Source: Paracoccaceae bacterium (GTDB lineage Bacteria > Pseudomonadota > Alphaproteobacteria > Rhodobacterales > Rhodobacteraceae). From it: a stretch of 64,000 bases of DNA. Position 1 is the stretch's first letter, and every line of letters begins with the position of its first letter. The translations under genes and the position numbers were made by a program. The stretch spans positions 1-64,000 of the forward strand of contig JAAXIY010000033.1 in NCBI GenBank assembly GCA_012270125.1, in the 5' to 3' direction. The notes beneath the pieces were generated by a model, which was given only the letters and a program-made list of their open reading frames with translations, did not search any database and was not told the origin of the DNA. Of this stretch, positions 1 to 64,000 are shown one piece after another.

Positions 1-747
1 GTTGTCCCCGCAATTTTTTATATTTGGTATTCTGGGGAATTAAGTCTTAATTTTTCTTCTTATAAGATTGAAAGATGGAAACTTGCTGTTGCTCGAGGGT
101 TTGTGGTTGCAGTTGCGCAGCTATGTTTTTACACAGCGTTGTCAAAATTAGAACTGGCAACTGTGTCAGCTTTAGGTCAGGTGAGCGCGCTTTTCATAGT
201 TCTCCTAGCCATTTTAATTTACAAAGAAAAAGTCGGTTTTTGGCGCTGGTTTGCAGTTATTATTGGTTTTCTTGGCGCCGTCATGATCATAAGGCCTGGT
301 TCGGACATTTTTTCATGGTATTCACTTTTACCGGTTGGTGCAGCTTTTTGTTATGCGACATCAATTATAACTTTACGAAGTTTCAAAAGTTCTGTTTCGA
401 GTGCGATTTTGTTTTTATATTCAGCAACATCTGCAGCTCTTGGTGCGATCGTGTTAGCGTTGGCTTCAATTGAGTTCACCCCCATACAATCTTGGGTCGA
501 TGGTATTTTTATTATCTCTATGTCAATTTGTGGAGGTTTTGGTGTTGTGTTTTTAATGTATGCCTTTCGTAACGCTCCATCAGCTTTGTTAGCTCCCTTT
601 AGTTATTTTGGTATACTAACATCATTCCTCATTGGGTGGTTGGTATTTAATGAATTCCCAATAGACACTATATTTCCGGGAGTTATTTTCATTGTACTTT
701 CTGGTTTAGTTATAATTTGGCGCGAAAATCGAAAGACTGCAGATTAA
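1..747 (+). CDS. EamA/DMT-family membrane transporter, 5' partial
   Basis: The reading frame is open from the first base, so the gene begins before the window; 248 residues plus stop are visible. The product is a string of hydrophobic helices of the drug/metabolite transporter (EamA) type. The junction 'FYTALSKLELATVSALGQ' followed by an amphipathic loop and 'IIGFLGAVMIIRPG' is typical of the second half of the first EamA repeat, and a second repeat follows to the C-terminus. It should export or import a small metabolite through the inner membrane; the substrate cannot be read. The first ATG in view (103) lies inside the domain, so it is not the true start. It converges on the ScfR-like gene with a 35-base gap. 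Confidence 0.8.
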   Translation, partial: VVPAIFYIWYSGELSLNFSSYKIERWKLAVARGFVVAVAQLCFYTALSKLELATVSALGQVSALFIVLLAILIYKEKVGFWRWFAVIIGFLGAVMIIRPGSDIFSWYSLLPVGAAFCYATSIITLRSFKSSVSSAILFLYSATSAALGAIVLALASIEFTPIQSWVDGIFIISMSICGGFGVVFLMYAFRNAPSALLAPFSYFGILTSFLIGWLVFNEFPIDTIFPGVIFIVLSGLVIIWRENRKTAD

Positions 748-782
748 ATTTATTGAATAAACTATAATGTTTTGCCTCAAGA

Positions 783-2189
783 TTAGCTTTCGTACCGTGT
801 AGCGCCACGTTTAAATTGATCAAATTTTAACTTAACGTGGATCGGCTGATGTGCTCTTTGCAAACAACCTTGTCTGGGGCAGGTATGACAATTTGTTCCA
901 ATTTTTGTATAAAGCGTTTTCTCATCTAAATTGAAACCTTTTGCGTAACCCAGCTGTTCAGCATACTTTGCCTCGCAGCCTAAAATTAGTAATAATCTTC
1001 TATCTTGAGTTCTCCGAGAAAAAACTGGTCGCTCTACTGTTCGAGCTATGCTGAAATATTGTTTTTCATCCCAAAGCTCGATAAATTGGGGGATGATTAT
1101 ATCCGGGGTCTGGAAAGCAGAATGAATATTCCATACCGGACAGCCACCACCTTGATCTGAAATTTTATTGCTTACTCCAGAAACTCTTTTGGTAACGTTG
1201 CCGGCTCTGTCTTGTCGTATGAGAAAAAATGGCACAAACGAATTATCTGCACCATGTATTGTGGTTAATCTGTGACATACTTGTTCAAATGTTACGCCAA
1301 GACCCGCAGCTATTCTGTCAATATCATAATTTGTTCTTTTAGCGAGCACCGTAAATTCGCTAAGTGGCATAAGTATCGATGCGGCGACGTAGTTAAAAAG
1401 TTCTGCTCTTAATTGATCTAGATTTTCTAAATTTGGGTTTTGTATTTTGTTAATAATATCGTTAACTTCTTTTTCTGCCTCAAGTTTTGCTATTACGAAT
1501 GCTAGTTGAAAATTTCTGTTAGCTTGGTTTAAGGCTTCGGACAGATAAATTCTTTTATTCTGTTCATCGAATTCTCTGAGTGTTCCAGACATAATTGATA
1601 ATCTTTGCACTTCAGAAAGTATGCTGTGTTTTGTGCGTAAATGTCGTTTTAACAGCGCGTAAATATCATCCTGGGGCCCCCCAATTATGGAGCGAATTTC
1701 TTGAGCTTTATCCTCGAGAGTAGAAAAATGATTAGAGTGCTTTTGTAAGAATGAATAAATGGAACTTTCTTGTGAGTTCCCTAAGGTTTCAACATCAGTT
1801 ATTGTATTACCTGTTTTTTGGGTGTGCTCTGCAAGCTTTTGATAGGCGTTATAGAGATCCACAAATTGACTTATGAGATTTGGAGCGTTCTCAATAGCGG
1901 CTCTTATTTCTTGAAGATCAGGTTGCTGACCGGCAAAAATAGGATCTTTTACGATTGCTCGGATTTCATTGAGTGCTTCGAATTCATTAGAAGATGTCAG
2001 TTCCTTGGCATCAATTTTATAGATATCTGAAAGAGCAAGCAGAACAGCGACGGAAATACTTCGCTGATTGTTTTCGATCAAATTAATATATGCAGGACTT
2101 ACTTTTAACTCATTAGCTAAATATGATTGCGTTTGCCCAGCACTTTTACGTAATTGACGTAACTTTGGGCCAATAAATATCTTTGCCAT
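783..2189 (-). CDS. ScfR/RamB-type XRE transcriptional regulator
   Basis: This 468-residue protein has an N-terminal XRE helix-turn-helix (residues about 8-62), a middle region like the IrrE/ImmA N-terminal domain in which the HExxH zinc motif is absent, and a C-terminal DUF2083 domain with a cysteine cluster (about Cys434, Cys437 and Cys442). This architecture is that of the short-chain fatty acyl regulators, which include RamB of Corynebacterium and PccR of Rhodobacter; members sense acyl-CoA status and control propionate, acetate or glyoxylate metabolism. The target here is not known. The ATG at 2189 lies directly next to an inverted repeat of 11-base arms (2194-2218), which suggests autoregulation. 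It is divergent from the tct transporter genes. Confidence 0.82.
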   Translation of the reverse strand: MAKIFIGPKLRQLRKSAGQTQSYLANELKVSPAYINLIENNQRSISVAVLLALSDIYKIDAKELTSSNEFEALNEIRAIVKDPIFAGQQPDLQEIRAAIENAPNLISQFVDLYNAYQKLAEHTQKTGNTITDVETLGNSQESSIYSFLQKHSNHFSTLEDKAQEIRSIIGGPQDDIYALLKRHLRTKHSILSEVQRLSIMSGTLREFDEQNKRIYLSEALNQANRNFQLAFVIAKLEAEKEVNDIINKIQNPNLENLDQLRAELFNYVAASILMPLSEFTVLAKRTNYDIDRIAAGLGVTFEQVCHRLTTIHGADNSFVPFFLIRQDRAGNVTKRVSGVSNKISDQGGGCPVWNIHSAFQTPDIIIPQFIELWDEKQYFSIARTVERPVFSRRTQDRRLLLILGCEAKYAEQLGYAKGFNLDEKTLYTKIGTNCHTCPRQGCLQRAHQPIHVKLKFDQFKRGATRYES

Positions 2190-2193
2190 ATTA

Positions 2194-2243
2194 ACTTTTT
2201 AACAAAATGTAAAAAAGTGTCAATAACAATTTACTTTTTAACA
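2194..2243. promoter_or_regulatory. Repeated 11-base operator candidate upstream of the ScfR-like gene
   Basis: ACTTTTTAACA occurs at 2194-2204 and again, identically, at 2233-2243. Between them TGTAAAAAAGT (2208-2218) is its inverted copy with one mismatch. The first pair forms a dyad with a 3-base centre beginning 5 bases before the regulator's start codon. The position suggests an autoregulatory operator of the XRE protein; this is inference. Confidence 0.45.
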
Positions 2244-2246
2244 CTA

Positions 2247-2290
2247 ATATTATTGCGTATTGGGAAAATTAAATAATATATTATTGCGTA
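2247..2290. repeat. 13-base direct repeat in the tctC promoter region
   Basis: ATATTATTGCGTA is present at 2247-2259 and again at 2278-2290, 31 bases apart (close to three helical turns). Both copies lie between the divergent regulator and the transporter genes. They could be a pair of protein-binding sites controlling tctC; the protein is not known. Confidence 0.45.
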
Positions 2291-2363
2291 CGGAAATATG
2301 ACGGGGGGTGAACCGCATATTCTTCAACATTATTAACAGTAATTAATCGTGGGAGAATTAAAC

Positions 2364-3335
2364 ATGGTTTACAAAAGTCTTAAAACTTCAATTATGGGTT
2401 TGGTTGCTGGCACATCAATGATTTTTGGTGCTAATGCAGCTATTGCTGGAGATTGGCAGCCTCAAAAACCTATCACAATGGTTATAATGGCAGGCCAAGG
2501 CGGCGGTGCGGATAGAATCGCACGTTTGTTTCAGTCAATCATTCAAAAAGAAAATCTAGCTAATATGCCAATACTTCCAGTTAATAAAGGTGGTGGTTCT
2601 GGCGCTGAAGCACTAAGATTCTTGAAAGATCAAGAAGGTGATGCACACACTGTGATGGCTACCCTCAACAGTTATTACACAACACCATTAAGAAATGATA
2701 TTGGTGTTGATATAGCTGAGTTTAACCCACTAGCTCGTATGGCTATGGATACATTTGTATTATGGGTTAACGCAGACTCTGACATCAAAACATTAGATGA
2801 TTATGTAGCTGCTGTTTCAGCTGCTGGTGGAAATTGGAAAATGGGCGGTACTGGTACAGGACAAGAAGATAGTCTTGTCACAGCAATGCTTGAGAAAGAA
2901 TTTGGGATAAAGCATACTTATGTTCCATTTAAAGGCGGCGGAACTGTTGCTAAAAACTTGGTAGGTAATCATATCGACTCGACTGTGAATAATCCTGCTG
3001 AGCAAATGGGTTTCTGGAAAGCTGGTAAAGTACGTCCGATTGTTGCTTTTACGCCAGATCGTCTAGATGTTTTCCCAGATGTTCCAACTGCAAAAGAGCT
3101 TGGTCATGAAATAGTTTATTGGATGCAGAGATCATTCGTTGCTCCAAAGGGTATGCCAACGGCTGCTGTTGATTACTACACAGAACTATTTGAGAAATTA
3201 GCTGCAACCGAAGAGTGGCAGACTTATGCAAAAGAAAAAGCTCTAGTGGCAGATATGATCACTGGAAGTGAATTGCAGGATTACTTCTTGGACGAACGCG
3301 CGAAGCACAAGCAAATTCTTGCTTCTAGCGAGTAG
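2364..3335 (+). CDS. tctC: Tripartite tricarboxylate transporter substrate-binding protein (TctC/Bug)
   Basis: This is a periplasmic binding protein of the Bug family, the solute receptor of a TTT transporter. I choose ATG 2364, preceded by GGGAGAA at 2351-2357, over the upstream GTG 2349, giving 323 residues. Residues 1-28 form a signal peptide ending 'ANAAIA'. The mature start 'QPQKPITMVIMAGQGGGADRIAR' is the usual N-terminal ligand loop, and the body keeps the 'GGGSGAEALRFL' and 'VPFKGGGTVAKNLVGNH' motifs of the family. The ligand is probably a carboxylate. tctB and tctA follow, and a stem-loop lies after this gene, in line with a binding protein made in excess of the membrane parts. Confidence 0.9.
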   Translation: MVYKSLKTSIMGLVAGTSMIFGANAAIAGDWQPQKPITMVIMAGQGGGADRIARLFQSIIQKENLANMPILPVNKGGGSGAEALRFLKDQEGDAHTVMATLNSYYTTPLRNDIGVDIAEFNPLARMAMDTFVLWVNADSDIKTLDDYVAAVSAAGGNWKMGGTGTGQEDSLVTAMLEKEFGIKHTYVPFKGGGTVAKNLVGNHIDSTVNNPAEQMGFWKAGKVRPIVAFTPDRLDVFPDVPTAKELGHEIVYWMQRSFVAPKGMPTAAVDYYTELFEKLAATEEWQTYAKEKALVADMITGSELQDYFLDERAKHKQILASSE

Positions 3336-3358
3336 ACTACCCCTAAGTCATCCAAACT

Positions 3359-3385
3359 CCGTGCGTGTTTATTTTACGCGCACGG
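3359..3385 (+). terminator. Intercistronic stem-loop between tctC and tctB
   Basis: CCGTGCGTG (3359-3367) pairs with CGCGCACGG (3377-3385), 8 of 9 pairs, around a 9-base AT loop. There is no T-run after it, so it is more likely an mRNA 3'-end stabiliser or partial terminator that favours the binding protein than a full terminator. Confidence 0.6.
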
Positions 3386-3405
3386 AGACTGAATAAAATC
3401 CACAT

Positions 3406-3906
3406 GTGAGTGATGTTATGATTAATGCCGATAGGATAATCGCCTCTCTTATAATGATAAGCGCGCTTTACTTTATGTGGCACGCAGTATCACTTCCAAT
3501 AGGCTGGAATGGACTAGAAGGTGGTCCTGGTGGCGGAGCATTCCCTTTTTGGCTATCTTTGGTCATGCTGCTATGTGCTGCAGGGGTATTCTGGCGTAGT
3601 ACTTCTGGAAGTAAATTCCAAAGATTTGCTTTTGATATGTCCATGGTTAAGCCAATTTTCCTCGTTTCAGTTGGCTTAGTGTTTACAGTATTTCTGACAT
3701 CGATGATTGGTGCTCATCTAGCAGTATTTCTATTCCTATTTTGGTATCTGAGATTTGTTGGAAAACACTCGCTTAAGTTATCTGTCGCGATTTCCGTTTT
3801 AACTCCAATAATTATGTTTTTCTTTTTTGAAGTCACGCTGAAGATAATGTTGCCCAAAGGGGTCAGTGAGCCTTTGTTTTTGCCTTTATATGCAATGTTT
3901 TTTTAG
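3406..3906 (+). CDS. tctB: TctB family small membrane subunit of TTT transporter
   Basis: This protein of about 166 residues has four predicted membrane helices and the gene sits between tctC and tctA, which is the place and size of the small TctB subunit. The N-terminal segment 'RIIASLIMISALYFMWHA' and the loop 'EGGPGGGAFPFWLSL' are typical. The start is uncertain: GTG 3406 has no clear ribosome-binding site, and ATG 3418 lies in the same frame four codons on. The stop is 12 bases before tctA. It is needed with TctA for ion-driven uptake of the solute bound by TctC. Confidence 0.82.
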   Translation: MSDVMINADRIIASLIMISALYFMWHAVSLPIGWNGLEGGPGGGAFPFWLSLVMLLCAAGVFWRSTSGSKFQRFAFDMSMVKPIFLVSVGLVFTVFLTSMIGAHLAVFLFLFWYLRFVGKHSLKLSVAISVLTPIIMFFFFEVTLKIMLPKGVSEPLFLPLYAMFF

Positions 3907-3918
3907 GACTGTAAGAAA

Positions 3919-5466
3919 ATGGATCTCTTGACACTTTTATCTGATGGTTTTGCAACTTCACTATCACCTTTCAACTTGATGATAGTTATCCTTGGCGTTA
4001 CTGCGGGCCTCTTTATTGGAGCAATGCCGGGTTTAGGTTCAGTAAATGGCGTTGCTATCGTTCTTCCATTAACTTTTATAGTGCCTCCTGCTTCTGCAAT
4101 AATTTTACTAGCTGCAATATATTATGGAGCGATGTATGGCGGAGCAATTTCCTCCATTTTATTAGGAATACCGGGTGCTTCTACAGCAGTAGCCACCACG
4201 TTTGATGGACGACCAATGGCACAAAAAGGGGAGGCTGCTTTAGCCTTAATTGCTGCAGCTTTCGCATCTTTTGTCGGTGGAACTGTCGCCGTGATTTTAT
4301 TCACATTATTTGCTGTCCCATTAGCAGATGTTGCTCTTGCATTTGGTCCTGCGGAGGAATTTGCTCTAGTTCTTCTCGCTTTTACTACATTTGTCGGCTT
4401 GGGCGGTGACGATATACTGAAAACTATTATTATGATTTGCTTGGGTCTTGTTCTTTCTACAGTAGGCCTAGATTTGATTTCAGGCCAACCGCGATTGATA
4501 TTTGGTGACTTGCCTGGTTTTTACTCTGGAGTTTCCTTTTTGGTTTTAGCCATTGGCGTATATGGCATTGGTGAAGTGCTGTATACAATAGAGACGTCAA
4601 AATCTAATCCAACCGTAAGCAATGCTAAAATTACCTTTAAAGATGTAATTTCAGGTTTAAAAACCATGAGGCGTTACACAAAAACGATGTCTCTAGGTTC
4701 ATTTTTAGGCTTTTTTGTTGGTATGCTTCCAGCAGCAGGAGCAACTCCAGCTTCTTTGATGGCGTATGGTTTGGCTAAACAAACTTCAAAGAAGCCTGAA
4801 ACATTTGGAAAAGGTAACATAGAAGGGGTAGTCGCGCCTGAGACAGCAAATAACGCTGCTTCAACAGGTTCATTATTACCGATGTTAACTCTTGGCATTC
4901 CAGGCTCGCCAACCACAGCTTTATTACTTGGTGGCATGGTGATGTGGGGATTAATGCCCGGGCCCATGCTCTTTATAGATCAACCTGACTTTGTTTGGGG
5001 TCTCATTTCATCACTCTATACTGCAAACGTTGCAGCCGTTTTGATTAATATTGCATTAATTCCACTTTTTGTCTGGGCATTGCGAATGCCTTTTTCAGTG
5101 TTGTGCGCCATAGTTTTGGTACTCTGCATCGTTGGTGGTTTTGCTCCCAATCAAAAGATGCATGACGTTTGGTTGATAGTCGTATTTGGCTTCGCTGGAT
5201 ATTTTTTGCGAAAAGCAGATTATCCCTTAGCTCCATTAGTTTTAGCGCTTGTTTTAGGACCTTTGATGGAAAAAAGTTTTCGTCAGACCTTAATCGCTGA
5301 ACAAGGCAACATTTTCGCTTTTATCGAAAGGCCATTATCGGCCACATTTATTTTTCTTTCGTTGCTATTCTTTATCTGGCCGATAGTTGGGTTATTGCGA
5401 AAGAGCAAGCAAGAGCACCCTCACTTTTCAAGCAAACGACCAAATTTTTCAAGACAGAACAGTTAG
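3919..5466 (+). CDS. tctA: TctA family large membrane subunit of TTT transporter
   Basis: This 515-residue permease has about twelve hydrophobic segments. The N-terminal 'GLFIGAMPGLGSVNGVAIVLPLTF' and the repeat 'MYGGAISSILLGIPG' in the first half, and 'GFFVGMLPAAGATPASLMAYGLAKQ' and 'GSLLPMLTLGIPGSPTTALLLGG' in the second, are the glycine- and proline-rich signature loops of TctA (DUF112). It forms the translocation path for the solute captured by TctC, driven by an ion gradient. Spacing after tctB is 12 bases, and the 2-hydroxyacid dehydrogenase gene begins 13 bases after its stop, so the transporter is probably co-transcribed with that enzyme. Confidence 0.92.
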   Translation: MDLLTLLSDGFATSLSPFNLMIVILGVTAGLFIGAMPGLGSVNGVAIVLPLTFIVPPASAIILLAAIYYGAMYGGAISSILLGIPGASTAVATTFDGRPMAQKGEAALALIAAAFASFVGGTVAVILFTLFAVPLADVALAFGPAEEFALVLLAFTTFVGLGGDDILKTIIMICLGLVLSTVGLDLISGQPRLIFGDLPGFYSGVSFLVLAIGVYGIGEVLYTIETSKSNPTVSNAKITFKDVISGLKTMRRYTKTMSLGSFLGFFVGMLPAAGATPASLMAYGLAKQTSKKPETFGKGNIEGVVAPETANNAASTGSLLPMLTLGIPGSPTTALLLGGMVMWGLMPGPMLFIDQPDFVWGLISSLYTANVAAVLINIALIPLFVWALRMPFSVLCAIVLVLCIVGGFAPNQKMHDVWLIVVFGFAGYFLRKADYPLAPLVLALVLGPLMEKSFRQTLIAEQGNIFAFIERPLSATFIFLSLLFFIWPIVGLLRKSKQEHPHFSSKRPNFSRQNS

Positions 5467-5479
5467 GAAGAGAATTAAA

Positions 5480-6451
5480 ATGTCAAAGCCAAAATTACTC
5501 ATAACAAGACGTTGGCCAAAGGCAGTTGAGGAAGCTGCGGAAAAGGATTTCGATGTAACCCTAAATGAAAAAGACATACCTTTAACTATTGAAGATATGC
5601 AGAATGCGTTGAAAAATTACGATGCTATTTCTCCGACCGTAACAGATGTTCTTAATTCGCAAGCTTTTGAAATTCAGAATGTGCGTTGTAAAATTCTTTG
5701 CAATTACGGTGTTGGATATAGTCACATTGATTTACCAAGTGCAGAAAACTTAGGGATTTGCGTAACTAACACACCAGATGTCTTAAGCGACTGCACAGCT
5801 GATATCGCCATGACCTTGCTGCTTATGGCAGCTCGACGTGCTGGTGAAGGCGAGAGAGAATTGCGAGCAAATAAATGGATTGGCTGGCGTCCGACCCATA
5901 TGATTGGTGCAAAAGTAACGGGTAAGACTTTAGGAATAATAGGTTTTGGTCGTATTGGACAAGCAATGGCCTCACGTGCACATTTTGGTTTTGGAATGAA
6001 AATAAAAATATTTTCACGATCTAAAGTTAGTGACGATGTATTGAGCAAATATAATGCTGAGCAGTTGAATTCTGTAGATAACCTTTTAAAGCAATGCGAT
6101 TTTGTGTCTTTGCATTGCCCTGGCGGCGAACCTAATCGTCATTTAATTAATTCTTCAAATTTATCTCAGTCAAAGCGAGACTTAATTCTTGTAAATACCG
6201 CTAGAGGCGAAGTGGTAGACGAAGTTGCTCTTGCAGACGCTTTGAAAAACAAAGTTATCAGAGCTGCTGGATTGGATGTTTTTGATGGTGAGCCAAAGAT
6301 AAACCCAGTTTTATTGTTAGCGCCTAATCTTGTGATGTTACCGCACCTTGGCAGCGCCACGTTGGAAACAAGGGAAGAGATGGGTTTTAGAGCTCTTCAA
6401 AATTGTAAAGCCTTTTTTAAGGGAGAGGTGCCTTTGGATAAGGTCGCGTAA
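5480..6451 (+). CDS. D-isomer-specific 2-hydroxyacid dehydrogenase (glyoxylate/hydroxypyruvate reductase-like)
   Basis: This is a NAD(P)-dependent dehydrogenase of 323 residues when started at ATG 5480, which follows AGGAAGAG; a longer frame from 5387 would overlap tctA and is not needed. It shows the nucleotide motif 'GIIGFGRIGQAMA' and the three catalytic residues of the family: Arg in 'NTARGEVVDE', Glu in 'VFDGEP' and His in 'LPHLGSAT'. Such enzymes interconvert 2-oxo acids and D-2-hydroxy acids. The class V aminotransferase just downstream suggests hydroxypyruvate or glyoxylate as substrate; that is inferred from the neighbourhood. A second member of the family is at 56271-57239. Confidence 0.85.
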   Translation: MSKPKLLITRRWPKAVEEAAEKDFDVTLNEKDIPLTIEDMQNALKNYDAISPTVTDVLNSQAFEIQNVRCKILCNYGVGYSHIDLPSAENLGICVTNTPDVLSDCTADIAMTLLLMAARRAGEGERELRANKWIGWRPTHMIGAKVTGKTLGIIGFGRIGQAMASRAHFGFGMKIKIFSRSKVSDDVLSKYNAEQLNSVDNLLKQCDFVSLHCPGGEPNRHLINSSNLSQSKRDLILVNTARGEVVDEVALADALKNKVIRAAGLDVFDGEPKINPVLLLAPNLVMLPHLGSATLETREEMGFRALQNCKAFFKGEVPLDKVA

Positions 6452-6502
6452 ATCGAATTTGGTGGAATTTTTAAAATTTAAAATTAGCTAGGAACTTAGA
6501 GG

Positions 6503-7744
6503 ATGATATTAAATATGTTTGAAAAACTTACTATACCAAATACTCTTGCTGCTGGACCTGGTCCAGGAAATACAGATCCACGTGTTTTAGAACAATTTTC
6601 TAAAGCTGGGTTGGCGGATCACATGCACCCTGACGTTTTGCGTGGTATGAAGGAGTGTAAATTCATGCTCCGTGAAGTTTGGGGGACGAGAAACACCTAT
6701 ACATTCGGTGTTGCTGGTACTGGCTGGAGCGGACTAGACGCTATGATCTCTGCTGTTCAACCAGGAGATAAGGTTTTAGCTTTTGTTAATGGTACTTTTT
6801 CTGGTATCGATGCGCTCTCACTTCGAATGAAAGCAGCAACGGATGAGGAATTAGCTGCAAATTCTTTAGATCCAGACGCAGCTAGCGTAAAAGTCGTTAA
6901 TGTCCCACATGGTCAATCAGTAAGTGCTGATATTATTGACCAACATATGAACGAATATAAGCCTAAGTGGGCTTTTATGGCGCACTATGAAACTGGTTCA
7001 GGTCGGGTCAATGATATTAAATCATTTTCAAAAGCCTGCGTACGTAATAGTGCAATGGGGCTTGTTGATGCCGTCAGCTCATTGGGTGTTGGTGATTTTA
7101 GGATCGACGATTACCCTGGAGTAGTAGCTTGGGCTTCCTGTCCACAAAAGGGCATTAGCTGTCTTCCGCTAACTTATGCACCAGTAAGCTTTGCCGATAA
7201 GTACATAGAAGTTTTGAAAGCTCGAGGTGCAAGAACATTTGTCCATAACCCAATCTTTGAAGCGAGGCATTGGGGAATAATTGATGGAAAGGACGTGGAT
7301 AAAGGTGTTTATCATAGAACGCATTCAGCTTATGCCGTTGCAGCGTTTCATGAGTCCCTTCGCTTAACTTTACAAGAAGGTATTTCTAATAGAGCTGCCA
7401 AGTATATGAAGTTTGAAAAAGTTTTAAGTGCTGCATTTAGGGCAATGGGATGTGATGTGACGTCGGATATGACTTCGCTAGTTGTGTTAAATCTTCCAGA
7501 AAACCTTGCGGGGCGGGAAATGGAATTTGTTCAACATTGCAGGTCAGAAAACTTTGGTATTTGGCCAACACTGTCTGAACCGGTACAAGTAAGAGTAGGC
7601 ATTCTTAATCTTTTAAGTGATGAGTCTATAGCTGAAATTATCAATAAATTTGGTACAGCTCTAAAGGAGTTGGGTGGCAACTTTGATGATAATCTGGTTT
7701 CTCTAGAAATGAATAAGATGTCGGAACAAATAGCTGCAGAGTAA
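6503..7744 (+). CDS. Class V pyridoxal-phosphate aminotransferase (serine-glyoxylate type)
   Basis: This is a fold-type I PLP enzyme of 413 residues (409 from the second ATG at 6515; both starts have a weak purine-rich site). 'AAGPGPGNTDPRVLEQ' at the N-terminus, 'GVAGTGWSGLDAMI' and 'GLVDAVSSLGVGDFRIDDY' are the family's substrate and cofactor loops, and the Schiff-base lysine is in 'SCPQKGISCLP'. The best match in type is serine-glyoxylate or alanine-glyoxylate aminotransferase. With the preceding dehydrogenase it could turn serine plus glyoxylate into glycine and hydroxypyruvate and then glycerate; the true substrate may instead be the amino acid made from the acid imported by the TTT system. 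Confidence 0.8.
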   Translation: MILNMFEKLTIPNTLAAGPGPGNTDPRVLEQFSKAGLADHMHPDVLRGMKECKFMLREVWGTRNTYTFGVAGTGWSGLDAMISAVQPGDKVLAFVNGTFSGIDALSLRMKAATDEELAANSLDPDAASVKVVNVPHGQSVSADIIDQHMNEYKPKWAFMAHYETGSGRVNDIKSFSKACVRNSAMGLVDAVSSLGVGDFRIDDYPGVVAWASCPQKGISCLPLTYAPVSFADKYIEVLKARGARTFVHNPIFEARHWGIIDGKDVDKGVYHRTHSAYAVAAFHESLRLTLQEGISNRAAKYMKFEKVLSAAFRAMGCDVTSDMTSLVVLNLPENLAGREMEFVQHCRSENFGIWPTLSEPVQVRVGILNLLSDESIAEIINKFGTALKELGGNFDDNLVSLEMNKMSEQIAAE

Positions 7745-7760
7745 CATAAGATTTGCTATT

Positions 7761-7988
7761 TCAAGTTAAGCCTCGGAGCTTTTGTTGATTTTTAACTATC
7801 GCGTCAATGTCTTGAAAATTTAAGTTCGGATATTGGCGTGATATTTCATAAATTTTATCTTCATGAGATTTAGAGGACCAGGCTCCGGTTGAAGTGTCCG
7901 TCAGAAATTCTGTGAACATATCTACTGGGTTAAGCCAATCGTAAGGCCCCTCCAAATACATTTTATATATGTCTCGCTCCAAACTCAT
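7761..7988 (-). CDS. Small hypothetical protein, soluble
   Basis: I do not recognise this 75-residue protein. It has no membrane segment or signal peptide. It is acidic in its first two thirds with aromatic patches ('YLEGPYDWLNPVDMF'), and the C-terminal part 'YPNLNFQDIDAIVKNQQKLRG' may be a short helical domain. It starts with ATG 8 bases after the stop of the preceding small membrane-protein gene on the same strand, so the two are probably one operon. It converges on the aminotransferase gene with a 16-base gap. The normal amino-acid make-up and the tight pairing favour a real gene. Confidence 0.55.
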   Translation of the reverse strand: MSLERDIYKMYLEGPYDWLNPVDMFTEFLTDTSTGAWSSKSHEDKIYEISRQYPNLNFQDIDAIVKNQQKLRGLT

Positions 7989-7996
7989 TTTCTGTC

Positions 7997-8200
7997 TTAT
8001 GACTTTCGTGTTATTTTTCTAATTGCCCAACAAGAGTGAACCAGTGATAGAACTGAAAAAGCACCGCCAATGAAAATTATTTCAAAAATTGCTGGCCCAT
8101 TCAACTCAGAAAACAGGGCGGCATATGTTATTATAGATAATAAAAATATCGAAATAGCTATTCTGAATTTATACTCGCTAAGTTTTGTTTCATCATACAT
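7997..8200 (-). CDS. Small hypothetical membrane protein
   Basis: This unrecognised protein of 67 residues has a charged N-terminus 'MYDETKLSEYKFR', then two hydrophobic stretches (about residues 14-29 and 38-57) separated by 'SELNGPA', and ends 'RKITRKS', consistent with a two-helix inner-membrane protein whose basic tail is cytoplasmic. No good ribosome-binding site is seen before the ATG. It is the first gene of a two-gene minus-strand unit, and a PpsR-type site lies about 190 bases upstream, though the promoter overlapping that site points the other way. Confidence 0.5.
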   Translation of the reverse strand: MYDETKLSEYKFRIAISIFLLSIITYAALFSELNGPAIFEIIFIGGAFSVLSLVHSCWAIRKITRKS

Positions 8201-8383
8201 ATTTAAATCTTTTTTGTAAAAACTGGTCAGAAATAATTTTTGGCTGAATCAGATATAATTCAAAGCTAAGTAAAATCAAAAAGTGAAAAGTTTTGCTAAT
8301 CAAAAAAATGATCTGATAAAATTTCATAGCATAGATGCTTGCATTTAAAGACAAAATTCCGTCACGGAAATTTAAATTAAAAG

Positions 8384-8401
8384 TGTAAAAAATAATTGAC
8401 A
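8384..8401 (+). promoter_or_regulatory. PpsR/CrtJ-type site overlapping a sigma-70-like promoter
   Basis: TGT (8384-8386), 12 bases, ACA (8399-8401), with G before ACA as in the TGTC-N10-GACA consensus. Its right half is TTGACA (8396-8401), which with TTAAAT at 8419-8424 and a 17-base spacer makes a good promoter reading right. The predicted first transcribed base is near 8431. No protein gene starts close downstream. Confidence 0.6.
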
Positions 8402-8430
8402 CTTTTTTAAAATTTTACTTAAATAGAGTT

Positions 8431-8580
8431 GTCGAGCCAATGCCTGTGAACAAGGATGACTTCGTTTAGGGGAAAACTCGACGCGGAATTTGTCTATTGT
8501 TTATGTTCATCACCCTGATCTTTAAAAATAGATAAGTTTCAAACTGTTGGTGGGCGCTCATACTTGAAGTATGGGCGCTT
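8431..8580 (+). ncRNA. Candidate PpsR-controlled small RNA
   Basis: The 518 bases between 8200 and 8719 hold no convincing protein gene. A promoter with a PpsR-type site predicts a transcript beginning at about 8431. Its first bases GTCGAG (8431-8436) pair with CTCGAC (8477-8482) to close a domain, and a strong stem-loop follows: GCGCTCATAC (8554-8563) with GTATGGGCGC (8569-8578), nine pairs plus one G-U-like mismatch. The downstream tract is pyrimidine-rich but has no clean T-run, so the 3' end is a guess. I recognise no known RNA family. A small RNA made together with the photosynthesis genes has a functional precedent in Rhodobacter PcrZ; no sequence relation is claimed. Confidence 0.4.
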
Positions 8581-8623
8581 CCATCTTTCATACTTTCTAA
8601 TCTTAATGGTAATGATTTTGTTT

Positions 8624-8643
8624 ATCGGCTATTTTTAGCCGAT
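8624..8643. terminator. Perfect stem-loop ATCGGCTA / TAGCCGAT
   Basis: ATCGGCTA (8624-8631) and TAGCCGAT (8636-8643) pair perfectly around TTTT. It lies between the candidate small RNA and the 45-residue ORF. No T-run follows on the plus strand, so termination is possible but not proven; it could also be a protein-binding palindrome. Confidence 0.45.
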
Positions 8644-8718
8644 TATGTGACAGGAAAAGTTGACACTATGAGATTTGATTTTAGTATCTAATACTTACTA
8701 ATAAATTTGGGGGTTATA

Positions 8719-8856
8719 ATGGAATTGTTCAGTTTTTCGGTGTCTACGCCATTTTGGATTTGGCTGCTATTTGCTTTAGCTACAGCCTATTATTACGACA
8801 TCATGAAAAAGCGTATAAATCGATTAGAGCAAAGGCTTTTAGATCTGGATGGATAG
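8719..8856 (+). CDS. 45-residue single-pass membrane protein
   Basis: ATG 8719 follows GGGGG (8709-8713) at good spacing, and the frame runs 45 codons to TAG. The protein begins with 'MELFSFSVSTPFWIWLLF' and has one hydrophobic helix (about residues 10-26) with four aromatic residues, followed by a charged, helix-prone tail 'DIMKKRINRLEQRLLDLDG' with leucine/isoleucine spacing that could form a short coiled coil. A TTGACA box at 8660-8665 may belong to its promoter. It converges on crtC with an 18-base gap. No family is recognised; small single-pass proteins near pigment genes can be assembly factors, but this is only a suggestion. Confidence 0.6.
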   Translation: MELFSFSVSTPFWIWLLFALATAYYYDIMKKRINRLEQRLLDLDG

Positions 8857-8874
8857 GTTTAGGTAATTATTTTC

Positions 8875-9930
8875 CTAATATTTATGTTTCCAAAATTTTC
8901 TACGTGGGACGCGCACGGCTAGCATAAACATTAGTAATGGATTTCTAAATCGTCGTAGATCCAAAGCTTCAAAAACGCCAATTGTTTTAATTCCTTTGAT
9001 GCGTGTTGAAACAGTTGCTCGACTATAAAACGGCGCATCTAAAAGACTTTTCTCTTGTCTCGGCTTATACTCTTTGTCGCACCTTGTTTCTCTCCTTATG
9101 CCCCAGAGTGATCGGGAAAACCTTTTATTTTTCGGGGCATCAGTTATATCTGAGGGTATTCCATCACTTTCGAAATGAAATCCAAATTGATACTGCTCGT
9201 TATTACGTAATTCCAAATCATAAAAGCAGGAAGTGCCTGTTTTTAGTGGAAACCGACCCCAAGTCCAGTAATCAAAATCTTGCTCTAAAGCTCTAGTTCC
9301 AAAATTTGCGTCAAAATATCCATGACCCGTCCACTGCCACTCTGGTTTATTTAGATCGACATCTATTTCCGCTGTAGGGGCAAAGGGGCGCCAGACATGT
9401 GTTCCTTCTTTCGTCAAAGGTAGTTCAACGTCCGTTATGCCAGTAGGCTTGAGCGTAATTGTACCTTTTAGTTTAGAAATAAAGGGTAGGCTGCTTATCT
9501 CATCGATTTCTATAACCAATTTTTTTTCTGTTTGATCCCAAGTCAAAGAGGATGGTCCAATTGTAAGTTTATGAGCCTCCTGAATAAGAGCGCTATCCCC
9601 TCTATCAGTCATCGCAAACCGGCCTTTTTTTCCATATGTTGCGATATTTAAGCAAACATTATTTTGAGGCTTTTTTCGTCCAGACCACTTATACCAGGGT
9701 GAGAAAACTGATCCAATGAACGCAATTATTGAAACAGCTTGCCCAGTATTTGGTTCGACCCCGTCAATATACCACCATGCATATCCGTTTGGGGGAACTT
9801 CTAGATTAAAATTTGGCTCTTTATCATCTCCTCTACCGCTAGCAGGGCGGAGAGCGTTGCCATTGGAACCCCAGCCCCAGGATGCACTCCTCCTCCCACT
9901 AGAAATAAGTTGTTTATCGAAGTCACGCAT
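8875..9930 (-). CDS. crtC: Hydroxyneurosporene synthase (acyclic carotenoid 1,2-hydratase)
   Basis: CrtC adds water across the 1,2 double bond of neurosporene or its derivatives in spheroidene synthesis. The core is recognised from 'GYAWWYIDGVEPNTGQ', 'IIAFIGSVFSPWYKWSGRKKP', 'HVWRPFAPTAEIDVDL' and 'GTRALEQDFDYWTWGRF'. The gene follows crtD on the minus strand as in Rhodobacter. The start is a problem: in this frame no ATG, GTG or TTG lies between the crtD stop (9801) and the conserved domain. The nearest ATG is at 9930, inside crtD, and gives 351 residues with a 130-base overlap; the frame is open back to 10104. The coordinates used here take that ATG. Confidence 0.85.
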   Translation of the reverse strand: MRDFDKQLISSGRRSASWGWGSNGNALRPASGRGDDKEPNFNLEVPPNGYAWWYIDGVEPNTGQAVSIIAFIGSVFSPWYKWSGRKKPQNNVCLNIATYGKKGRFAMTDRGDSALIQEAHKLTIGPSSLTWDQTEKKLVIEIDEISSLPFISKLKGTITLKPTGITDVELPLTKEGTHVWRPFAPTAEIDVDLNKPEWQWTGHGYFDANFGTRALEQDFDYWTWGRFPLKTGTSCFYDLELRNNEQYQFGFHFESDGIPSDITDAPKNKRFSRSLWGIRRETRCDKEYKPRQEKSLLDAPFYSRATVSTRIKGIKTIGVFEALDLRRFRNPLLMFMLAVRVPRRKFWKHKY

Positions 9931-11306
9931 TTGGGGCGTTGAAAAGTTGCCATCATTCCGTGCGGGCTCTGCCCGTAAAGGGAACCTTCTGTAGCTGGAA
10001 ATAAGTTGTTGAAATCTTTTGGCGTCGTAAGATTCTTTCTTTCCAATTCTACTTGAAAATTGAGACCAAAATTTTTGAAACGTTCCAAAGTTACTGATTT
10101 GCATATCTCAAAATCCTCTTTATTTGGTTTTCGTTTTGAAAGTGGTGGTGCATTTAGTATGATTTCAAAACGCTCAGTCTTCTGTTTTTCGTTTGATACA
10201 TCGCGGTCTTGGGCGCAGATATAAAGCGTTGGATCTTTTGGAATTTTCCCCTTTTGAATTTCGTAAAACTCAGAGTTGACTTCATCAGAAAAGAATACGT
10301 TATGATGGACTAAATTTTTATTTACGTGCTTTGACTCAAAGCCCCAGACATTAGCTGATAGACTTCTTGGCGTGTTCCTTGTCTTTTTTGTAACTTTACG
10401 CAATCCTTCTCCAAGTAACCCTAAAGCTAAGGCTCTAGGGTCACCGTTGAAAATTATTGCATCAGCCTCGTAATTGGTCCCATCATCAAGGCAGACCTTA
10501 TTAACCAAGTGCTTTGATTGTTGTATTTCGATAACCCTATGACCGTAGATAAATTCTACTCCTCGATCCTCCGCAAGCCTTTCAATCGCTTTGGCAACGG
10601 AGCTAATACCGCCTTTCACAGTCCAAACCCCTTTTGCTTCTGCCTGCCAGACTAGCGCCATTAGCGCTGGGGAATTGAGAGGGGAGCCACCAACATATGT
10701 GGCATACCTACCAAATAACTGTTGTAACTTAGGTTCCGAAAATTTGCTTTTTAGATATTTATCTAAAGTTCTGAAAGGGAAAAGGGCTGGTATTACCGTT
10801 GGCGTTTTACATATTTCTTTTAGAATTTCAATTGGAGCTGGCGATACAGTTTTCATTACGGGTTTTTCAAAACAAGTGAACATTTTTTCAGTTGTATGAA
10901 AAAACTCCATATATTGATTGGCGGCATTTGAGCCAAATACATTTCTTATTTCATCAAATGTATTATTTTTATTGGTAAAAAGGTCAAACTCTGTGCCGTC
11001 TGACCACCAATGCCTGGCCAGGATATTTTGTTCTTTTAATTCAAGATGATCAAAAATATCTTCTCCAACCTCTCTGAAGAGATTTTGAAAAATGGGTAGC
11101 ATCGTCAATACTGTTGGGCCTATGTTGATTGGGCCAGAATTAGCTTCAAGAGTTCTTATTTTTCCACCAGGGTATTCTGAGCGTTCAAATACTTTTACTT
11201 CAAAACCCTCGTGGGCCAATTTTAAAGCTGATACGAGTCCCCCAATTCCAGCGCCAACAACTGCAATTTTTTTACGTTTTCGCATTATGGGTACGTCTTT
11301 GGCCAT
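9801..11306 (-). CDS. crtD: Methoxyneurosporene dehydrogenase (C-3,4 desaturase)
   Basis: This 501-residue FAD-dependent desaturase of the CrtI/CrtD family introduces the 3,4 double bond in spheroidene synthesis. The N-terminal dinucleotide motif 'IAVVGAGIGGLVSALKLAHEG' and the C-terminal 'NNLFLVGGGVHPGAGVPMATLSA' are family signatures. I call CrtD rather than CrtI because it is paired with crtC and because a separate crtI is at 52555. ATG 11306 or the in-frame ATG 11285 can be the start; neither has a clear ribosome-binding site. A PpsR-type site at 11335-11352 lies just upstream and is shared with the divergent crtE. Confidence 0.9.
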   Translation of the reverse strand: MAKDVPIMRKRKKIAVVGAGIGGLVSALKLAHEGFEVKVFERSEYPGGKIRTLEANSGPINIGPTVLTMLPIFQNLFREVGEDIFDHLELKEQNILARHWWSDGTEFDLFTNKNNTFDEIRNVFGSNAANQYMEFFHTTEKMFTCFEKPVMKTVSPAPIEILKEICKTPTVIPALFPFRTLDKYLKSKFSEPKLQQLFGRYATYVGGSPLNSPALMALVWQAEAKGVWTVKGGISSVAKAIERLAEDRGVEFIYGHRVIEIQQSKHLVNKVCLDDGTNYEADAIIFNGDPRALALGLLGEGLRKVTKKTRNTPRSLSANVWGFESKHVNKNLVHHNVFFSDEVNSEFYEIQKGKIPKDPTLYICAQDRDVSNEKQKTERFEIILNAPPLSKRKPNKEDFEICKSVTLERFKNFGLNFQVELERKNLTTPKDFNNLFPATEGSLYGQSPHGMMATFQRPKCVTSINNLFLVGGGVHPGAGVPMATLSALLAVEEMIKSQILI

Positions 11307-11334
11307 AATGAATTGTTGACTCTAAGTTAATATA

Positions 11335-11352
11335 TGTCCAGAATAATTTACA
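11335..11352. promoter_or_regulatory. PpsR/CrtJ-type site between crtD and crtE
   Basis: TGT (11335-11337), 12 bases, ACA (11350-11352), in the intergenic space between the divergent crtCD and crtEF units. The near-match at 11357-11374 lies 22 bases on, suggesting paired binding that represses both directions. Confidence 0.65.
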
Positions 11353-11356
11353 GTTA

Positions 11357-11374
11357 TGTAAATATTTATTGTCA
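11357..11374. promoter_or_regulatory. Near-match PpsR-type site before crtE
   Basis: TGT (11357-11359), 12 bases, TCA (11372-11374): one base off the ACA half. It is adjacent to the full site at 11335 and overlaps the start of the crtE frame. The same TGT-N12-TCA variant appears before bchC. Confidence 0.4.
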
Positions 11375-11389
11375 CAAGGATTTCATCTC

Positions 11390-12256
11390 TTGATATCAAG
11401 GATAGAAGAGGCAATTCAGAAAAACTTATGTTCTTCGTCTATAGTTGATAAGTTTCCGGAAAGCCTAAGAAGCGCTATAGAATACTCCGTTTTCCCTGGT
11501 GGCGCCAGAATACGGCCAACTATTTTGATGTCGGTAGCTAAGGCGTGTGATGATGATATTCCGGACATTACAGATGCTGCCGCCAGTGCGCTTGAGATGA
11601 TACATTGTGCAAGCCTTGTACACGATGATCTGCCTTGTTTTGACAATGGAGATACTCGGAGAGGTAAGCCGACAGTTCATAAAGCCTATGGAGAAAACAC
11701 GGCTGTATTGGCGGGTGACAGCTTAATTATTAACGCTTTCAGTTGCCTAGCATTGGCATCAAGGCACTCACATTCTCGAGTTGCAAATTTAACTCTTTGC
11801 CTCTCAAAATTTTCGGGATTTCCCAATGGTATCTGCGCTGGGCAGGGGTGGGAAAATGAGTTGAATATAGATTTAAAGTCATACCATATGTCCAAAACAG
11901 GGGCTTTGTTTATTGCTGCAACACAAATGGGAGCAATCTCGGCGGGTCACGATCCAGATCCTTGGTTTGAGTTGGGCGCACGTATAGGGGAGGCTTTTCA
12001 AGTTGCTGATGACCTTATTGATGTTCTAAGCGATGATAAAAATTCTGGAAAAAGTGTTGGTCAGGACGAAAAAAACAACCGTCCAAACGCAATTCGTGAA
12101 TTTGGTCTCGAGGGTGCAAAACGGCATCTTCAGGATATTTTAGCTGGCGCAATTTCTTCTATACCGTCATGTCCTGGAGAGGGAGAGCTAGCGCAGCTTG
12201 TTAAAATGCAAGCAGCTAAAATGATGGAAATAAACGAGTCAAAAATAATTGTCTAA
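11390..12256 (+). CDS. crtE: Geranylgeranyl diphosphate synthase
   Basis: CrtE is a trans-prenyltransferase that extends farnesyl diphosphate to geranylgeranyl diphosphate, needed for carotenoids and the bacteriochlorophyll tail. The first aspartate-rich motif is in 'LVHDDLPCFDNGDTRRGKPT' and the second in 'QVADDLIDVLSD'; 'FPGGARIRPT' is the usual early motif. There is no ATG. TTG 11390 is preferred because AAGGA (11376-11380) precedes it by nine bases and the product of 288 residues has the normal family length; TTG 11369 in the same frame lacks a site. crtF begins one base after its stop. Confidence 0.88.
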   Translation: MISRIEEAIQKNLCSSSIVDKFPESLRSAIEYSVFPGGARIRPTILMSVAKACDDDIPDITDAAASALEMIHCASLVHDDLPCFDNGDTRRGKPTVHKAYGENTAVLAGDSLIINAFSCLALASRHSHSRVANLTLCLSKFSGFPNGICAGQGWENELNIDLKSYHMSKTGALFIAATQMGAISAGHDPDPWFELGARIGEAFQVADDLIDVLSDDKNSGKSVGQDEKNNRPNAIREFGLEGAKRHLQDILAGAISSIPSCPGEGELAQLVKMQAAKMMEINESKIIV

Positions 12257-12257
12257 A

Positions 12258-13367
12258 ATGGCTCAGAGTGCATCGCGATTTAACGTAAATACAAGGTTTT
12301 CAAACTGGTGGTATAACCAGAAGAATAAAATTATAAAAAATATTCGTATTCAAGACTTTTTGGCGAAATTTCCAATTACCTCAAGGATTGCAAGAAAAGA
12401 GGGGGAGGCAATCTTCCAATTGATGACGGGCTTTGTTGATACTCAAATTTTATTCACTTTTGTTCAATCTGGCGCCCTAAAACTGCTTGAAGATAATCCG
12501 ATGAGTGTCGAAGAATTATCAAGAAAGATTGGGCTCGATCTAAAGGGTGCTGAAATTTTGTGTCGTGCTGGGTGCGCTTTGGGATTGGTTCGCTTTAAAT
12601 CACAAAGGGTATTTCTGGCGAGGCGAGGAGTTTTAATTCTAAGTCTTCCTGGGATGGCAGAGCTAATAGATCATCATTCCATTTTATATGAAGATTTGTC
12701 AGATCCCATTTCGCTTTTTAGAGGTGAAAAGGAAACCCAATTATCTAAGTTTTGGCCCTATGTTTTTGGGCAAGCCGATAGTTTGAGTAGCTCAGATGTG
12801 TCAAAGTATTCTGATTTAATGTCAAAATCTCAATTTATGGTAGCGAGGGATACGATTGGCTGTATCAAAATAAATAAAAATGCAAAGTGGTTAGATGTGG
12901 GTGGTGGAAGTGGAGCTTTTGCCAATGAGTTGGTAAGGAAGCATCCAACCGTAAAGGTTAGTATCTTCGATGTTCCTGGTGCGAACGAAGCAGAAAATGG
13001 GCCACATAAATTTATTTCAGGATCCTTTTTTACAGATAAAATTCCTACAGGCTTTGATACAGTTTCATGCATACGGGTTTTATACGATCACGACGATCAA
13101 ACAGTTTCCTCTTTACTGGCAAAAATTCACTCTTCTTTGCCAGAAGGGGGCCGAATAATTGTGTCAGAGCCTATGTTGGGAGAGTTTAGTCCCAATAAGT
13201 GGGGCGACACATATTTTGCCACGTATACGTATGCCATGAAAACTGGAACGACTAGATCGCCCTCTCAAGTCTCTGATTTTCTTTATAAAAGTGGATTTAA
13301 AAAGGTTAAAATTTTTCCTTCACGTCGCCCTTTTGTTACAACAGTGATAGAAGCGCACAAAAATTAA
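12258..13367 (+). CDS. crtF: Hydroxyneurosporene O-methyltransferase
   Basis: CrtF transfers a methyl group from S-adenosylmethionine to the 1-hydroxyl of demethylspheroidene or its relatives. This 369-residue protein has an N-terminal dimerisation region (about residues 40-140, containing 'TQILFTFVQSGALKLLEDNP') and a C-terminal Rossmann methyltransferase domain with the SAM loop 'WLDVGGGSGAFANELV' and acidic loop 'SIFDVPG'. ATG 12258 lies one base after the crtE stop, so translation is probably coupled; no ribosome-binding site is seen. A PpsR-type site begins 9 bases after its stop and belongs to bchC. Confidence 0.9.
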   Translation: MAQSASRFNVNTRFSNWWYNQKNKIIKNIRIQDFLAKFPITSRIARKEGEAIFQLMTGFVDTQILFTFVQSGALKLLEDNPMSVEELSRKIGLDLKGAEILCRAGCALGLVRFKSQRVFLARRGVLILSLPGMAELIDHHSILYEDLSDPISLFRGEKETQLSKFWPYVFGQADSLSSSDVSKYSDLMSKSQFMVARDTIGCIKINKNAKWLDVGGGSGAFANELVRKHPTVKVSIFDVPGANEAENGPHKFISGSFFTDKIPTGFDTVSCIRVLYDHDDQTVSSLLAKIHSSLPEGGRIIVSEPMLGEFSPNKWGDTYFATYTYAMKTGTTRSPSQVSDFLYKSGFKKVKIFPSRRPFVTTVIEAHKN

Positions 13368-13376
13368 TCAAAAAAG

Positions 13377-13394
13377 TGTCAAAAAAAATTGACA
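13377..13394 (+). promoter_or_regulatory. PpsR/CrtJ site covering the bchC -35 box
   Basis: A perfect TGTC-N10-GACA at 13377-13394. Its right half is TTGACA (13389-13394), and TAAACT (13411-13416) at a 16-base spacer can be the -10. This matches the known arrangement of CrtJ at the bchC promoter of Rhodobacter. TGT-N12-TCA at 13403-13420 covers the -10. Confidence 0.75.
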
Positions 13395-13402
13395 CTTTAG
13401 AT

Positions 13403-13420
13403 TGTCAATATAAACTGTCA
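13403..13420 (+). promoter_or_regulatory. Near-match PpsR-type site over the bchC -10 box
   Basis: TGT (13403-13405), 12 bases, TCA (13418-13420), one mismatch. Centre-to-centre distance to the perfect site is 26 bases. It would let two dimers cover the -35 and -10 elements together. Confidence 0.4.
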
Positions 13421-13463
13421 CTCATTAAACGACTCTTTCTCGTATTTATTTTACGGAGGGTAA

Positions 13464-14405
13464 ATGCAAACGTCTGCTGTGCTTCTTGAGAAGCCTGAGA
13501 GCCTATCACTTGAATTGGTGGGGTTAAAAGACCCTGACCATGATGAAGTCGTTGTGCGAGTTCTACATTCGGGAATTTCTACTGGAACAGAAAAGTTACT
13601 ATGGTCAGGTGCAATGCCTCCTTTCCCAGGTTTGGGTTATCCTTTAGTGCCTGGTTACGAAGCAGTCGGGGAAGTAATTGAAGCTCCAAAAGGTGCTTCC
13701 GTAAAAGTTGGTGATCTTGTTTTTGTGCCGGGATCTAATGGATTTGTGGATGCCAAAGGCCTTTTTGGTGGTTCAGCTCGCCATTTAGTGACACCAGTAA
13801 AACGGATTACTAAGATAAATAGCGAAATTGGTGAAAAGGGCGTTTTGTATGCACTTGCAGCTACGGCAAGACATGCTCTAACCGGTCCCGACGCCAAATT
13901 CCCTGATTTAATTATTGGGCATGGAGCTCTCGGTCGATTGCTGGCCCGTATTACAATAATTGCAGGAGGTAAACCTCCCACCGTCTGGGAAATTGATAAA
14001 AAACGAGTTTCTGGAGCCTCTGGGTATGAGGTAATGCACCCAGACAACGATACTCGGAAAGATTACTCCTGTGTATATGATGCCTCTGGAAGGTCCGATT
14101 TGTTAGATGACTGGATTGGTCACTGTGCTGTTGGGGCTGAAATCGTACTTGCAGGTTTTTATGCAGACAGAATAAATTTTGCGTTTCCCCAAGCTTTTAT
14201 GAAAGAAATTAAACTTCGTATCTCAGCGGAATGGAAGCAGGCAGATATGCGGGCTGTTAACTCGATGGTTGATGAAGGCCATTTGTCGCTCGATGAACTG
14301 ATCACTAATAGAGCACACGCAGAAAACGCCGCATGGGCCTATAGGAAAGCTTTTGAAGATGAAAGCTGCAGCAAAATGGTATTGGATTGGGGAAATCTAC
14401 AATGA
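13464..14405 (+). CDS. bchC: Bacteriochlorophyllide a dehydrogenase (3-hydroxyethyl dehydrogenase)
   Basis: BchC oxidises the 3-hydroxyethyl group of the bacteriochlorophyllide precursor to the 3-acetyl group. The 313-residue protein is a medium-chain dehydrogenase-like enzyme with 'HSGISTGTEKLLWSGAMPPFPGLGYPLVPGYEAVG' type N-terminal elements and a degenerate nucleotide fold near 'IIGHGALGRLLARI'. ATG 13464 has an excellent site, GGAGGG (13455-13460). It heads the bchCXYZ-puf transcription unit and overlaps bchX by the sequence ATGA. The promoter carries PpsR-type sites. Confidence 0.92.
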   Translation: MQTSAVLLEKPESLSLELVGLKDPDHDEVVVRVLHSGISTGTEKLLWSGAMPPFPGLGYPLVPGYEAVGEVIEAPKGASVKVGDLVFVPGSNGFVDAKGLFGGSARHLVTPVKRITKINSEIGEKGVLYALAATARHALTGPDAKFPDLIIGHGALGRLLARITIIAGGKPPTVWEIDKKRVSGASGYEVMHPDNDTRKDYSCVYDASGRSDLLDDWIGHCAVGAEIVLAGFYADRINFAFPQAFMKEIKLRISAEWKQADMRAVNSMVDEGHLSLDELITNRAHAENAAWAYRKAFEDESCSKMVLDWGNLQ

Positions 14406-15415
14406 AAGATGATGTGCCAAATTTAAAAGATTACTCTTCGCGCTTAAGGGAAGAAGCAAATATGGATTTGGCTGACATAAAAGCCGATGGGGAAATTAGT
14501 GAGCCAACTAAAAAAACTCAAATAGTAGCTATTTATGGTAAAGGTGGCATTGGAAAGTCATTCACATTAGCAAACCTTTCTCACATGATGGCTGAACTTG
14601 GCAAAAGGGTTCTTCTTATTGGCTGTGACCCAAAATCTGATACAACTTCTCTTCTTTTTGGAGGAAAAGCCTGCCCGACAATAATTGAAACTTCCACAAA
14701 AAAGAAATTAGCTGGTGAAGAAGTAAAAATTGGTGATGTTTGCTTCAAAAGAGGCGGGGTGTTCGCCATGGAGCTTGGCGGTCCTGAAGTTGGACGCGGC
14801 TGTGGTGGGCGTGGCATTATCCATGGCTTTGAGTTGCTTGAGAAACTTGGTTTCCACGATTGGGACTTTGATTACGTCCTCTTAGATTTTCTTGGTGATG
14901 TTGTTTGCGGTGGCTTCGGCTTGCCTATCGCTCGCGATATGGCGCAAAAGGTCATATTGGTTGGTTCAAATGACTTACAATCTTTATATGTTGCGAATAA
15001 TGTCTGCTCAGCAGTGGAGTATTTCCGAAAACTAGGCGGCAATGTTGGTGTTGCTGGTCTTGTCATTAATAAAGATGACGGATCTGGAGAAGCTGCTGCT
15101 TTTGCAAAAGCTGCAGATATTCCTGTTTTGGCATCAATACCCCAAGACGATGATCTTAGAAAAAAATCAGCGAATTATCAGATTGTTGGTACATCGAAGA
15201 GTCAATGGGGCGACTTATTTACTGAATTGGCAGAGGCTGTAACAGGAGCGCCTCCAATGCGCCCAAAGCCTTTAGATCAAGATGGACTCCTAAATCTTTT
15301 TGACAGCAAGGATACTGGAGGAGATGTCACTCTTGTTCCCGCAACAGATGTCGACATGCGCGGTAAAAATGCAAAACCAAAGGCTTCATTAGAAGTAGTT
15401 TACGACGAGGCTTAA
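14402..15415 (+). CDS. bchX: Chlorophyllide a reductase iron protein
   Basis: BchX is the nitrogenase-NifH-like ATPase that feeds electrons to BchYZ, reducing ring B of chlorophyllide. The P-loop is '[15 protein letters not shown]' (about residues 45-59), and the cysteines that bridge the 4Fe-4S cluster lie in 'GRGCGGRGI' and '[11 protein letters not shown]'. Start ATG 14402 overlaps the bchC stop and has GGGGAAA upstream; a TTG at 14387 is in frame but less likely. The product is 337 residues, normal for BchX. bchY begins in the stop codon (TAATG). Confidence 0.95.
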   Translation: MKDDVPNLKDYSSRLREEANMDLADIKADGEISEPTKKTQIVAIYGKGGIGKSFTLANLSHMMAELGKRVLLIGCDPKSDTTSLLFGGKACPTIIETSTKKKLAGEEVKIGDVCFKRGGVFAMELGGPEVGRGCGGRGIIHGFELLEKLGFHDWDFDYVLLDFLGDVVCGGFGLPIARDMAQKVILVGSNDLQSLYVANNVCSAVEYFRKLGGNVGVAGLVINKDDGSGEAAAFAKAADIPVLASIPQDDDLRKKSANYQIVGTSKSQWGDLFTELAEAVTGAPPMRPKPLDQDGLLNLFDSKDTGGDVTLVPATDVDMRGKNAKPKASLEVVYDEA

Positions 15416-16983
15416 TGGGAAACGAAATTACATATGACAACGCATCTTCGGCTGAACTGATTACTCCGATCAAATCTAGTGAAGATCCTAAAAGTGTTCA
15501 GGGTCAAGCCACTGATCTAGGATGTCATTCTAATTCGACCCAACTTTCAGCCCTTGCGAACAATAAAAATGCTGAAATTTTAAAGAAATATGAGAAGGAC
15601 TACCCAGTAGGCCCGCATGACAAGCCGCAATCTATGTGTCCAGCTTTTGGATCACTTCGTGTTGGATTGAGAATGAAAAGAGTGGCTACGGTGCTGTCAG
15701 GTTCGGCATGTTGTGTATACGGTTTAAGTTTCGTGAGCCATTTCTATGGAGCAAGACGATCGGTTGGATATGTTCCTTTTAACTCTGAGTCTTTAGTTAC
15801 CGGCAAACTATTTGAAGATATAAGAGATGCAGTTCATGATATGGCGGACCCAAAAAAGTATGATGCCATTGTAGTAACTAATCTTTGCGTTCCAACGGCA
15901 AGCGGCGTTCCTCTTAGACTTCTGCCTAACGACATAAACGGTGTAAGAATTATTGGAATTGATGTTCCAGGCTTTGGCGTTCCGACCCATGCTGAAGCAA
16001 AAGACATTTTGGCTGGAGCTATGCTGAATTTTGCTAGGCAGGAAGTTGAGGCAGGGCCGGTTGCGGCACCATCCTCAGGTAAATCAGATCGACCAACATT
16101 AGCTATCCTTGGTGAAATGTTCCCAGCAGACCCTATGGTGATTGGCTCAATGTTAGCACCAATGGAATTGGCGGCAGGACCCGTTTTGCCAGCAAGAGAA
16201 TGGAGAGAAATGTATGCTGCTCTAGATTGTAGCGCCGTCGCGGCAATTCATCCATTTTACACAGCTACCATGAGAGAATTTGATGCTGCTGGAAGGCCTT
16301 CAATTGGGAGCGCTCCTGTAGGTTATGAAGGAACAGCATCATGGTTGGAAAGCGTAGGAGAAGTTTTCGGAGTCTCAAAATCAAAAGTATCAAAAGCAAA
16401 AAATGCTATTCTTCCTAATATTAAAAATTCATTAAAAGATCATAAACTTAAGGGAAGAATTACAGTTTCTGGTTATGAAGGTAGTGAATTAATTGTTGCC
16501 AGACTTTTATCTGAAAGTGGAATAGATGTTCCTTATGTTGGAACAGCTTGTCCACGAACGCAGATGGCTGAACAAGATGCAGAGTGGTTGGAGTCTAAAG
16601 GTGCAGTAGTGAAGTTTCGCGCTTCTCTAGAGGATGATATTTCTGCTGCTGAGGCATTTGAGCCAGATTTAGCAATTGGAACAACACCCTTAGTTCAGCA
16701 TTTCAAACAAAAGGGCAAATCAGCGTTATATTTTACAAATCTGGTTTCTGCGAGACCTTTAATGGGTCAGGCTGGTGCAGGAAGTTTTAATCAGTTAATT
16801 AATGGAGTTCTAAATAATTCAGATAAAATGCAAAGCCTTCAAAACTTTTTCGAGGGTGTGGGTTCTGACGATACATCTGGGGTATGGGAGAACGAGCCAA
16901 ACGTTAGACCAGAATTTCGTGCCCAAAACCAAAAAAAGCTAGAAAAAGCGGCTCGTGCAGCCAAAGCACAGGAGATGATCTGA
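15415..16983 (+). CDS. bchY: Chlorophyllide a reductase subunit Y
   Basis: BchY is the NifD-like half of the catalytic part of chlorophyllide a oxidoreductase. The 522-residue protein keeps the cysteine regions '[16 protein letters not shown]' and '[19 protein letters not shown]', which hold cluster ligands, and a third in '[16 protein letters not shown]'. It has an N-terminal extension of about 60 residues rich in Asn and Ser before the first cysteine motif. It works with BchZ as a heterotetramer that accepts electrons from BchX. Overlap with bchX is one base, and with bchZ one base (TGATG). Confidence 0.95.
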
Positions 16984-18455
16984 TGTTGATACAAGATCAT
17001 GATCGTGCTGGCGGATATTGGGGCGCTGTTTACGCTTTTTGTGCTGTTAAAGGTTTGCAAGTCGTGATTGATGGGCCGGTTGGTTGCGAAAATTTACCAG
17101 TGACCTCGGTTTTGCATTACACGGACGGGTTGCCTCCCCATGAATTGCCTATTGTTGTAACTGGCTTGGGCGAAGAAGAGCTGGGAAGAGATGGCACTGA
17201 AGGCGCCATGAAAAGAGCTTGGAAAACTTTAGATCCAGCGCTGCCGGCCGTTGTTGTGACAGGATCAATTGCAGAAATGATTGGTGGTGGCGTTACACCT
17301 CAAGGTACATCAATTCAGAGATTTCTGCCCAGAACAATCGATGAAGATCAGTGGCAGTCTGCTGATAGGGCAATGACCTGGATCTTTACAGAATTTGGAA
17401 TGACTAAAGGCCGAATGCCTCCCGAAAAGAAAAGACCTGAGGGTTCTAAACCTCGCGTAAATATACTGGGTCCTATGTATGGGACCTTCAATATGCCAAG
17501 TGATCTTGCGGAAATACGCAGACTAATTGAAGGTATAGGAGCTGAGGTCAATATGGTTATGCCGCTAGGATCACATCTGGCAGAGATGAGAAACCTAGTT
17601 AATGCTGATGCCAATGTCTGTATGTATAGAGAATTTGGAAGAGGCTTGTGTGAGGTTCTTGGAAAACCGTATCTACAAGCTCCAATTGGGATGGATAGTA
17701 CCACAAAATTTTTACGAAAATTAGGGGAACTTCTAGAATTAGATCCAGAGCCTTTTATAGAAAAGGAAAAACACTCAACTTTAAAACCCATTTGGGATCT
17801 TTGGCGTTCAGTTACGCAGGATTTTTTTGCTACAGCTGAATTTGCTATAGTTGCCAATGAAACCTATTCCCGTGGAATACGAAATTATCTTGAAGCTGAC
17901 TTTGGTTTTCCATGTGCTTTTGCGGTAGGTCGCATTGCTGGTGCTAAGACCGATAATGATGAAGTCAGAAAACTTTTTAGTGAAAAAAGACCCTTAATTG
18001 TTTTTGGCTCAATAAATGAAAAAATCTACCTTTCTGAGCTGAAAGGGGGACATGGACCACAGCCTGCATTCATTCCTGCTTCTTTCCCGGGTGCTGCTAT
18101 TCGTCGATCTACAGGAACTCCTTTTATGGGATATGCTGGAGCAACGTATGTTCTTCAAGAACTATGCAACGGCCTTTTTGATGCACTATTTCATATTTTA
18201 CCTTTGGCAACTGAAATGGATGCGGCTGAAGCTACGCCAATTAATTTGAAAAAAGATTTACCGTGGGATCCAGAGGCTCAGAGCGAACTGGATAGAATTG
18301 TGGCAACCCATCCTATTTTAACAAGAATTTCGGCAGCTAAACGACTTCGAGACCAGGCAGAGGCACAAACTTTAAAAGTTGGTGGCGAGCGGGTTGATCT
18401 AGAAATCGTATCTGCACTTAGAAATCAAAACTCATCTGAAGCAAATGGAGGTTAG
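16983..18455 (+). CDS. bchZ: Chlorophyllide a reductase subunit Z
   Basis: BchZ is the NifK-like partner of BchY. The 490-residue sequence starts '[26 protein letters not shown]' and includes '[28 protein letters not shown]', characteristic of the subunit, and ends in the DUF/PCP_red-like helical tail '[25 protein letters not shown]'. The substrate tetrapyrrole binds at the BchYZ interface. The start overlaps the bchY stop. The end of bchZ holds the ribosome-binding site of pufQ, and in related bacteria also the puf promoter; I could not identify that promoter with confidence here. Confidence 0.95.
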
Positions 18456-18459
18456 TGTT

Positions 18460-18681
18460 ATGCCAGAAATCTTACAAACACAGCAACGCCATAGAAAAAA
18501 AATTAACTCTCGCTGGGAATACCTTGTGATATTTGGGTTGATTTTCTTAGCTGCAAGTCCGTTTTCAATGATCCATTGGATCGTTGATATGTATAGGAGG
18601 AAAAGTATTTTCGTTGATGGTCCTGTGACCCGAGCATGGCTCGAGGCGCATAGGATCACACCGGTAATTTTCTCGGTCTGA
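18460..18681 (+). CDS. pufQ: PufQ, photosynthetic pigment assembly protein
   Basis: PufQ is a small single-span membrane protein thought to help deliver bacteriochlorophyll intermediates for complex formation. ATG 18460 follows GGAGG (18447-18451) and gives 73 residues; an earlier in-frame ATG at 18445 lies inside bchZ. A basic N-terminus 'RHRKKINSRWEY' precedes one helix 'LVIFGLIFLAASPFSMIHWIV', and the tail 'RAWLEAHRITPVIFSV' is typical. It is the first gene of pufQBALMC. Its stop is part of a 7-pair stem-loop, TTCTCGG (18670-18676) with CCGAGAA (18688-18694). Confidence 0.9.
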   Translation: MPEILQTQQRHRKKINSRWEYLVIFGLIFLAASPFSMIHWIVDMYRRKSIFVDGPVTRAWLEAHRITPVIFSV

Positions 18682-18694
18682 ATCAGCCCGAGAA
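18670..18694 (+). terminator. Stem-loop spanning the pufQ stop codon
   Basis: TTCTCGG (18670-18676) pairs perfectly with CCGAGAA (18688-18694). In related puf operons, structure between pufQ and pufB sets the 5' end of the stable pufBA mRNA. Termination here is not supported by a T-run, so a processing or stabilising role is more likely. Confidence 0.5.
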
Positions 18695-18716
18695 ATAAGA
18701 GCTGTTCTGCTTATTG

Positions 18717-18772
18717 CAGTTCAGAACCCCGAAGAGAATGAGTCTCGGAGGGACCCGGCCATAGGGGAACTG
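18717..18772 (+). other. GC-rich structured leader of pufB with an 8-codon ORF (pufK-like)
   Basis: Between pufQ and pufB the sequence turns GC-rich within an AT-rich genome. CAGTTC (18717-18722) pairs with GAACTG (18767-18772), and CCC (18727-18729) with GGG (18764-18766) across an AGAA bulge. A mini-ORF, MSLGGTRP, runs from ATG 18738 to TAG 18764. It resembles in position the rare-codon pufK of Rhodobacter sphaeroides; whether it is translated is unknown. Confidence 0.45.
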
Positions 18773-18803
18773 TGGCGCCATGAAACATTCTGGAGGATAT
18801 TTC

Positions 18804-18959
18804 ATGTCAAGCAAAAATGACCTGTCTTTTACAGGTTTAACTGACGAACAGGCGCAAGAGTTGCATTCTGTTTATTTGAGTGGGATGTGGCTATTCGTAG
18901 CTGCTTGCATCCTTGCTCATGTAGCAACGTACATCTACCGCCCTTGGTTCGCATTTTAG
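18804..18959 (+). CDS. pufB: Light-harvesting 1 beta polypeptide
   Basis: PufB is the beta chain of the core antenna that rings the reaction centre. ATG 18804 follows GGAGG at 18792-18796 and gives 51 residues. The soluble N-terminus '[21 protein letters not shown]' leads into one helix '[20 protein letters not shown]'; the His in 'LAHVATY' (residue 39) is the magnesium ligand of B875 bacteriochlorophyll, and 'YRPWF' at the end holds the Trp that bonds to the pigment. pufA follows after 13 bases. Both genes precede an RNA stem-loop that should raise their level over pufLM. Confidence 0.95.
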
Positions 18960-18972
18960 GGAGGATTGATTT

Positions 18973-19134
18973 ATGGCTAAATTCTATAAAATCTGGCTCG
19001 TTTTCGATCCGCGCCGTGTGTTTGTAGCACAAGGTGTTTTCCTATTCTTGCTAGCAGCAATGATACATCTTGTTCTGCTAAGCACGGAGCATTTCAATTG
19101 GTTTGAGTCCGCAGCTGCAGCAGCTGGCGGCTAA
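18973..19134 (+). CDS. pufA: Light-harvesting 1 alpha polypeptide
   Basis: PufA is the alpha chain of the LH1 antenna. ATG 18973 has GGGAGG upstream (18959-18964); 53 residues follow. The typical start '[21 protein letters not shown]' precedes the single helix '[23 protein letters not shown]', in which the His of 'MIHLVLL' (residue 32) binds bacteriochlorophyll and 'FNWF' carries the Trp near the pigment. The tail is alanine-rich and short. Each alpha pairs with a beta chain and two pigments. A strong stem-loop comes 38 bases after the stop. Confidence 0.95.
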
Positions 19135-19172
19135 CCCTTTGTTTTGCAAAAGGTGAACTAAAAGAATTAAGT

Positions 19173-19203
19173 CACGGGCATTTGGCTTCGCTACTTGCCC
19201 GTG
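19173..19203 (+). terminator. Intercistronic stem-loop between pufA and pufL
   Basis: CACGGGCA (19173-19180) pairs perfectly with TGCCCGTG (19196-19203). In Rhodobacter the equivalent hairpin blocks 3' exonucleases and gives excess pufBA mRNA over pufLM, setting the LH1-to-reaction-centre ratio. No T-run follows, consistent with stabilisation and not termination. Confidence 0.75.
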
Positions 19204-19268
19204 GCAAACAGATTATAACTATCGGTTCTCGTTTTAAATGAACGTACCGAAATTCGCGGAGAGAAGAG

Positions 19269-20108
19269 ATGGCATTGCTCAGCTTCGAAAGAAAATATCG
19301 TGTCCGAGGTGGCACTTTAATAGGCGGTGACTTGTTCGACTTTTGGGTCGGACCGTTTTACGTTGGATTTTTTGGCGTAACGACTGCTTTTTTTGCCCTT
19401 TTGGGCACAATCCTTATTTTTTGGGGAGCAAGTCAGCAGGGAACTTTTAATCCCTGGTTGATCAACATAGCTCCTCCTGATTTAAGTTATGGGTTATCAA
19501 TGGCTCCCTTACTTGAAGGGGGACTTTGGCAAATTATCACCATATGTGCGACTTGCGCTTTTGTAAGTTGGGCTTTGAGAGAGGTTGAGATTTGTAGAAA
19601 GTTAGGCATGGGATATCATGTTCCTTTTGCTTTTGCTTTTGCTATCCTGGCCTATGTAACTTTGGTTATCTTTAGACCGCTCCTAATGGGAGCATGGGGA
19701 CATGGCTTTCCTTATGGGATCTTTAGTCATTTGGATTGGGTGAGTAACACAGGTTACGCATACCTCCATTTTCACTATAATCCAGCTCATATGCTTGCTG
19801 TGACATTATTTTTCACAACAACACTCGCTCTGGCTTTGCATGGTGCGCTTGTTTTGAGTGCAGCTAATCCTGAAGAAGGAGAAGAAGCTATGGGCCCTGA
19901 TAACGAAGATACATTTTTCAGAGACTTTATAGGTTACTCGATTGGAACTTTAGGAATTCATAGACTTGGGTTTCTATTGGCAATAAATGCTGTTTTCTTC
20001 TCAGCGGTTTGTATCATTATTTCCGGACCAGTTTGGACCAAAGGATGGCCTGAATGGTGGAATTGGTGGTTAGAACTTCCAATCTGGCCAAGTCAAATAG
20101 GTATGTAA
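19269..20108 (+). CDS. pufL: Photosynthetic reaction centre L subunit
   Basis: PufL is one of the two core proteins that hold the special-pair bacteriochlorophylls, bacteriopheophytins and quinones. The 279 residues begin '[30 protein letters not shown]', the standard L terminus, and form five membrane helices. '[31 protein letters not shown]' contains the histidines for accessory and special-pair pigments, and a later His in '[14 protein letters not shown]' is an iron ligand. GGAGAGAAGAG lies before the ATG. pufM starts 3 bases after its stop. Confidence 0.97.
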
Positions 20109-20110
20109 TC

Positions 20111-21097
20111 ATGATTGAGTATCAAAATATATTTACCCAAGTGCAGGTGCGTGGCCCTGCGGAAATGGGAATGGACAATGAAAATAACATGTCCTCAGAG
20201 CGCGCAGGCAATCCTCGTTTTTCAAATTTGATAGGTTGGCTAGGTAACGCTCAGCTTGGCCCAGTATATCTGGGATGGACAGGTGTTATATCTTTGGCGA
20301 CAGGCTTACTATGGTTCAACATAGTAGGATTAAATATGCTGGCTCAAGTAGGGTGGTCTATTCCAGAGTTCATAAGACAATTCTTTTGGCTCGCTCTAGA
20401 ACCTCCTGGTCCAGAATGGGGACTGCGTATGCCTCCGCTTAATGACGGTGGTTGGTATATTATAGCTTCTTTCTTTTTATTAGTGTCGGTATCAACTTGG
20501 TGGTTGCGAACATATCTTTTGGCGCAGCAGCACAAGATGGGGAAACACGTTGCTTGGGCGTTTGCCGCAGCAATTTGGCTTTTCTTGGTGCTTGGACTTT
20601 TCCGCCCCTTTCTTATGGGTAGTTGGTCAGAAGCCGTACCATATGGTATTTTCCCTCACTTAGATTGGACGACAGCTTATTCTATTAGATACGGAAACCT
20701 TTACTACAACCCATTCCATGCATTATCCATTGTGTTCTTATATGGATCGGTACTTTTGTTTGCTATGCATGGTGGTACCATTCTCGCTACTACGCGATTT
20801 GGTGGCGATCGTGAACTCGAACAGATATACGATCGAGGAACGGCCTCAGAGCGTGCAGCTCTGTTTTGGCGTTGGACAATGGGCTTCAATGCAACAATGG
20901 AAGGTATCCACAGGTGGGCTTGGTGGTTCGCCGTATTGTGTCCAATAACTGGTGGAATAGGTATTTTGTTAACAGGGACAGTAGTTGATAACTGGTTCAT
21001 CTGGGCTCAAGAACACCATTTTGCGCCGATGTATGATGGCTCCTACGGTTATGAAAACTTTGGCTCATATGAAGCTTTCATAGGTAAGGAGGACTAA
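20111..21097 (+). CDS. pufM: Photosynthetic reaction centre M subunit
   Basis: PufM pairs with PufL in the reaction centre. ATG 20111 gives the conserved start '[25 protein letters not shown]' and 328 residues; an earlier in-frame start at 20054 would run into pufL and is rejected. Five helices are visible, with '[26 protein letters not shown]' and '[10 protein letters not shown]' holding pigment-binding histidines and '[20 protein letters not shown]' carrying the late His iron ligand and quinone-site residues. The C-terminus '[17 protein letters not shown]' overlaps nothing; AAGGAGG for pufC lies in its last codons. Confidence 0.97.
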
Positions 21098-21099
21098 AA

Positions 21100-22206
21100 A
21101 TGTTACCTAAATGGTTTAATTTATGGAATAGAGAAAATCCAACAAACGTTTTTGGTCCAGCAATTCTGGTTGGGGTATTGGGCGGTGCAGTCTCATTGGC
21201 AATATTGATAGTTGTCTTGGGCCAACCCTATGCAACAGATAGTTTGCAGACCGGTCCTAGAGGAACTGGTATGTCGGTTACAGAATTTGAGAGCGACTTA
21301 AACACTCCAGATCCGGATATCGCACTTCTTATGGAAGATGAGCCTTATAAACCAGACGGTTCAGAGGACTTAGCAAAAGACATTTATAAAAATGTTCAAG
21401 TGCTTGGTAATTTGACTGAAGATAACTTCAACCGACTTATGGCCGCAATGACAAATTGGGTTTCTCCTGAACAAGGGTGCGCCTACTGCCATGGAGAAGG
21501 TGACCTAGAAACTTATGGTGAGGATAACCTGTACACTAAGGTTGTAGCTAGAAAAATGATCCAAATGACCCAGAATATAAATGAAAACTGGGATGGTCAT
21601 GTTAATGCCAATAAGCAAGTAGGCGTCACTTGTATGACATGTCATAGGGGGCAAAATGTCCCCAGTGAGATCTGGTTTGATATAACCCCTGTGAACGAAG
21701 CCACAGCGGGGTGGTCTGCAATTCAAAACCGTGTCACTCCGCTTAGCCAGTATACGTCTCTACCTTCTGATGCATTACAAGCTTATCTGGTGGATTACGA
21801 GACGATTGGGGTTCATGATTTGGAATCTCGAGTGGCCAATGAGCCTGGTGACCCACTAATCCAGCAAGCAGAACGTACCTACTCTCTAATGAATTATTTT
21901 TCAAACTCATTGGGGAAAAATTGTGTTCTCTGCCACAATTCAAGGGCGTTTTACGATACTGAGCAAGTAACGCCCCAGTGGGGTACTGCTTCGTTGGGTA
22001 TTGGAATGGTTCAGGAGATGAATAATGACTACCTTATCCCACTTGGTGATGTTTATCCTGAGAGCCGGTTAGGTCCTAAGCACGGAGACGCTCCGAAGGC
22101 TGCATGTAAGACTTGTCACAAAGGTTATCAGCAACCTCTGCAAGGGGCTAATGTCATACAGTACTGGCCAGAACTGGCTACTACCGGAGATCCTGTTTAT
22201 GAGTGA
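21100..22206 (+). CDS. pufC: Tetraheme reaction-centre cytochrome c subunit
   Basis: PufC is the tetraheme cytochrome that re-reduces the photo-oxidised special pair. Four CxxCH motifs are visible: 'CAYCH', 'CMTCH', 'CVLCH' and 'CKTCH'. The product is 368 residues. The N-terminus 'NVFGPAILVGVLGGAVSLAILIVVLG' is one uncleaved-looking membrane helix, and no Cys occurs before the first heme motif, so a lipoprotein anchor is excluded. pufC occupies the place where Rhodobacter capsulatus and sphaeroides have pufX. A terminator-like stem-loop follows at 22248-22276. Confidence 0.95.
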   Translation: MLPKWFNLWNRENPTNVFGPAILVGVLGGAVSLAILIVVLGQPYATDSLQTGPRGTGMSVTEFESDLNTPDPDIALLMEDEPYKPDGSEDLAKDIYKNVQVLGNLTEDNFNRLMAAMTNWVSPEQGCAYCHGEGDLETYGEDNLYTKVVARKMIQMTQNINENWDGHVNANKQVGVTCMTCHRGQNVPSEIWFDITPVNEATAGWSAIQNRVTPLSQYTSLPSDALQAYLVDYETIGVHDLESRVANEPGDPLIQQAERTYSLMNYFSNSLGKNCVLCHNSRAFYDTEQVTPQWGTASLGIGMVQEMNNDYLIPLGDVYPESRLGPKHGDAPKAACKTCHKGYQQPLQGANVIQYWPELATTGDPVYE

Positions 22207-22247
22207 TCTCATTCAAGAAAAATGCTTTATGTAAAATAAAGTGAAAG

Positions 22248-22280
22248 CGCCTCGCATTGTTTAACAGTGCGGGGCGTTTA
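22248..22280 (+). terminator. Terminator-like stem-loop after pufC
   Basis: CGCCTCGCA (22248-22256) pairs with TGCGGGGCG (22268-22276), 8 of 9 plus a G-T, with an inner CA/TG extension, then TTTA. The stem includes the frame upstream of dxs, which supports the later dxs start at 22296. Confidence 0.6.
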
Positions 22281-22295
22281 CTTGGGGATAAAAGA

Positions 22296-24242
22296 ATGGT
22301 TAACAACTTAGAAAACTCAATACTGAATAAGGTGAAAAGCCCAAAAGATTTGCGCGTTCTAAACGATGCCCAACTGGATCAAGTATCTAAAGAGCTTCGA
22401 AATGAAGTAATTGAAATCGTTTCTCAGACAGGAGGTCACTTAGGGTCGTCACTTGGAGTTGTGGAGTTAACTGTAGCATTGCATGCTGTATTTAATACTC
22501 CGTTTGATAAGCTTATTTGGGATGTTGGTCACCAGTGTTATCCACACAAAATAATTACAGAGCGCCGAAACAACATGATCAGTCTTCGGCAAAAGGGTGG
22601 TATAAGCGGATTCACTAAACGCAGTGAAAGTGAGTATGATCCTTTCGGAGCTGCTCACAGTTCAACATCAATATCAGCTGCTCTTGGGTTCACTATGGCT
22701 AGAGAATTAGGGCAGCCTGTCGGTGATACTATTGCTGTCATTGGAGACGGATCTATCACGGCTGGCATGGCTTACGAAGCTTTGAATAATGCTGGAAGTG
22801 AAAATAAGAGGATGTTTGTAATACTGAATGATAATGAAATGTCTATTGCTCCTCCAGTTGGCGCAATGTCGTCTTATTTATCTACAATCAATTCACATCA
22901 GGCATTTGAAAAACTGAAACTATTTGGTGAAGAAATCGAGAGCCACTTGCCGTCGTCACTGAGAGAGGGTGCTAGAAGAGCACGCCAACTCGTGACAGGT
23001 AAAAACCAGTCGACTTTTTTTGAAGATCTAGGTTTTAATTATTTAGGACCTATTGATGGACACGATATGCAGCAGTTATTATATGTTTTGCGTGCTGCAA
23101 AATTTAGATCAACGGGTCCAACATTAATTCATGTTTGCACTAAAAAAGGACACGGGTATGCACCAGCGGAAAACTCTGCGGACAAATATCATGGTGTTTC
23201 AAAGTTTAATGTTCAGACTGGTCAGCAATCTAAGGCACCTGCAAATGCTCCCTCATATACAAGTGTTTTTGGAAAATCTCTTCTTGAAGAAGCAAAGTTA
23301 GATACAAGAGTGGTTGGGATAACGGCGGCTATGCCGTCTGGTACAGGTATTAACATAATGGCTAAAGAGTTGCCTGAGCGTGTATTTGATGTTGGAATAG
23401 CAGAACAGCATGCTGTGACGTTTGCTGCCGGTCTTGCGGCAGGAGGTATGAAGCCATTTTGCGCGATTTATTCAACTTTTTTGCAACGGGCTTACGATCA
23501 AATTGTTCACGATGTAGCGTTGCAAAACCTACCAGTACGTTTTGCGATTGATAGAGCGGGTTTGGTTGGAGCAGATGGCGCTACTCATGCTGGAGTGTTT
23601 GATATTTCCTATATGTCTAATATTCCTAACATGACTGTTATGGCGGCTTCTGATGAGGCAGAATTGGTTCATATGGTTAGAACTGCTTCAGAATTTGATC
23701 AAGGGCCAATTGCATTTAGGTATCCCCGTGGAAATGGTACTGGCGTTCAATTACCACAAAGGGGCGAGGTTTTAGAAATAGGTAAAGGGCGTATAATTCA
23801 AGAGGGTTCAGATTTGGTAATTTTATCGTTTGGTGCTCATTTGAATATTGTTAAAGATGCTGAGGTGGCGCTAAATAAAATGGGTGTAAGTGTTACTATC
23901 GCTGACGCAAGATTTGCAAAACCGTTGGACGTTGAGCTAGTAAATCAGTTAATGAAACACCATCCTTGTATGCTAACAGTTGAACAAGGATCGATGGGCG
24001 GTTTTGGAAGTATAGTACTGCAGCACGTTAATAAGAACAGATCAAAAAATAAAAACCTAATATTTGATAGTATTTTTGTAGCCGATAAGTTTATTGATCA
24101 AGCTGACGTAACTTCTATGTATGAAGACGCAGAGATGGGACTTAACAATATCATAAGTAAAAGTGTTTCACTCGTGGAAGAAAGCTCTAAAATATCGAGT
24201 AAATTTGATTTTGATAATTTTAAGGCGAACGTTGGTATTTAA
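22296..24242 (+). CDS. dxs: 1-deoxy-D-xylulose-5-phosphate synthase
   Basis: Dxs condenses pyruvate with glyceraldehyde 3-phosphate, the first step of the MEP isoprenoid route that supplies carotenoids and the phytyl tail. The 648 residues include the thiamine-diphosphate motif 'GDGSITAGMAYEALNNAG', catalytic His in 'WDVGHQCYPHKI', and the transketolase Glu in 'DVGIAEQHAVTFAAGLA'. ATG 22296 is chosen, since earlier frame sequence lies in the terminator stem. It ends the plus-strand block, converging with the next gene by 11 bases. The link of dxs to puf is common in related bacteria. Confidence 0.93.
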   Translation: MVNNLENSILNKVKSPKDLRVLNDAQLDQVSKELRNEVIEIVSQTGGHLGSSLGVVELTVALHAVFNTPFDKLIWDVGHQCYPHKIITERRNNMISLRQKGGISGFTKRSESEYDPFGAAHSSTSISAALGFTMARELGQPVGDTIAVIGDGSITAGMAYEALNNAGSENKRMFVILNDNEMSIAPPVGAMSSYLSTINSHQAFEKLKLFGEEIESHLPSSLREGARRARQLVTGKNQSTFFEDLGFNYLGPIDGHDMQQLLYVLRAAKFRSTGPTLIHVCTKKGHGYAPAENSADKYHGVSKFNVQTGQQSKAPANAPSYTSVFGKSLLEEAKLDTRVVGITAAMPSGTGINIMAKELPERVFDVGIAEQHAVTFAAGLAAGGMKPFCAIYSTFLQRAYDQIVHDVALQNLPVRFAIDRAGLVGADGATHAGVFDISYMSNIPNMTVMAASDEAELVHMVRTASEFDQGPIAFRYPRGNGTGVQLPQRGEVLEIGKGRIIQEGSDLVILSFGAHLNIVKDAEVALNKMGVSVTIADARFAKPLDVELVNQLMKHHPCMLTVEQGSMGGFGSIVLQHVNKNRSKNKNLIFDSIFVADKFIDQADVTSMYEDAEMGLNNIISKSVSLVEESSKISSKFDFDNFKANVGI

Positions 24243-24253
24243 AACACATCAAA

Positions 24254-24925
24254 TTACATGATCGTTAATTTGCCTTCAACTACGCCAACGCGGCGAATTA
24301 GTCCTTTTTGCTTCAATCTGGCCGCAGCCATTATAAAGAATTTATCATCAAAACTCTTGTCAAATTTATCATTACTCAACACCGTTAAATTATTTCTATC
24401 TGCATACCTTATTATCAAGGGGTCTGCGCTATGACCCTTCTTAGATACTGTCAGGTTATATCGATCTCGTTTTAGAATTCTACATAACGCAATTGGAACA
24501 GTTTCTTTTGGATTAAGGAGATTACCATTTTTTAAAGTTTTTTTAATCCCATAATCAAAAAACAAATGTGTGGCCATTTCATCTTTCTCAAGTTCATCTA
24601 TGAAATCCGAAAATTTTTTTAAATCCCAATCAACGAGCCCCAATAAATTATTTGCATCGACAGCAAATGTAAATTCTGTGCTATCGGATTTTTCAGGATC
24701 AGAATAATTTAAGCCTCGTTTTATGTTAATATAACCGAAAATTAGCAAAGATGCTGTTAAAGCGTAAATAACTAACGTAACAATGCTTTCCTTGTCGGCA
24801 ATATATAGAAAGACTATTGCAACGGTCAACGAGATCCAGAGCCACATCCCTCTAAAAGTAAGTCCAATTAAGATTATAATTAGGCTAATTATTATTGGAA
24901 CTTGTGTGTAATCAAAAGACGGCAC
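24254..24925 (-). CDS. Membrane-anchored NYN/PIN-like domain protein, putative RNase
   Basis: This unnamed 223-residue protein starts with GTG. Its first 70 residues form two or three hydrophobic helices ('IPIIISLIIILIGLTF'-like segment, 'MWLWISLTVAIVFLYIAD', 'LVIYALTASLLIFGYINI'). The cytosolic part holds 'FTFAVDANNLLGLVDW' and, later, 'SADPLIIRYADRNNLTVLSNDKFDKSFDDKF', which resemble the acidic metal-binding strands of NYN/Zc3h12a-type and PIN nucleases (D in VDANN, D in SADP, ND in SNDKF). It could be a membrane-tethered ribonuclease. It sits between dxs and bciA, inside the photosynthesis cluster; function is inferred only from motifs. Confidence 0.55.
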   Translation of the reverse strand: MPSFDYTQVPIIISLIIILIGLTFRGMWLWISLTVAIVFLYIADKESIVTLVIYALTASLLIFGYINIKRGLNYSDPEKSDSTEFTFAVDANNLLGLVDWDLKKFSDFIDELEKDEMATHLFFDYGIKKTLKNGNLLNPKETVPIALCRILKRDRYNLTVSKKGHSADPLIIRYADRNNLTVLSNDKFDKSFDDKFFIMAAARLKQKGLIRRVGVVEGKLTIM

Positions 24926-24987
24926 TTAAATTTTATATCCGTTGCAATTTTATCCCCACAGCCGTTTAGACTTTTCTAAATCAAAAA

Positions 24988-25941
24988 TCAATAAAGCTTA
25001 CTGTCGCGGTCAATTTCCAACTGTAAGTCAAGATTTTTTATAGAATAAAAATAATCTCTTAAAGTATCTTTTCCCGTTGAAGGCGTCATATTTGCGTCAT
25101 AGCATTCTTTCTTTTCGTCCCAAATTAACATGGACTCTGTTGCATAATACTTTGCTATTTTAATGAGCTCAGACTTGTTCTTAGCCCAATTTGAGAAAGG
25201 AGAAATTATTAATAGCAACAGTCTTATGGCATCAAGAAGTTTTGTTGGGAAGGACTTATATTTTGGAGACACCTCAAATATTTCAAATAATATTTTACCA
25301 ATATCTTTGGGTGTTATTGACTGCTTTGGCCCCCCGATTGGCAGTATTTTTCGCCACTTAGTTTTGTCTTTAATACACGACAGAATATACAGTGATAAAT
25401 CCTTCTCAGAAATTGGATTGCATTGCGTTATTTGTCCATCACCAAAGTAGACGTAAGGTTTGCCTTTTTTTATATTTTCTATTTGTCCAGATAGAGACTT
25501 GAAATAGGCCGTGGGCCTTACAATAGAAAAATTCAGGCCACTTTTTTTCAGCTCTTCCTCAAAAGCAAGTTTTTCAAATTGAAATGCTAATCTTGGTTTC
25601 TGAACACAAATGGCTGAAAGTAAAATAAATTGTGAACATTTTAAAGCTTTTGCTTTTTCTAAAAGAAGACAATTTAGTTTATAGTCTACAAGATGAGCAT
25701 CCTTGGGTTCGCCAGTTCTGCTTGCAAGACATGAGATAATGACATCTACCTTTTCAAGATCAGCTATCCAATTATTATCATTGTTTGATATTTTGATTAC
25801 TTTTAATTTCTTATTTAGCTGGCCAGGCTTATTATCTGAATGTCTTTTTGCTGTAACAACATCAAAGCCATTATCTAAAGCATACTTAACAACGTTTTTG
25901 CCTATGTAACCAGTAGAGCCAGCAACAAAAATTTTTGTCAA
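24988..25941 (-). CDS. bciA: Divinyl (proto)chlorophyllide 8-vinyl reductase, BciA type
   Basis: BciA reduces the C8 vinyl of divinyl-(proto)chlorophyllide to ethyl with NADPH. The protein matches plant/Chlorobi DVR in an ordered set of motifs: 'VAGSTGYIGKNVVKYAL', 'ISCLASRTGEPKD', 'FILLSAICVQKP', 'SIVRPTAYFKSLSGQ', 'PYVYFGDGQITQCNPISEKDL', 'ILPIGGPKQSITP' and 'YYATESMLI'. There is no ATG; TTG 25941 with GAAAGG eight bases upstream is preferred over GTG 25950 next to that site, giving 317 residues. It is the last biosynthetic gene of the minus-strand unit from ppaA and takes the place of bchJ, which is not seen. Confidence 0.9.
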   Translation of the reverse strand: MTKIFVAGSTGYIGKNVVKYALDNGFDVVTAKRHSDNKPGQLNKKLKVIKISNNDNNWIADLEKVDVIISCLASRTGEPKDAHLVDYKLNCLLLEKAKALKCSQFILLSAICVQKPRLAFQFEKLAFEEELKKSGLNFSIVRPTAYFKSLSGQIENIKKGKPYVYFGDGQITQCNPISEKDLSLYILSCIKDKTKWRKILPIGGPKQSITPKDIGKILFEIFEVSPKYKSFPTKLLDAIRLLLLIISPFSNWAKNKSELIKIAKYYATESMLIWDEKKECYDANMTPSTGKDTLRDYFYSIKNLDLQLEIDRDSKLY

Positions 25942-25977
25942 CTTGAACACCTTTCAAGTTAATATTTCAACGTCACT

Positions 25978-26505
25978 TCACGCTTGCTGAAAATCAAATA
26001 GTTTCTCAAAATGTTCATTTAAATAAATTTTGAACCACTGGGTATAGTCTGATGGTGAAAGTTTTACTTTTTCTTTAAGTTTTTCAATATCTACCCAAGC
26101 AAAATTCATAACCTCTTCTGGGTTCATTTTTACTTCAGGGGTTGTTTGACAGATGGCAGAAAAACAGTCCACTTGTTCATGCTCAATTAGCCCGTTACCA
26201 ACTCTTGCTTTGTATTCGATTTGATCAATAAAACGTAACTCTAAGTTTTTAAGACCAAGTTCTTCAAATATTCTTCTATGGGAACAATCTTCTGTGCTTT
26301 CTCCCCAATTTGGGTGAGAACAGCATGAGTTAGCCCAAAGTTTAGGTGAGTGATATTTATTAGGTGCTCTCTGTTGAATAAGTAATTTTCCATCACAAAA
26401 AACAAAAATAGAGATGGCTTTGTGTTTTAGTCCTCTCTTATGAACTTCAAGCTTTTCTACGGGCTCTAAATTTCCGTTATTCCAGGCGGGTATTAAAATC
26501 GTCAT
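25978..26505 (-). CDS. idi: Isopentenyl-diphosphate delta-isomerase, type I
   Basis: This Nudix-fold isomerase interconverts isopentenyl and dimethylallyl diphosphate. The 175 residues include the catalytic Cys in 'ANSCCSHPNWGES' and the Nudix-like helix 'EDCSHRRIFEELGLK' with the catalytic Glu region 'NPEEVMNFAWVDIEKL'. The ATG overlaps the bchP stop (ATGA), so it is translated in step with geranylgeranyl reductase, linking precursor isomerisation to pigment tail synthesis as in Rhodobacter. The gap to bciA is 36 bases. Confidence 0.92.
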   Translation of the reverse strand: MTILIPAWNNGNLEPVEKLEVHKRGLKHKAISIFVFCDGKLLIQQRAPNKYHSPKLWANSCCSHPNWGESTEDCSHRRIFEELGLKNLELRFIDQIEYKARVGNGLIEHEQVDCFSAICQTTPEVKMNPEEVMNFAWVDIEKLKEKVKLSPSDYTQWFKIYLNEHFEKLFDFQQA

Positions 26506-27680
26506 GTATATTCCTTCGAAACAATACCTAACAAATGAGCAATATTCTTTAAGGCGATTTTTAGGTGTGCAAGTGGTTGAGCTTTTCCTAATTCTTTATT
26601 CATATAAGCTTCAAATGTCATTGTCTGCACATCAACATCATGACAAAGAGAAACAAATCTTTCCCTTCTATCATCTGTTTTATAATATGCGTTTTGCATC
26701 GCGCCTAGTACTTTAAAAACAGTACCATGCTGTTTGACAAAGGATTTTTGAGCCAGTGCAAGCAGCTTAGGGTTATTATTTTTCAAAGCTTCGGTCACTG
26801 CCAACGCGGCCATTCGACCGGAACACATCGCATAAAATATTCCCTCGCCAGAACTTGGAGCAACCACACCAGCTGCATCACCAGCCAGCAGAACGTCTTT
26901 ACCGTTATCCCACTTTTTTAAAGGTTTAAGTGGAATAGGTGCGCCTTCTTTTCTAATGGTTTCGCAAGCCTCTAAACCTGAGTTTATTCTGAGAGATGAT
27001 GTTGCGTCTTTTAAATCAAATCCCTTTACACCTGTTCCCATGCCCACTGAGACTGTATCACCATGTGGGAAGACCCAACCATAAAAATCTGGAGAAATTG
27101 ATCCATTATAAATGACATCACAACGATCTGATTTATACCCAGAAAAGTCTTCAGGTGCCTTGATAATTTCATGATATGCAATGACATAAGGAATTTGATC
27201 TGCATCTGGAATTTCAGATCTTGCTACTTTACTTCTAGCCCCGTCAGCACCGATAATGATTTTGGCACTAATTTTTTCTTTATTTTCGTTTTCGTGATTT
27301 AAAAATTCAACTGTTGTCTCACCATTCTGACGAGTGATTTTATCAAATGTTCCAGAAAACCTAGTAACACCGATAGATCTGGCTCGTTCACGCAGGAATT
27401 CATCAAATTCTTCCCTATCTACCATTCCAACAAAGCCATTCTCGATCGGTATATCTACACTGCGATTTGTTGGAGAAACCATCCTTGCCGTTACAATTTT
27501 GGCTTTAAGCAAACGATCGGGTATGTCAAAATCTCTGATAAGGATCGGTGGTATCGCTCCACCACATGGTTTAATTCGCCCTGGCCGATCTAAAAGAGCC
27601 ACTTTATGACCTAATTTGCCAAGGTCTTCGGCAGCAGTAGCTCCACAAGGGCCACCGCCAATAATTATAACATCATACAT
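26502..27680 (-). CDS. bchP: Geranylgeranyl reductase
   Basis: BchP is an FAD-dependent reductase that turns the geranylgeranyl tail of bacteriochlorophyll into phytyl in three steps. The 392-residue protein begins with 'MYDVIIIGGGPCGATAAEDLGKLG', the dinucleotide motif, followed by 'DRPGRIKPCGGAIPP' and 'IIGADGARSKVARSEI'; 'LLAGDAAGVVAPSSGEGIFYAM' is the second FAD motif. ATG 27680 is chosen, while GTG 27689 is in frame and overlaps the preceding gene. It lies between the PucC-like carrier gene and idi. Confidence 0.94.
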   Translation of the reverse strand: MYDVIIIGGGPCGATAAEDLGKLGHKVALLDRPGRIKPCGGAIPPILIRDFDIPDRLLKAKIVTARMVSPTNRSVDIPIENGFVGMVDREEFDEFLRERARSIGVTRFSGTFDKITRQNGETTVEFLNHENENKEKISAKIIIGADGARSKVARSEIPDADQIPYVIAYHEIIKAPEDFSGYKSDRCDVIYNGSISPDFYGWVFPHGDTVSVGMGTGVKGFDLKDATSSLRINSGLEACETIRKEGAPIPLKPLKKWDNGKDVLLAGDAAGVVAPSSGEGIFYAMCSGRMAALAVTEALKNNNPKLLALAQKSFVKQHGTVFKVLGAMQNAYYKTDDRRERFVSLCHDVDVQTMTFEAYMNKELGKAQPLAHLKIALKNIAHLLGIVSKEYT

Positions 27681-27681
27681 T

Positions 27682-28995
27682 TTACTCACCCGGTATTGCT
27701 ATATTTTTCCCATAACTTTTATTAAACGTAATTGATGTGCTGGCTAAAAGAGCGGCCAATGCGAAAAGGCTTGCCTCTATTGAGAAAACCATTCCATAAG
27801 CATTAACTGGACTTAGATCTACTAACTGTAAAAGGTCCACAAGAATAGTACCCAATAGGCCACCAAACCCAGCAGCAATGGCTTGCGCTGCCCCCCATAA
27901 CCCCATCCTAGTCCCTTCACGACTCTTGGCACCACTTCCTGCTAAACTCATCATTGAGCCAATGGCGGCAACTGCGAACATGCCATTAAAAAAACCCAGA
28001 CCAATTACAGCAAATTCTAATGGCAGAAAACTTTTCATCTGGCCTAGCAGCATAATTGATAGAAGCATGAAACAGGATCCAAAACATCCCGCCTGAACCC
28101 ACGACTTGAGTGTGCCTAGTTTGAGCCCTGTTGCGAGTATACCAACAGTGAGCATTCCAATAAATACGCCACCATTTTGCATACCAGATAGGGAAGTTGT
28201 TTGACTAGGAGTGTACTTAAAAACAATACCAGCGTATGGCTCAAGAATAAGTTCTTGCATAAAGTATGCTGTCATTGAGAGAAAAACAAAAATTGTAAAA
28301 TTTCTAGTTTTTGAGTGCTGCCACACACTTTTTAGTTCTTCGAATAAAGGTGCTTTTTCTTCATTCTTTTGCTCTACTTTTTCCAGATTATTTTCAATTC
28401 TCCAAGTTGCGACGACTGATATAATCAAAGTTAAAAATGTAAGGCTAGCTACAATTTTGAAAAGTAATTCAAAGCTATATGGCACTAATAGCATCCCAAC
28501 AATTCCCGCCGTCATTGCAATTCCAAATATCATCATTAACCAAGTAATCATGGCAGCTGCAGGGCGACGTCTTTCTGCAGTATGTTTCGCCATAAGTGCG
28601 AGTAAAGAGGTTCCAGATGCTCCAACTCCCAACCCAATGAGTGTGTAAGCAAAAATGGAAATAACCATTGCAATAAGTGGGTTTTCAGCGAAAAATATTA
28701 AGCTTAAAGTTGCTAGATTTGCCCCAATTCCCAAAATTAGCATGCCAAGATTTATCCACTTTGTTCTATTATTTTCTAGATCGGAAATTAATCCCCACTT
28801 TGGCCGAGAGAGTTGAACGGCGTAATGTAAACCAACCAAAAACCCAGGAATTGTAGCGGCCATAGATAACTCAACAACCATTAATCGGTTTAAGGTTGAA
28901 GTCATTATGACGACTATTGCACCCAGGCATGCCTGAACTAATCCAAGGCGGAATATAGAAAACCATCCGAGCGTTTTTTGTTTACTGTCAATCAT
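27682..28995 (-). CDS. PucC/LhaA-like major facilitator of the bch2 group
   Basis: This 437-residue protein of about twelve membrane helices belongs to the BCD (bacteriochlorophyll delivery) family of the major facilitator fold. Family traits are 'LNRLMVVELSMAATIPGFLVGLHYAVQLSRPKWG' near the N-terminus, 'LALMAKHTAERRRPAAAM' and 'GLWGAAQAIAAGFGGLLGTI'. It stands between bchG and bchP, the place of ORF428 (bch2) in Rhodobacter. It may pass pigment to the complexes. ATG 28995 overlaps the bchG stop by one base; a longer frame to 29031 is not needed. A second relative, lhaA, is at 40951. Confidence 0.88.
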   Translation of the reverse strand: MIDSKQKTLGWFSIFRLGLVQACLGAIVVIMTSTLNRLMVVELSMAATIPGFLVGLHYAVQLSRPKWGLISDLENNRTKWINLGMLILGIGANLATLSLIFFAENPLIAMVISIFAYTLIGLGVGASGTSLLALMAKHTAERRRPAAAMITWLMMIFGIAMTAGIVGMLLVPYSFELLFKIVASLTFLTLIISVVATWRIENNLEKVEQKNEEKAPLFEELKSVWQHSKTRNFTIFVFLSMTAYFMQELILEPYAGIVFKYTPSQTTSLSGMQNGGVFIGMLTVGILATGLKLGTLKSWVQAGCFGSCFMLLSIMLLGQMKSFLPLEFAVIGLGFFNGMFAVAAIGSMMSLAGSGAKSREGTRMGLWGAAQAIAAGFGGLLGTILVDLLQLVDLSPVNAYGMVFSIEASLFALAALLASTSITFNKSYGKNIAIPGE

Positions 28996-29900
28996 TATTG
29001 TCCCACCGCCTGTGATATCCCGATAGAGCAAACCATCATTCCACTTACGAACATCAAAACCCCTGTTGAATTATACCAAGGAGCATATCTTTCTGGATCG
29101 CTTAATAATCTCCGCATTGCTATGAATTGCCCAAATACAAGTAATAAGACAAAAGCAGAAAATAGAGGAAGTCCCCAAGTGTAGAGTAAAGCTACAACGA
29201 AAATTTGAGGTGCAGCCATTACATAACAAGCAATTTTGGCCGCTCTGTCTGGTCCCAATTGAACAGGGAGTGAATTTATTCCAAGCGCTTTATCACCTTT
29301 CAACGCTTTAAAGTCATTTAGAGTCATAATGCCATGTGCACCAATCGCATAAGCAATCGCGACTAAGATTATTTTTGTATCAGGAAATGCTTGCAGCATA
29401 ACTGCAGCACCAGTGAACCAGGGAATGCCTTCATAACAAAGACCAACTAAACCAGGGCCCCAAATGCCAGATTTTTTTAATCGAATTGGTTCTATTGAAT
29501 AGATCCATGCAGCCAGTGCGGCAAAGATCGTTGCAATAAACCCCCAAATGCCGAGCTGCCAACCTAGGACTAATGCAAGTAATGTCATTCCTAATGCTAT
29601 TTTAAGCCCCCAATTACCTGGCATTCTACCGGAAGGGATTGGTCTGTTAGGTTCATTAATTGTGTCTACATGTCTATCACACCAATCATTTGCTGCTTGG
29701 CTCATTCCACAAACAACAGGGCCAGCGACTATTATTCCGAGTATTAGTAAGTCCAAATTTTCTGCGATAGATGCGCCGGATGATATAACTCCACAGGCAT
29801 AAGCCCACATTGGGGGAAACCAAGTTATTGGTTTAAGAAGTTCAAGAACAACTAAGAAATTAGGATAAGTTGTTGGCTGTTTACTATTCGTGACACTCAT
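28995..29900 (-). CDS. bchG: Bacteriochlorophyll synthase (esterifying enzyme)
   Basis: BchG attaches geranylgeranyl diphosphate to bacteriochlorophyllide a. It is a UbiA-family prenyltransferase of 301 residues with about eight helices. The first aspartate motif is 'QAANDWCDRHVDTINEPNRPIPSGRMPG', the second 'LNDFKALKGDKALGINSLPVQLG'. The start ATG (29898-29900) sits at the centre of a palindrome and beside a PpsR-type site (29902-29919) with no ribosome-binding site, so the transcript may be leaderless. It heads bchG-carrier-bchP-idi-bciA and lies after ppsR. Confidence 0.94.
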   Translation of the reverse strand: MSVTNSKQPTTYPNFLVVLELLKPITWFPPMWAYACGVISSGASIAENLDLLILGIIVAGPVVCGMSQAANDWCDRHVDTINEPNRPIPSGRMPGNWGLKIALGMTLLALVLGWQLGIWGFIATIFAALAAWIYSIEPIRLKKSGIWGPGLVGLCYEGIPWFTGAAVMLQAFPDTKIILVAIAYAIGAHGIMTLNDFKALKGDKALGINSLPVQLGPDRAAKIACYVMAAPQIFVVALLYTWGLPLFSAFVLLLVFGQFIAMRRLLSDPERYAPWYNSTGVLMFVSGMMVCSIGISQAVGQ

Positions 29901-29901
29901 G

Positions 29902-29919
29902 TGTCATATATTATTGACA
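29902..29919 (-). promoter_or_regulatory. PpsR/CrtJ site over the bchG promoter
   Basis: A perfect TGTC-N10-GACA at 29902-29919. On the minus strand TTGCAT, 16 bases, TAATAT, then 7 bases lead into the ATG of bchG, so the site covers the -10 region and the start point coincides with the start codon. TGACAC-TCAT-GTGTCA (29891-29906) is a second, overlapping palindrome. Confidence 0.7.
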
Positions 29920-30000
29920 ATATGAAATCATGCAACTGAAAATAAACAGTTTTGTAAAACAAATGAAACATTTCTGGACGTTAAAAAGAGTTAAAAATAA

Positions 30001-30016
30001 ATAAACCGGAGTTTAT
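30001..30016 (-). terminator. Rho-independent terminator of ppsR with a UNCG tetraloop
   Basis: On the minus strand ATAAAC-TCCG-GTTTAT is a six-pair stem closed by cUCCGg, a very stable tetraloop of the UNCG class, followed by TTATTTTTAA. The ppsR stop codon lies in the stem. It should end the ppaA-ppsR transcript and separate it from bchG. Confidence 0.65.
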
Positions 30017-31425
30017 ATCTCAAACTTGCTTAGTTTTACATACAGGCTCTGCCTTGAAAGCCCTAAAAGATCAGCAGCGGCAGCTCTATTATTATTTGTA
30101 ATTTCTAATGCTGCCTCTATGCATATTTTTTCAATAACATCAGTTGTGTCAGTTACGATTTCCTTGAGTGTTGCGCTCCCAACTAACTCTTTTGCTGCTA
30201 TTTCATCTTGCTTATTATTTTCTTTGTAATTGATACTTGATGTACCATCCCTGCTTTGTGATGCAGAAACTTCCCTAACTATAAAGGCTACTAAGGCATT
30301 GGCATCAGATTTATTTCTAGAAACAGATGCCTCTATCTCTATCTTTGTACCAAAAACACTTTTTAGATGTGTGGAATATGTTTTAACAGCCCCCGATTTC
30401 ATCACGTTTTCTAACATAATTGCTAAATCAATTTCGCCTCTTCCAAGATAGTCTGAAAGATTTTTGGCTATTACTTCACTTTTATGACTAGAATTTGTTA
30501 GGTCCAAAAACCGATCATTTATGTACTGAATAGATCCATTTATGTCTGTAAATATTATAGCATCTGGGCTGCTGTGGAAAGTGGCTAATAGATTTTCCGT
30601 AAGTTCCTTTTCTCCTTGCTTCCTTATCGTTTTGGGGAAAAACTTACAGATAAGAATTTGCTGCCCTGCGGCTCTGTAGACATCAGGAGTTACTGAGAAA
30701 ATCACCTCTCCATTTGCGGTGTCAAGTTCCTCGCTCAAATCATAATTTCCATGAGCTGCAATTGAAATCTTCTCAACAAAGCCTTTTCTTTCAGATTTAT
30801 TCGAAAGAAATGACTGAATCGAAACTTTTTCATTGCTTTCGGAGCCTTTGTAGAACATTTCTTGGAAAGCAGGGTTGGAAAAAATGATTTCTCCCGACTT
30901 AGCGTTAACAAAAGCTAAAGCATCGCTAGTTTTTGCCAAAAGAACATTAAAGTGCGCTTCTAACTCTCTTTTTTCTTCAATACTTTCTTCGACGGCTATT
31001 TGCGCTTTCACGAACCTTTGTTGATTTTCCGAGATCGACTGAAGATCTCTGCCCAACAAAATTATTTTGCCGTCTTTGCCAAGCCGGTGGATATTGTATT
31101 TTATTGGAAAACGCCATTCTGCATTATCTATGTGGTTTAGTTCTAGACCGTACAAAACCGTTTCATCACTTTCTAGTTTAGCAATCGCTGCCTCTAATTT
31201 TGGGATACTCTCCACTGTAAGAAACTTTGTTAGTTTTCGACCGACCCAGTGGTTTAAATCGCCATACGATTTCTCAGCTTTATTGACTAGAATAGATGAT
31301 ATTTTTGTTTCGGCATCGATCAAAAAAGCAATATCTGAGGAAGTCGCTAACACCCCTCCAAGATACTCTGGTTCTATCATTGGAATGGATCCAAATTCCC
31401 AAGTGGTATCTGGCTTTTGATTCAT
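30013..31425 (-). CDS. ppsR: Photosynthesis gene repressor PpsR/CrtJ
   Basis: PpsR is a redox- and light-responsive repressor of pigment and antenna genes that binds TGT-N12-ACA sites. The 470-residue protein has tandem PAS domains (about residues 20-125, 155-265 and 285-395) and a C-terminal FIS-type helix-turn-helix 'AAAADLLGLSRQSLYVKLSKFEI'. Two cysteines that match in place the redox cysteines of Rhodobacter PpsR are Cys260 in 'QILICKFF' and Cys435 in 'IEKICIEAAL'. The start overlaps the ppaA stop, and eight full sites of its presumed operator occur in this window. Confidence 0.94.
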   Translation of the reverse strand: MNQKPDTTWEFGSIPMIEPEYLGGVLATSSDIAFLIDAETKISSILVNKAEKSYGDLNHWVGRKLTKFLTVESIPKLEAAIAKLESDETVLYGLELNHIDNAEWRFPIKYNIHRLGKDGKIILLGRDLQSISENQQRFVKAQIAVEESIEEKRELEAHFNVLLAKTSDALAFVNAKSGEIIFSNPAFQEMFYKGSESNEKVSIQSFLSNKSERKGFVEKISIAAHGNYDLSEELDTANGEVIFSVTPDVYRAAGQQILICKFFPKTIRKQGEKELTENLLATFHSSPDAIIFTDINGSIQYINDRFLDLTNSSHKSEVIAKNLSDYLGRGEIDLAIMLENVMKSGAVKTYSTHLKSVFGTKIEIEASVSRNKSDANALVAFIVREVSASQSRDGTSSINYKENNKQDEIAAKELVGSATLKEIVTDTTDVIEKICIEAALEITNNNRAAAADLLGLSRQSLYVKLSKFEI

Positions 31426-32225
31426 CCTTGCGCTGCCTCATTTAGTCTATTAATTTCTCTTTTTGCTTTATTTTCAACGTATTCTGTTACAGCGTCAAGT
31501 GAGTTTGTTACTAAGTTAAATCCACTTAAATCCACACCCTGTGAAATCTTATCAATATTACTTCCACCTAAGAAAATGGAAACCTTTTCACTACATTGTT
31601 TTCTAATTTCTTTAACACAATCGGCTGTTTCTTTAACGCTAAGATAGCTCGCGCTTGAAAAAAATATTCCGTCGTAGTCGTTAGCTCTTTGGAGTTCACA
31701 AATTTCCGATGAACTCGCATTTAGTTTTATTTTTAATGAATGCCCTTTTCGTCTCAGCATGTCACCCAATACAAGAGCTCCTAAAGTATGTTGTTCGCTT
31801 TGATGGACGCAAATAAGGTACCTTCTTCCATTGTCTAAACCAACGGTTGGCTTTGTTTTTTGAGCTATTTCTTTCAGCAAAACTTGTAAATTTGATGATC
31901 CGATAGTTACCTCGGAAAAACTTAAACTATCGTTTACCCAAGATTCTCCAAGCCTTACAGCTGCTATTGGAATACAATGGTCTATAATTGTCTCTCTCTT
32001 AAAGCCTAATTCTAATAGCTCTTGCAGAGCAGCTGAATAGTTAAAGTTCTTGGATAGACAATGCCTAACTAAAAGCATACCAGCATGCTCAACCCACTCT
32101 GGGTTAGCTGGCCGTAAAAGATGTCCTTTGCTAGCGTTGAGCGCAGAGTAAACCAGGCTCGAAATATGATCTATATCCGAACTTTGTGAAAATCTATTAT
32201 TTTTCTCATTCACGCTTGCCTCCAA
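31422..32225 (-). CDS. ppaA: AerR/PpaA-type cobalamin-binding antirepressor
   Basis: PpaA (AerR in R. capsulatus) binds vitamin B12 and modulates PpsR/CrtJ activity in response to light. The 267-residue protein has a helical N-terminal half and a C-terminal B12-type Rossmann domain: 'LICVHQSEQHTLGALVLGDMLRRKGHSLKIKL' holds the His and Gly pattern used by such domains, followed by 'YDGIFFSSASYLSVKE' and 'VSIFLGGSNI'. No SCHIC heme loop could be identified. It is co-transcribed with ppsR (ATGA overlap) and is divergent from bchF, with the PpsR-type sites in the gap. Confidence 0.88.
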   Translation of the reverse strand: MEASVNEKNNRFSQSSDIDHISSLVYSALNASKGHLLRPANPEWVEHAGMLLVRHCLSKNFNYSAALQELLELGFKRETIIDHCIPIAAVRLGESWVNDSLSFSEVTIGSSNLQVLLKEIAQKTKPTVGLDNGRRYLICVHQSEQHTLGALVLGDMLRRKGHSLKIKLNASSSEICELQRANDYDGIFFSSASYLSVKETADCVKEIRKQCSEKVSIFLGGSNIDKISQGVDLSGFNLVTNSLDAVTEYVENKAKREINRLNEAAQG

Positions 32226-32387
32226 ACCCTGAACGACTTAGGCGAAGCAGCTAACGGTTAATCTAATTTAATGTCTTATAGCATACTTAATTTTAGGTAA
32301 TTTGTCCAATTTTATGTTCCGACAAGTTGTTTCGTTCAAAATCAAAGATTTTCCATTGAAACTAAGGAGCTTATGCAATTTGAAAAA

Positions 32388-32405
32388 TGTTAATATAAAT
32401 AGACA
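32388..32405 (+). promoter_or_regulatory. Upstream PpsR-type site before bchF
   Basis: TGT (32388-32390), 12 bases, ACA (32403-32405), with G before ACA. It is one of a tandem pair; the centre is 33 bases from the next, close to three helical turns, fitting cooperative binding. It lies between divergent ppaA and bchF. Confidence 0.65.
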
Positions 32406-32420
32406 GTATTTTTAAAATAG

Positions 32421-32438
32421 TGTAAGTTTTTATTGACA
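32421..32438 (+). promoter_or_regulatory. PpsR-type site covering the bchF -35 box
   Basis: TGT (32421-32423), 12 bases, ACA (32436-32438); its right half is TTGACA (32433-32438). AATACT (32455-32460) after 16 bases is the likely -10, and only six bases separate it from the bchF ATG at 32467. Confidence 0.7.
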
Positions 32439-32466
32439 TATTTTTGTGCTCAGCAATACTTGTGTC

Positions 32467-40282
<7,816 letters not shown>

Positions 40283-40283
<1 letters not shown>

Positions 40284-40951
40284 TGCTTTATGACCAAACG
40301 CTTTCTCGCGTTGAGACTTATTTTGATAAAACTGCCTCAAAGACTTGGGAGCAGCTTACCTCGGATGCTCCAGTCTCTAAAATTCGTCAAACCGTGCGGA
40401 TTGGCAGGGAAAGAATGAGGAATAAATTATTAGGTCAATTACCTAACGATTTAAGTGAGGCTCGAATTTTAGATGCTGGTTGCGGCACCGGACAACTAAC
40501 AACAGAGCTTGTAAAAAGGGGTGCCTCAGTAGTCGCTACCGATATTAGCAATTCTCTTATTCAGATTGCTAAAAACAGAATACCTAAAGATTATCACAGG
40601 AAAATCAATTTCCATGTCGGTGATTTATGTAACAAAGATCTTGGGCAATTTGATTATGTTATCGCTATGGATAGCCTGATTTATTACTCATTAAATGATC
40701 TTTCCAGAATTTTAATTGGATTAAAACAAAGGACTACAAAGGAAGTTATTTTTACTGTTGCTCCAAGAACTAAGCTACTCCTAGTTATGTGGTATTTGGG
40801 AAAATTAGCTCCTAAAGGAGACAAATCCCCAGTTATGGTTCCTCATTCTTTGGGCAAAATTTCAGAAAATCTGTTTGGAATTGCCAAGGTCAAAGACCTT
40901 GGGAGAGTTTCTTCAGGATTTTATATTTCACAAGGTATTAGTTGTATTTAA
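40283..40951 (+). CDS. bchM: Mg-protoporphyrin IX methyltransferase
   Basis: BchM methylates the ring-C propionate of Mg-protoporphyrin using S-adenosylmethionine. The 222-residue protein has the SAM loop 'ILDAGCGTGQLTTELVKRGASVVATDIS' (about residues 56-83), followed by 'FDYVIAMDSLIYYSLNDL' and the C-terminal 'APRTKLLLVMWYLGKLAPKGDKSP', typical of BchM/ChlM. ATG 40283 shares its A with the bchL stop; the in-frame TTG 40280 before it is discounted. It is followed by lhaA with a TAATG overlap. Confidence 0.94.
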
Positions 40952-42396
40952 TGTCGGGTTCAAAGCCTCATATCGCTTTAAGTTTCACTAGAAAACTTCT
41001 TCCATTTGCAGATGCTGCGAGCACTGACTTGCCTCTTAGTCAATTGCTCCGGCTTTCGTTGTTTCAAATCTCAGTTGGTATGGCGACGGTTCTCTTATTG
41101 GGGACCCTTAATAGAGTTATGATTGTAGAGCTTGGTGTGGCAGCGACTATTGTAGCGCTTATGGTGGCAATACCAGTTTTAATTGCTCCCTTCAGAGCCG
41201 CTTTAGGTTTTAAGTCTGATAATTATCGGTCAGCGATCGGTTGGAAAAGAGTTCCATTTATTTGGTTTGGTTCTCTATGGCAAATGGGTGGTTTAGCGAT
41301 CATGCCATTTGCACTAATCGTTTTATCTGGTGATCAAACCATTGGTCCCTCATGGGCTGGGGAAGTCCTTGCTGGTCTTGCATTTTTAATGACTGGCCTC
41401 GGTTTGCATATGACCCAAACAGCAGGTTTAGCACTTGCCAGTGATAGAGCGCCAAAAGATAAACGGCCGCGCGTTGTTGCTCTTTTGTATGTTATGTTTT
41501 TACTTGGCATGGGACTATCCGCGCTGATTATTGGCTATTTATTAAAAGATTTTTCAAACCTTCGTCTTATTAGAGTAGTTCAAGGCGCCGCTTTGTTTGG
41601 TCTAGTATTAAATTTAGTAGCCCTTTGGAAACAAGAGCATGTTAAACCAATGCCAAAGGGGCAAAGAGTTGAACCTCCTCCAATGTTCCGAGAGGCATGG
41701 GCAGATTTCATAAATAAGGGCGATAATGCTCGACTTATTATGGTTGTATTCATTGGAACCCTTGCATTTAATATGCAGGATGTCCTGCTCGAACCTTACG
41801 GAGGCCAAGTTTTAAAGCTAAGCGTCAGTGAAACTACATGGCTTACTGTTGCTTGGGCAGGGGGCGCTCTTTTCGGATTTGGTATCGCTGCACAGAGATT
41901 AAATAAGGGTATAGATCCGAGTAATTTGATGAATTTTGGCGTATTGGTAGGCTTTGTTGCTTTCACGTGTGTAATTTTCGCCTCACCAATTTTATCTGTT
42001 ATATTATTTTTTGCCGGCACTTTTTTAATAGGTTTAGGTGCTGGTTTATTTTCAGTTTCAACGCTCATCGCCGCCATGAATTTACCATTGTCAGGTAAAT
42101 CAGGACGCGGGTTGGCTTTGGGAGCTTGGGGAGCTGCGCAGGCTACAGGCGCAGGTTTAGCCATTGCAATAGGTGGAGCCACACGAGATATCGTGAACGC
42201 CTTTGCATTGAACAATAGTTTAGGAGCTTCGTTAAATAGCGAGGCTACAGGCTATTTATTTGTTTATCATATAGAATTGACACTTCTTGTGGTGACCCTG
42301 GTGATGCTGTCACCACTAATAAAAAGTGCACGAAACAAAGAAATAAAGTCTAATCAGAAATCAGCACGCATCGGTGTGGCTGATTTCCCCATGTAA
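40951..42396 (+). CDS. lhaA: LH1 assembly protein LhaA (PucC family)
   Basis: LhaA is a twelve-helix protein of the BCD/PucC family needed for LH1 assembly, probably supplying pigment to new alpha and beta chains. The 481-residue protein has 'LLGTLNRVMIVELGVAATIVALMVAIPVLIAPFRAALGFKSD', 'GLALASDRAPKDKRPRVVALLYVM' and 'GLALGAWGAAQATGAGLAIAIGG'. ATG 40951 is inside the bchM stop (TAATG); a longer frame at 40942 starts with TTG. puhA follows after 24 bases, a link kept in nearly all such clusters; promoter elements for puhA are expected in its 3' part. Confidence 0.93.
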   Translation: MSGSKPHIALSFTRKLLPFADAASTDLPLSQLLRLSLFQISVGMATVLLLGTLNRVMIVELGVAATIVALMVAIPVLIAPFRAALGFKSDNYRSAIGWKRVPFIWFGSLWQMGGLAIMPFALIVLSGDQTIGPSWAGEVLAGLAFLMTGLGLHMTQTAGLALASDRAPKDKRPRVVALLYVMFLLGMGLSALIIGYLLKDFSNLRLIRVVQGAALFGLVLNLVALWKQEHVKPMPKGQRVEPPPMFREAWADFINKGDNARLIMVVFIGTLAFNMQDVLLEPYGGQVLKLSVSETTWLTVAWAGGALFGFGIAAQRLNKGIDPSNLMNFGVLVGFVAFTCVIFASPILSVILFFAGTFLIGLGAGLFSVSTLIAAMNLPLSGKSGRGLALGAWGAAQATGAGLAIAIGGATRDIVNAFALNNSLGASLNSEATGYLFVYHIELTLLVVTLVMLSPLIKSARNKEIKSNQKSARIGVADFPM

Positions 42397-42420
42397 TATG
42401 AAATGTTGAAAGGAAATAAA

Positions 42421-43188
42421 ATGGACCTGATATTATTTGGAAACTTCGATTTAGCTAGCGCATCTATATGGCTATTCTGGATCTTTTTTGCTCTGTTAAT
42501 TTTTTATATTCAGAGAGAAAATATGCGTGAAGGTTACCCTCTAGAAAACGATGATGGTAGCGAAGCCCCCAATCAAGGCCCTTTCCCATTACCAGATGCA
42601 AAGACCTTTAAACTGCCACATGGACGCGGTGAAGTGACTGTGCCAAATGGTAAAGGTGAAGATCGAGCAGTTGCTTTAGAGCAAACGAGTGTTGCGAATG
42701 GATATCCTTTTGAACCTACTGGAGATCCTATGAAAGATGGTGTTGGACCAGCATCATGGGCGCCACGCCGAGATGTTCCAGAATTAGACGGGCATGGACA
42801 TCCCAAAATAATTCCAATGTCTGCAAATAGCAAATTTTTCGTGGGAGCGGGACGTGATCCTCGTGATTTACCTGTGGTTGCAGGAGACGGAGAAGTTGTC
42901 GGAAAAATTTCGGATATGTGGATCGATGAACCAGAGCAGCTTGTTCGTTATCTAGAAATAGAATTAGATATGAAGCACGGTGAGGGTAGTCGATTAGTCC
43001 CTATGACACTGGCAAGAATTCATAAAGATAGAGTTGCAATCAAGTCAATTTTTGGAAAGCATTTTAATGATGTTCCAAAGCACAGCTCTAAGAACCAAGT
43101 CACTCTTTTAGAGGAAGATAAAATTTCTGCCTATTATGCAGGTGGACATTTATATGCCTCGGAAGAAAGATTTGAGCCTCAACTTTAA
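42421..43188 (+). CDS. puhA: Photosynthetic reaction centre H subunit
   Basis: PuhA caps the reaction centre on the cytoplasmic side and guides protons to the QB site. The 255-residue protein has one N-terminal membrane helix 'ASIWLFWIFFALLIFYIQREN', then the cytosolic PRC-barrel domain with 'VVAGDGEVVGKISDMWIDEPEQLVRYLEIEL'. ATG 42421, after AAAGGA, is chosen over the in-frame ATG at 42403. The start of the mature chain 'MDLILFGNFDLAS' is usual for H subunits. It is followed by the assembly genes puhB and puhC. Confidence 0.95.
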   Translation: MDLILFGNFDLASASIWLFWIFFALLIFYIQRENMREGYPLENDDGSEAPNQGPFPLPDAKTFKLPHGRGEVTVPNGKGEDRAVALEQTSVANGYPFEPTGDPMKDGVGPASWAPRRDVPELDGHGHPKIIPMSANSKFFVGAGRDPRDLPVVAGDGEVVGKISDMWIDEPEQLVRYLEIELDMKHGEGSRLVPMTLARIHKDRVAIKSIFGKHFNDVPKHSSKNQVTLLEEDKISAYYAGGHLYASEERFEPQL

Positions 43189-43204
43189 TTTAGGAGAAAT
43201 TTAA

Positions 43205-43843
43205 ATGTCACACGATGATTTTGCTTTTGAACCAATAAGAGGACTTCCCGAACGCCCTCCTGAAGGTGAGGTCATTTTGTGGCAGGGACAACCAAACTGG
43301 TGGCGTCTTACGGTTGAGTCACTGAATATATACTGGGTGTTAGGTTACTTTGCTTTTCTATTTGCGTGGAGATTTATTTCGGTATCTGATATCATGCCTT
43401 TAGAGCAAGCTTTTAAAGTATCATTTCCTTTCTTAGTTTTAGCTTCTATTGTTGCTGCACTTCTTATTATAGTTGGCTATATTCAAGCTAAAACGACAGT
43501 TTATACAATTACGAATAAGCGCATTGTTATGAGAATTGGTGCTGCGCTGACAGTGACCCTCAACCTGCCATTTACAAAAATTGAAAATGCTGCACTTGCT
43601 TCAGGATCAAAGGGTTTTGGCAGTATTGCTATTGATACGACCCAAGATGCTAAATTTTCTTTTTTGGTTCTTTGGCCTCATGTCCGCTCCTGGCACTTCA
43701 AAAAGCCTCAGCCTAGCCTACGATGTATTCCGGCTGCACCTGAAGTTGCTGAAATTCTAGCTAATGCGGCCAAAGCGAGATTGGTTGAAGTAAAAAATTA
43801 TCCAAATCAAACCGCGTCCGATTTGGACGCTGTAGTGAGTTAG
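43205..43843 (+). CDS. puhB: Reaction centre assembly protein PuhB
   Basis: PuhB is a membrane protein required for normal reaction-centre assembly in Rhodobacter. The 212-residue sequence has 'IRGLPERPPEGEVILWQGQPNWWRL' near its start, then two or three helices ('YFAFLFAWRFISVSDI' and 'LVLASIVAALLIIVGYI'), and a PH-like domain with 'VYTITNKRIVMRIGAALTVTLNLPFTKIENA'. It starts with ATG 43205 after TAGGAGA, 16 bases after puhA, and lies 10 bases before puhC. Confidence 0.92.
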   Translation: MSHDDFAFEPIRGLPERPPEGEVILWQGQPNWWRLTVESLNIYWVLGYFAFLFAWRFISVSDIMPLEQAFKVSFPFLVLASIVAALLIIVGYIQAKTTVYTITNKRIVMRIGAALTVTLNLPFTKIENAALASGSKGFGSIAIDTTQDAKFSFLVLWPHVRSWHFKKPQPSLRCIPAAPEVAEILANAAKARLVEVKNYPNQTASDLDAVVS

Positions 43844-43853
43844 GAGAAAAAAT

Positions 43854-44324
43854 ATGACCAGCTTAGAAATTTCAAAAAAACAAGTTGAAACAATTCCGCG
43901 CGTCCCTTTAATCGCAATGTTTCTTTTGGTTTTTGTAATTTTAATTGCTGTAGCTACGTTTAGGTTCTCTGGTATGCCAGTTGTTTCTAGTCCGCCTCAA
44001 GCAAAAGTAGTTGCGGAAGCGAGCCTCATTATAAAAGGTGAGCAGAGTGGGGCCGTCAGCGTCATGGGTGAAGACGGTAACATTATTGTTAACTTAGATG
44101 GTGATCAGGGCGGTTTTATCTCTGGAGTAGCAAGAGTCATTGAACGAGAGAGAAAAAAGATCAATGTTTCTGTAAACCTTCCTGTTAAGATTATCTGGAG
44201 AGATAATAACAGAATTTCGATATTTGATCCGGTAACGAATTGGCAAGCAGATCTAATGGGGTTTGGTGCGGATAACGCACGTGCATTTGCCGAATTATTA
44301 GCCAAAGCCACGAAAGGGGAATAA
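43854..44324 (+). CDS. puhC: Photosynthetic complex assembly protein PuhC
   Basis: PuhC is a single-pass protein that helps reaction-centre and LH1 assembly. The 156 residues include one N-terminal helix 'VPLIAMFLLVFVILIAVATFRFSGMP' (about residues 19-43) and a periplasmic domain with 'LIIKGEQSGAVSVMGEDG' and 'IFDPVTNWQADLMGFGADNARAFAELL', motifs of the PuhC family. A good site AGGAGA precedes ATG 43854. The next gene, of unknown function, starts 1 base after its stop. Confidence 0.9.
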   Translation: MTSLEISKKQVETIPRVPLIAMFLLVFVILIAVATFRFSGMPVVSSPPQAKVVAEASLIIKGEQSGAVSVMGEDGNIIVNLDGDQGGFISGVARVIERERKKINVSVNLPVKIIWRDNNRISIFDPVTNWQADLMGFGADNARAFAELLAKATKGE

Positions 44325-44325
44325 A

Positions 44326-44622
44326 GTGGGTATTTTCACGAAAACTAAAGAACATGCACCATGTACCGTGGAGGTCAGTCATAAATTTGAAAGTCTCCAT
44401 GCACATGTTCGCTTTAATAATGGTGCAATCATCTACCCAGGAGATGAAGTACAGGTTCAAGGTCCTGAAATTATGGCGCCGTTTGGCGAAATAGTCAGAG
44501 AGAATAGGGATGCGATAATTTTAAGGGCAAGCTTTTTAGAAAGACTATGGACCAAGGCCTTTGGTGATTTTGAAGTTATGGAACTCTGTGAGTTTTCATT
44601 TTCTGAGGAGGCAACGCTATGA
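44326..44622 (+). CDS. Conserved small protein between puhC and acsF
   Basis: This 98-residue soluble protein starts with GTG, after AAGGGGA, and ends overlapping acsF (ATGA). It begins 'MGIFTKTKEHAPCTVEVSHKFESLHAHVRFNNGAIIYPGDEVQVQGPEI' and ends 'AFGDFEVMELCEFSFSEEATL'; the middle reads as a small beta-rich domain. A gene of this size stands at this place in other Roseobacter photosynthesis clusters, but I cannot give it an activity. The fixed position directly before the cyclase suggests help to AcsF or to complex assembly; that is inference. Confidence 0.75.
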   Translation: MGIFTKTKEHAPCTVEVSHKFESLHAHVRFNNGAIIYPGDEVQVQGPEIMAPFGEIVRENRDAIILRASFLERLWTKAFGDFEVMELCEFSFSEEATL

Positions 44623-45716
44623 ATAAGCATTCAGCAGACGCTACCACAGCTGAAGAGGCAATCGCAATTCAATCGGCACTTGATAGCGACATGGCAACTG
44701 AGGTTGCGATGCAGGACACCCTTTTAACACCACGATTTTATACCACGAATTTTGATGAGCTTGATGCGATTGACGTGAGTCAGATTTCTGAAGAGTGGCA
44801 GCCACTTATTGAAAGAATGCTTAGCGATCCAAATAAGGGACACTTCAAGAAGAATGATGATTGGGATAAAGTAGATTGGGAGGGTATGGAGCCTCAATTA
44901 AAAAAAGAGTTTATAGATTTTTTGATCAGTTCTTGCACAGCAGAGTTCTCAGGATGTGTGCTTTATAAGGAAATGAAACGAAGGGGTTCGAATAAAGATA
45001 TTACTCAACTTTTTCAGTTAATGGCTCGTGATGAAGCTAGACATGCTGGATTTATTAACGATGCTCTTCGAGAAGCTGGAGTAGCCGTAAATTTAGGTTT
45101 TTTAACCCAGAAAAAGAAGTATACGTATTTTCGTCCAAAATTTATCTACTATGCGACTTATCTATCTGAAAAAATTGGATATGCGCGCTACATTACAATA
45201 TATCGTCACCTTGAAAAAAACCCTCAACATAGATTTCATCCAATTTTTAAATGGTTCCAAGAATGGTGCAATGATGAATTTTCTCATGGTGAGGCATTTG
45301 CACTTTTGATGAAAACGGATCCTAAACTAACGTCTGGAATAAATGTCTTTTGGATTAAGTTTTTTCTCACTGCAGTATACGCAACCATGTATATTCGGGA
45401 TCATCAAAGGCCAGCCTTTCACAAGGCTTTAGGAGTTGATCCTGACTGGTATGCAGAAGAAGTATTTACCAAAACTTCGGAATTAAGTAAGCAAATCTTT
45501 CCGATTACTCTTGATATAGATAATCCAAAGTGGTTTGCAAAATTACGCAAACTTCAAAAAGTTAATGCAGAACTTGCTGAGGCAAAGAAGGGTAATAACA
45601 AACTGAAGCAGATCTGGTGTAGTTCTAAAGCTGCTCTGATTTTTCTTTCGCTCTTGGCGGTGCCAGCGAAAAGCAACAAAGTACCTGATGTTACCAGAAT
45701 GGAGCCAGCATACTAA
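44619..45716 (+). CDS. acsF: Aerobic Mg-protoporphyrin IX monomethyl ester cyclase
   Basis: AcsF is the oxygen-dependent diiron cyclase that forms the fifth ring of bacteriochlorophyll. The 365 residues include the diiron ligand sequences 'CTAEFSGCVLYKEMKRRG', 'MARDEARHAGFINDAL', and 'WCNDEFSHGEAFALLMKTDP', plus 'YHRLEKNPQHRFHPIFKWF'-type surrounding residues ('YRHLEKNPQHRFHPIFKWF'). Its presence, with no bchE in the window, points to pigment synthesis under air. ATG 44619 has GAGGAGG upstream. It overlaps puhE by one base. Confidence 0.95.
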   Translation: MNKHSADATTAEEAIAIQSALDSDMATEVAMQDTLLTPRFYTTNFDELDAIDVSQISEEWQPLIERMLSDPNKGHFKKNDDWDKVDWEGMEPQLKKEFIDFLISSCTAEFSGCVLYKEMKRRGSNKDITQLFQLMARDEARHAGFINDALREAGVAVNLGFLTQKKKYTYFRPKFIYYATYLSEKIGYARYITIYRHLEKNPQHRFHPIFKWFQEWCNDEFSHGEAFALLMKTDPKLTSGINVFWIKFFLTAVYATMYIRDHQRPAFHKALGVDPDWYAEEVFTKTSELSKQIFPITLDIDNPKWFAKLRKLQKVNAELAEAKKGNNKLKQIWCSSKAALIFLSLLAVPAKSNKVPDVTRMEPAY

Positions 45717-46528
45717 TGGCCGGCTCTATCTTCATAGCCATGCTTGCTGCAGTATTTTTTTGGTGGTTTTCTACTGGATCGATACTGTTAGTTGTCAGAT
45801 TGACAGAAAATTTTAGCCGATTATCTAAGCTGAAGATCTGCATTATGAGTTCACCTATTTTGTTAGTGGGTCTTTGGGGTGTATGGACGACAAGTTCAAA
45901 TTTAACGGATGTGGGTTCATATTTAGCTTTTATTTCAGCACTACTAGTTTGGGCATGGATTGAACTTACATTTTTAACGGGTGTGATAACTGGACCAAAC
46001 AAATTAGACTGTCCCAATAACATAACTTTTTTTGAAAAATTTATCCGTGCATGGGGCACCCTGGCTTATCACGAAATATCATTACTAGCTGCACTTGGTG
46101 CAGTAGTATATTTGGGTTACAGTCAAGAAAATCATTTTGGGATATGGACTTTTATAATTCTGTATTTTGCGAGGATTTTTGCCAAATTGAATTTATTTTT
46201 GGGAGTTCCACATATAAACGTGGAGTTTATCCCTAAAACACTTTCTCATTTGAAAAGCTACTTTAAGATATCAAAATTGAATTGGTTTTTTTCAATATCT
46301 GTAACACTTTTAACTCTGGCGACAGTTTGTTGGGTTGAACGGCTATTTGCTGTTCAAAATTCTTTTGAAATCATAGGGTTCTCTTTGCTCTTTGCTATTT
46401 CCTTAATGGCACTGTTGGAACACTGGTTTATGGTTTTACCGATACCTGACGCTCGTTTGTGGCGATGGATGCTACCTAAAACAAAATCAAAACAAGACTA
46501 TCTAAGTGAGGACTACAATGGACTTTGA
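45716..46528 (+). CDS. puhE: Photosynthetic complex assembly protein PuhE
   Basis: PuhE is a membrane protein that affects the amount of reaction-centre/LH1 and pigment in Rhodobacter. The 270 residues contain about seven hydrophobic segments, with '[25 protein letters not shown]', '[22 protein letters not shown]', '[33 protein letters not shown]' and the C-terminal '[23 protein letters not shown]', which is diagnostic. ATG 45716 is inside the acsF stop (TAATG). It overlaps hemA by 11 bases. Confidence 0.9.
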
Positions 46529-47732
46529 TGCTTTATTTGCGGATCAATTGGATTTGCTGAAAAAAGAGGGTAATTATAGAATTTTTGCTGAATTAGAGCG
46601 TCAATGTGGAGCTTTTCCAAAAGCAAAAAGTTATGATGAAAATTCACCTGAGAACGTCACCGTTTGGTGCTCAAATGATTATCTTGGAATGGGACAGAGC
46701 CAGATTGTAAAAGATGCTATGAAGGATGTGATCGATACTAATGGCTGTGGAGCAGGTGGGACCAGGAATATCTCTGGAACCAATCACCATCATGTTCTTT
46801 TGGAAAAAGAATTAGCAGATTTGCATCAAAAAGAAGCCGCGCTGCTATTTACTTCAGGTTACGTTTCAAATTGGGCATCTTTAGGAACTTTAGGCTCTAA
46901 GCTGCCTAATGCGGTCATACTTTCTGATGCTGCAAATCATGCAAGTATGATTGAAGGCATAAGGCATTCTCGTGCAGATAAAGTCATTTGGAAACATAAT
47001 GATCCAGAAGATCTAGACAGGAAGTTGAAAGCTATAGGACCAGAACGCCCTAAAATTGTAGCATTTGAGTCTGTCTATTCGATGGATGGCGATATTTCCC
47101 CAATGGAGGAAATCGTTGAAGTGGCAGAAAGTCATAATGCGATGACCTATTTGGATGAGGTTCATGCAGTTGGACTTTATGGGCCAAGAGGAGGAGGAAT
47201 ATCTGAGGAATTGGGACTATCTGAGAGGATTACGCTAATAGAGGGTACTCTTGGCAAAGCGTACGGTGTCATGGGTGGATACATAACTGGCTCTGAAGTC
47301 CTGTGTGATTTTATCAGATCATTTGCCAGTGGCTTTATTTTTACAACTGCGTTACCGCCTGCTATAGCAGCAGGAGCAAGAGCATCCATAGCTCACTTAA
47401 AATCTTCTGAGCTGGAAAGAAAACGTCAGCAGCGACAGGTGCGCAAACTCAGAAGCGATTTGGATAGAGCTGGAATTCCGCATATGAACAATCCATCCCA
47501 CATTATACCTGTAATGATTAAAGATCCTGTAAAGTGTAAAATGTTATCAGATATATTAATGCAAGATTACGGCATTTACGTACAACCTATTAATTATCCG
47601 ACTGTACCTAAAGGGACTGAGAGATTAAGGTTTACCCCTTCACCGCTGCATTCAGACGCAGATATAGACCATCTAGTTAGTGCATTAAATGTTCTATGGA
47701 AACAGTGCGCAATTGCAAGGGTTGTAGCCTAG
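46518..47732 (+). CDS. hemA: 5-aminolevulinate synthase
   Basis: HemA condenses glycine and succinyl-CoA to 5-aminolevulinate, the first tetrapyrrole precursor, with pyridoxal phosphate. The 404-residue protein has '[20 protein letters not shown]', '[26 protein letters not shown]', '[17 protein letters not shown]' and the PLP lysine in '[17 protein letters not shown]'. ATG 46518 starts within the end of puhE, after GTGAGG. Placing hemA at the end of the superoperon ties precursor supply to pigment demand. Its stop codon is in the loop of a 10-pair hairpin. Confidence 0.96.
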
Positions 47733-47744
47733 AGTACAACCCTT
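47717..47744 (+). terminator. Ten-pair stem-loop spanning the hemA stop
   Basis: AAGGGTTGTA (47717-47726) pairs perfectly with TACAACCCTT (47735-47744); the 8-base loop contains the hemA TAG. TTGACA follows at once (47746-47751) and may be the -35 of a separate cytochrome promoter. There is no T-run, so this may be attenuation or 3'-end protection. Confidence 0.55.
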
Positions 47745-47798
47745 CTTGACATTGAAGCTACTGTCCTATTTTTAGCATATAGGAAAATGGAGAATTCA

Positions 47799-48218
47799 AT
47801 GCGACTTTTATTAAAAACGGCCTTTGTCTTGTGCCTTTTAGGTTCCCAAGTGTTTGCAGGAGGTGACGCTGGTGCAGGAGAAAAAGCATATAAAAAATGT
47901 AAGTCATGCCATAGCATTGTAGATAATGATGGCAATGTAATTTTAAAAGGTGGCAAAACTGGCCCCAATTTATATGGGTTAGCAGGTAGGATTGCCGCTA
48001 GCGTCGATGGTTTTAAGTACGGAAAGAGTTTAAAAGCTCTTGGGGAAACAGGTTTTGCATGGTCAGAGGATGATTTTATTTCCTACGTTGCAGACCCCAC
48101 AAAGTTTTTGAGGGCTTCTCTGGATGATAGTAAGGCAAGGTCTAAAATGTCTTACAAACTTAAAAAGGAAAAAGATGCTCAAGACATTTGGGCTTATTTA
48201 ACTTCTGTATCAGAATAA
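47799..48218 (+). CDS. cycA: Cytochrome c2 (reaction-centre electron donor)
   Basis: This is a soluble periplasmic class I cytochrome c that carries electrons from the bc1 complex to the reaction centre. Residues 1-20 are a signal peptide 'MRLLLKTAFVLCLLGSQVFA'; the heme motif is 'CKSCH', and Met in 'RSKMSYKL' is the likely sixth ligand. ATG 47799 is preferred (GGAGAA at 47788-47793), while ATG 47787 is in frame. The size, 139 residues, and the insert 'NVILKGGKTGPNLYGLAGRIA' fit the c2 type. It may have its own promoter (TTGACA 47746). It converges on bchO with a 12-base gap. Confidence 0.9.
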   Translation: MRLLLKTAFVLCLLGSQVFAGGDAGAGEKAYKKCKSCHSIVDNDGNVILKGGKTGPNLYGLAGRIAASVDGFKYGKSLKALGETGFAWSEDDFISYVADPTKFLRASLDDSKARSKMSYKLKKEKDAQDIWAYLTSVSE

Positions 48219-48230
48219 ATTTAATAAACT

Positions 48231-49088
48231 TTAAATGCTGAGCTGGTCCTTTATAGACTGGCTCACATCACGTGGTTGTTCTTCATGGGCTAAATGGCCA
48301 GCTCCACAAATTTCAATATAGTGTCCGTTTGGCACTTGTTTCGACCATTTCTTAGAAACACTTATAGGGACGGTTTTATCCATCTCTCCGACTAAAAATT
48401 TTATATTTGAATTAAAATTTTTTAAATCTGCTAAAAATTCGGAAAGATCCCACTCTGCCATCAACTTTAGAGTTCCTTTAACGTGCTTGGGATTGGAAAA
48501 AAGCATTTTGTAATATTCTAAATTTTCTTTTGAAATTTTAGACCCTGTATTGGCAATCAATTTTTCTGTTCTTTCATTATTTTTTGATAAACTTGCCAAT
48601 ATGTCTGAGGAATATGGGACCACAGCTATGATTTTGGCAAAAATAGGAAACATCACGCCAGCCAATCCAGGAAATTCACCAAAGGCAGCATTTATGCACA
48701 TTGCACCATTACTAACCTTCATTTTTTCTGAAAGTATTACAGCTATAGCCGCTCCTGCAGAATGCCCAACTATAAGATCAGGTGAGAAATTGATTTTTTC
48801 CAATAAATCCATGGAGCCATTTACTATTTCTCTGAGAGAACTTTTATTTGGTGCAGGCAAATCAGAAAACCCATGGCCAGGTAGGTCGATTAATAAAATT
48901 TCATATTGACTAAGTAAAAACTCAGCTAATTTAGACCAACTGTGACATGAAGAGCCAGTACCGTGGATAAACAAAATTTTCTTTCCGCCAGATTTTCCCA
49001 GTCTTTGAATATGCCAAGAATGGAAGCCTGTTTTTACATATCGTGAATATTCATTATTAGGCCATGTAGATGGTATGCTAAGTTCCAT
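48231..49088 (-). CDS. bchO: BchO, alpha/beta hydrolase of the magnesium chelatase operon
   Basis: BchO is an alpha/beta-fold hydrolase found next to bchD in purple bacteria; its reaction is not settled. The 285 residues show 'ILFIHGTGSSCHSWSKLAEFL' (oxyanion region), the nucleophile elbow 'LIVGHSAGAAIAVIL' with Ser, and a late 'GAGHLAHEEQPRDVSQSIK' that supplies His. Overlap with bchD is one base (TAATG). It is the last gene of crtA-bchI-bchD-bchO. Confidence 0.9.
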   Translation of the reverse strand: MELSIPSTWPNNEYSRYVKTGFHSWHIQRLGKSGGKKILFIHGTGSSCHSWSKLAEFLLSQYEILLIDLPGHGFSDLPAPNKSSLREIVNGSMDLLEKINFSPDLIVGHSAGAAIAVILSEKMKVSNGAMCINAAFGEFPGLAGVMFPIFAKIIAVVPYSSDILASLSKNNERTEKLIANTGSKISKENLEYYKMLFSNPKHVKGTLKLMAEWDLSEFLADLKNFNSNIKFLVGEMDKTVPISVSKKWSKQVPNGHYIEICGAGHLAHEEQPRDVSQSIKDQLSI

Positions 49089-50746
49089 TAGACCCCTAAG
49101 TTAGCTTTTACTAAATTAGATATATTGTTTGCATTAGTTCTAGGCAGACAGACATAATTTGCGCCCATCGAGGTTGCAAGATCATTCAAATTACTATTTG
49201 CACGCTTCCCGCAATCAATAAATACCGATTTCATATCTAGTTTTTTACCTACTTTGGCTACTAAAATAGAGTCAGAGAGCGCTTTTTCTCTATTTGGGTT
49301 GCCATCAAGATCTATATTGGCTTTCCCATCGGTCAGAACTGCTAGGCTTGGCATTTTCCCAGATCTTTGGCAGGTTTGAGCAAGTTTAATCCCAGCATCC
49401 AGACCGGTTGCTAATGGTGTCCCTCCACCTGCCATTAGCGCGCTCAATCTTTTTTTTGTTTGGACAAGTGACCTCGTAGGAGGAAGTAAAATTTCAGCGC
49501 TGGTATCTCTAAAAGAAATCAAACTGACAAAATCACGCTTTGCGTATGAATCGGCTAGCATTAATTCGATTGCGCCCTTACTCTCTCCCAATCTATTCAT
49601 GGCTGCCGAACCAGAAGCATCAACCAAAAAAATTATTACTCTTTCTGATCTATCTTCAAAATTAAAAGTATGTATATCACTTGGGAAAATAATTATATTT
49701 TTTGCTATTTTGAATTGTTTTTTTCTTAATTTTTGCCATGGCGCTGCGGATCTTAAGGTAGCAACAACATCTACTCGTTCTTGATCGCCTGGCGGTGAAT
49801 TTCTTGATGGTTTTGGCCGACCTCTTACCTTTGATTTCTGCCGATTTCCAAAACCACTTCCACTTTTGGTCTTTTGGCGTAGGTTACTTCTGAGTTGCTC
49901 AAAAACGCTATTTGGCAAAGATGCTTTTATTGCTTCTATTAATATTTCAGTGGGTAAAGACACATTGTTTTCTTGGTTAGTTTCCTTATTAGCCGTTTCC
50001 TCCTGTTCTGTTGGAGGCTGGGTCTCCGCATCATTTTGGATCTCTTCAGGAATTAAAAGCGCTCTATGAGCCAAAATCAGCGAAGCTGCCAAATTTAGAT
50101 CTTCCTGCTCCACTCTCTTTCGGTCATTTCTTCCGGCTAGATACTGTGCTGCGCAGACTGTCATATAAACTGGTCGAATACTCTCTATTCCAAATTTAAG
50201 TGCACTTATAATTACCGATTGGATTTGAGCATCGTTTATCTCTGCTTTAACTGTCTTCACATTTTGTTTTGTGTCAAAATCCAAACAAAATTCGTTGTAC
50301 CTAACATCTGTTAGATCTATGGAAATAGCTACTCTATCTTTGAGTTTAGTGTTATTTGTTTCATCTTGTTTGTGTCCGTCGTCTAGTAAGATCAAAGGAG
50401 CTAATTTTCCGCTGTCCATTTGATCAGCTAACGTAACCTGCAAAGCTTGGGGCATTTCGTTTGAAGAAGGACATAGAAACCAACCAGATCTACTTAGAAT
50501 TCCTTGTCGGTATACTAACACCCCTTTGTGCAAACTTTCTAACGGATCAATACCACCATTCAAATCAGAAGTAGAAAAACTTGAAAAGATTTTATTCAGA
50601 CTCAAATTAGAATTTTTAAAAAAATTTAACACAATTTCTGAATGTGCTGCTGTAACCCCGGTTAAAATAACTCCACCGAAAAGCGCTGGATTCACGGTGG
50701 CTAGCCAAAAGGCTAAATTTGTCCTTTGGTTAGTATCAATTTCCAT
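49088..50746 (-). CDS. bchD: Magnesium chelatase subunit D
   Basis: BchD forms the double-ring AAA+ motor of magnesium chelatase with BchI. The 552-residue protein has a degenerate AAA+ N-terminal half lacking a clear Walker A, a polar linker rich in Glu, Asn and Gln ('TQPPTEQEETANKETNQEN'), a basic segment with 'KSKVRGRPKPSRNSPPGDQERVD', and a C-terminal von Willebrand A domain with the MIDAS motif 'FLVDASGSAAMNRL' and 'LTDGKANIDLDG'. It starts 4 bases after bchI ends and overlaps bchO. Confidence 0.93.
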   Translation of the reverse strand: MEIDTNQRTNLAFWLATVNPALFGGVILTGVTAAHSEIVLNFFKNSNLSLNKIFSSFSTSDLNGGIDPLESLHKGVLVYRQGILSRSGWFLCPSSNEMPQALQVTLADQMDSGKLAPLILLDDGHKQDETNNTKLKDRVAISIDLTDVRYNEFCLDFDTKQNVKTVKAEINDAQIQSVIISALKFGIESIRPVYMTVCAAQYLAGRNDRKRVEQEDLNLAASLILAHRALLIPEEIQNDAETQPPTEQEETANKETNQENNVSLPTEILIEAIKASLPNSVFEQLRSNLRQKTKSGSGFGNRQKSKVRGRPKPSRNSPPGDQERVDVVATLRSAAPWQKLRKKQFKIAKNIIIFPSDIHTFNFEDRSERVIIFLVDASGSAAMNRLGESKGAIELMLADSYAKRDFVSLISFRDTSAEILLPPTRSLVQTKKRLSALMAGGGTPLATGLDAGIKLAQTCQRSGKMPSLAVLTDGKANIDLDGNPNREKALSDSILVAKVGKKLDMKSVFIDCGKRANSNLNDLATSMGANYVCLPRTNANNISNLVKANLGV

Positions 50747-50749
50747 AAT

Positions 50750-51754
50750 TCACCCACAAACGGTGTTTAGAGCTCTTTCAACACGAGACGATGTCCCTGT
50801 TTCGTCAAGTGGGTCCCGCCGCAATCTATGACTTAAGCACATTGAGGCTACGTTTTTAATATGTGTTTTTAATATCTTTTTAGAATTTCGATAGGCTGCT
50901 AAAGCTCTGGCTGCTCTGAGAAGGGTTAATTCGCCTCGTAATCCGTCACTTCCTAACTCAATACAAATTTCTGCACAAAGCTCCAAAATATTTTCTGGGG
51001 TTTCTATTTTATCAATAATCTTTCTAGCATCTAAGATTTTTTTACAAATCTTTTGATTTTCTTTTTTCCAATTTTGTTGAAAACTTTGGGGGTCTTGATC
51101 ATACAAATCACGCCTTTTTATGACTTCAATTCTTTCTTGAATTGAATTCGGTGTTACAACTTCGACTGATAAACCAAATCTATCTAGCAGTTGTGGACGA
51201 AGCTCACCTTCTTCTGGATTACCGGAGCCTATTAATATAAAATCTGACGCATGACGAATTGATAAACCTTCCCTTTCAATGACATTTTCTCCTGATTGTG
51301 AGACATCTAGAAGTAAATCAACTATGTGATCTTCTAGAAGATTTACCTCATCTATATATAAATATCCGCGGTTTGCCTTTGCCAAAAGTCCGGGTTGAAA
51401 AGATTTAATTCCTTCAACTAGCGCTTTTTCAATATCCAAAGCTCCGGTCACACGATCTGAACCAATACCTAAAGGTAAATCCACCACTGGCATTGGAATT
51501 TCGATGAGCTTCGTAGACGAAGCTTTAAACCAAGAAGGGATTTCATCTAAAGATCCTGAGTTTACAGGGCACCCTTCGACGGATTTGATTGGAGGCAACA
51601 AATCAGCCAGGCCTCTCACGGCAGTTGATTTTCCAGTTCCTCGATCTCCAAAAACTAGTACGCCACCAATCTTTGGGTCTATTGCAGTCATAATCATTGC
51701 AAGTTTCATATCTTCTTGGCCAACTATTGCTGCAAATGGGAAAGCATTACTCAT
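50750..51754 (-). CDS. bchI: Magnesium chelatase ATPase subunit I
   Basis: BchI is the active AAA+ ATPase of magnesium chelatase. The 334 residues contain Walker A 'VLVFGDRGTGKSTAVRGLADL' (about residues 33-53), Walker B 'GYLYIDEVNLLEDHIVDLLLD', sensor 1 'LIGSGNPEEGELRPQLLDRFG' and a sensor 2 region 'DGLRGELTLLRAARALAAYR'. It lies between crtA and bchD with gaps of 3 bases each, so the four genes crtA-bchI-bchD-bchO are one unit. Confidence 0.95.
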   Translation of the reverse strand: MSNAFPFAAIVGQEDMKLAMIMTAIDPKIGGVLVFGDRGTGKSTAVRGLADLLPPIKSVEGCPVNSGSLDEIPSWFKASSTKLIEIPMPVVDLPLGIGSDRVTGALDIEKALVEGIKSFQPGLLAKANRGYLYIDEVNLLEDHIVDLLLDVSQSGENVIEREGLSIRHASDFILIGSGNPEEGELRPQLLDRFGLSVEVVTPNSIQERIEVIKRRDLYDQDPQSFQQNWKKENQKICKKILDARKIIDKIETPENILELCAEICIELGSDGLRGELTLLRAARALAAYRNSKKILKTHIKNVASMCLSHRLRRDPLDETGTSSRVERALNTVCG

Positions 51755-51757
51755 TAA

Positions 51758-52444
51758 TTAATTCCTGTTTTTTTGATTGAAGTCTCTGAAATTCCCGTTG
51801 ACTTCTATAACATTGAAACGTGCGTATAACTCCTCTGAAAACCAATCACCTTTTCTGACTTTTTGGATAGCATCTTTATGAGAGCCTGCATGATGGGCAA
51901 ACTTTTTCATATGCTCTAAATTATTCCAAATTGAGAAGGTAAGCTGCTGACGAATGGGTACCTCTCCTAAGCCGATTTTAAACATTACGTTTTTATCGCG
52001 ACCAATCCTATCGCTTATATCAGGGGCTTGCGACCAGAAACTCCTCAATTTGCTCCACCGAACAGTCGCTCGTGTTAATACGGCAACAAATTCCTCAGGA
52101 TTAGCTTTTTTGGGTGTAAATGGCTGAGAACCTGACCAATATCCTCTAGACGAGATTGGCTTCATAAGTATTGTGGAAGTATTAGAAGCGCGTGATAAAT
52201 ACCTTTTAAAAAGACTTTCATTTTTTAAAGCGTTTCGCGCAGCATCTTCATTTTCCCAGACACAAAGCACGCCATAAACACCAAAATTTGGTACTGGGGT
52301 AAAACCTTCTCCTGTCCCAGATCCAAAGAGTTTCCAAAATTCTAGGTTTTTTATTTTTTTCAATCTAAAACGAGCTAGGCCCATCATCAAAAAGGCCCAG
52401 ATTTTATCGGATGCTTTATCAAAGCGAAATAAATTTAAAGTCAC
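51758..52444 (-). CDS. crtA: Spheroidene monooxygenase
   Basis: CrtA oxidises spheroidene to spheroidenone under oxygen. The 228-residue protein is of the heme-dependent CrtA family: 'LNLFRFDKASDKIWAFLMMGLARFRLKK', 'FWKLFGSGTGEGFTPVPNFGVYGVLCVWENEDAARNAL', and 'GEVPIRQQLTFSIWNNLEHMKKFAHHAGSHKDAIQKV' are conserved in CrtA. With the other six crt genes it completes the path to spheroidenone. It is divergent from crtI, and both share the region with two PpsR-type sites. Confidence 0.92.
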   Translation of the reverse strand: MTLNLFRFDKASDKIWAFLMMGLARFRLKKIKNLEFWKLFGSGTGEGFTPVPNFGVYGVLCVWENEDAARNALKNESLFKRYLSRASNTSTILMKPISSRGYWSGSQPFTPKKANPEEFVAVLTRATVRWSKLRSFWSQAPDISDRIGRDKNVMFKIGLGEVPIRQQLTFSIWNNLEHMKKFAHHAGSHKDAIQKVRKGDWFSEELYARFNVIEVNGNFRDFNQKNRN

Positions 52445-52517
52445 AATTTGAATTTTGTGCCTCCGCTTGGGCTGTTGTTACTGGGCATGGGTGCAGTCAA
52501 ACATAAAATACTTTTAT

Positions 52518-52535
52518 TGTAAAATAAAATAGACA
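52518..52535 (+). promoter_or_regulatory. PpsR-type site in the crtA-crtI intergenic region
   Basis: TGT (52518-52520), 12 bases, ACA (52533-52535), with G before ACA. It is tandem with the site at 52543, centres 25 bases apart. It can repress crtI and the divergent crtA-bchIDO unit together, as known for the crtA-crtI region of Rhodobacter. Confidence 0.7.
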
Positions 52536-52542
52536 CATATAG

Positions 52543-52560
52543 TGTATAATTAATATGACA
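52543..52560 (+). promoter_or_regulatory. PpsR-type site over the crtI -10 box and start codon
   Basis: TGT (52543-52545), 12 bases, ACA (52558-52560). A perfect TATAAT (52545-52550) lies inside it, and so does the crtI ATG (52555-52557). Only four bases separate TATAAT from the ATG; no clear -35 box is seen at normal spacing. Confidence 0.65.
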
Positions 52561-54117
52561 TATTCTTATAAGCCAATTTCGCCCGATACAGGGTTAACTG
52601 ATCCCAATGAGCCGAAACCTAAGGCCGTAGTCATTGGTGCTGGGTTAGGTGGATTGTCAGCTGCTATGCGTTTAGGGTCTAAAGGGTACAGAGTCCAAAT
52701 TATTGATAAATTAGATAGGCTTGGAGGTCGAGGCTCATCTGTTTCAAAGAGTGGTTATAGGTTTGATCTTGGTCCAACTATCCTTACTGTGCCAGAAGTT
52801 TTCAGAAAACTGTGGCAAGACTGCGGTTTTGATTTTGAAAAGGATGTTAATCTTGAAGCCTTAGATCCATTTTATGAAATCAGATGGCAAGACGGCAGTA
52901 ATTTTCGGGTCTTTAAAGATGAAACAGAAATGCTCGCAGAGGTAAAACGTAAATTTCCAGGTGATTTTGAGGGTTATATTAAGTTTTTAAAGGACTGTGA
53001 AAAGCGCTATCTTTTTGGTTTTGAAGGACTTGGCCGAAAGCCAATGAATAAACTCTGGGATTTAATTAAAGAAATCCCTGGATTTGTTCGTCTTCGAGCT
53101 GACAAATCTGTCTATGGTCATGCAGCTTCGCGTGTAAAAGACCCTAGGTTCAGAATGGCCTTATCCTTTCATCCTCTATTTATTGGTGGGGATCCTAGGC
53201 GTGTTACCTCCATGTATATTCTAGTGAGCCATCTTGAGAAGGCTTTTGGAGTTCATTATGTACAAGGGGGTGTACAAGCTTTGGCCGATGCAATGGGAGG
53301 TGTTGTAAAGAGACAGGGTGGCAATATTTTCCTCAATCAAAGTGTCCAGGAGATTTTGGTAGATCAGGGTAGGGCATCAGGTGTTAAATTATCTGATGGC
53401 AGAACAATTAAATCAGATATTGTTGTATCTAATGCAGATCCTGGATGGACGTACACGAACCTTATTAAATCATCAAAAAAGTCCCGTTGGACGAACAAAA
53501 AATTAGATCAATCAAAATGGTCGATGGGTTTATTTGTTTGGTATTTTGGGACAAAAGGCACGAAAGATTTTTGGAAAGATGTAGGGCATCATACGATCAT
53601 TAATGGCCCACGTTATAGAGGTTTATTAAAGGATATTTTCGATAAAAAAGTATTAGCCGACGATATGTCTATCTATTTACATCGACCATCCTGTACTGAT
53701 CAAACAGTTGCGCCAGACGGATCTGATGCATTTTATGCGCTTTCACCTGTCCCCAATTTAAAAACCAACTCTCCTGTAGATTGGAAAGAAATGGGTGACC
53801 TCTATAAAGAAAAACTTCGACGTGTACTAAATGAAATTATTCCTGGGTTTTCTGAAAATATTGAAACTGAATTTACGTTGAATCCCGAAGATTTCCTTTC
53901 GAGATATCTTAGCCCTTATGGAGCAGGTTTTTCACTTGAACCAAGAATTTTTCAATCAGCGTGGTTTCGACCCCATAATATAAGTGAGGAAATAGAAAAT
54001 TTATTTCTCGTTGGTGCTGGAACTCATCCTGGAGCAGGAATTCCAAGTGTTGTCACTTCGGCAGAGGTGATGGCTAAGTTAATTCCGGATGCGTCATATA
54101 TAAGGCTTAACTCATGA
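52555..54117 (+). CDS. crtI: Phytoene desaturase (neurosporene-forming)
   Basis: CrtI carries out stepwise desaturation of phytoene, in this pathway to neurosporene. The 520-residue flavoprotein has the FAD motif 'AVVIGAGLGGLSAAMRLGSKGYRV' (about residues 24-47), then 'DKLDRLGGRGSSVSKSGYRFDLGPTILTVPEVF', and the C-terminal 'NLFLVGAGTHPGAGIPSVVTSAEVMAKL'. It starts with ATG 52555 without a ribosome-binding site; the promoter box TATAAT ends four bases before it, so a leaderless message is likely. crtB overlaps its stop by four bases. Confidence 0.95.
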   Translation: MTYSYKPISPDTGLTDPNEPKPKAVVIGAGLGGLSAAMRLGSKGYRVQIIDKLDRLGGRGSSVSKSGYRFDLGPTILTVPEVFRKLWQDCGFDFEKDVNLEALDPFYEIRWQDGSNFRVFKDETEMLAEVKRKFPGDFEGYIKFLKDCEKRYLFGFEGLGRKPMNKLWDLIKEIPGFVRLRADKSVYGHAASRVKDPRFRMALSFHPLFIGGDPRRVTSMYILVSHLEKAFGVHYVQGGVQALADAMGGVVKRQGGNIFLNQSVQEILVDQGRASGVKLSDGRTIKSDIVVSNADPGWTYTNLIKSSKKSRWTNKKLDQSKWSMGLFVWYFGTKGTKDFWKDVGHHTIINGPRYRGLLKDIFDKKVLADDMSIYLHRPSCTDQTVAPDGSDAFYALSPVPNLKTNSPVDWKEMGDLYKEKLRRVLNEIIPGFSENIETEFTLNPEDFLSRYLSPYGAGFSLEPRIFQSAWFRPHNISEEIENLFLVGAGTHPGAGIPSVVTSAEVMAKLIPDASYIRLNS

Positions 54118-55130
54118 ATACTATCGAAAGTGATATTGAATACTGTAAAAAAGCGATACTGCATGGCTCTTTATCTTTTCATGCTGCATCTCTGGCTTTG
54201 CCAGAATCTGTTCGAACACCATGTTTGGCTTTGTATGCATTTTGTCGCCTTGCTGATGATGAAGTTGACTTAAAAAAAGATAAGTCAGCTTCAATTTATG
54301 ATTTGGTGCAGCGATTAGATCTTGTCTACGCCGGTACGCCGCGAAATCATCCCATGGATCGTGCTTTTGCAAGTATGGTGGAGAAATTTGACATGCCAAG
54401 AGCGCTTCCAGAGGCTCTCTTTGAAGGGTTTGTTTGGGACGCTATGTCAAAGCAATATAATAATATTGATGAATTAATCTCTTATTCGGCAAGAGTGGCA
54501 TCGTCGGTGGGTGTCATGCTGTGCGTGATTATGGGAGAACGTAGAGCTGAAGTTCTTTCTCGTGCGTGTGATCTGGGTGTGGCTATGCAATTAACAAATA
54601 TAGCCAGAGATATTGGAGAAGATGCGCAAGAAGGTCGTCTATATATTCCACTCGATTGGTTTCAACAGGAAGGCTTGGATCCGGCACAATTTTTAATTGA
54701 GCCAACTCAATCCCAAAGTACTGTTCGATTTACAAAAAGATTATTGGGTCAGGCTCAAACTCTTTACCATCGATCTGAAGCGGGTATTGCTTTTCTCCCT
54801 CCAAAGGTTAGACCAGCTATGTTTGCAGCCAGACATATTTACTCGGCTATTGGGACTGAAATCAAAAAGAATAACTATGACAATATAAATTTAAGAGCGA
54901 AAACAAATAAGTTTACTAAAACCAAATTATTGACGTTCTCTACTTTTCAATCATTGGTGAGTATGATTTTGCCAGCACCTGCAACGGTCTTTGCAAAGCC
55001 CCTGCCTCAAACGGAATTTTTAGTTGAGGCTGCTAAAATTCAGGGCACTACTGATTTAAATTGGAGCGGAAAGTTTTTGTCGGTCATTGACCAGTTGAAA
55101 AACCATGACCAGAAAAAAATGAGTGCTTAG
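54114..55130 (+). CDS. crtB: Phytoene synthase
   Basis: CrtB joins two geranylgeranyl diphosphates head to head to phytoene. The 338-residue protein has the first aspartate motif in 'LYAFCRLADDEVDLKKDK' and the second in 'QLTNIARDIGEDAQEGRLYIPLDWF', with 'MFAARHIYSAIGTEI' typical of squalene/phytoene synthases. It overlaps crtI (ATGA). No tspO follows it, unlike the order in R. capsulatus; the photosynthesis cluster ends here, 52 bases before the convergent sugar-acid cluster. Confidence 0.95.
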   Translation: MNTIESDIEYCKKAILHGSLSFHAASLALPESVRTPCLALYAFCRLADDEVDLKKDKSASIYDLVQRLDLVYAGTPRNHPMDRAFASMVEKFDMPRALPEALFEGFVWDAMSKQYNNIDELISYSARVASSVGVMLCVIMGERRAEVLSRACDLGVAMQLTNIARDIGEDAQEGRLYIPLDWFQQEGLDPAQFLIEPTQSQSTVRFTKRLLGQAQTLYHRSEAGIAFLPPKVRPAMFAARHIYSAIGTEIKKNNYDNINLRAKTNKFTKTKLLTFSTFQSLVSMILPAPATVFAKPLPQTEFLVEAAKIQGTTDLNWSGKFLSVIDQLKNHDQKKMSA

Positions 55131-55182
55131 GGATACTGAAAACCCTCTCAATTTCCTTTTGTAAACTCTATGATCGATATTT

Positions 55183-56274
55183 TTATGTTTCGTTGTAGAA
55201 ATTTAATTTCTCAAAATCGAATTCAACCCCAGTTCCTGGTTTATTGGGGGCTATAGCCAGTTTGCTCTCAAGTTTTAGAGGCCTAAACGTATATTTATCA
55301 ATTGGAAAGGAATGCACTTCCAGCCAACCTGCATTGGCCTGTGCTGACACTAGGCTTACATGAAGTTCTTGCATGCCATGGCTGCATATTGAAACGCCGT
55401 ATTCTCTAGACATTTCCGCTACACGTAACCAGGCGGTAATTCCACCACAATTTGAAGCGTCAGGTTGGATGAACTTCAGATTTGACATTTGAAATGCATG
55501 AAGAAATTCCTGTTCTGTATGTAGATTTTCACCCATGGCTAATGGAATATTGATGGATTTAGAAACGTCAGCGTACCCCATAAAATCATCAGGAATTATT
55601 GGTTCCTCGAACCAATGAATATTATAATCCTCGAACCTTTTTGCAGCATTTATTGCTTGCTTGACAGAATATGAATAATTTGCATCCACCATAAACACAG
55701 TTTCCGGTCCAATAGCATGACGAACAGCTTGAACTCTTGATATGTCAGTTGACAGATCTGGATGCCCAACCTTGATTTTAACGGCATTGAAACCTTCATC
55801 CAAATAGGACGAAACGCTCTCGACCAATTTTGGCTGGCTGTAACCTAAGTCTATTCCACCCCTGTAAGCTTTACAGGAGACGTTATTTCCACCCGCCATT
55901 GTTAACAAAGATTTATTATTTTTTTTTCCACGCAAATCCCAAAGAGCAATATCAACAGCTGATATAGCAAAACTTGATATTCCTCCCCTACCAACATAAT
56001 GAAGGTGCCACTGCGTCTCATCGTAAATATGTTCTACTTTTTCTGCCTGCATACCCTGAATAAATGGCGCTATATCTTCCTGGAGCATAGAATATATAGC
56101 TTTTCCTCCTCGTCCGCCGGTATAAGTATAACCTGTTCCAAATTCTCCATCTTGGTCAAAAACTTGAGTAATAATCAGTTCAAAATGAGAGTGATTTCCA
56201 TGTTTGGCGTCTATAAGAACTTCATCAAGCGGCAGTTTGAAATAGTGAGTTTCAAGCTTTACAACTTTTGTCAT
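55183..56274 (-). CDS. Mandelate racemase/enolase-superfamily sugar-acid dehydratase
   Basis: This enolase-superfamily enzyme of 363 residues starts at ATG 56274, which overlaps the stop of the upstream dehydrogenase gene (ATGA); the frame runs back to 56298 without a better start. Catalytic features are the KxK motif in '[12 protein letters not shown]', metal ligands in 'FMVDANYSY', 'IHWFEEPI' and 'LAMGENLH', the Asp in '[11 protein letters not shown]' and the His in '[11 protein letters not shown]', a His-Asp pattern of the mandelate racemase subgroup. It probably dehydrates an acid sugar; the substrate is not shown. It is the last gene of a five-gene minus-strand operon. Confidence 0.82.
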
Positions 56275-57239
56275 CTTTGAACATTCAATTTTAAACACTC
56301 AGGTACGGGGGTTAAAACTTGTCCAGTCTTGAAAAAAGACAGTAAGTTATCGCAAGTAAGATCGCCCATCGCTTGACGTGTTTCATTTGTGGCACTGCCT
56401 ACATGCGGGGTCAGGATCACATTTGGCATGTTTTTTAATTCATTGGGCACAACAGGTTCAGCATCAAAAACGTCCAGCCCAGCGGCACCAATTGTACCTG
56501 TCTGAAGAGCCTTTATTAAAGCCTTTTCGTCAATAACGCTGCCTCTAGAAATATTAATGAGTGTCCCTGAAGTCCCTAGCGCCTTCAATACGCTTGCATC
56601 TACTAAATGTTTTGTTTCGTTTCCACCTGGAGTAATGATGAATAATACGTCTACATTTTTAGCTAATTCTTTTGGTGATGCGTGAAATTGATAGTTGTTA
56701 TTCTTTTTTGATCGAGAATGATAATGAACCTCCGCATCAAAAGCTTTGACACGTTTTGCAATAGTTTCACCTATCCGACCAAGGCCCAGGATGCCAACTT
56801 TCTGTTTTTGAACGGTTTTGGATAAGGGGAAAGCGCCTTCTTTCTCCCAATTTCCTGTACGCACCCACTGATCAGCTTGAATTAGGTTTCTATAGATTGC
56901 TAACCATAGCATAATGGCAGTATCGGCAACTTCATCGTTTAAGACGTCAGGTGTATGAGTAACAGTGATATTTTTAGATACTGCAAAATTAGCATCAATC
57001 GCGTCATATCCTACCCCGTAACTTGAGACTATTTTAAGGTTTGGGAGTCTTTCCATAAGGTTGTCTGGAACACCCCAGTGACCATCGGTAAGTATACATT
57101 CAATCTCTTTTACGTGTTCAGCAATTAATTTTTTTTTGTCAACACTGCGAAAATATTCAATTATATCAAAGTTGTCTGCAAGCCTGTTAGCCATCCTTGG
57201 GGTTATATCGCCGATTTGTAAAAGTTTATGTTTAGGCAT
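56271..57239 (-). CDS. D-2-hydroxyacid dehydrogenase
   Basis: A NAD(P)-dependent 2-hydroxyacid dehydrogenase of 322 residues. The nucleotide loop is '[20 protein letters not shown]', with catalytic Arg in '[15 protein letters not shown]', Glu in 'LDVFDAEP' and His in '[14 protein letters not shown]'. It is related to glyoxylate/hydroxypyruvate reductases. In this operon it may reduce the 2-oxo acid left after cleavage of the sugar acid. It overlaps the FAH-family gene by 8 bases. A relative stands at 5480 in the TTT transporter operon. Confidence 0.85.
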
Positions 57240-58080
57240 CCTGCAAAACTACTTGCCTTTGTTTTCCTAGACCATCAATCCAAACTTCCATCACGTCACC
57301 TTCTTTTAAGTAGACTGGCTCTGGTTTCATTCCCATACCTACTCCGGGTGGTGTTCCCGTGGAAATTACATCGCCTGGATGCAATGTGAATAATGTTGAA
57401 AGGTGAGCTATAACTTGAGAAACTGTAAAAATCATTGTTTTTGTATTGCCCGTTTGCATACGCTTTCCGTTGACGTCTAGCCACATATCAAGATTTTGAG
57501 GATCTGAAATTTCATCTTTTGTTACCAAGTATGGGCCGGTTGGTCCAAACGTGTCGCATGATTTCCCTTTTGTCCATTGCCCTGTTAACTTGGCTTGAAA
57601 ATGCCTTTCGCTTACATCATTGCAGACACAATATCCTGCAACGTAATCTAACGCACTCTCTTCAGAAACATATTTGGCTGTCTCTCCTATCACCACACCT
57701 AGTTCAACTTCCCAATCTGTACTGGTAGATCCTCTTGGCATAATCACATCATCATTAGGACCTACGATTGCTGAATTTGCTTTCATAAATAAAATGGGAT
57801 GCTCCGGAATATCAGCGCCAGTTTCAGCGGCATGATCGGCATAATTTAGGCCAATACACATGAACTTTCCTATCCCAGTAACACAGGTTCCTAATCTAGG
57901 CGTTCCTTCAACAGTGGGAAGGTTTTCAAAATTTATTTCCCTCAGCTTATTTAGTGAAGTCTCATTTAGAACAGCTCCAGAAATATCATCGATATGGCCA
58001 GAGAGGTCTCTAATATTCCCATCTTTATCCAGGACGCCTGGTTTTTCATTTCCAATTTTTCCATAGCGTAAGAGTTTCAT
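57232..58080 (-). CDS. Fumarylacetoacetate hydrolase family protein (diketo-acid hydrolase type)
   Basis: This 282-residue protein has the C-terminal FAH fold: 'FMCIGLNYADHAAETGADIPEHPILFMKANSAIVGPND', metal ligands in 'DWEVELGVVIGE' (E-x-E-x-D pattern) and 'GYCVCNDVSERHFQ', and 'GDVISTGTPPGVGMGMKPEPVYLKEGDVMEV'. Members cleave or hydrate 2,4-diketo acids, and the type with this sequence layout includes 2,4-diketo-3-deoxy-L-fuconate hydrolase. With the SDR next door it suggests a non-phosphorylated 6-deoxysugar acid route; that is inferred. Confidence 0.82.
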   Translation of the reverse strand: MKLLRYGKIGNEKPGVLDKDGNIRDLSGHIDDISGAVLNETSLNKLREINFENLPTVEGTPRLGTCVTGIGKFMCIGLNYADHAAETGADIPEHPILFMKANSAIVGPNDDVIMPRGSTSTDWEVELGVVIGETAKYVSEESALDYVAGYCVCNDVSERHFQAKLTGQWTKGKSCDTFGPTGPYLVTKDEISDPQNLDMWLDVNGKRMQTGNTKTMIFTVSQVIAHLSTLFTLHPGDVISTGTPPGVGMGMKPEPVYLKEGDVMEVWIDGLGKQRQVVLQDA

Positions 58081-58091
58081 TTTATATTCCT

Positions 58092-59873
58092 TTAATGGTT
58101 ATCTCGGGGCACATGGCGTGCCGCTATATTTTTATGTTTTTCAGCACCTTTTAAGGTCATTCCTTCACTGAAAGGATTAACTTTTTCTCTAAATATATCT
58201 TGCCATGGAGTTTGGCTTTCAGGTCGTAAGAATGAGTTATCTAATTGTTCTCTTCTCAAATTGAGTTCTGTTTCATCAACCAAAACATTGACTGTAAAAT
58301 TATTCAGATCTACGCGAACTACATCATTATTCTGGATCAAGGCTAAACCACCACCATCGGCTGCCTCGGGGGATGCGTTAAGAATTGACGGTGAACCAGA
58401 CGTTCCTGATTGACGCCCGTCTCCGATGCAAGGCAATGAATGTATACCTTTTTCTAATAAGTAAGATGGCGGTCTCATATTAACAACTTCAGCGCCACCA
58501 GGATATCCGATTGGTCCAGCTCCGCGCATTATCAAAAGGCAATTTTCATCAATATTCAGAGAAGGGTCATCGATATTTTTGTGGAATTCCTCTGGGCCAG
58601 TAAAAACAATTGCGCGACCTTCAAACGCGTTGGGGTCTTTAGGGTTAGAAAGATATCTCTTTCGGAATTCTTCACTGATAACGCTTGTTTTCATTATTGC
58701 GCTGTCAAATAAATTACCTTTCATGTTGATAAATCCGGCATTTGACAACATCGGATTTTCAATTGGTTTGATTACGTCCTTGTTTATTATCTCTTTGTTT
58801 TCACAATTTTCACCCATAGATTTACCATTTACTGTCATGGCATTTGGATGCGGTAATAAATTTTTAGACATAAGTTGACTTACAACCGCTGGCACACCTC
58901 CGGCCCGGTGATAGTCTTCACCTAAATATTCACCTGCGGGTTGCAAATTGACCAACAGGGGTATTTCTAGACCTATTTTTTGCCAGTCGTCATTATTAAG
59001 CTCTATTCCTAAATGTTTGGCAATTCCATTTAAGTGAATAGGAGCATTAGTAGAGCCGCCAATGGCTGAATTAACAACAATGGCGTTTTCGAAAGCCTCT
59101 CTGGTCATAATATCTGAAGGTTTCAAATCTTCAGAAACCATGTCTACAATTCTTTTACCAGTCGCATATGCAATTTGACCTCTTTCGCGGTATGGAGCTG
59201 GTATGGCAGCAGAGCCTGGCAATTGCATCCCTAGAGCTTCAGCTAGCGAATTCATAGTGGTTGCCGTGCCCATAGTATTACAATATCCGGTTGAAGGGGC
59301 AGAGGATGCAACTAGATCCATAAATCCATCGTCATCAATCTCGCCCGTCGCTAGCAGTTCGCGTGCTTTCCAGACTATTGTTCCAGAACCAGTTCGCTGC
59401 CCCCGGTAGTATCCGTTAAGCATTGGCCCAACTGATAAAGCTATTGCTGGTATATTTACCGTTGCTGCCGCCATTAATAGAGCGGGTGTGGTTTTGTCAC
59501 AACCTATGTTCAGGACAACGCCATCGATTGGATATCCAAAAAGAGTTTCAACTAGAGATAGATAGGCAAGGTTTCTATCCAGCATCGCTGTTGGTCTTTT
59601 TCCTGTTTCCTGTATTGGGTGAACAGGTATTTCGATTACTGTACCGCCAGCGGCATTGATCCCATCTCTTACCCGTTTTGATAATTCAATATGATGCCTG
59701 TTGCATGGACTGAGATCACTACCCGTTTGAGCAATACCAATTATTGGACGATTAGATTGCAGCTCTTCTCTTGTGAGTCCATAATTAAGGTAACGCTCAA
59801 GATATAAAGCCGTCATCTCTCTGTCGTCAGGATTATTGAACCATAGACGTGATCTCAGCGTTTTATTTTTCAT
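58092..59873 (-). CDS. IlvD/Edd family sugar-acid dehydratase
   Basis: This 593-residue iron-sulfur dehydratase has the three cysteines for the cluster in '[18 protein letters not shown]', '[22 protein letters not shown]' and '[26 protein letters not shown]'. The C-terminal '[29 protein letters not shown]' is the IlvD/Edd domain end. The type is more like pentonate/hexonate dehydratases than biosynthetic IlvD, judging by the catabolic neighbours. It converts a sugar acid to a 2-keto-3-deoxy acid. It lies between the SDR (12 bases) and FAH-family (11 bases) genes. Confidence 0.85.
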
Positions 59874-59885
59874 TTTTTTTCCTAA

Positions 59886-60635
59886 TTAATTTGACCAGCC
59901 GCCATCAATAACATGAGCATGGCCGGTGGTGAAGTTGCTTTCATCTGAGCCTAAGTATACTGCCAAGGCTGCAATTTCTTCAGCAAATCCAATACGACCC
60001 ATTGGTTGCCTTGCTATAAAATCTTTCATCGCTTTCTGATAATCACCAGTTGCTTCCAGGCGTTGATGTAGTGAGGGGCTGTCTACAGTGCCAGGACAAA
60101 TACAATTGCATCTGATCCCTTTGGTTATGTAATCGGTTGCCACCGCTTTGGTGAGTCCAATGACGGCTGCTTTAGTTGTTCCATAGACTAGACGATTGGG
60201 AGCTCCTTTGATAGAAGATGCAACCGAAGACATATTTATGATGGATCCAGAACCCCGATTTAACATGCCGGGTAAAGCTGCTCGAATAGTTTTGAACATT
60301 GAAGATACATTTAGATCCCAAGCGCTATCCCAATCTTCTGTGCTGGCTTCCAATATCGTTCCGTTGTGAACAAAACCCGCGCAATTAAATAATATGTCAG
60401 GCTCGGACTTATCAATACCTTTTTCAACGGACTCATTGCTTAGAACATTTAACTCAAATACTTCCAGTGTTCCTAAACCTTTAGCTTCATCAGATAAGTC
60501 ATTCAGTGTTTCTTTGTTAATATCTGTGGCAAAAACATGGGCACCTTCGGCTGCCATGGCCAAGGCCGTTGCTTTCCCAATACCTTGGCCCGCCGCTGTA
60601 ATTAAAGCGCGCTTACCTAAAAGCCGATTTGTCAT
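59886..60635 (-). CDS. Short-chain dehydrogenase, 2-keto-3-deoxy-L-fuconate dehydrogenase-like
   Basis: A classical SDR of 249 residues: cofactor loop 'ALITAAGQGIGKATALAMAAEG', 'NMSSVASSIKG' with catalytic Ser, 'YGTTKAAVIGLTKAVA' with Tyr and Lys, and 'CNCICPGTVDSPSL'. The layout matches the group containing bacterial 2-keto-3-deoxy-L-fuconate dehydrogenase and animal BDH2. ATG 60635 follows GGGGAAAA, and is preferred to the TTG at 60650. It is the first gene of the minus-strand sugar-acid operon and is divergent from the HIBADH-family gene. Confidence 0.87.
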   Translation of the reverse strand: MTNRLLGKRALITAAGQGIGKATALAMAAEGAHVFATDINKETLNDLSDEAKGLGTLEVFELNVLSNESVEKGIDKSEPDILFNCAGFVHNGTILEASTEDWDSAWDLNVSSMFKTIRAALPGMLNRGSGSIINMSSVASSIKGAPNRLVYGTTKAAVIGLTKAVATDYITKGIRCNCICPGTVDSPSLHQRLEATGDYQKAMKDFIARQPMGRIGFAEEIAALAVYLGSDESNFTTGHAHVIDGGWSN

Positions 60636-60873
60636 TTTGCTTTTCCCCAAAAGTTTTGATGGTTTAAATCCACATTAATTCCACCGTGGGTCGTTCTATA
60701 GCGGCCCTTGGTTTTCCCAGTTTTCAAAAATATTATCAACGGCTTTGGGCGGTGCCAAGACTTAAGTAGAAAATATTTTATTTATTTGGTATTCGAATTG
60801 GAAGATTGAAGTAATTGTATAATTGGTTTTGGCTATTAGGCTGTCTGCGTCAGAGAAAAAGGTTGGAATTTAG

Positions 60874-61749
60874 ATGAAAATAGCATTTTTGGGCACGGGA
60901 TTAATGGGTGGGCCGATGGTTAAAAATCTGGCTTCGGCTGGTTATGAAATAACTGCCTGGAACAGAACATCTTCGAAGGCAGAATTTTTATTGCAATTCG
61001 GGGTTGATGTAAAAGGCTTAGCTGCTGATGCCGTTAAAAATGCTGACGTTGTTGTTTCTATGTTATCAAATGGTGATGCTAGTGCTCAAATGCAAAGTGA
61101 TAAAGATTTGCAAATAAGTCTATCTTCTAATGCAACTTGGATCGAGATGGGTTCAATTAAGCCAGATGAGTCAAGATTGCATTCCAAAAAGCTTGCTGAA
61201 TTAGGCGTAAATTATTTGGATGCTCCTGTTTCAGGTGGCACTAAAGGTGCTGAAAATGGCACGCTTGCAATCATGGTAGGTGGTCAACGATCAGTATTCA
61301 AAAAAGTAAAAAATGTTTTTGCGCCGATGGGTCGAGCAGTTTTTGTTGGGCCAACGGGCTCTGGTCAACTAGCAAAATTGGCAAATCAAGCCATTGTGGC
61401 TATTACCATTGGAGCTGTAGCAGAAGCCACATTGTTACTCGAGGAAGGCGGTGCTGATGTGGGTGCCGTGCGCGATGCATTACTTGGCGGCTTTGCTGAT
61501 AGTACCATTTTACAACAACACGGTAAGCGGATGAGTGAAAGAAATTTTGACCCTGGCGGACCCAGTAGATTGCAGTTGAAAGATTTAAAAAATATCTTGG
61601 CTGAAGCGAAGGCTCTTAACGTAGACCTTCCTTTTTCAATAGCTGCTCATGATCGTTTCAGCAGATTGGTGAATTCCTTGAATGGCTCAGAATTAGATCA
61701 TTCAGCTTTATTTTTAGAATTACTAGAAACTAATGGGAAACAAATATGA
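60874..61749 (+). CDS. 3-hydroxyisobutyrate dehydrogenase-family NAD(P) oxidoreductase
   Basis: This 291-residue beta-hydroxyacid dehydrogenase has 'IAFLGTGLMGGPMVKNLASAGYEITAWNRT' at the N-terminus, the substrate loop 'YLDAPVSGGTKGAENGTLAIMVGG', and the catalytic Lys in 'GSGQLAKLANQAIV'. The family oxidises 3-hydroxyisobutyrate, tartronate semialdehyde, threonate and related acids. Because it overlaps a DenD-like gene (ATGA), a four-carbon sugar-acid such as threonate or erythronate is possible. It starts the plus-strand half of the divergent cluster. Confidence 0.85.
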   Translation: MKIAFLGTGLMGGPMVKNLASAGYEITAWNRTSSKAEFLLQFGVDVKGLAADAVKNADVVVSMLSNGDASAQMQSDKDLQISLSSNATWIEMGSIKPDESRLHSKKLAELGVNYLDAPVSGGTKGAENGTLAIMVGGQRSVFKKVKNVFAPMGRAVFVGPTGSGQLAKLANQAIVAITIGAVAEATLLLEEGGADVGAVRDALLGGFADSTILQQHGKRMSERNFDPGGPSRLQLKDLKNILAEAKALNVDLPFSIAAHDRFSRLVNSLNGSELDHSALFLELLETNGKQI

Positions 61750-62699
61750 CTTCTGTCTTAATCATCGGCGGCGGTGGAATGATCGGTCAAAAGCTTGCCT
61801 CATCCTTTTCAACAAATGACTCTCTTACACTGCTTGATATTGGTTTCCCTAATAAAAACCAATCAAATGCAAGGAAAATAATTGGATCTGTGGGTGACCC
61901 TGAAATAATAGAAAACTCGCTAAAAGACCTTCCCGAAGTAATTTACTATTTGGCTTCAGTAGTTTCTGGTGAAGCTGAAGCAGATTTTTCAAAAGGCTGG
62001 GATGTGAATATTCATGCATTCTGGGCATTTTTGAGTCTTGTAAAAAAACTAAACGAAAAATCTCAAGGCCAATATAAACCCAAAATCATATTTACTTCAT
62101 CAATTGCTGTGTTTGGCTCGCCTTTCCCGAACCAAATACCTGATGATTTCATTGCAGCCCCGCGCACTTCTTATGGGGCGCAAAAAGCTTCTTGTGAATT
62201 AATGCTTAATGACTTTTCACGGAAAGGATTTTGTGAGGGTTTAGCGATACGTTTACCAACAATATGTGTTCGACCTGGCAAGCCAAACTTAGCAGCATCT
62301 TCATTCTTTTCTGGCATAATAAGAGAGCCGCTGAGCGGCATCAAAGCTCAGTTACCCGTATCCACAGCTGTTCGACACTGGCATGCTTCGCCTCGATCAG
62401 CTGTTAGATTTTTGAGGCATGCTGAAACTTTAAATTTTAGTCAATTGACATTTAATTCAGGGTTAAACATGCCGGGTCTTAGTTGCACTGTAGAGGAGCA
62501 AATTGAAGCTCTTCGATTGGTCGCTGGTAATGAAGTGGTCAAGCTAATCGAATTCAAACCTGATGAAAAAATTATCGAAATAGTTAAGGGTTGGCCTCAA
62601 AATTTCAAAGCTCAGAAGGCAAAAGAACTTGGTTTTTATGCAGAGACGTCTTTTGAGGAAATTATTCAGATTTTTATTGAAGATGAGGTATCAGGTTAG
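61746..62699 (+). CDS. denD: NAD-dependent epimerase/dehydratase, D-erythronate dehydrogenase-like
   Basis: This 317-residue extended SDR has the NAD loop 'SVLIIGGGGMIGQKLASSF' and the catalytic triad region 'IIFTSSIAVFGSPFP' and 'TSYGAQKASCELMLND' (Tyr-xxx-Lys). The features 'IRLPTICVRPGKPNLAASSFFSGIIREPLSG' and 'RHWHASPRSAVRFLRHAETL' fit D-erythronate dehydrogenase (DenD). It would oxidise erythronate to 2-keto-erythronate. It ends before an AT-rich stem-loop and the TRAP binding protein gene. The name follows family likeness, not proof. Confidence 0.72.
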   Translation: MTSVLIIGGGGMIGQKLASSFSTNDSLTLLDIGFPNKNQSNARKIIGSVGDPEIIENSLKDLPEVIYYLASVVSGEAEADFSKGWDVNIHAFWAFLSLVKKLNEKSQGQYKPKIIFTSSIAVFGSPFPNQIPDDFIAAPRTSYGAQKASCELMLNDFSRKGFCEGLAIRLPTICVRPGKPNLAASSFFSGIIREPLSGIKAQLPVSTAVRHWHASPRSAVRFLRHAETLNFSQLTFNSGLNMPGLSCTVEEQIEALRLVAGNEVVKLIEFKPDEKIIEIVKGWPQNFKAQKAKELGFYAETSFEEIIQIFIEDEVSG

Positions 62700-62727
62700 G
62701 TGACTAAAATTTAATCTGGTACGCATT

Positions 62728-62750
62728 AAGCAAAACTTATTTTTGCTTTT
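62728..62750 (+). terminator. Stem-loop after the DenD-like gene
   Basis: AAGCAAAA (62728-62735) pairs perfectly with TTTTGCTT (62741-62748) around CTTAT, with TT following. The stem is AT-rich but its arms give a U-rich 3' side, so it can act as a rho-independent terminator before the TRAP gene. Confidence 0.55.
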
Positions 62751-62907
62751 AAATATTCAAAATAATCAAAATTTCAGATTTTTCAAAAAGTATATTATAT
62801 TTTTTTAAGATTCTTTTATTTTTCGCTTGCCAGAGCATTTTATCTGAGTAGGCTGCTTGGAAGGCCAAAGTATTTAGATGGGCCGAAAAATTAAAGGGAG
62901 GACTCTA

Positions 62908-63918
62908 ATGAGTTTAGTTAAAACCGTAGCTACGGCTATTGGTGCGGCAGCACTTATGGCAACAGCGGCTACTTCTGCAACAACAAATCTTCGAATTCAA
63001 ACGCACTACGCGCCTGAAACTGTTTCTGGTAAATTAGCAGCTCAGTACGTTGCTGACATCGAAAGTATGTCTAATGGTGAAATCCAAGTCGAGATGTTTT
63101 ACTCTTCATCTGTTGTAAAATCAGTTGAGACATTTGATGCGGCTGCGACAGGAATTTTAGACTGTGATATGACTGGCGGTGGTTATCAGACTGGCAAAAA
63201 CCCGGCTTTCCAATTCGTTGGGGACATTATGGGTGGTTATGCAACACCATACCAGCAGCTCAGCTGGCTTTACAGTGGCGGACTAGAAGACGCACAAGCT
63301 CTTTATAATAAGTATGATATGCAGCTTATCGGTTGGTGGGTTTATGGACAGGAAAGCTTAGCTTCTTCTCGACCTCTACCTGGCCCAGAAGCTCTTAAAG
63401 ACTTCAAATTCCGTTCACCACCCGGTATGGAAACAAAAATCTTCGAGAAATTAGGCGCTAAGCCAATCGTTATGGATTTCACAGAAATCTTTACAGCTCT
63501 TGAAACAGGTATCATCGATGGCGCAGATGCGTCTGGCTTAGCCAACAATGTTGGTCTTGGTCTTTATGATCTTGTTAAGCACGCTAACTTTCCAGGCTTT
63601 CACTCAATGCCGTCAGATCACCTAGCGTGTAACAAAGGTGTATGGGATGCAATGCCAGAGTCACATAGAACAATTATGTCTGTTGCAATGGAAGCACTTG
63701 CATTACGAACTGCTTTGACATTTGAAACAAAGAATGCTGAGGCAGCTGCAATGTTGAAGAAACAAGGTGTTACATTATGGCAGTGGTCTGAAGAAGATCT
63801 GCAAAAGTTCCGTGACGCTGCGCAGGCTACTTGGCCAGAATTTGCTACAACGCCAGAAGCTAAAGCTTTGGTTGCGAGCCACATCGCATACTTAAGCCAG
63901 CTTGGTCTTGTAAAATAA
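62908..63918 (+). CDS. dctP: TRAP transporter solute-binding protein, DctP family
   Basis: This periplasmic binding protein of a TRAP uptake system has 336 residues from ATG 62908, which follows GGGAGGA; the frame also contains ATG 62878 without a site. The signal peptide is about residues 1-25 ('AALMATAATSATT'). 'LRIQTHYAPETVSGKLAAQYVADIESMSNGEIQVEMFYSSSVV' and 'FRSPPGMETKIFEKLGAKPIVMDFTEIFTALETGIIDGADASG' are family features; the Arg that binds the ligand carboxylate is in 'KFRSPPG'. The membrane genes should lie beyond the window, and a stem-loop follows the stop. Confidence 0.9.
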   Translation: MSLVKTVATAIGAAALMATAATSATTNLRIQTHYAPETVSGKLAAQYVADIESMSNGEIQVEMFYSSSVVKSVETFDAAATGILDCDMTGGGYQTGKNPAFQFVGDIMGGYATPYQQLSWLYSGGLEDAQALYNKYDMQLIGWWVYGQESLASSRPLPGPEALKDFKFRSPPGMETKIFEKLGAKPIVMDFTEIFTALETGIIDGADASGLANNVGLGLYDLVKHANFPGFHSMPSDHLACNKGVWDAMPESHRTIMSVAMEALALRTALTFETKNAEAAAMLKKQGVTLWQWSEEDLQKFRDAAQATWPEFATTPEAKALVASHIAYLSQLGLVK

Positions 63919-63933
63919 TTAAAGCAATTTAAC

Positions 63934-63959
63934 GACAAGCCCCAACAACGGGGCTTGTC
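63934..63959 (+). terminator. Perfect ten-pair stem-loop after the TRAP gene
   Basis: GACAAGCCCC (63934-63943) pairs perfectly with GGGGCTTGTC (63950-63959) around AACAAC. Without a T-run it is likely a 3'-protecting structure between the binding protein gene and its membrane genes, as at tctC-tctB. Confidence 0.65.
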
Positions 63960-64000
63960 AGTTCAAGTATTGATTTTTGATAAAAAAAACAAATACGCAA

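Follow-up and report, generated by a model that had tools for sequence, protein, structure and literature searches.

What looks like a small RNA gene adjoins the carotenoid genes of a marine light-harvesting bacterium

Does the intergenic stretch beside crtC, in which a promoter is followed by no protein gene, hold a gene for a regulatory RNA? An earlier note on this DNA had proposed a small RNA co-regulated with photosynthesis genes. Our analysis supports that interpretation, and on balance we favour a lineage-specific, PpsR-repressed, stand-alone small non-coding RNA gene of about 150 bases, probably acting by base-pairing.

The window, that is the whole stretch of 64 kb of contig analysed here, contains a photosynthesis gene cluster, running from crtC (about 8.9 kb) to crtB (55.1 kb), and comes from a genome of low GC content (40%; 2.16 Mb in 85 contigs, 96% complete). 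Genes were named by profile tests where possible and otherwise from reading of the open reading frames (ORFs). The candidate element sits between two small minus-strand ORFs, the nearer of which starts at 8200, and a 45-residue plus-strand ORF. The minus-strand pair (7761-8200; 75 and 67 codons) has no Pfam match and keeps the same order in 5 of 5 relatives.

Operator and promoter

The TGT-N12-ACA palindrome overlapping a TTGACA box was found at the coordinates that the earlier note had given, as was TTAAAT at a spacing of 17 bases from that box. The regulatory sites and the genes concerned are as follows.

8353-8373, strand not assigned: palindrome AAAATTCCGTCACGGAAATTT with core TTCCGTNNCGGAA (8357-8369), perhaps a second regulator site, with its centre at -68 from the predicted start
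8384-8401, plus strand: PpsR/CrtJ-type operator TGT-N12-ACA, TGTAAAAAATAATTGACA, at -47 to -30 from the predicted start
8396-8401, plus strand: -35 box TTGACA, within the operator, read from the sequence and invariant in six genomes
8419-8424, plus strand: -10 box TTAAAT (TTAAAT, TTATAT or TTTAAT in other genomes), a weak consensus match
8875-10104, minus strand: crtC, carotenoid 1,2-hydratase (NF045922, 452.2 bits, cut-off 400)
30013-31425, minus strand: ppsR, the expected repressor (TIGR02040, 331.6 bits, cut-off 275.4)
31422-32225, minus strand: aerR/ppaA-like gene, a weak candidate target, its name taken from its position beside ppsR (only a weak CarH match, far below cut-off)

The bare TGT-N12-ACA pattern is common in the window, with 19 matches against 14.5 expected; outside the gene table 9 are found against 1.2 expected, and none of 500 shuffles reaches 9. 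A matrix was trained on eight further photosynthesis-promoter sites (crtD/crtE, bchC, bchG, bchF, crtA/crtI) in both orientations, the 8384 site being excluded; one of the training sites, at 29878, lies within coding sequence and scores only 12.3 bits. Out of sample, the 8384 site scores 27.5 bits and ranks second in the 64 kb behind the bchC site (29.1 bits, a training site), and the maximum on 20 shuffled windows is 16.4 bits. Judged by these scores, the operator is more than chance, and the identification of the site as PpsR-type in the earlier note agrees with them. The operator of the candidate RNA scores 25.0-27.6 bits in five relatives. In the sister clade the matrix gives 29 hits above 14 bits at five loci, and every one falls at the bchC, crtD/crtE or crtI-like promoters, crtE and the neighbour of crtI being named there by position.

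As expected of a member of the PpsR/CrtJ regulon, the palindrome stands at the promoter in 6 of 6 genomes and the genome carries a ppsR gene. No paired site for cooperative binding appears near 8384 among the matrix's top 25, the slot from -21 to -4 reading AAATTTTACTTAAATAGA, and such a single operator weakens the case for membership without overturning it. The -10 box agrees with the consensus at 4 of 6 bases, and the promoter scan does not list the 8396-8424 promoter.

The palindrome at 8353-8373 is absent from the earlier note. Its core TTCCGTNNCGGAA lies 13-15 bases upstream of the operator in 6 of 6 clade A genomes; the genus loci scanned, which partly overlap and total 432 kb, contain one further match (TTCCGCAGCGGAA, L174). 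Elsewhere in the cluster, the divergent crtD/crtE intergenic region (11307-11368) is 91.9% invariant in four genomes and carries PpsR-type sites at 11335 and 11357.

Predicted RNA and its conservation

The domain closed by GTCGAG/CTCGAC does begin at 8431, as the earlier note had it, both on reading and in the predicted fold, which has three hairpins.

8431-8482, plus strand: hairpin I, closed by GTCGAG (8431-8436) and CTCGAC (8477-8482), with the 5' end of the RNA placed at 8431
8485-8540, plus strand: hairpin II, inner loop GTTTATGTTCATCACCCTGATCTTTAAA (8499-8526), invariant in 6 of 6 genomes
8541-8552, plus strand: linker AAACTGTTGGTG, invariant in six genomes and unpaired when 8431-8580 is folded to minimum energy
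8553-8579, plus strand: hairpin III, a possible 3' end with no U-run after it
8485-8563, plus strand: run of 79 bases invariant in six genomes, the longest in a four-genome alignment (the next is 26)

The 8431-8580 fold has an energy of -53 kcal/mol and a z of -5.54, with 0 of 200 shuffles equally good; a repeat with 100 shuffles gave a z of -4.59. Across the six genomes the plus-strand z ranges from -4.18 to -4.75. The minus strand has the higher energy in all six, yet it too has a low z (-2.90 to -4.39), and at 8540-8689 it folds better than the plus strand (z -5.83 versus -4.53). As a single sequence L003 adopts a different fold. When the 3' end is extended, only 8541-8548 of the linker stays mostly unpaired. 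Two invariant stretches are exposed, namely the linker and hairpin II's inner loop.

The strong stem-loop that the earlier note placed at 8554-8578 is real as a hairpin, but the U-run of an intrinsic terminator does not follow it and the terminator scan does not list it. Since the U-run is missing, the 3' end is uncertain.

The earlier note had also named conserved stems with compensatory changes, next to crtC in relatives, as support. The stems are conserved, though in one clade of one genus and not across Rhodobacteraceae, and of the 48 pairs of the consensus structure only one is changed in both partners, in two of the six genomes. That covariation is nearly nil is largely due to the 79 bases that never vary. 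The pair 8431-8482 of hairpin I is G-C in four genomes and A-U in two, and one stem pair of hairpin III exchanges U-G and U-A.

Conservation was measured in an alignment of G000, G001, G010 and G015 (13,092 columns, about 13 kb). The proportion of invariant columns is 95.8% at 8485-8580, 72% in hairpin I and 76.5% in the operator and promoter; it is 26% in the flank at 8201-8350, 39% at 8581-8655 and 64-76% in the coding genes, m67 excepted at 51%. By this measure the predicted RNA core varies less than the protein genes around it. In windows of 96 columns, 92 columns are invariant for the RNA and 86 for the runner-up, in crtC/crtD, a smaller lead than the length of the run suggests. At the invariance of bchX, and with columns treated as independent, about 6e-6 runs of 79 bases are expected per alignment.

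Could a peptide explain this conservation? A plus-strand frame (MFITLIFKNR) and a minus-strand frame (MSAHQQFETYLFLK...) each stay uninterrupted in the six genomes. Even so, we judge a micro-protein or leader peptide highly improbable, as the invariant run holds no synonymous change, no ribosome-binding site is visible and the plus-strand ORF of 22 residues is interrupted in the window by an indel of one base and lacks its ATG in L006. The earlier note had named a conserved ORF reading through the region as a ground for giving up the small RNA; no ORF there shows a coding pattern that accounts for the conservation. The further claim that no credible ORF follows for almost 300 bases holds as well, the next conserved one being sORF45, which has signals of its own.

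8648-8665, plus strand: weaker PpsR-type site before sORF45, 15.5 bits
8660-8687, plus strand: promoter-like TTGACA-N16-TAGTAT of sORF45, from the promoter scan
8719-8856, plus strand: sORF45, a 45-residue putative one-helix membrane micro-protein (MELFSFSVSTPFWIWLL...), 88.9-93.3% identical in five relatives

The PpsR-type site before sORF45 scores 21.7 bits in G015, 12.4 in G008 and 12.1 in G005, and is not listed above 12 bits in G010 and G001. sORF45 has no Pfam or NCBIfam match; a paralogue, 77% identical, follows an amtB-like ORF at G000:C54:124071 (L195 2072-2209).

As sORF45 is next downstream in 6 of 6 genomes, and as hairpin III without a U-run may permit read-through, transcription could run from 8431 through 8856, the hairpins then being a structured 5' leader that controls translation or termination of sORF45 in cis. 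Bases past hairpin III pair with the sORF45 start region in five of the six genome folds (judged by eye; L002 is the exception). We consider such a leader unlikely, since the promoter-like TTGACA of sORF45 is conserved in six genomes and accompanied by a PpsR-type site of varying strength, and since the 8581-8655 stretch is only 39% invariant. The stand-alone RNA remains the reading that we prefer: the region is a non-coding, structured and conserved unit with its own promoter, the latter recognised by eye and by conservation, as is expected of a small regulatory RNA.

Instead of base-pairing, such an RNA might bind a protein and serve as a sponge or decoy. Some of the 79 invariant bases are paired and would be free to vary if only pairing mattered; protein binding would account for the constancy of both arms of hairpin II. 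The loop AACAAGGATGA resembles what we take to be a CsrA site, but CsrA lies over the cut-off in 0 of the 16 genus genomes (G012 has one sub-threshold match, with a stop), on which ground a CsrA sponge was rejected. No other protein is suggested, and in the window there are 0 Rfam matches at gathering score, the best below threshold being frnS (22.7 bits versus 60). A protein-binding RNA is thus a rather improbable alternative to the base-pairing one. The window contains no tRNA or tmRNA.

Distribution among relatives

A crtC was found in six same-clade genomes, and all six have the locus. A DNA search matched query bases 1-209 (3-209 in one case) in five other genomes of the genus at 89-92% identity, and the operator, the -35 box and the RNA are kept in all six locus-bearing genomes, in line with the conservation that the earlier note had called for. 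Model R1 was built from these six; over the 16 genus genomes it returns the same six at E <1e-46, by construction, its matches being mostly its own training sequences, and beyond them only weak reverse-strand matches and G004 at E 0.9.

Each genome matched by R1 has one full-length match, and plasmid and phage collections have none to the element. These counts bear on a reading in which there is no RNA gene at all, and what we see is a conserved DNA element or a chance mixture of motifs. The weak -10 box is in its favour, but the operator, the promoter, the three hairpins and the invariance fall in one place and stop together, and taken with the single copies this makes the absence of an RNA gene very hard to believe.

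crtC was found in 11 of the 16 genus genomes. All six whose crtC is at least 77% identical to that of the window carry the RNA, with the same synteny as far as the contigs reach. The RNA is absent from the five sister-clade genomes with a crtC 61-65% identical (G003, G006, G011, G012, G013), of which only G011 is at least 90% complete, and a search of these five for sORF45 gave nothing beyond a 21-residue match at E 0.8. As four of the five have pufLM, the RNA is not needed for phototrophy as such. By aerR, G002 and G004 group with the RNA-bearing clade (64-66% versus 29-33%); neither crtC nor a convincing RNA was found in these two drafts. G007, G009 and G014 could be placed in neither clade. 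The RNA thus appears to have arisen in, or been kept by, one clade of one genus.

R1 was also run, with stricter filters and E up to 0.1, over 394 genomes of the family that represent roughly one per genus, and found only G000 and G010. Besides the own genome, a DNA search of 390 genomes of the order gave four partial matches, all weak (E 5.5e-4 to 6e-3); by reading, one lies in an ABC-transporter coding frame. An exact 18-mer genome scan, which reaches only relatives keeping an exact 18-mer and would miss distant ones without it, yielded 69 stretches; six match R1 strongly, namely the five relatives and L133, whose sequence is nearly that of the window. Two stretches with the 18-mer came from viral contigs and gave no model match at E up to 1.

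The motif CTGATCTTTAAAAATA...GTGGGC recalls what is presumably the boxA of the E. coli rrn leader, and a partial match lies ahead of a terminator-like hairpin in G268. The reading as an rRNA-leader boxA was rejected because matches in the rrn leaders of G000, G003 and G007 spanned no more than 9-20 bases (best E 0.18) and because an E of 5.5e-4 per genome is near chance over 390 genomes.

The arrangement of puf varies among these genomes. pufLMC (18455-22257) lies between bchZ and dxs in the window and not at that place in G001, G015 and G010; pufLM is on other contigs in G001 and G010 and was not found in G015 (59% complete), so puf seems to have moved. G010 has two pufLM sets (C44 = L198, C76 = L197) with a PufX-like match after each. 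No PufX match was obtained at E up to 0.001 in the window's genome.

Proposed action and known systems

We infer transcription of the RNA, its repression by PpsR and its action on target mRNAs by base-pairing, and propose the following course. PpsR would occupy the operator, which covers the -35 box, and keep transcription off; relief of PpsR would let the RNA be produced alongside the bch and crt mRNAs and fold into its three hairpins. The invariant inner loop and linker could then pair with mRNAs, and this pairing would tune the synthesis of pigment or photosystem, as PcrZ and PcrX do in Rhodobacter sphaeroides. Of the 16 genus genomes, 11 have an Hfq gene; in the genome of the window, 96% complete, the search gave none.

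Targets were predicted among 50 genes for three segments of the RNA, using the mean duplex energy over one to four genomes, and this set gave no secure partner. PcrZ has bchN and puc2A as targets; here bchN is not among the best 8 of the 50 genes for any of the three segments. With the inner loop, aerR (z -3.9, three genomes) and tctC (z -3.6, two genomes) stood out. Over six leaders the aerR pairing was equalled by 2 of 1500 shuffles, which is not significant after 150 tests, and the window's own duplex is the weakest (-18.3). On co-folding, G002 pairs the inner loop there, and G000, G001, G004 and G015 pair elsewhere. We do not claim aerR as a target and treat it as a weak lead only. Tentatively, and with some doubt, we suggest that this could be the first small-RNA family of an aerobic anoxygenic phototroph built into the PpsR regulon from within the gene cluster, that its 79 bases might form a multi-target or protein-binding hub, and that one of its arms may affect aerR, the antirepressor of PpsR, so that a feedback loop is completed.

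How does the candidate compare with systems already described? PcrZ of R. sphaeroides is presented in the cited passages as a trans-acting small RNA of 136 bases with its own promoter (PMC6238624, PMC8307010), and both PcrZ and PcrX as regulated by PrrA, by AppA, the antirepressor of PpsR, and by FnrL (PMC8307010). The candidate is similar in length, in having its own promoter and in its co-regulation with photosynthesis, here predicted from sequence alone. The earlier note had held it to be separate from PcrZ, and the two indeed show no resemblance in sequence or place. The 5' end given for PcrZ in the cited passage (2,565,820; PMC6238624) was read in G082, which we took to be R. sphaeroides 2.4.1, a pufX match being among the grounds. 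The PcrZ stretch shares with the candidate only chance-like matches of 7-8 bases, and R1, with filters off, scores no more than 9 bits (E 0.047) in the PcrZ region, on the opposite strand. The distance from PcrZ to pufX is about 585 kb; PcrZ is outside the gene cluster, with a DEAD-box helicase ORF before it and a cytochrome b561-like ORF after it (by eye), whereas the candidate lies next to crtC and, unlike PcrZ, has a canonical PpsR palindrome overlapping its -35 box.

PcrX (PMC8307010) and asPcrL of R. sphaeroides are likewise small RNAs that modulate photosynthesis genes. As the available descriptions have it, PcrX derives from the puf 3' UTR and asPcrL is antisense, whereas the candidate has an intergenic promoter of its own. 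The closest likeness in operator geometry that we can cite is the CrtJ/PpsR-controlled bchC promoter of R. capsulatus, where, in the section cited, the upper TGT-N12-ACA also spans -47 to -30 over the -35 box (PMC5362033). That promoter serves a protein gene and has a second palindrome at -21 to -4, which the candidate promoter lacks; one operator at the candidate thus stands against two at bchC and others.

A search of open-licence PMC text, a body that leaves most subscription journals outside its scope, found no small RNA of the gene cluster of an aerobic anoxygenic phototroph. A 2025 review, in the part cited, considers small RNA regulators likely to be involved in these bacteria and current work to be limited (PMC12654162). 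In related estuarine Rhodobacterales, phototrophy transcripts are described as highly abundant at night, MED-G52 being barely analysable in the data set described there (PMC11837527). Small RNAs co-regulated with photosynthesis are thus already known, and the candidate would be an added member without detectable similarity to PcrZ; its PpsR-type operator, predicted start and clear clade distribution make it a concrete test object for small RNAs in aerobic anoxygenic phototrophs.
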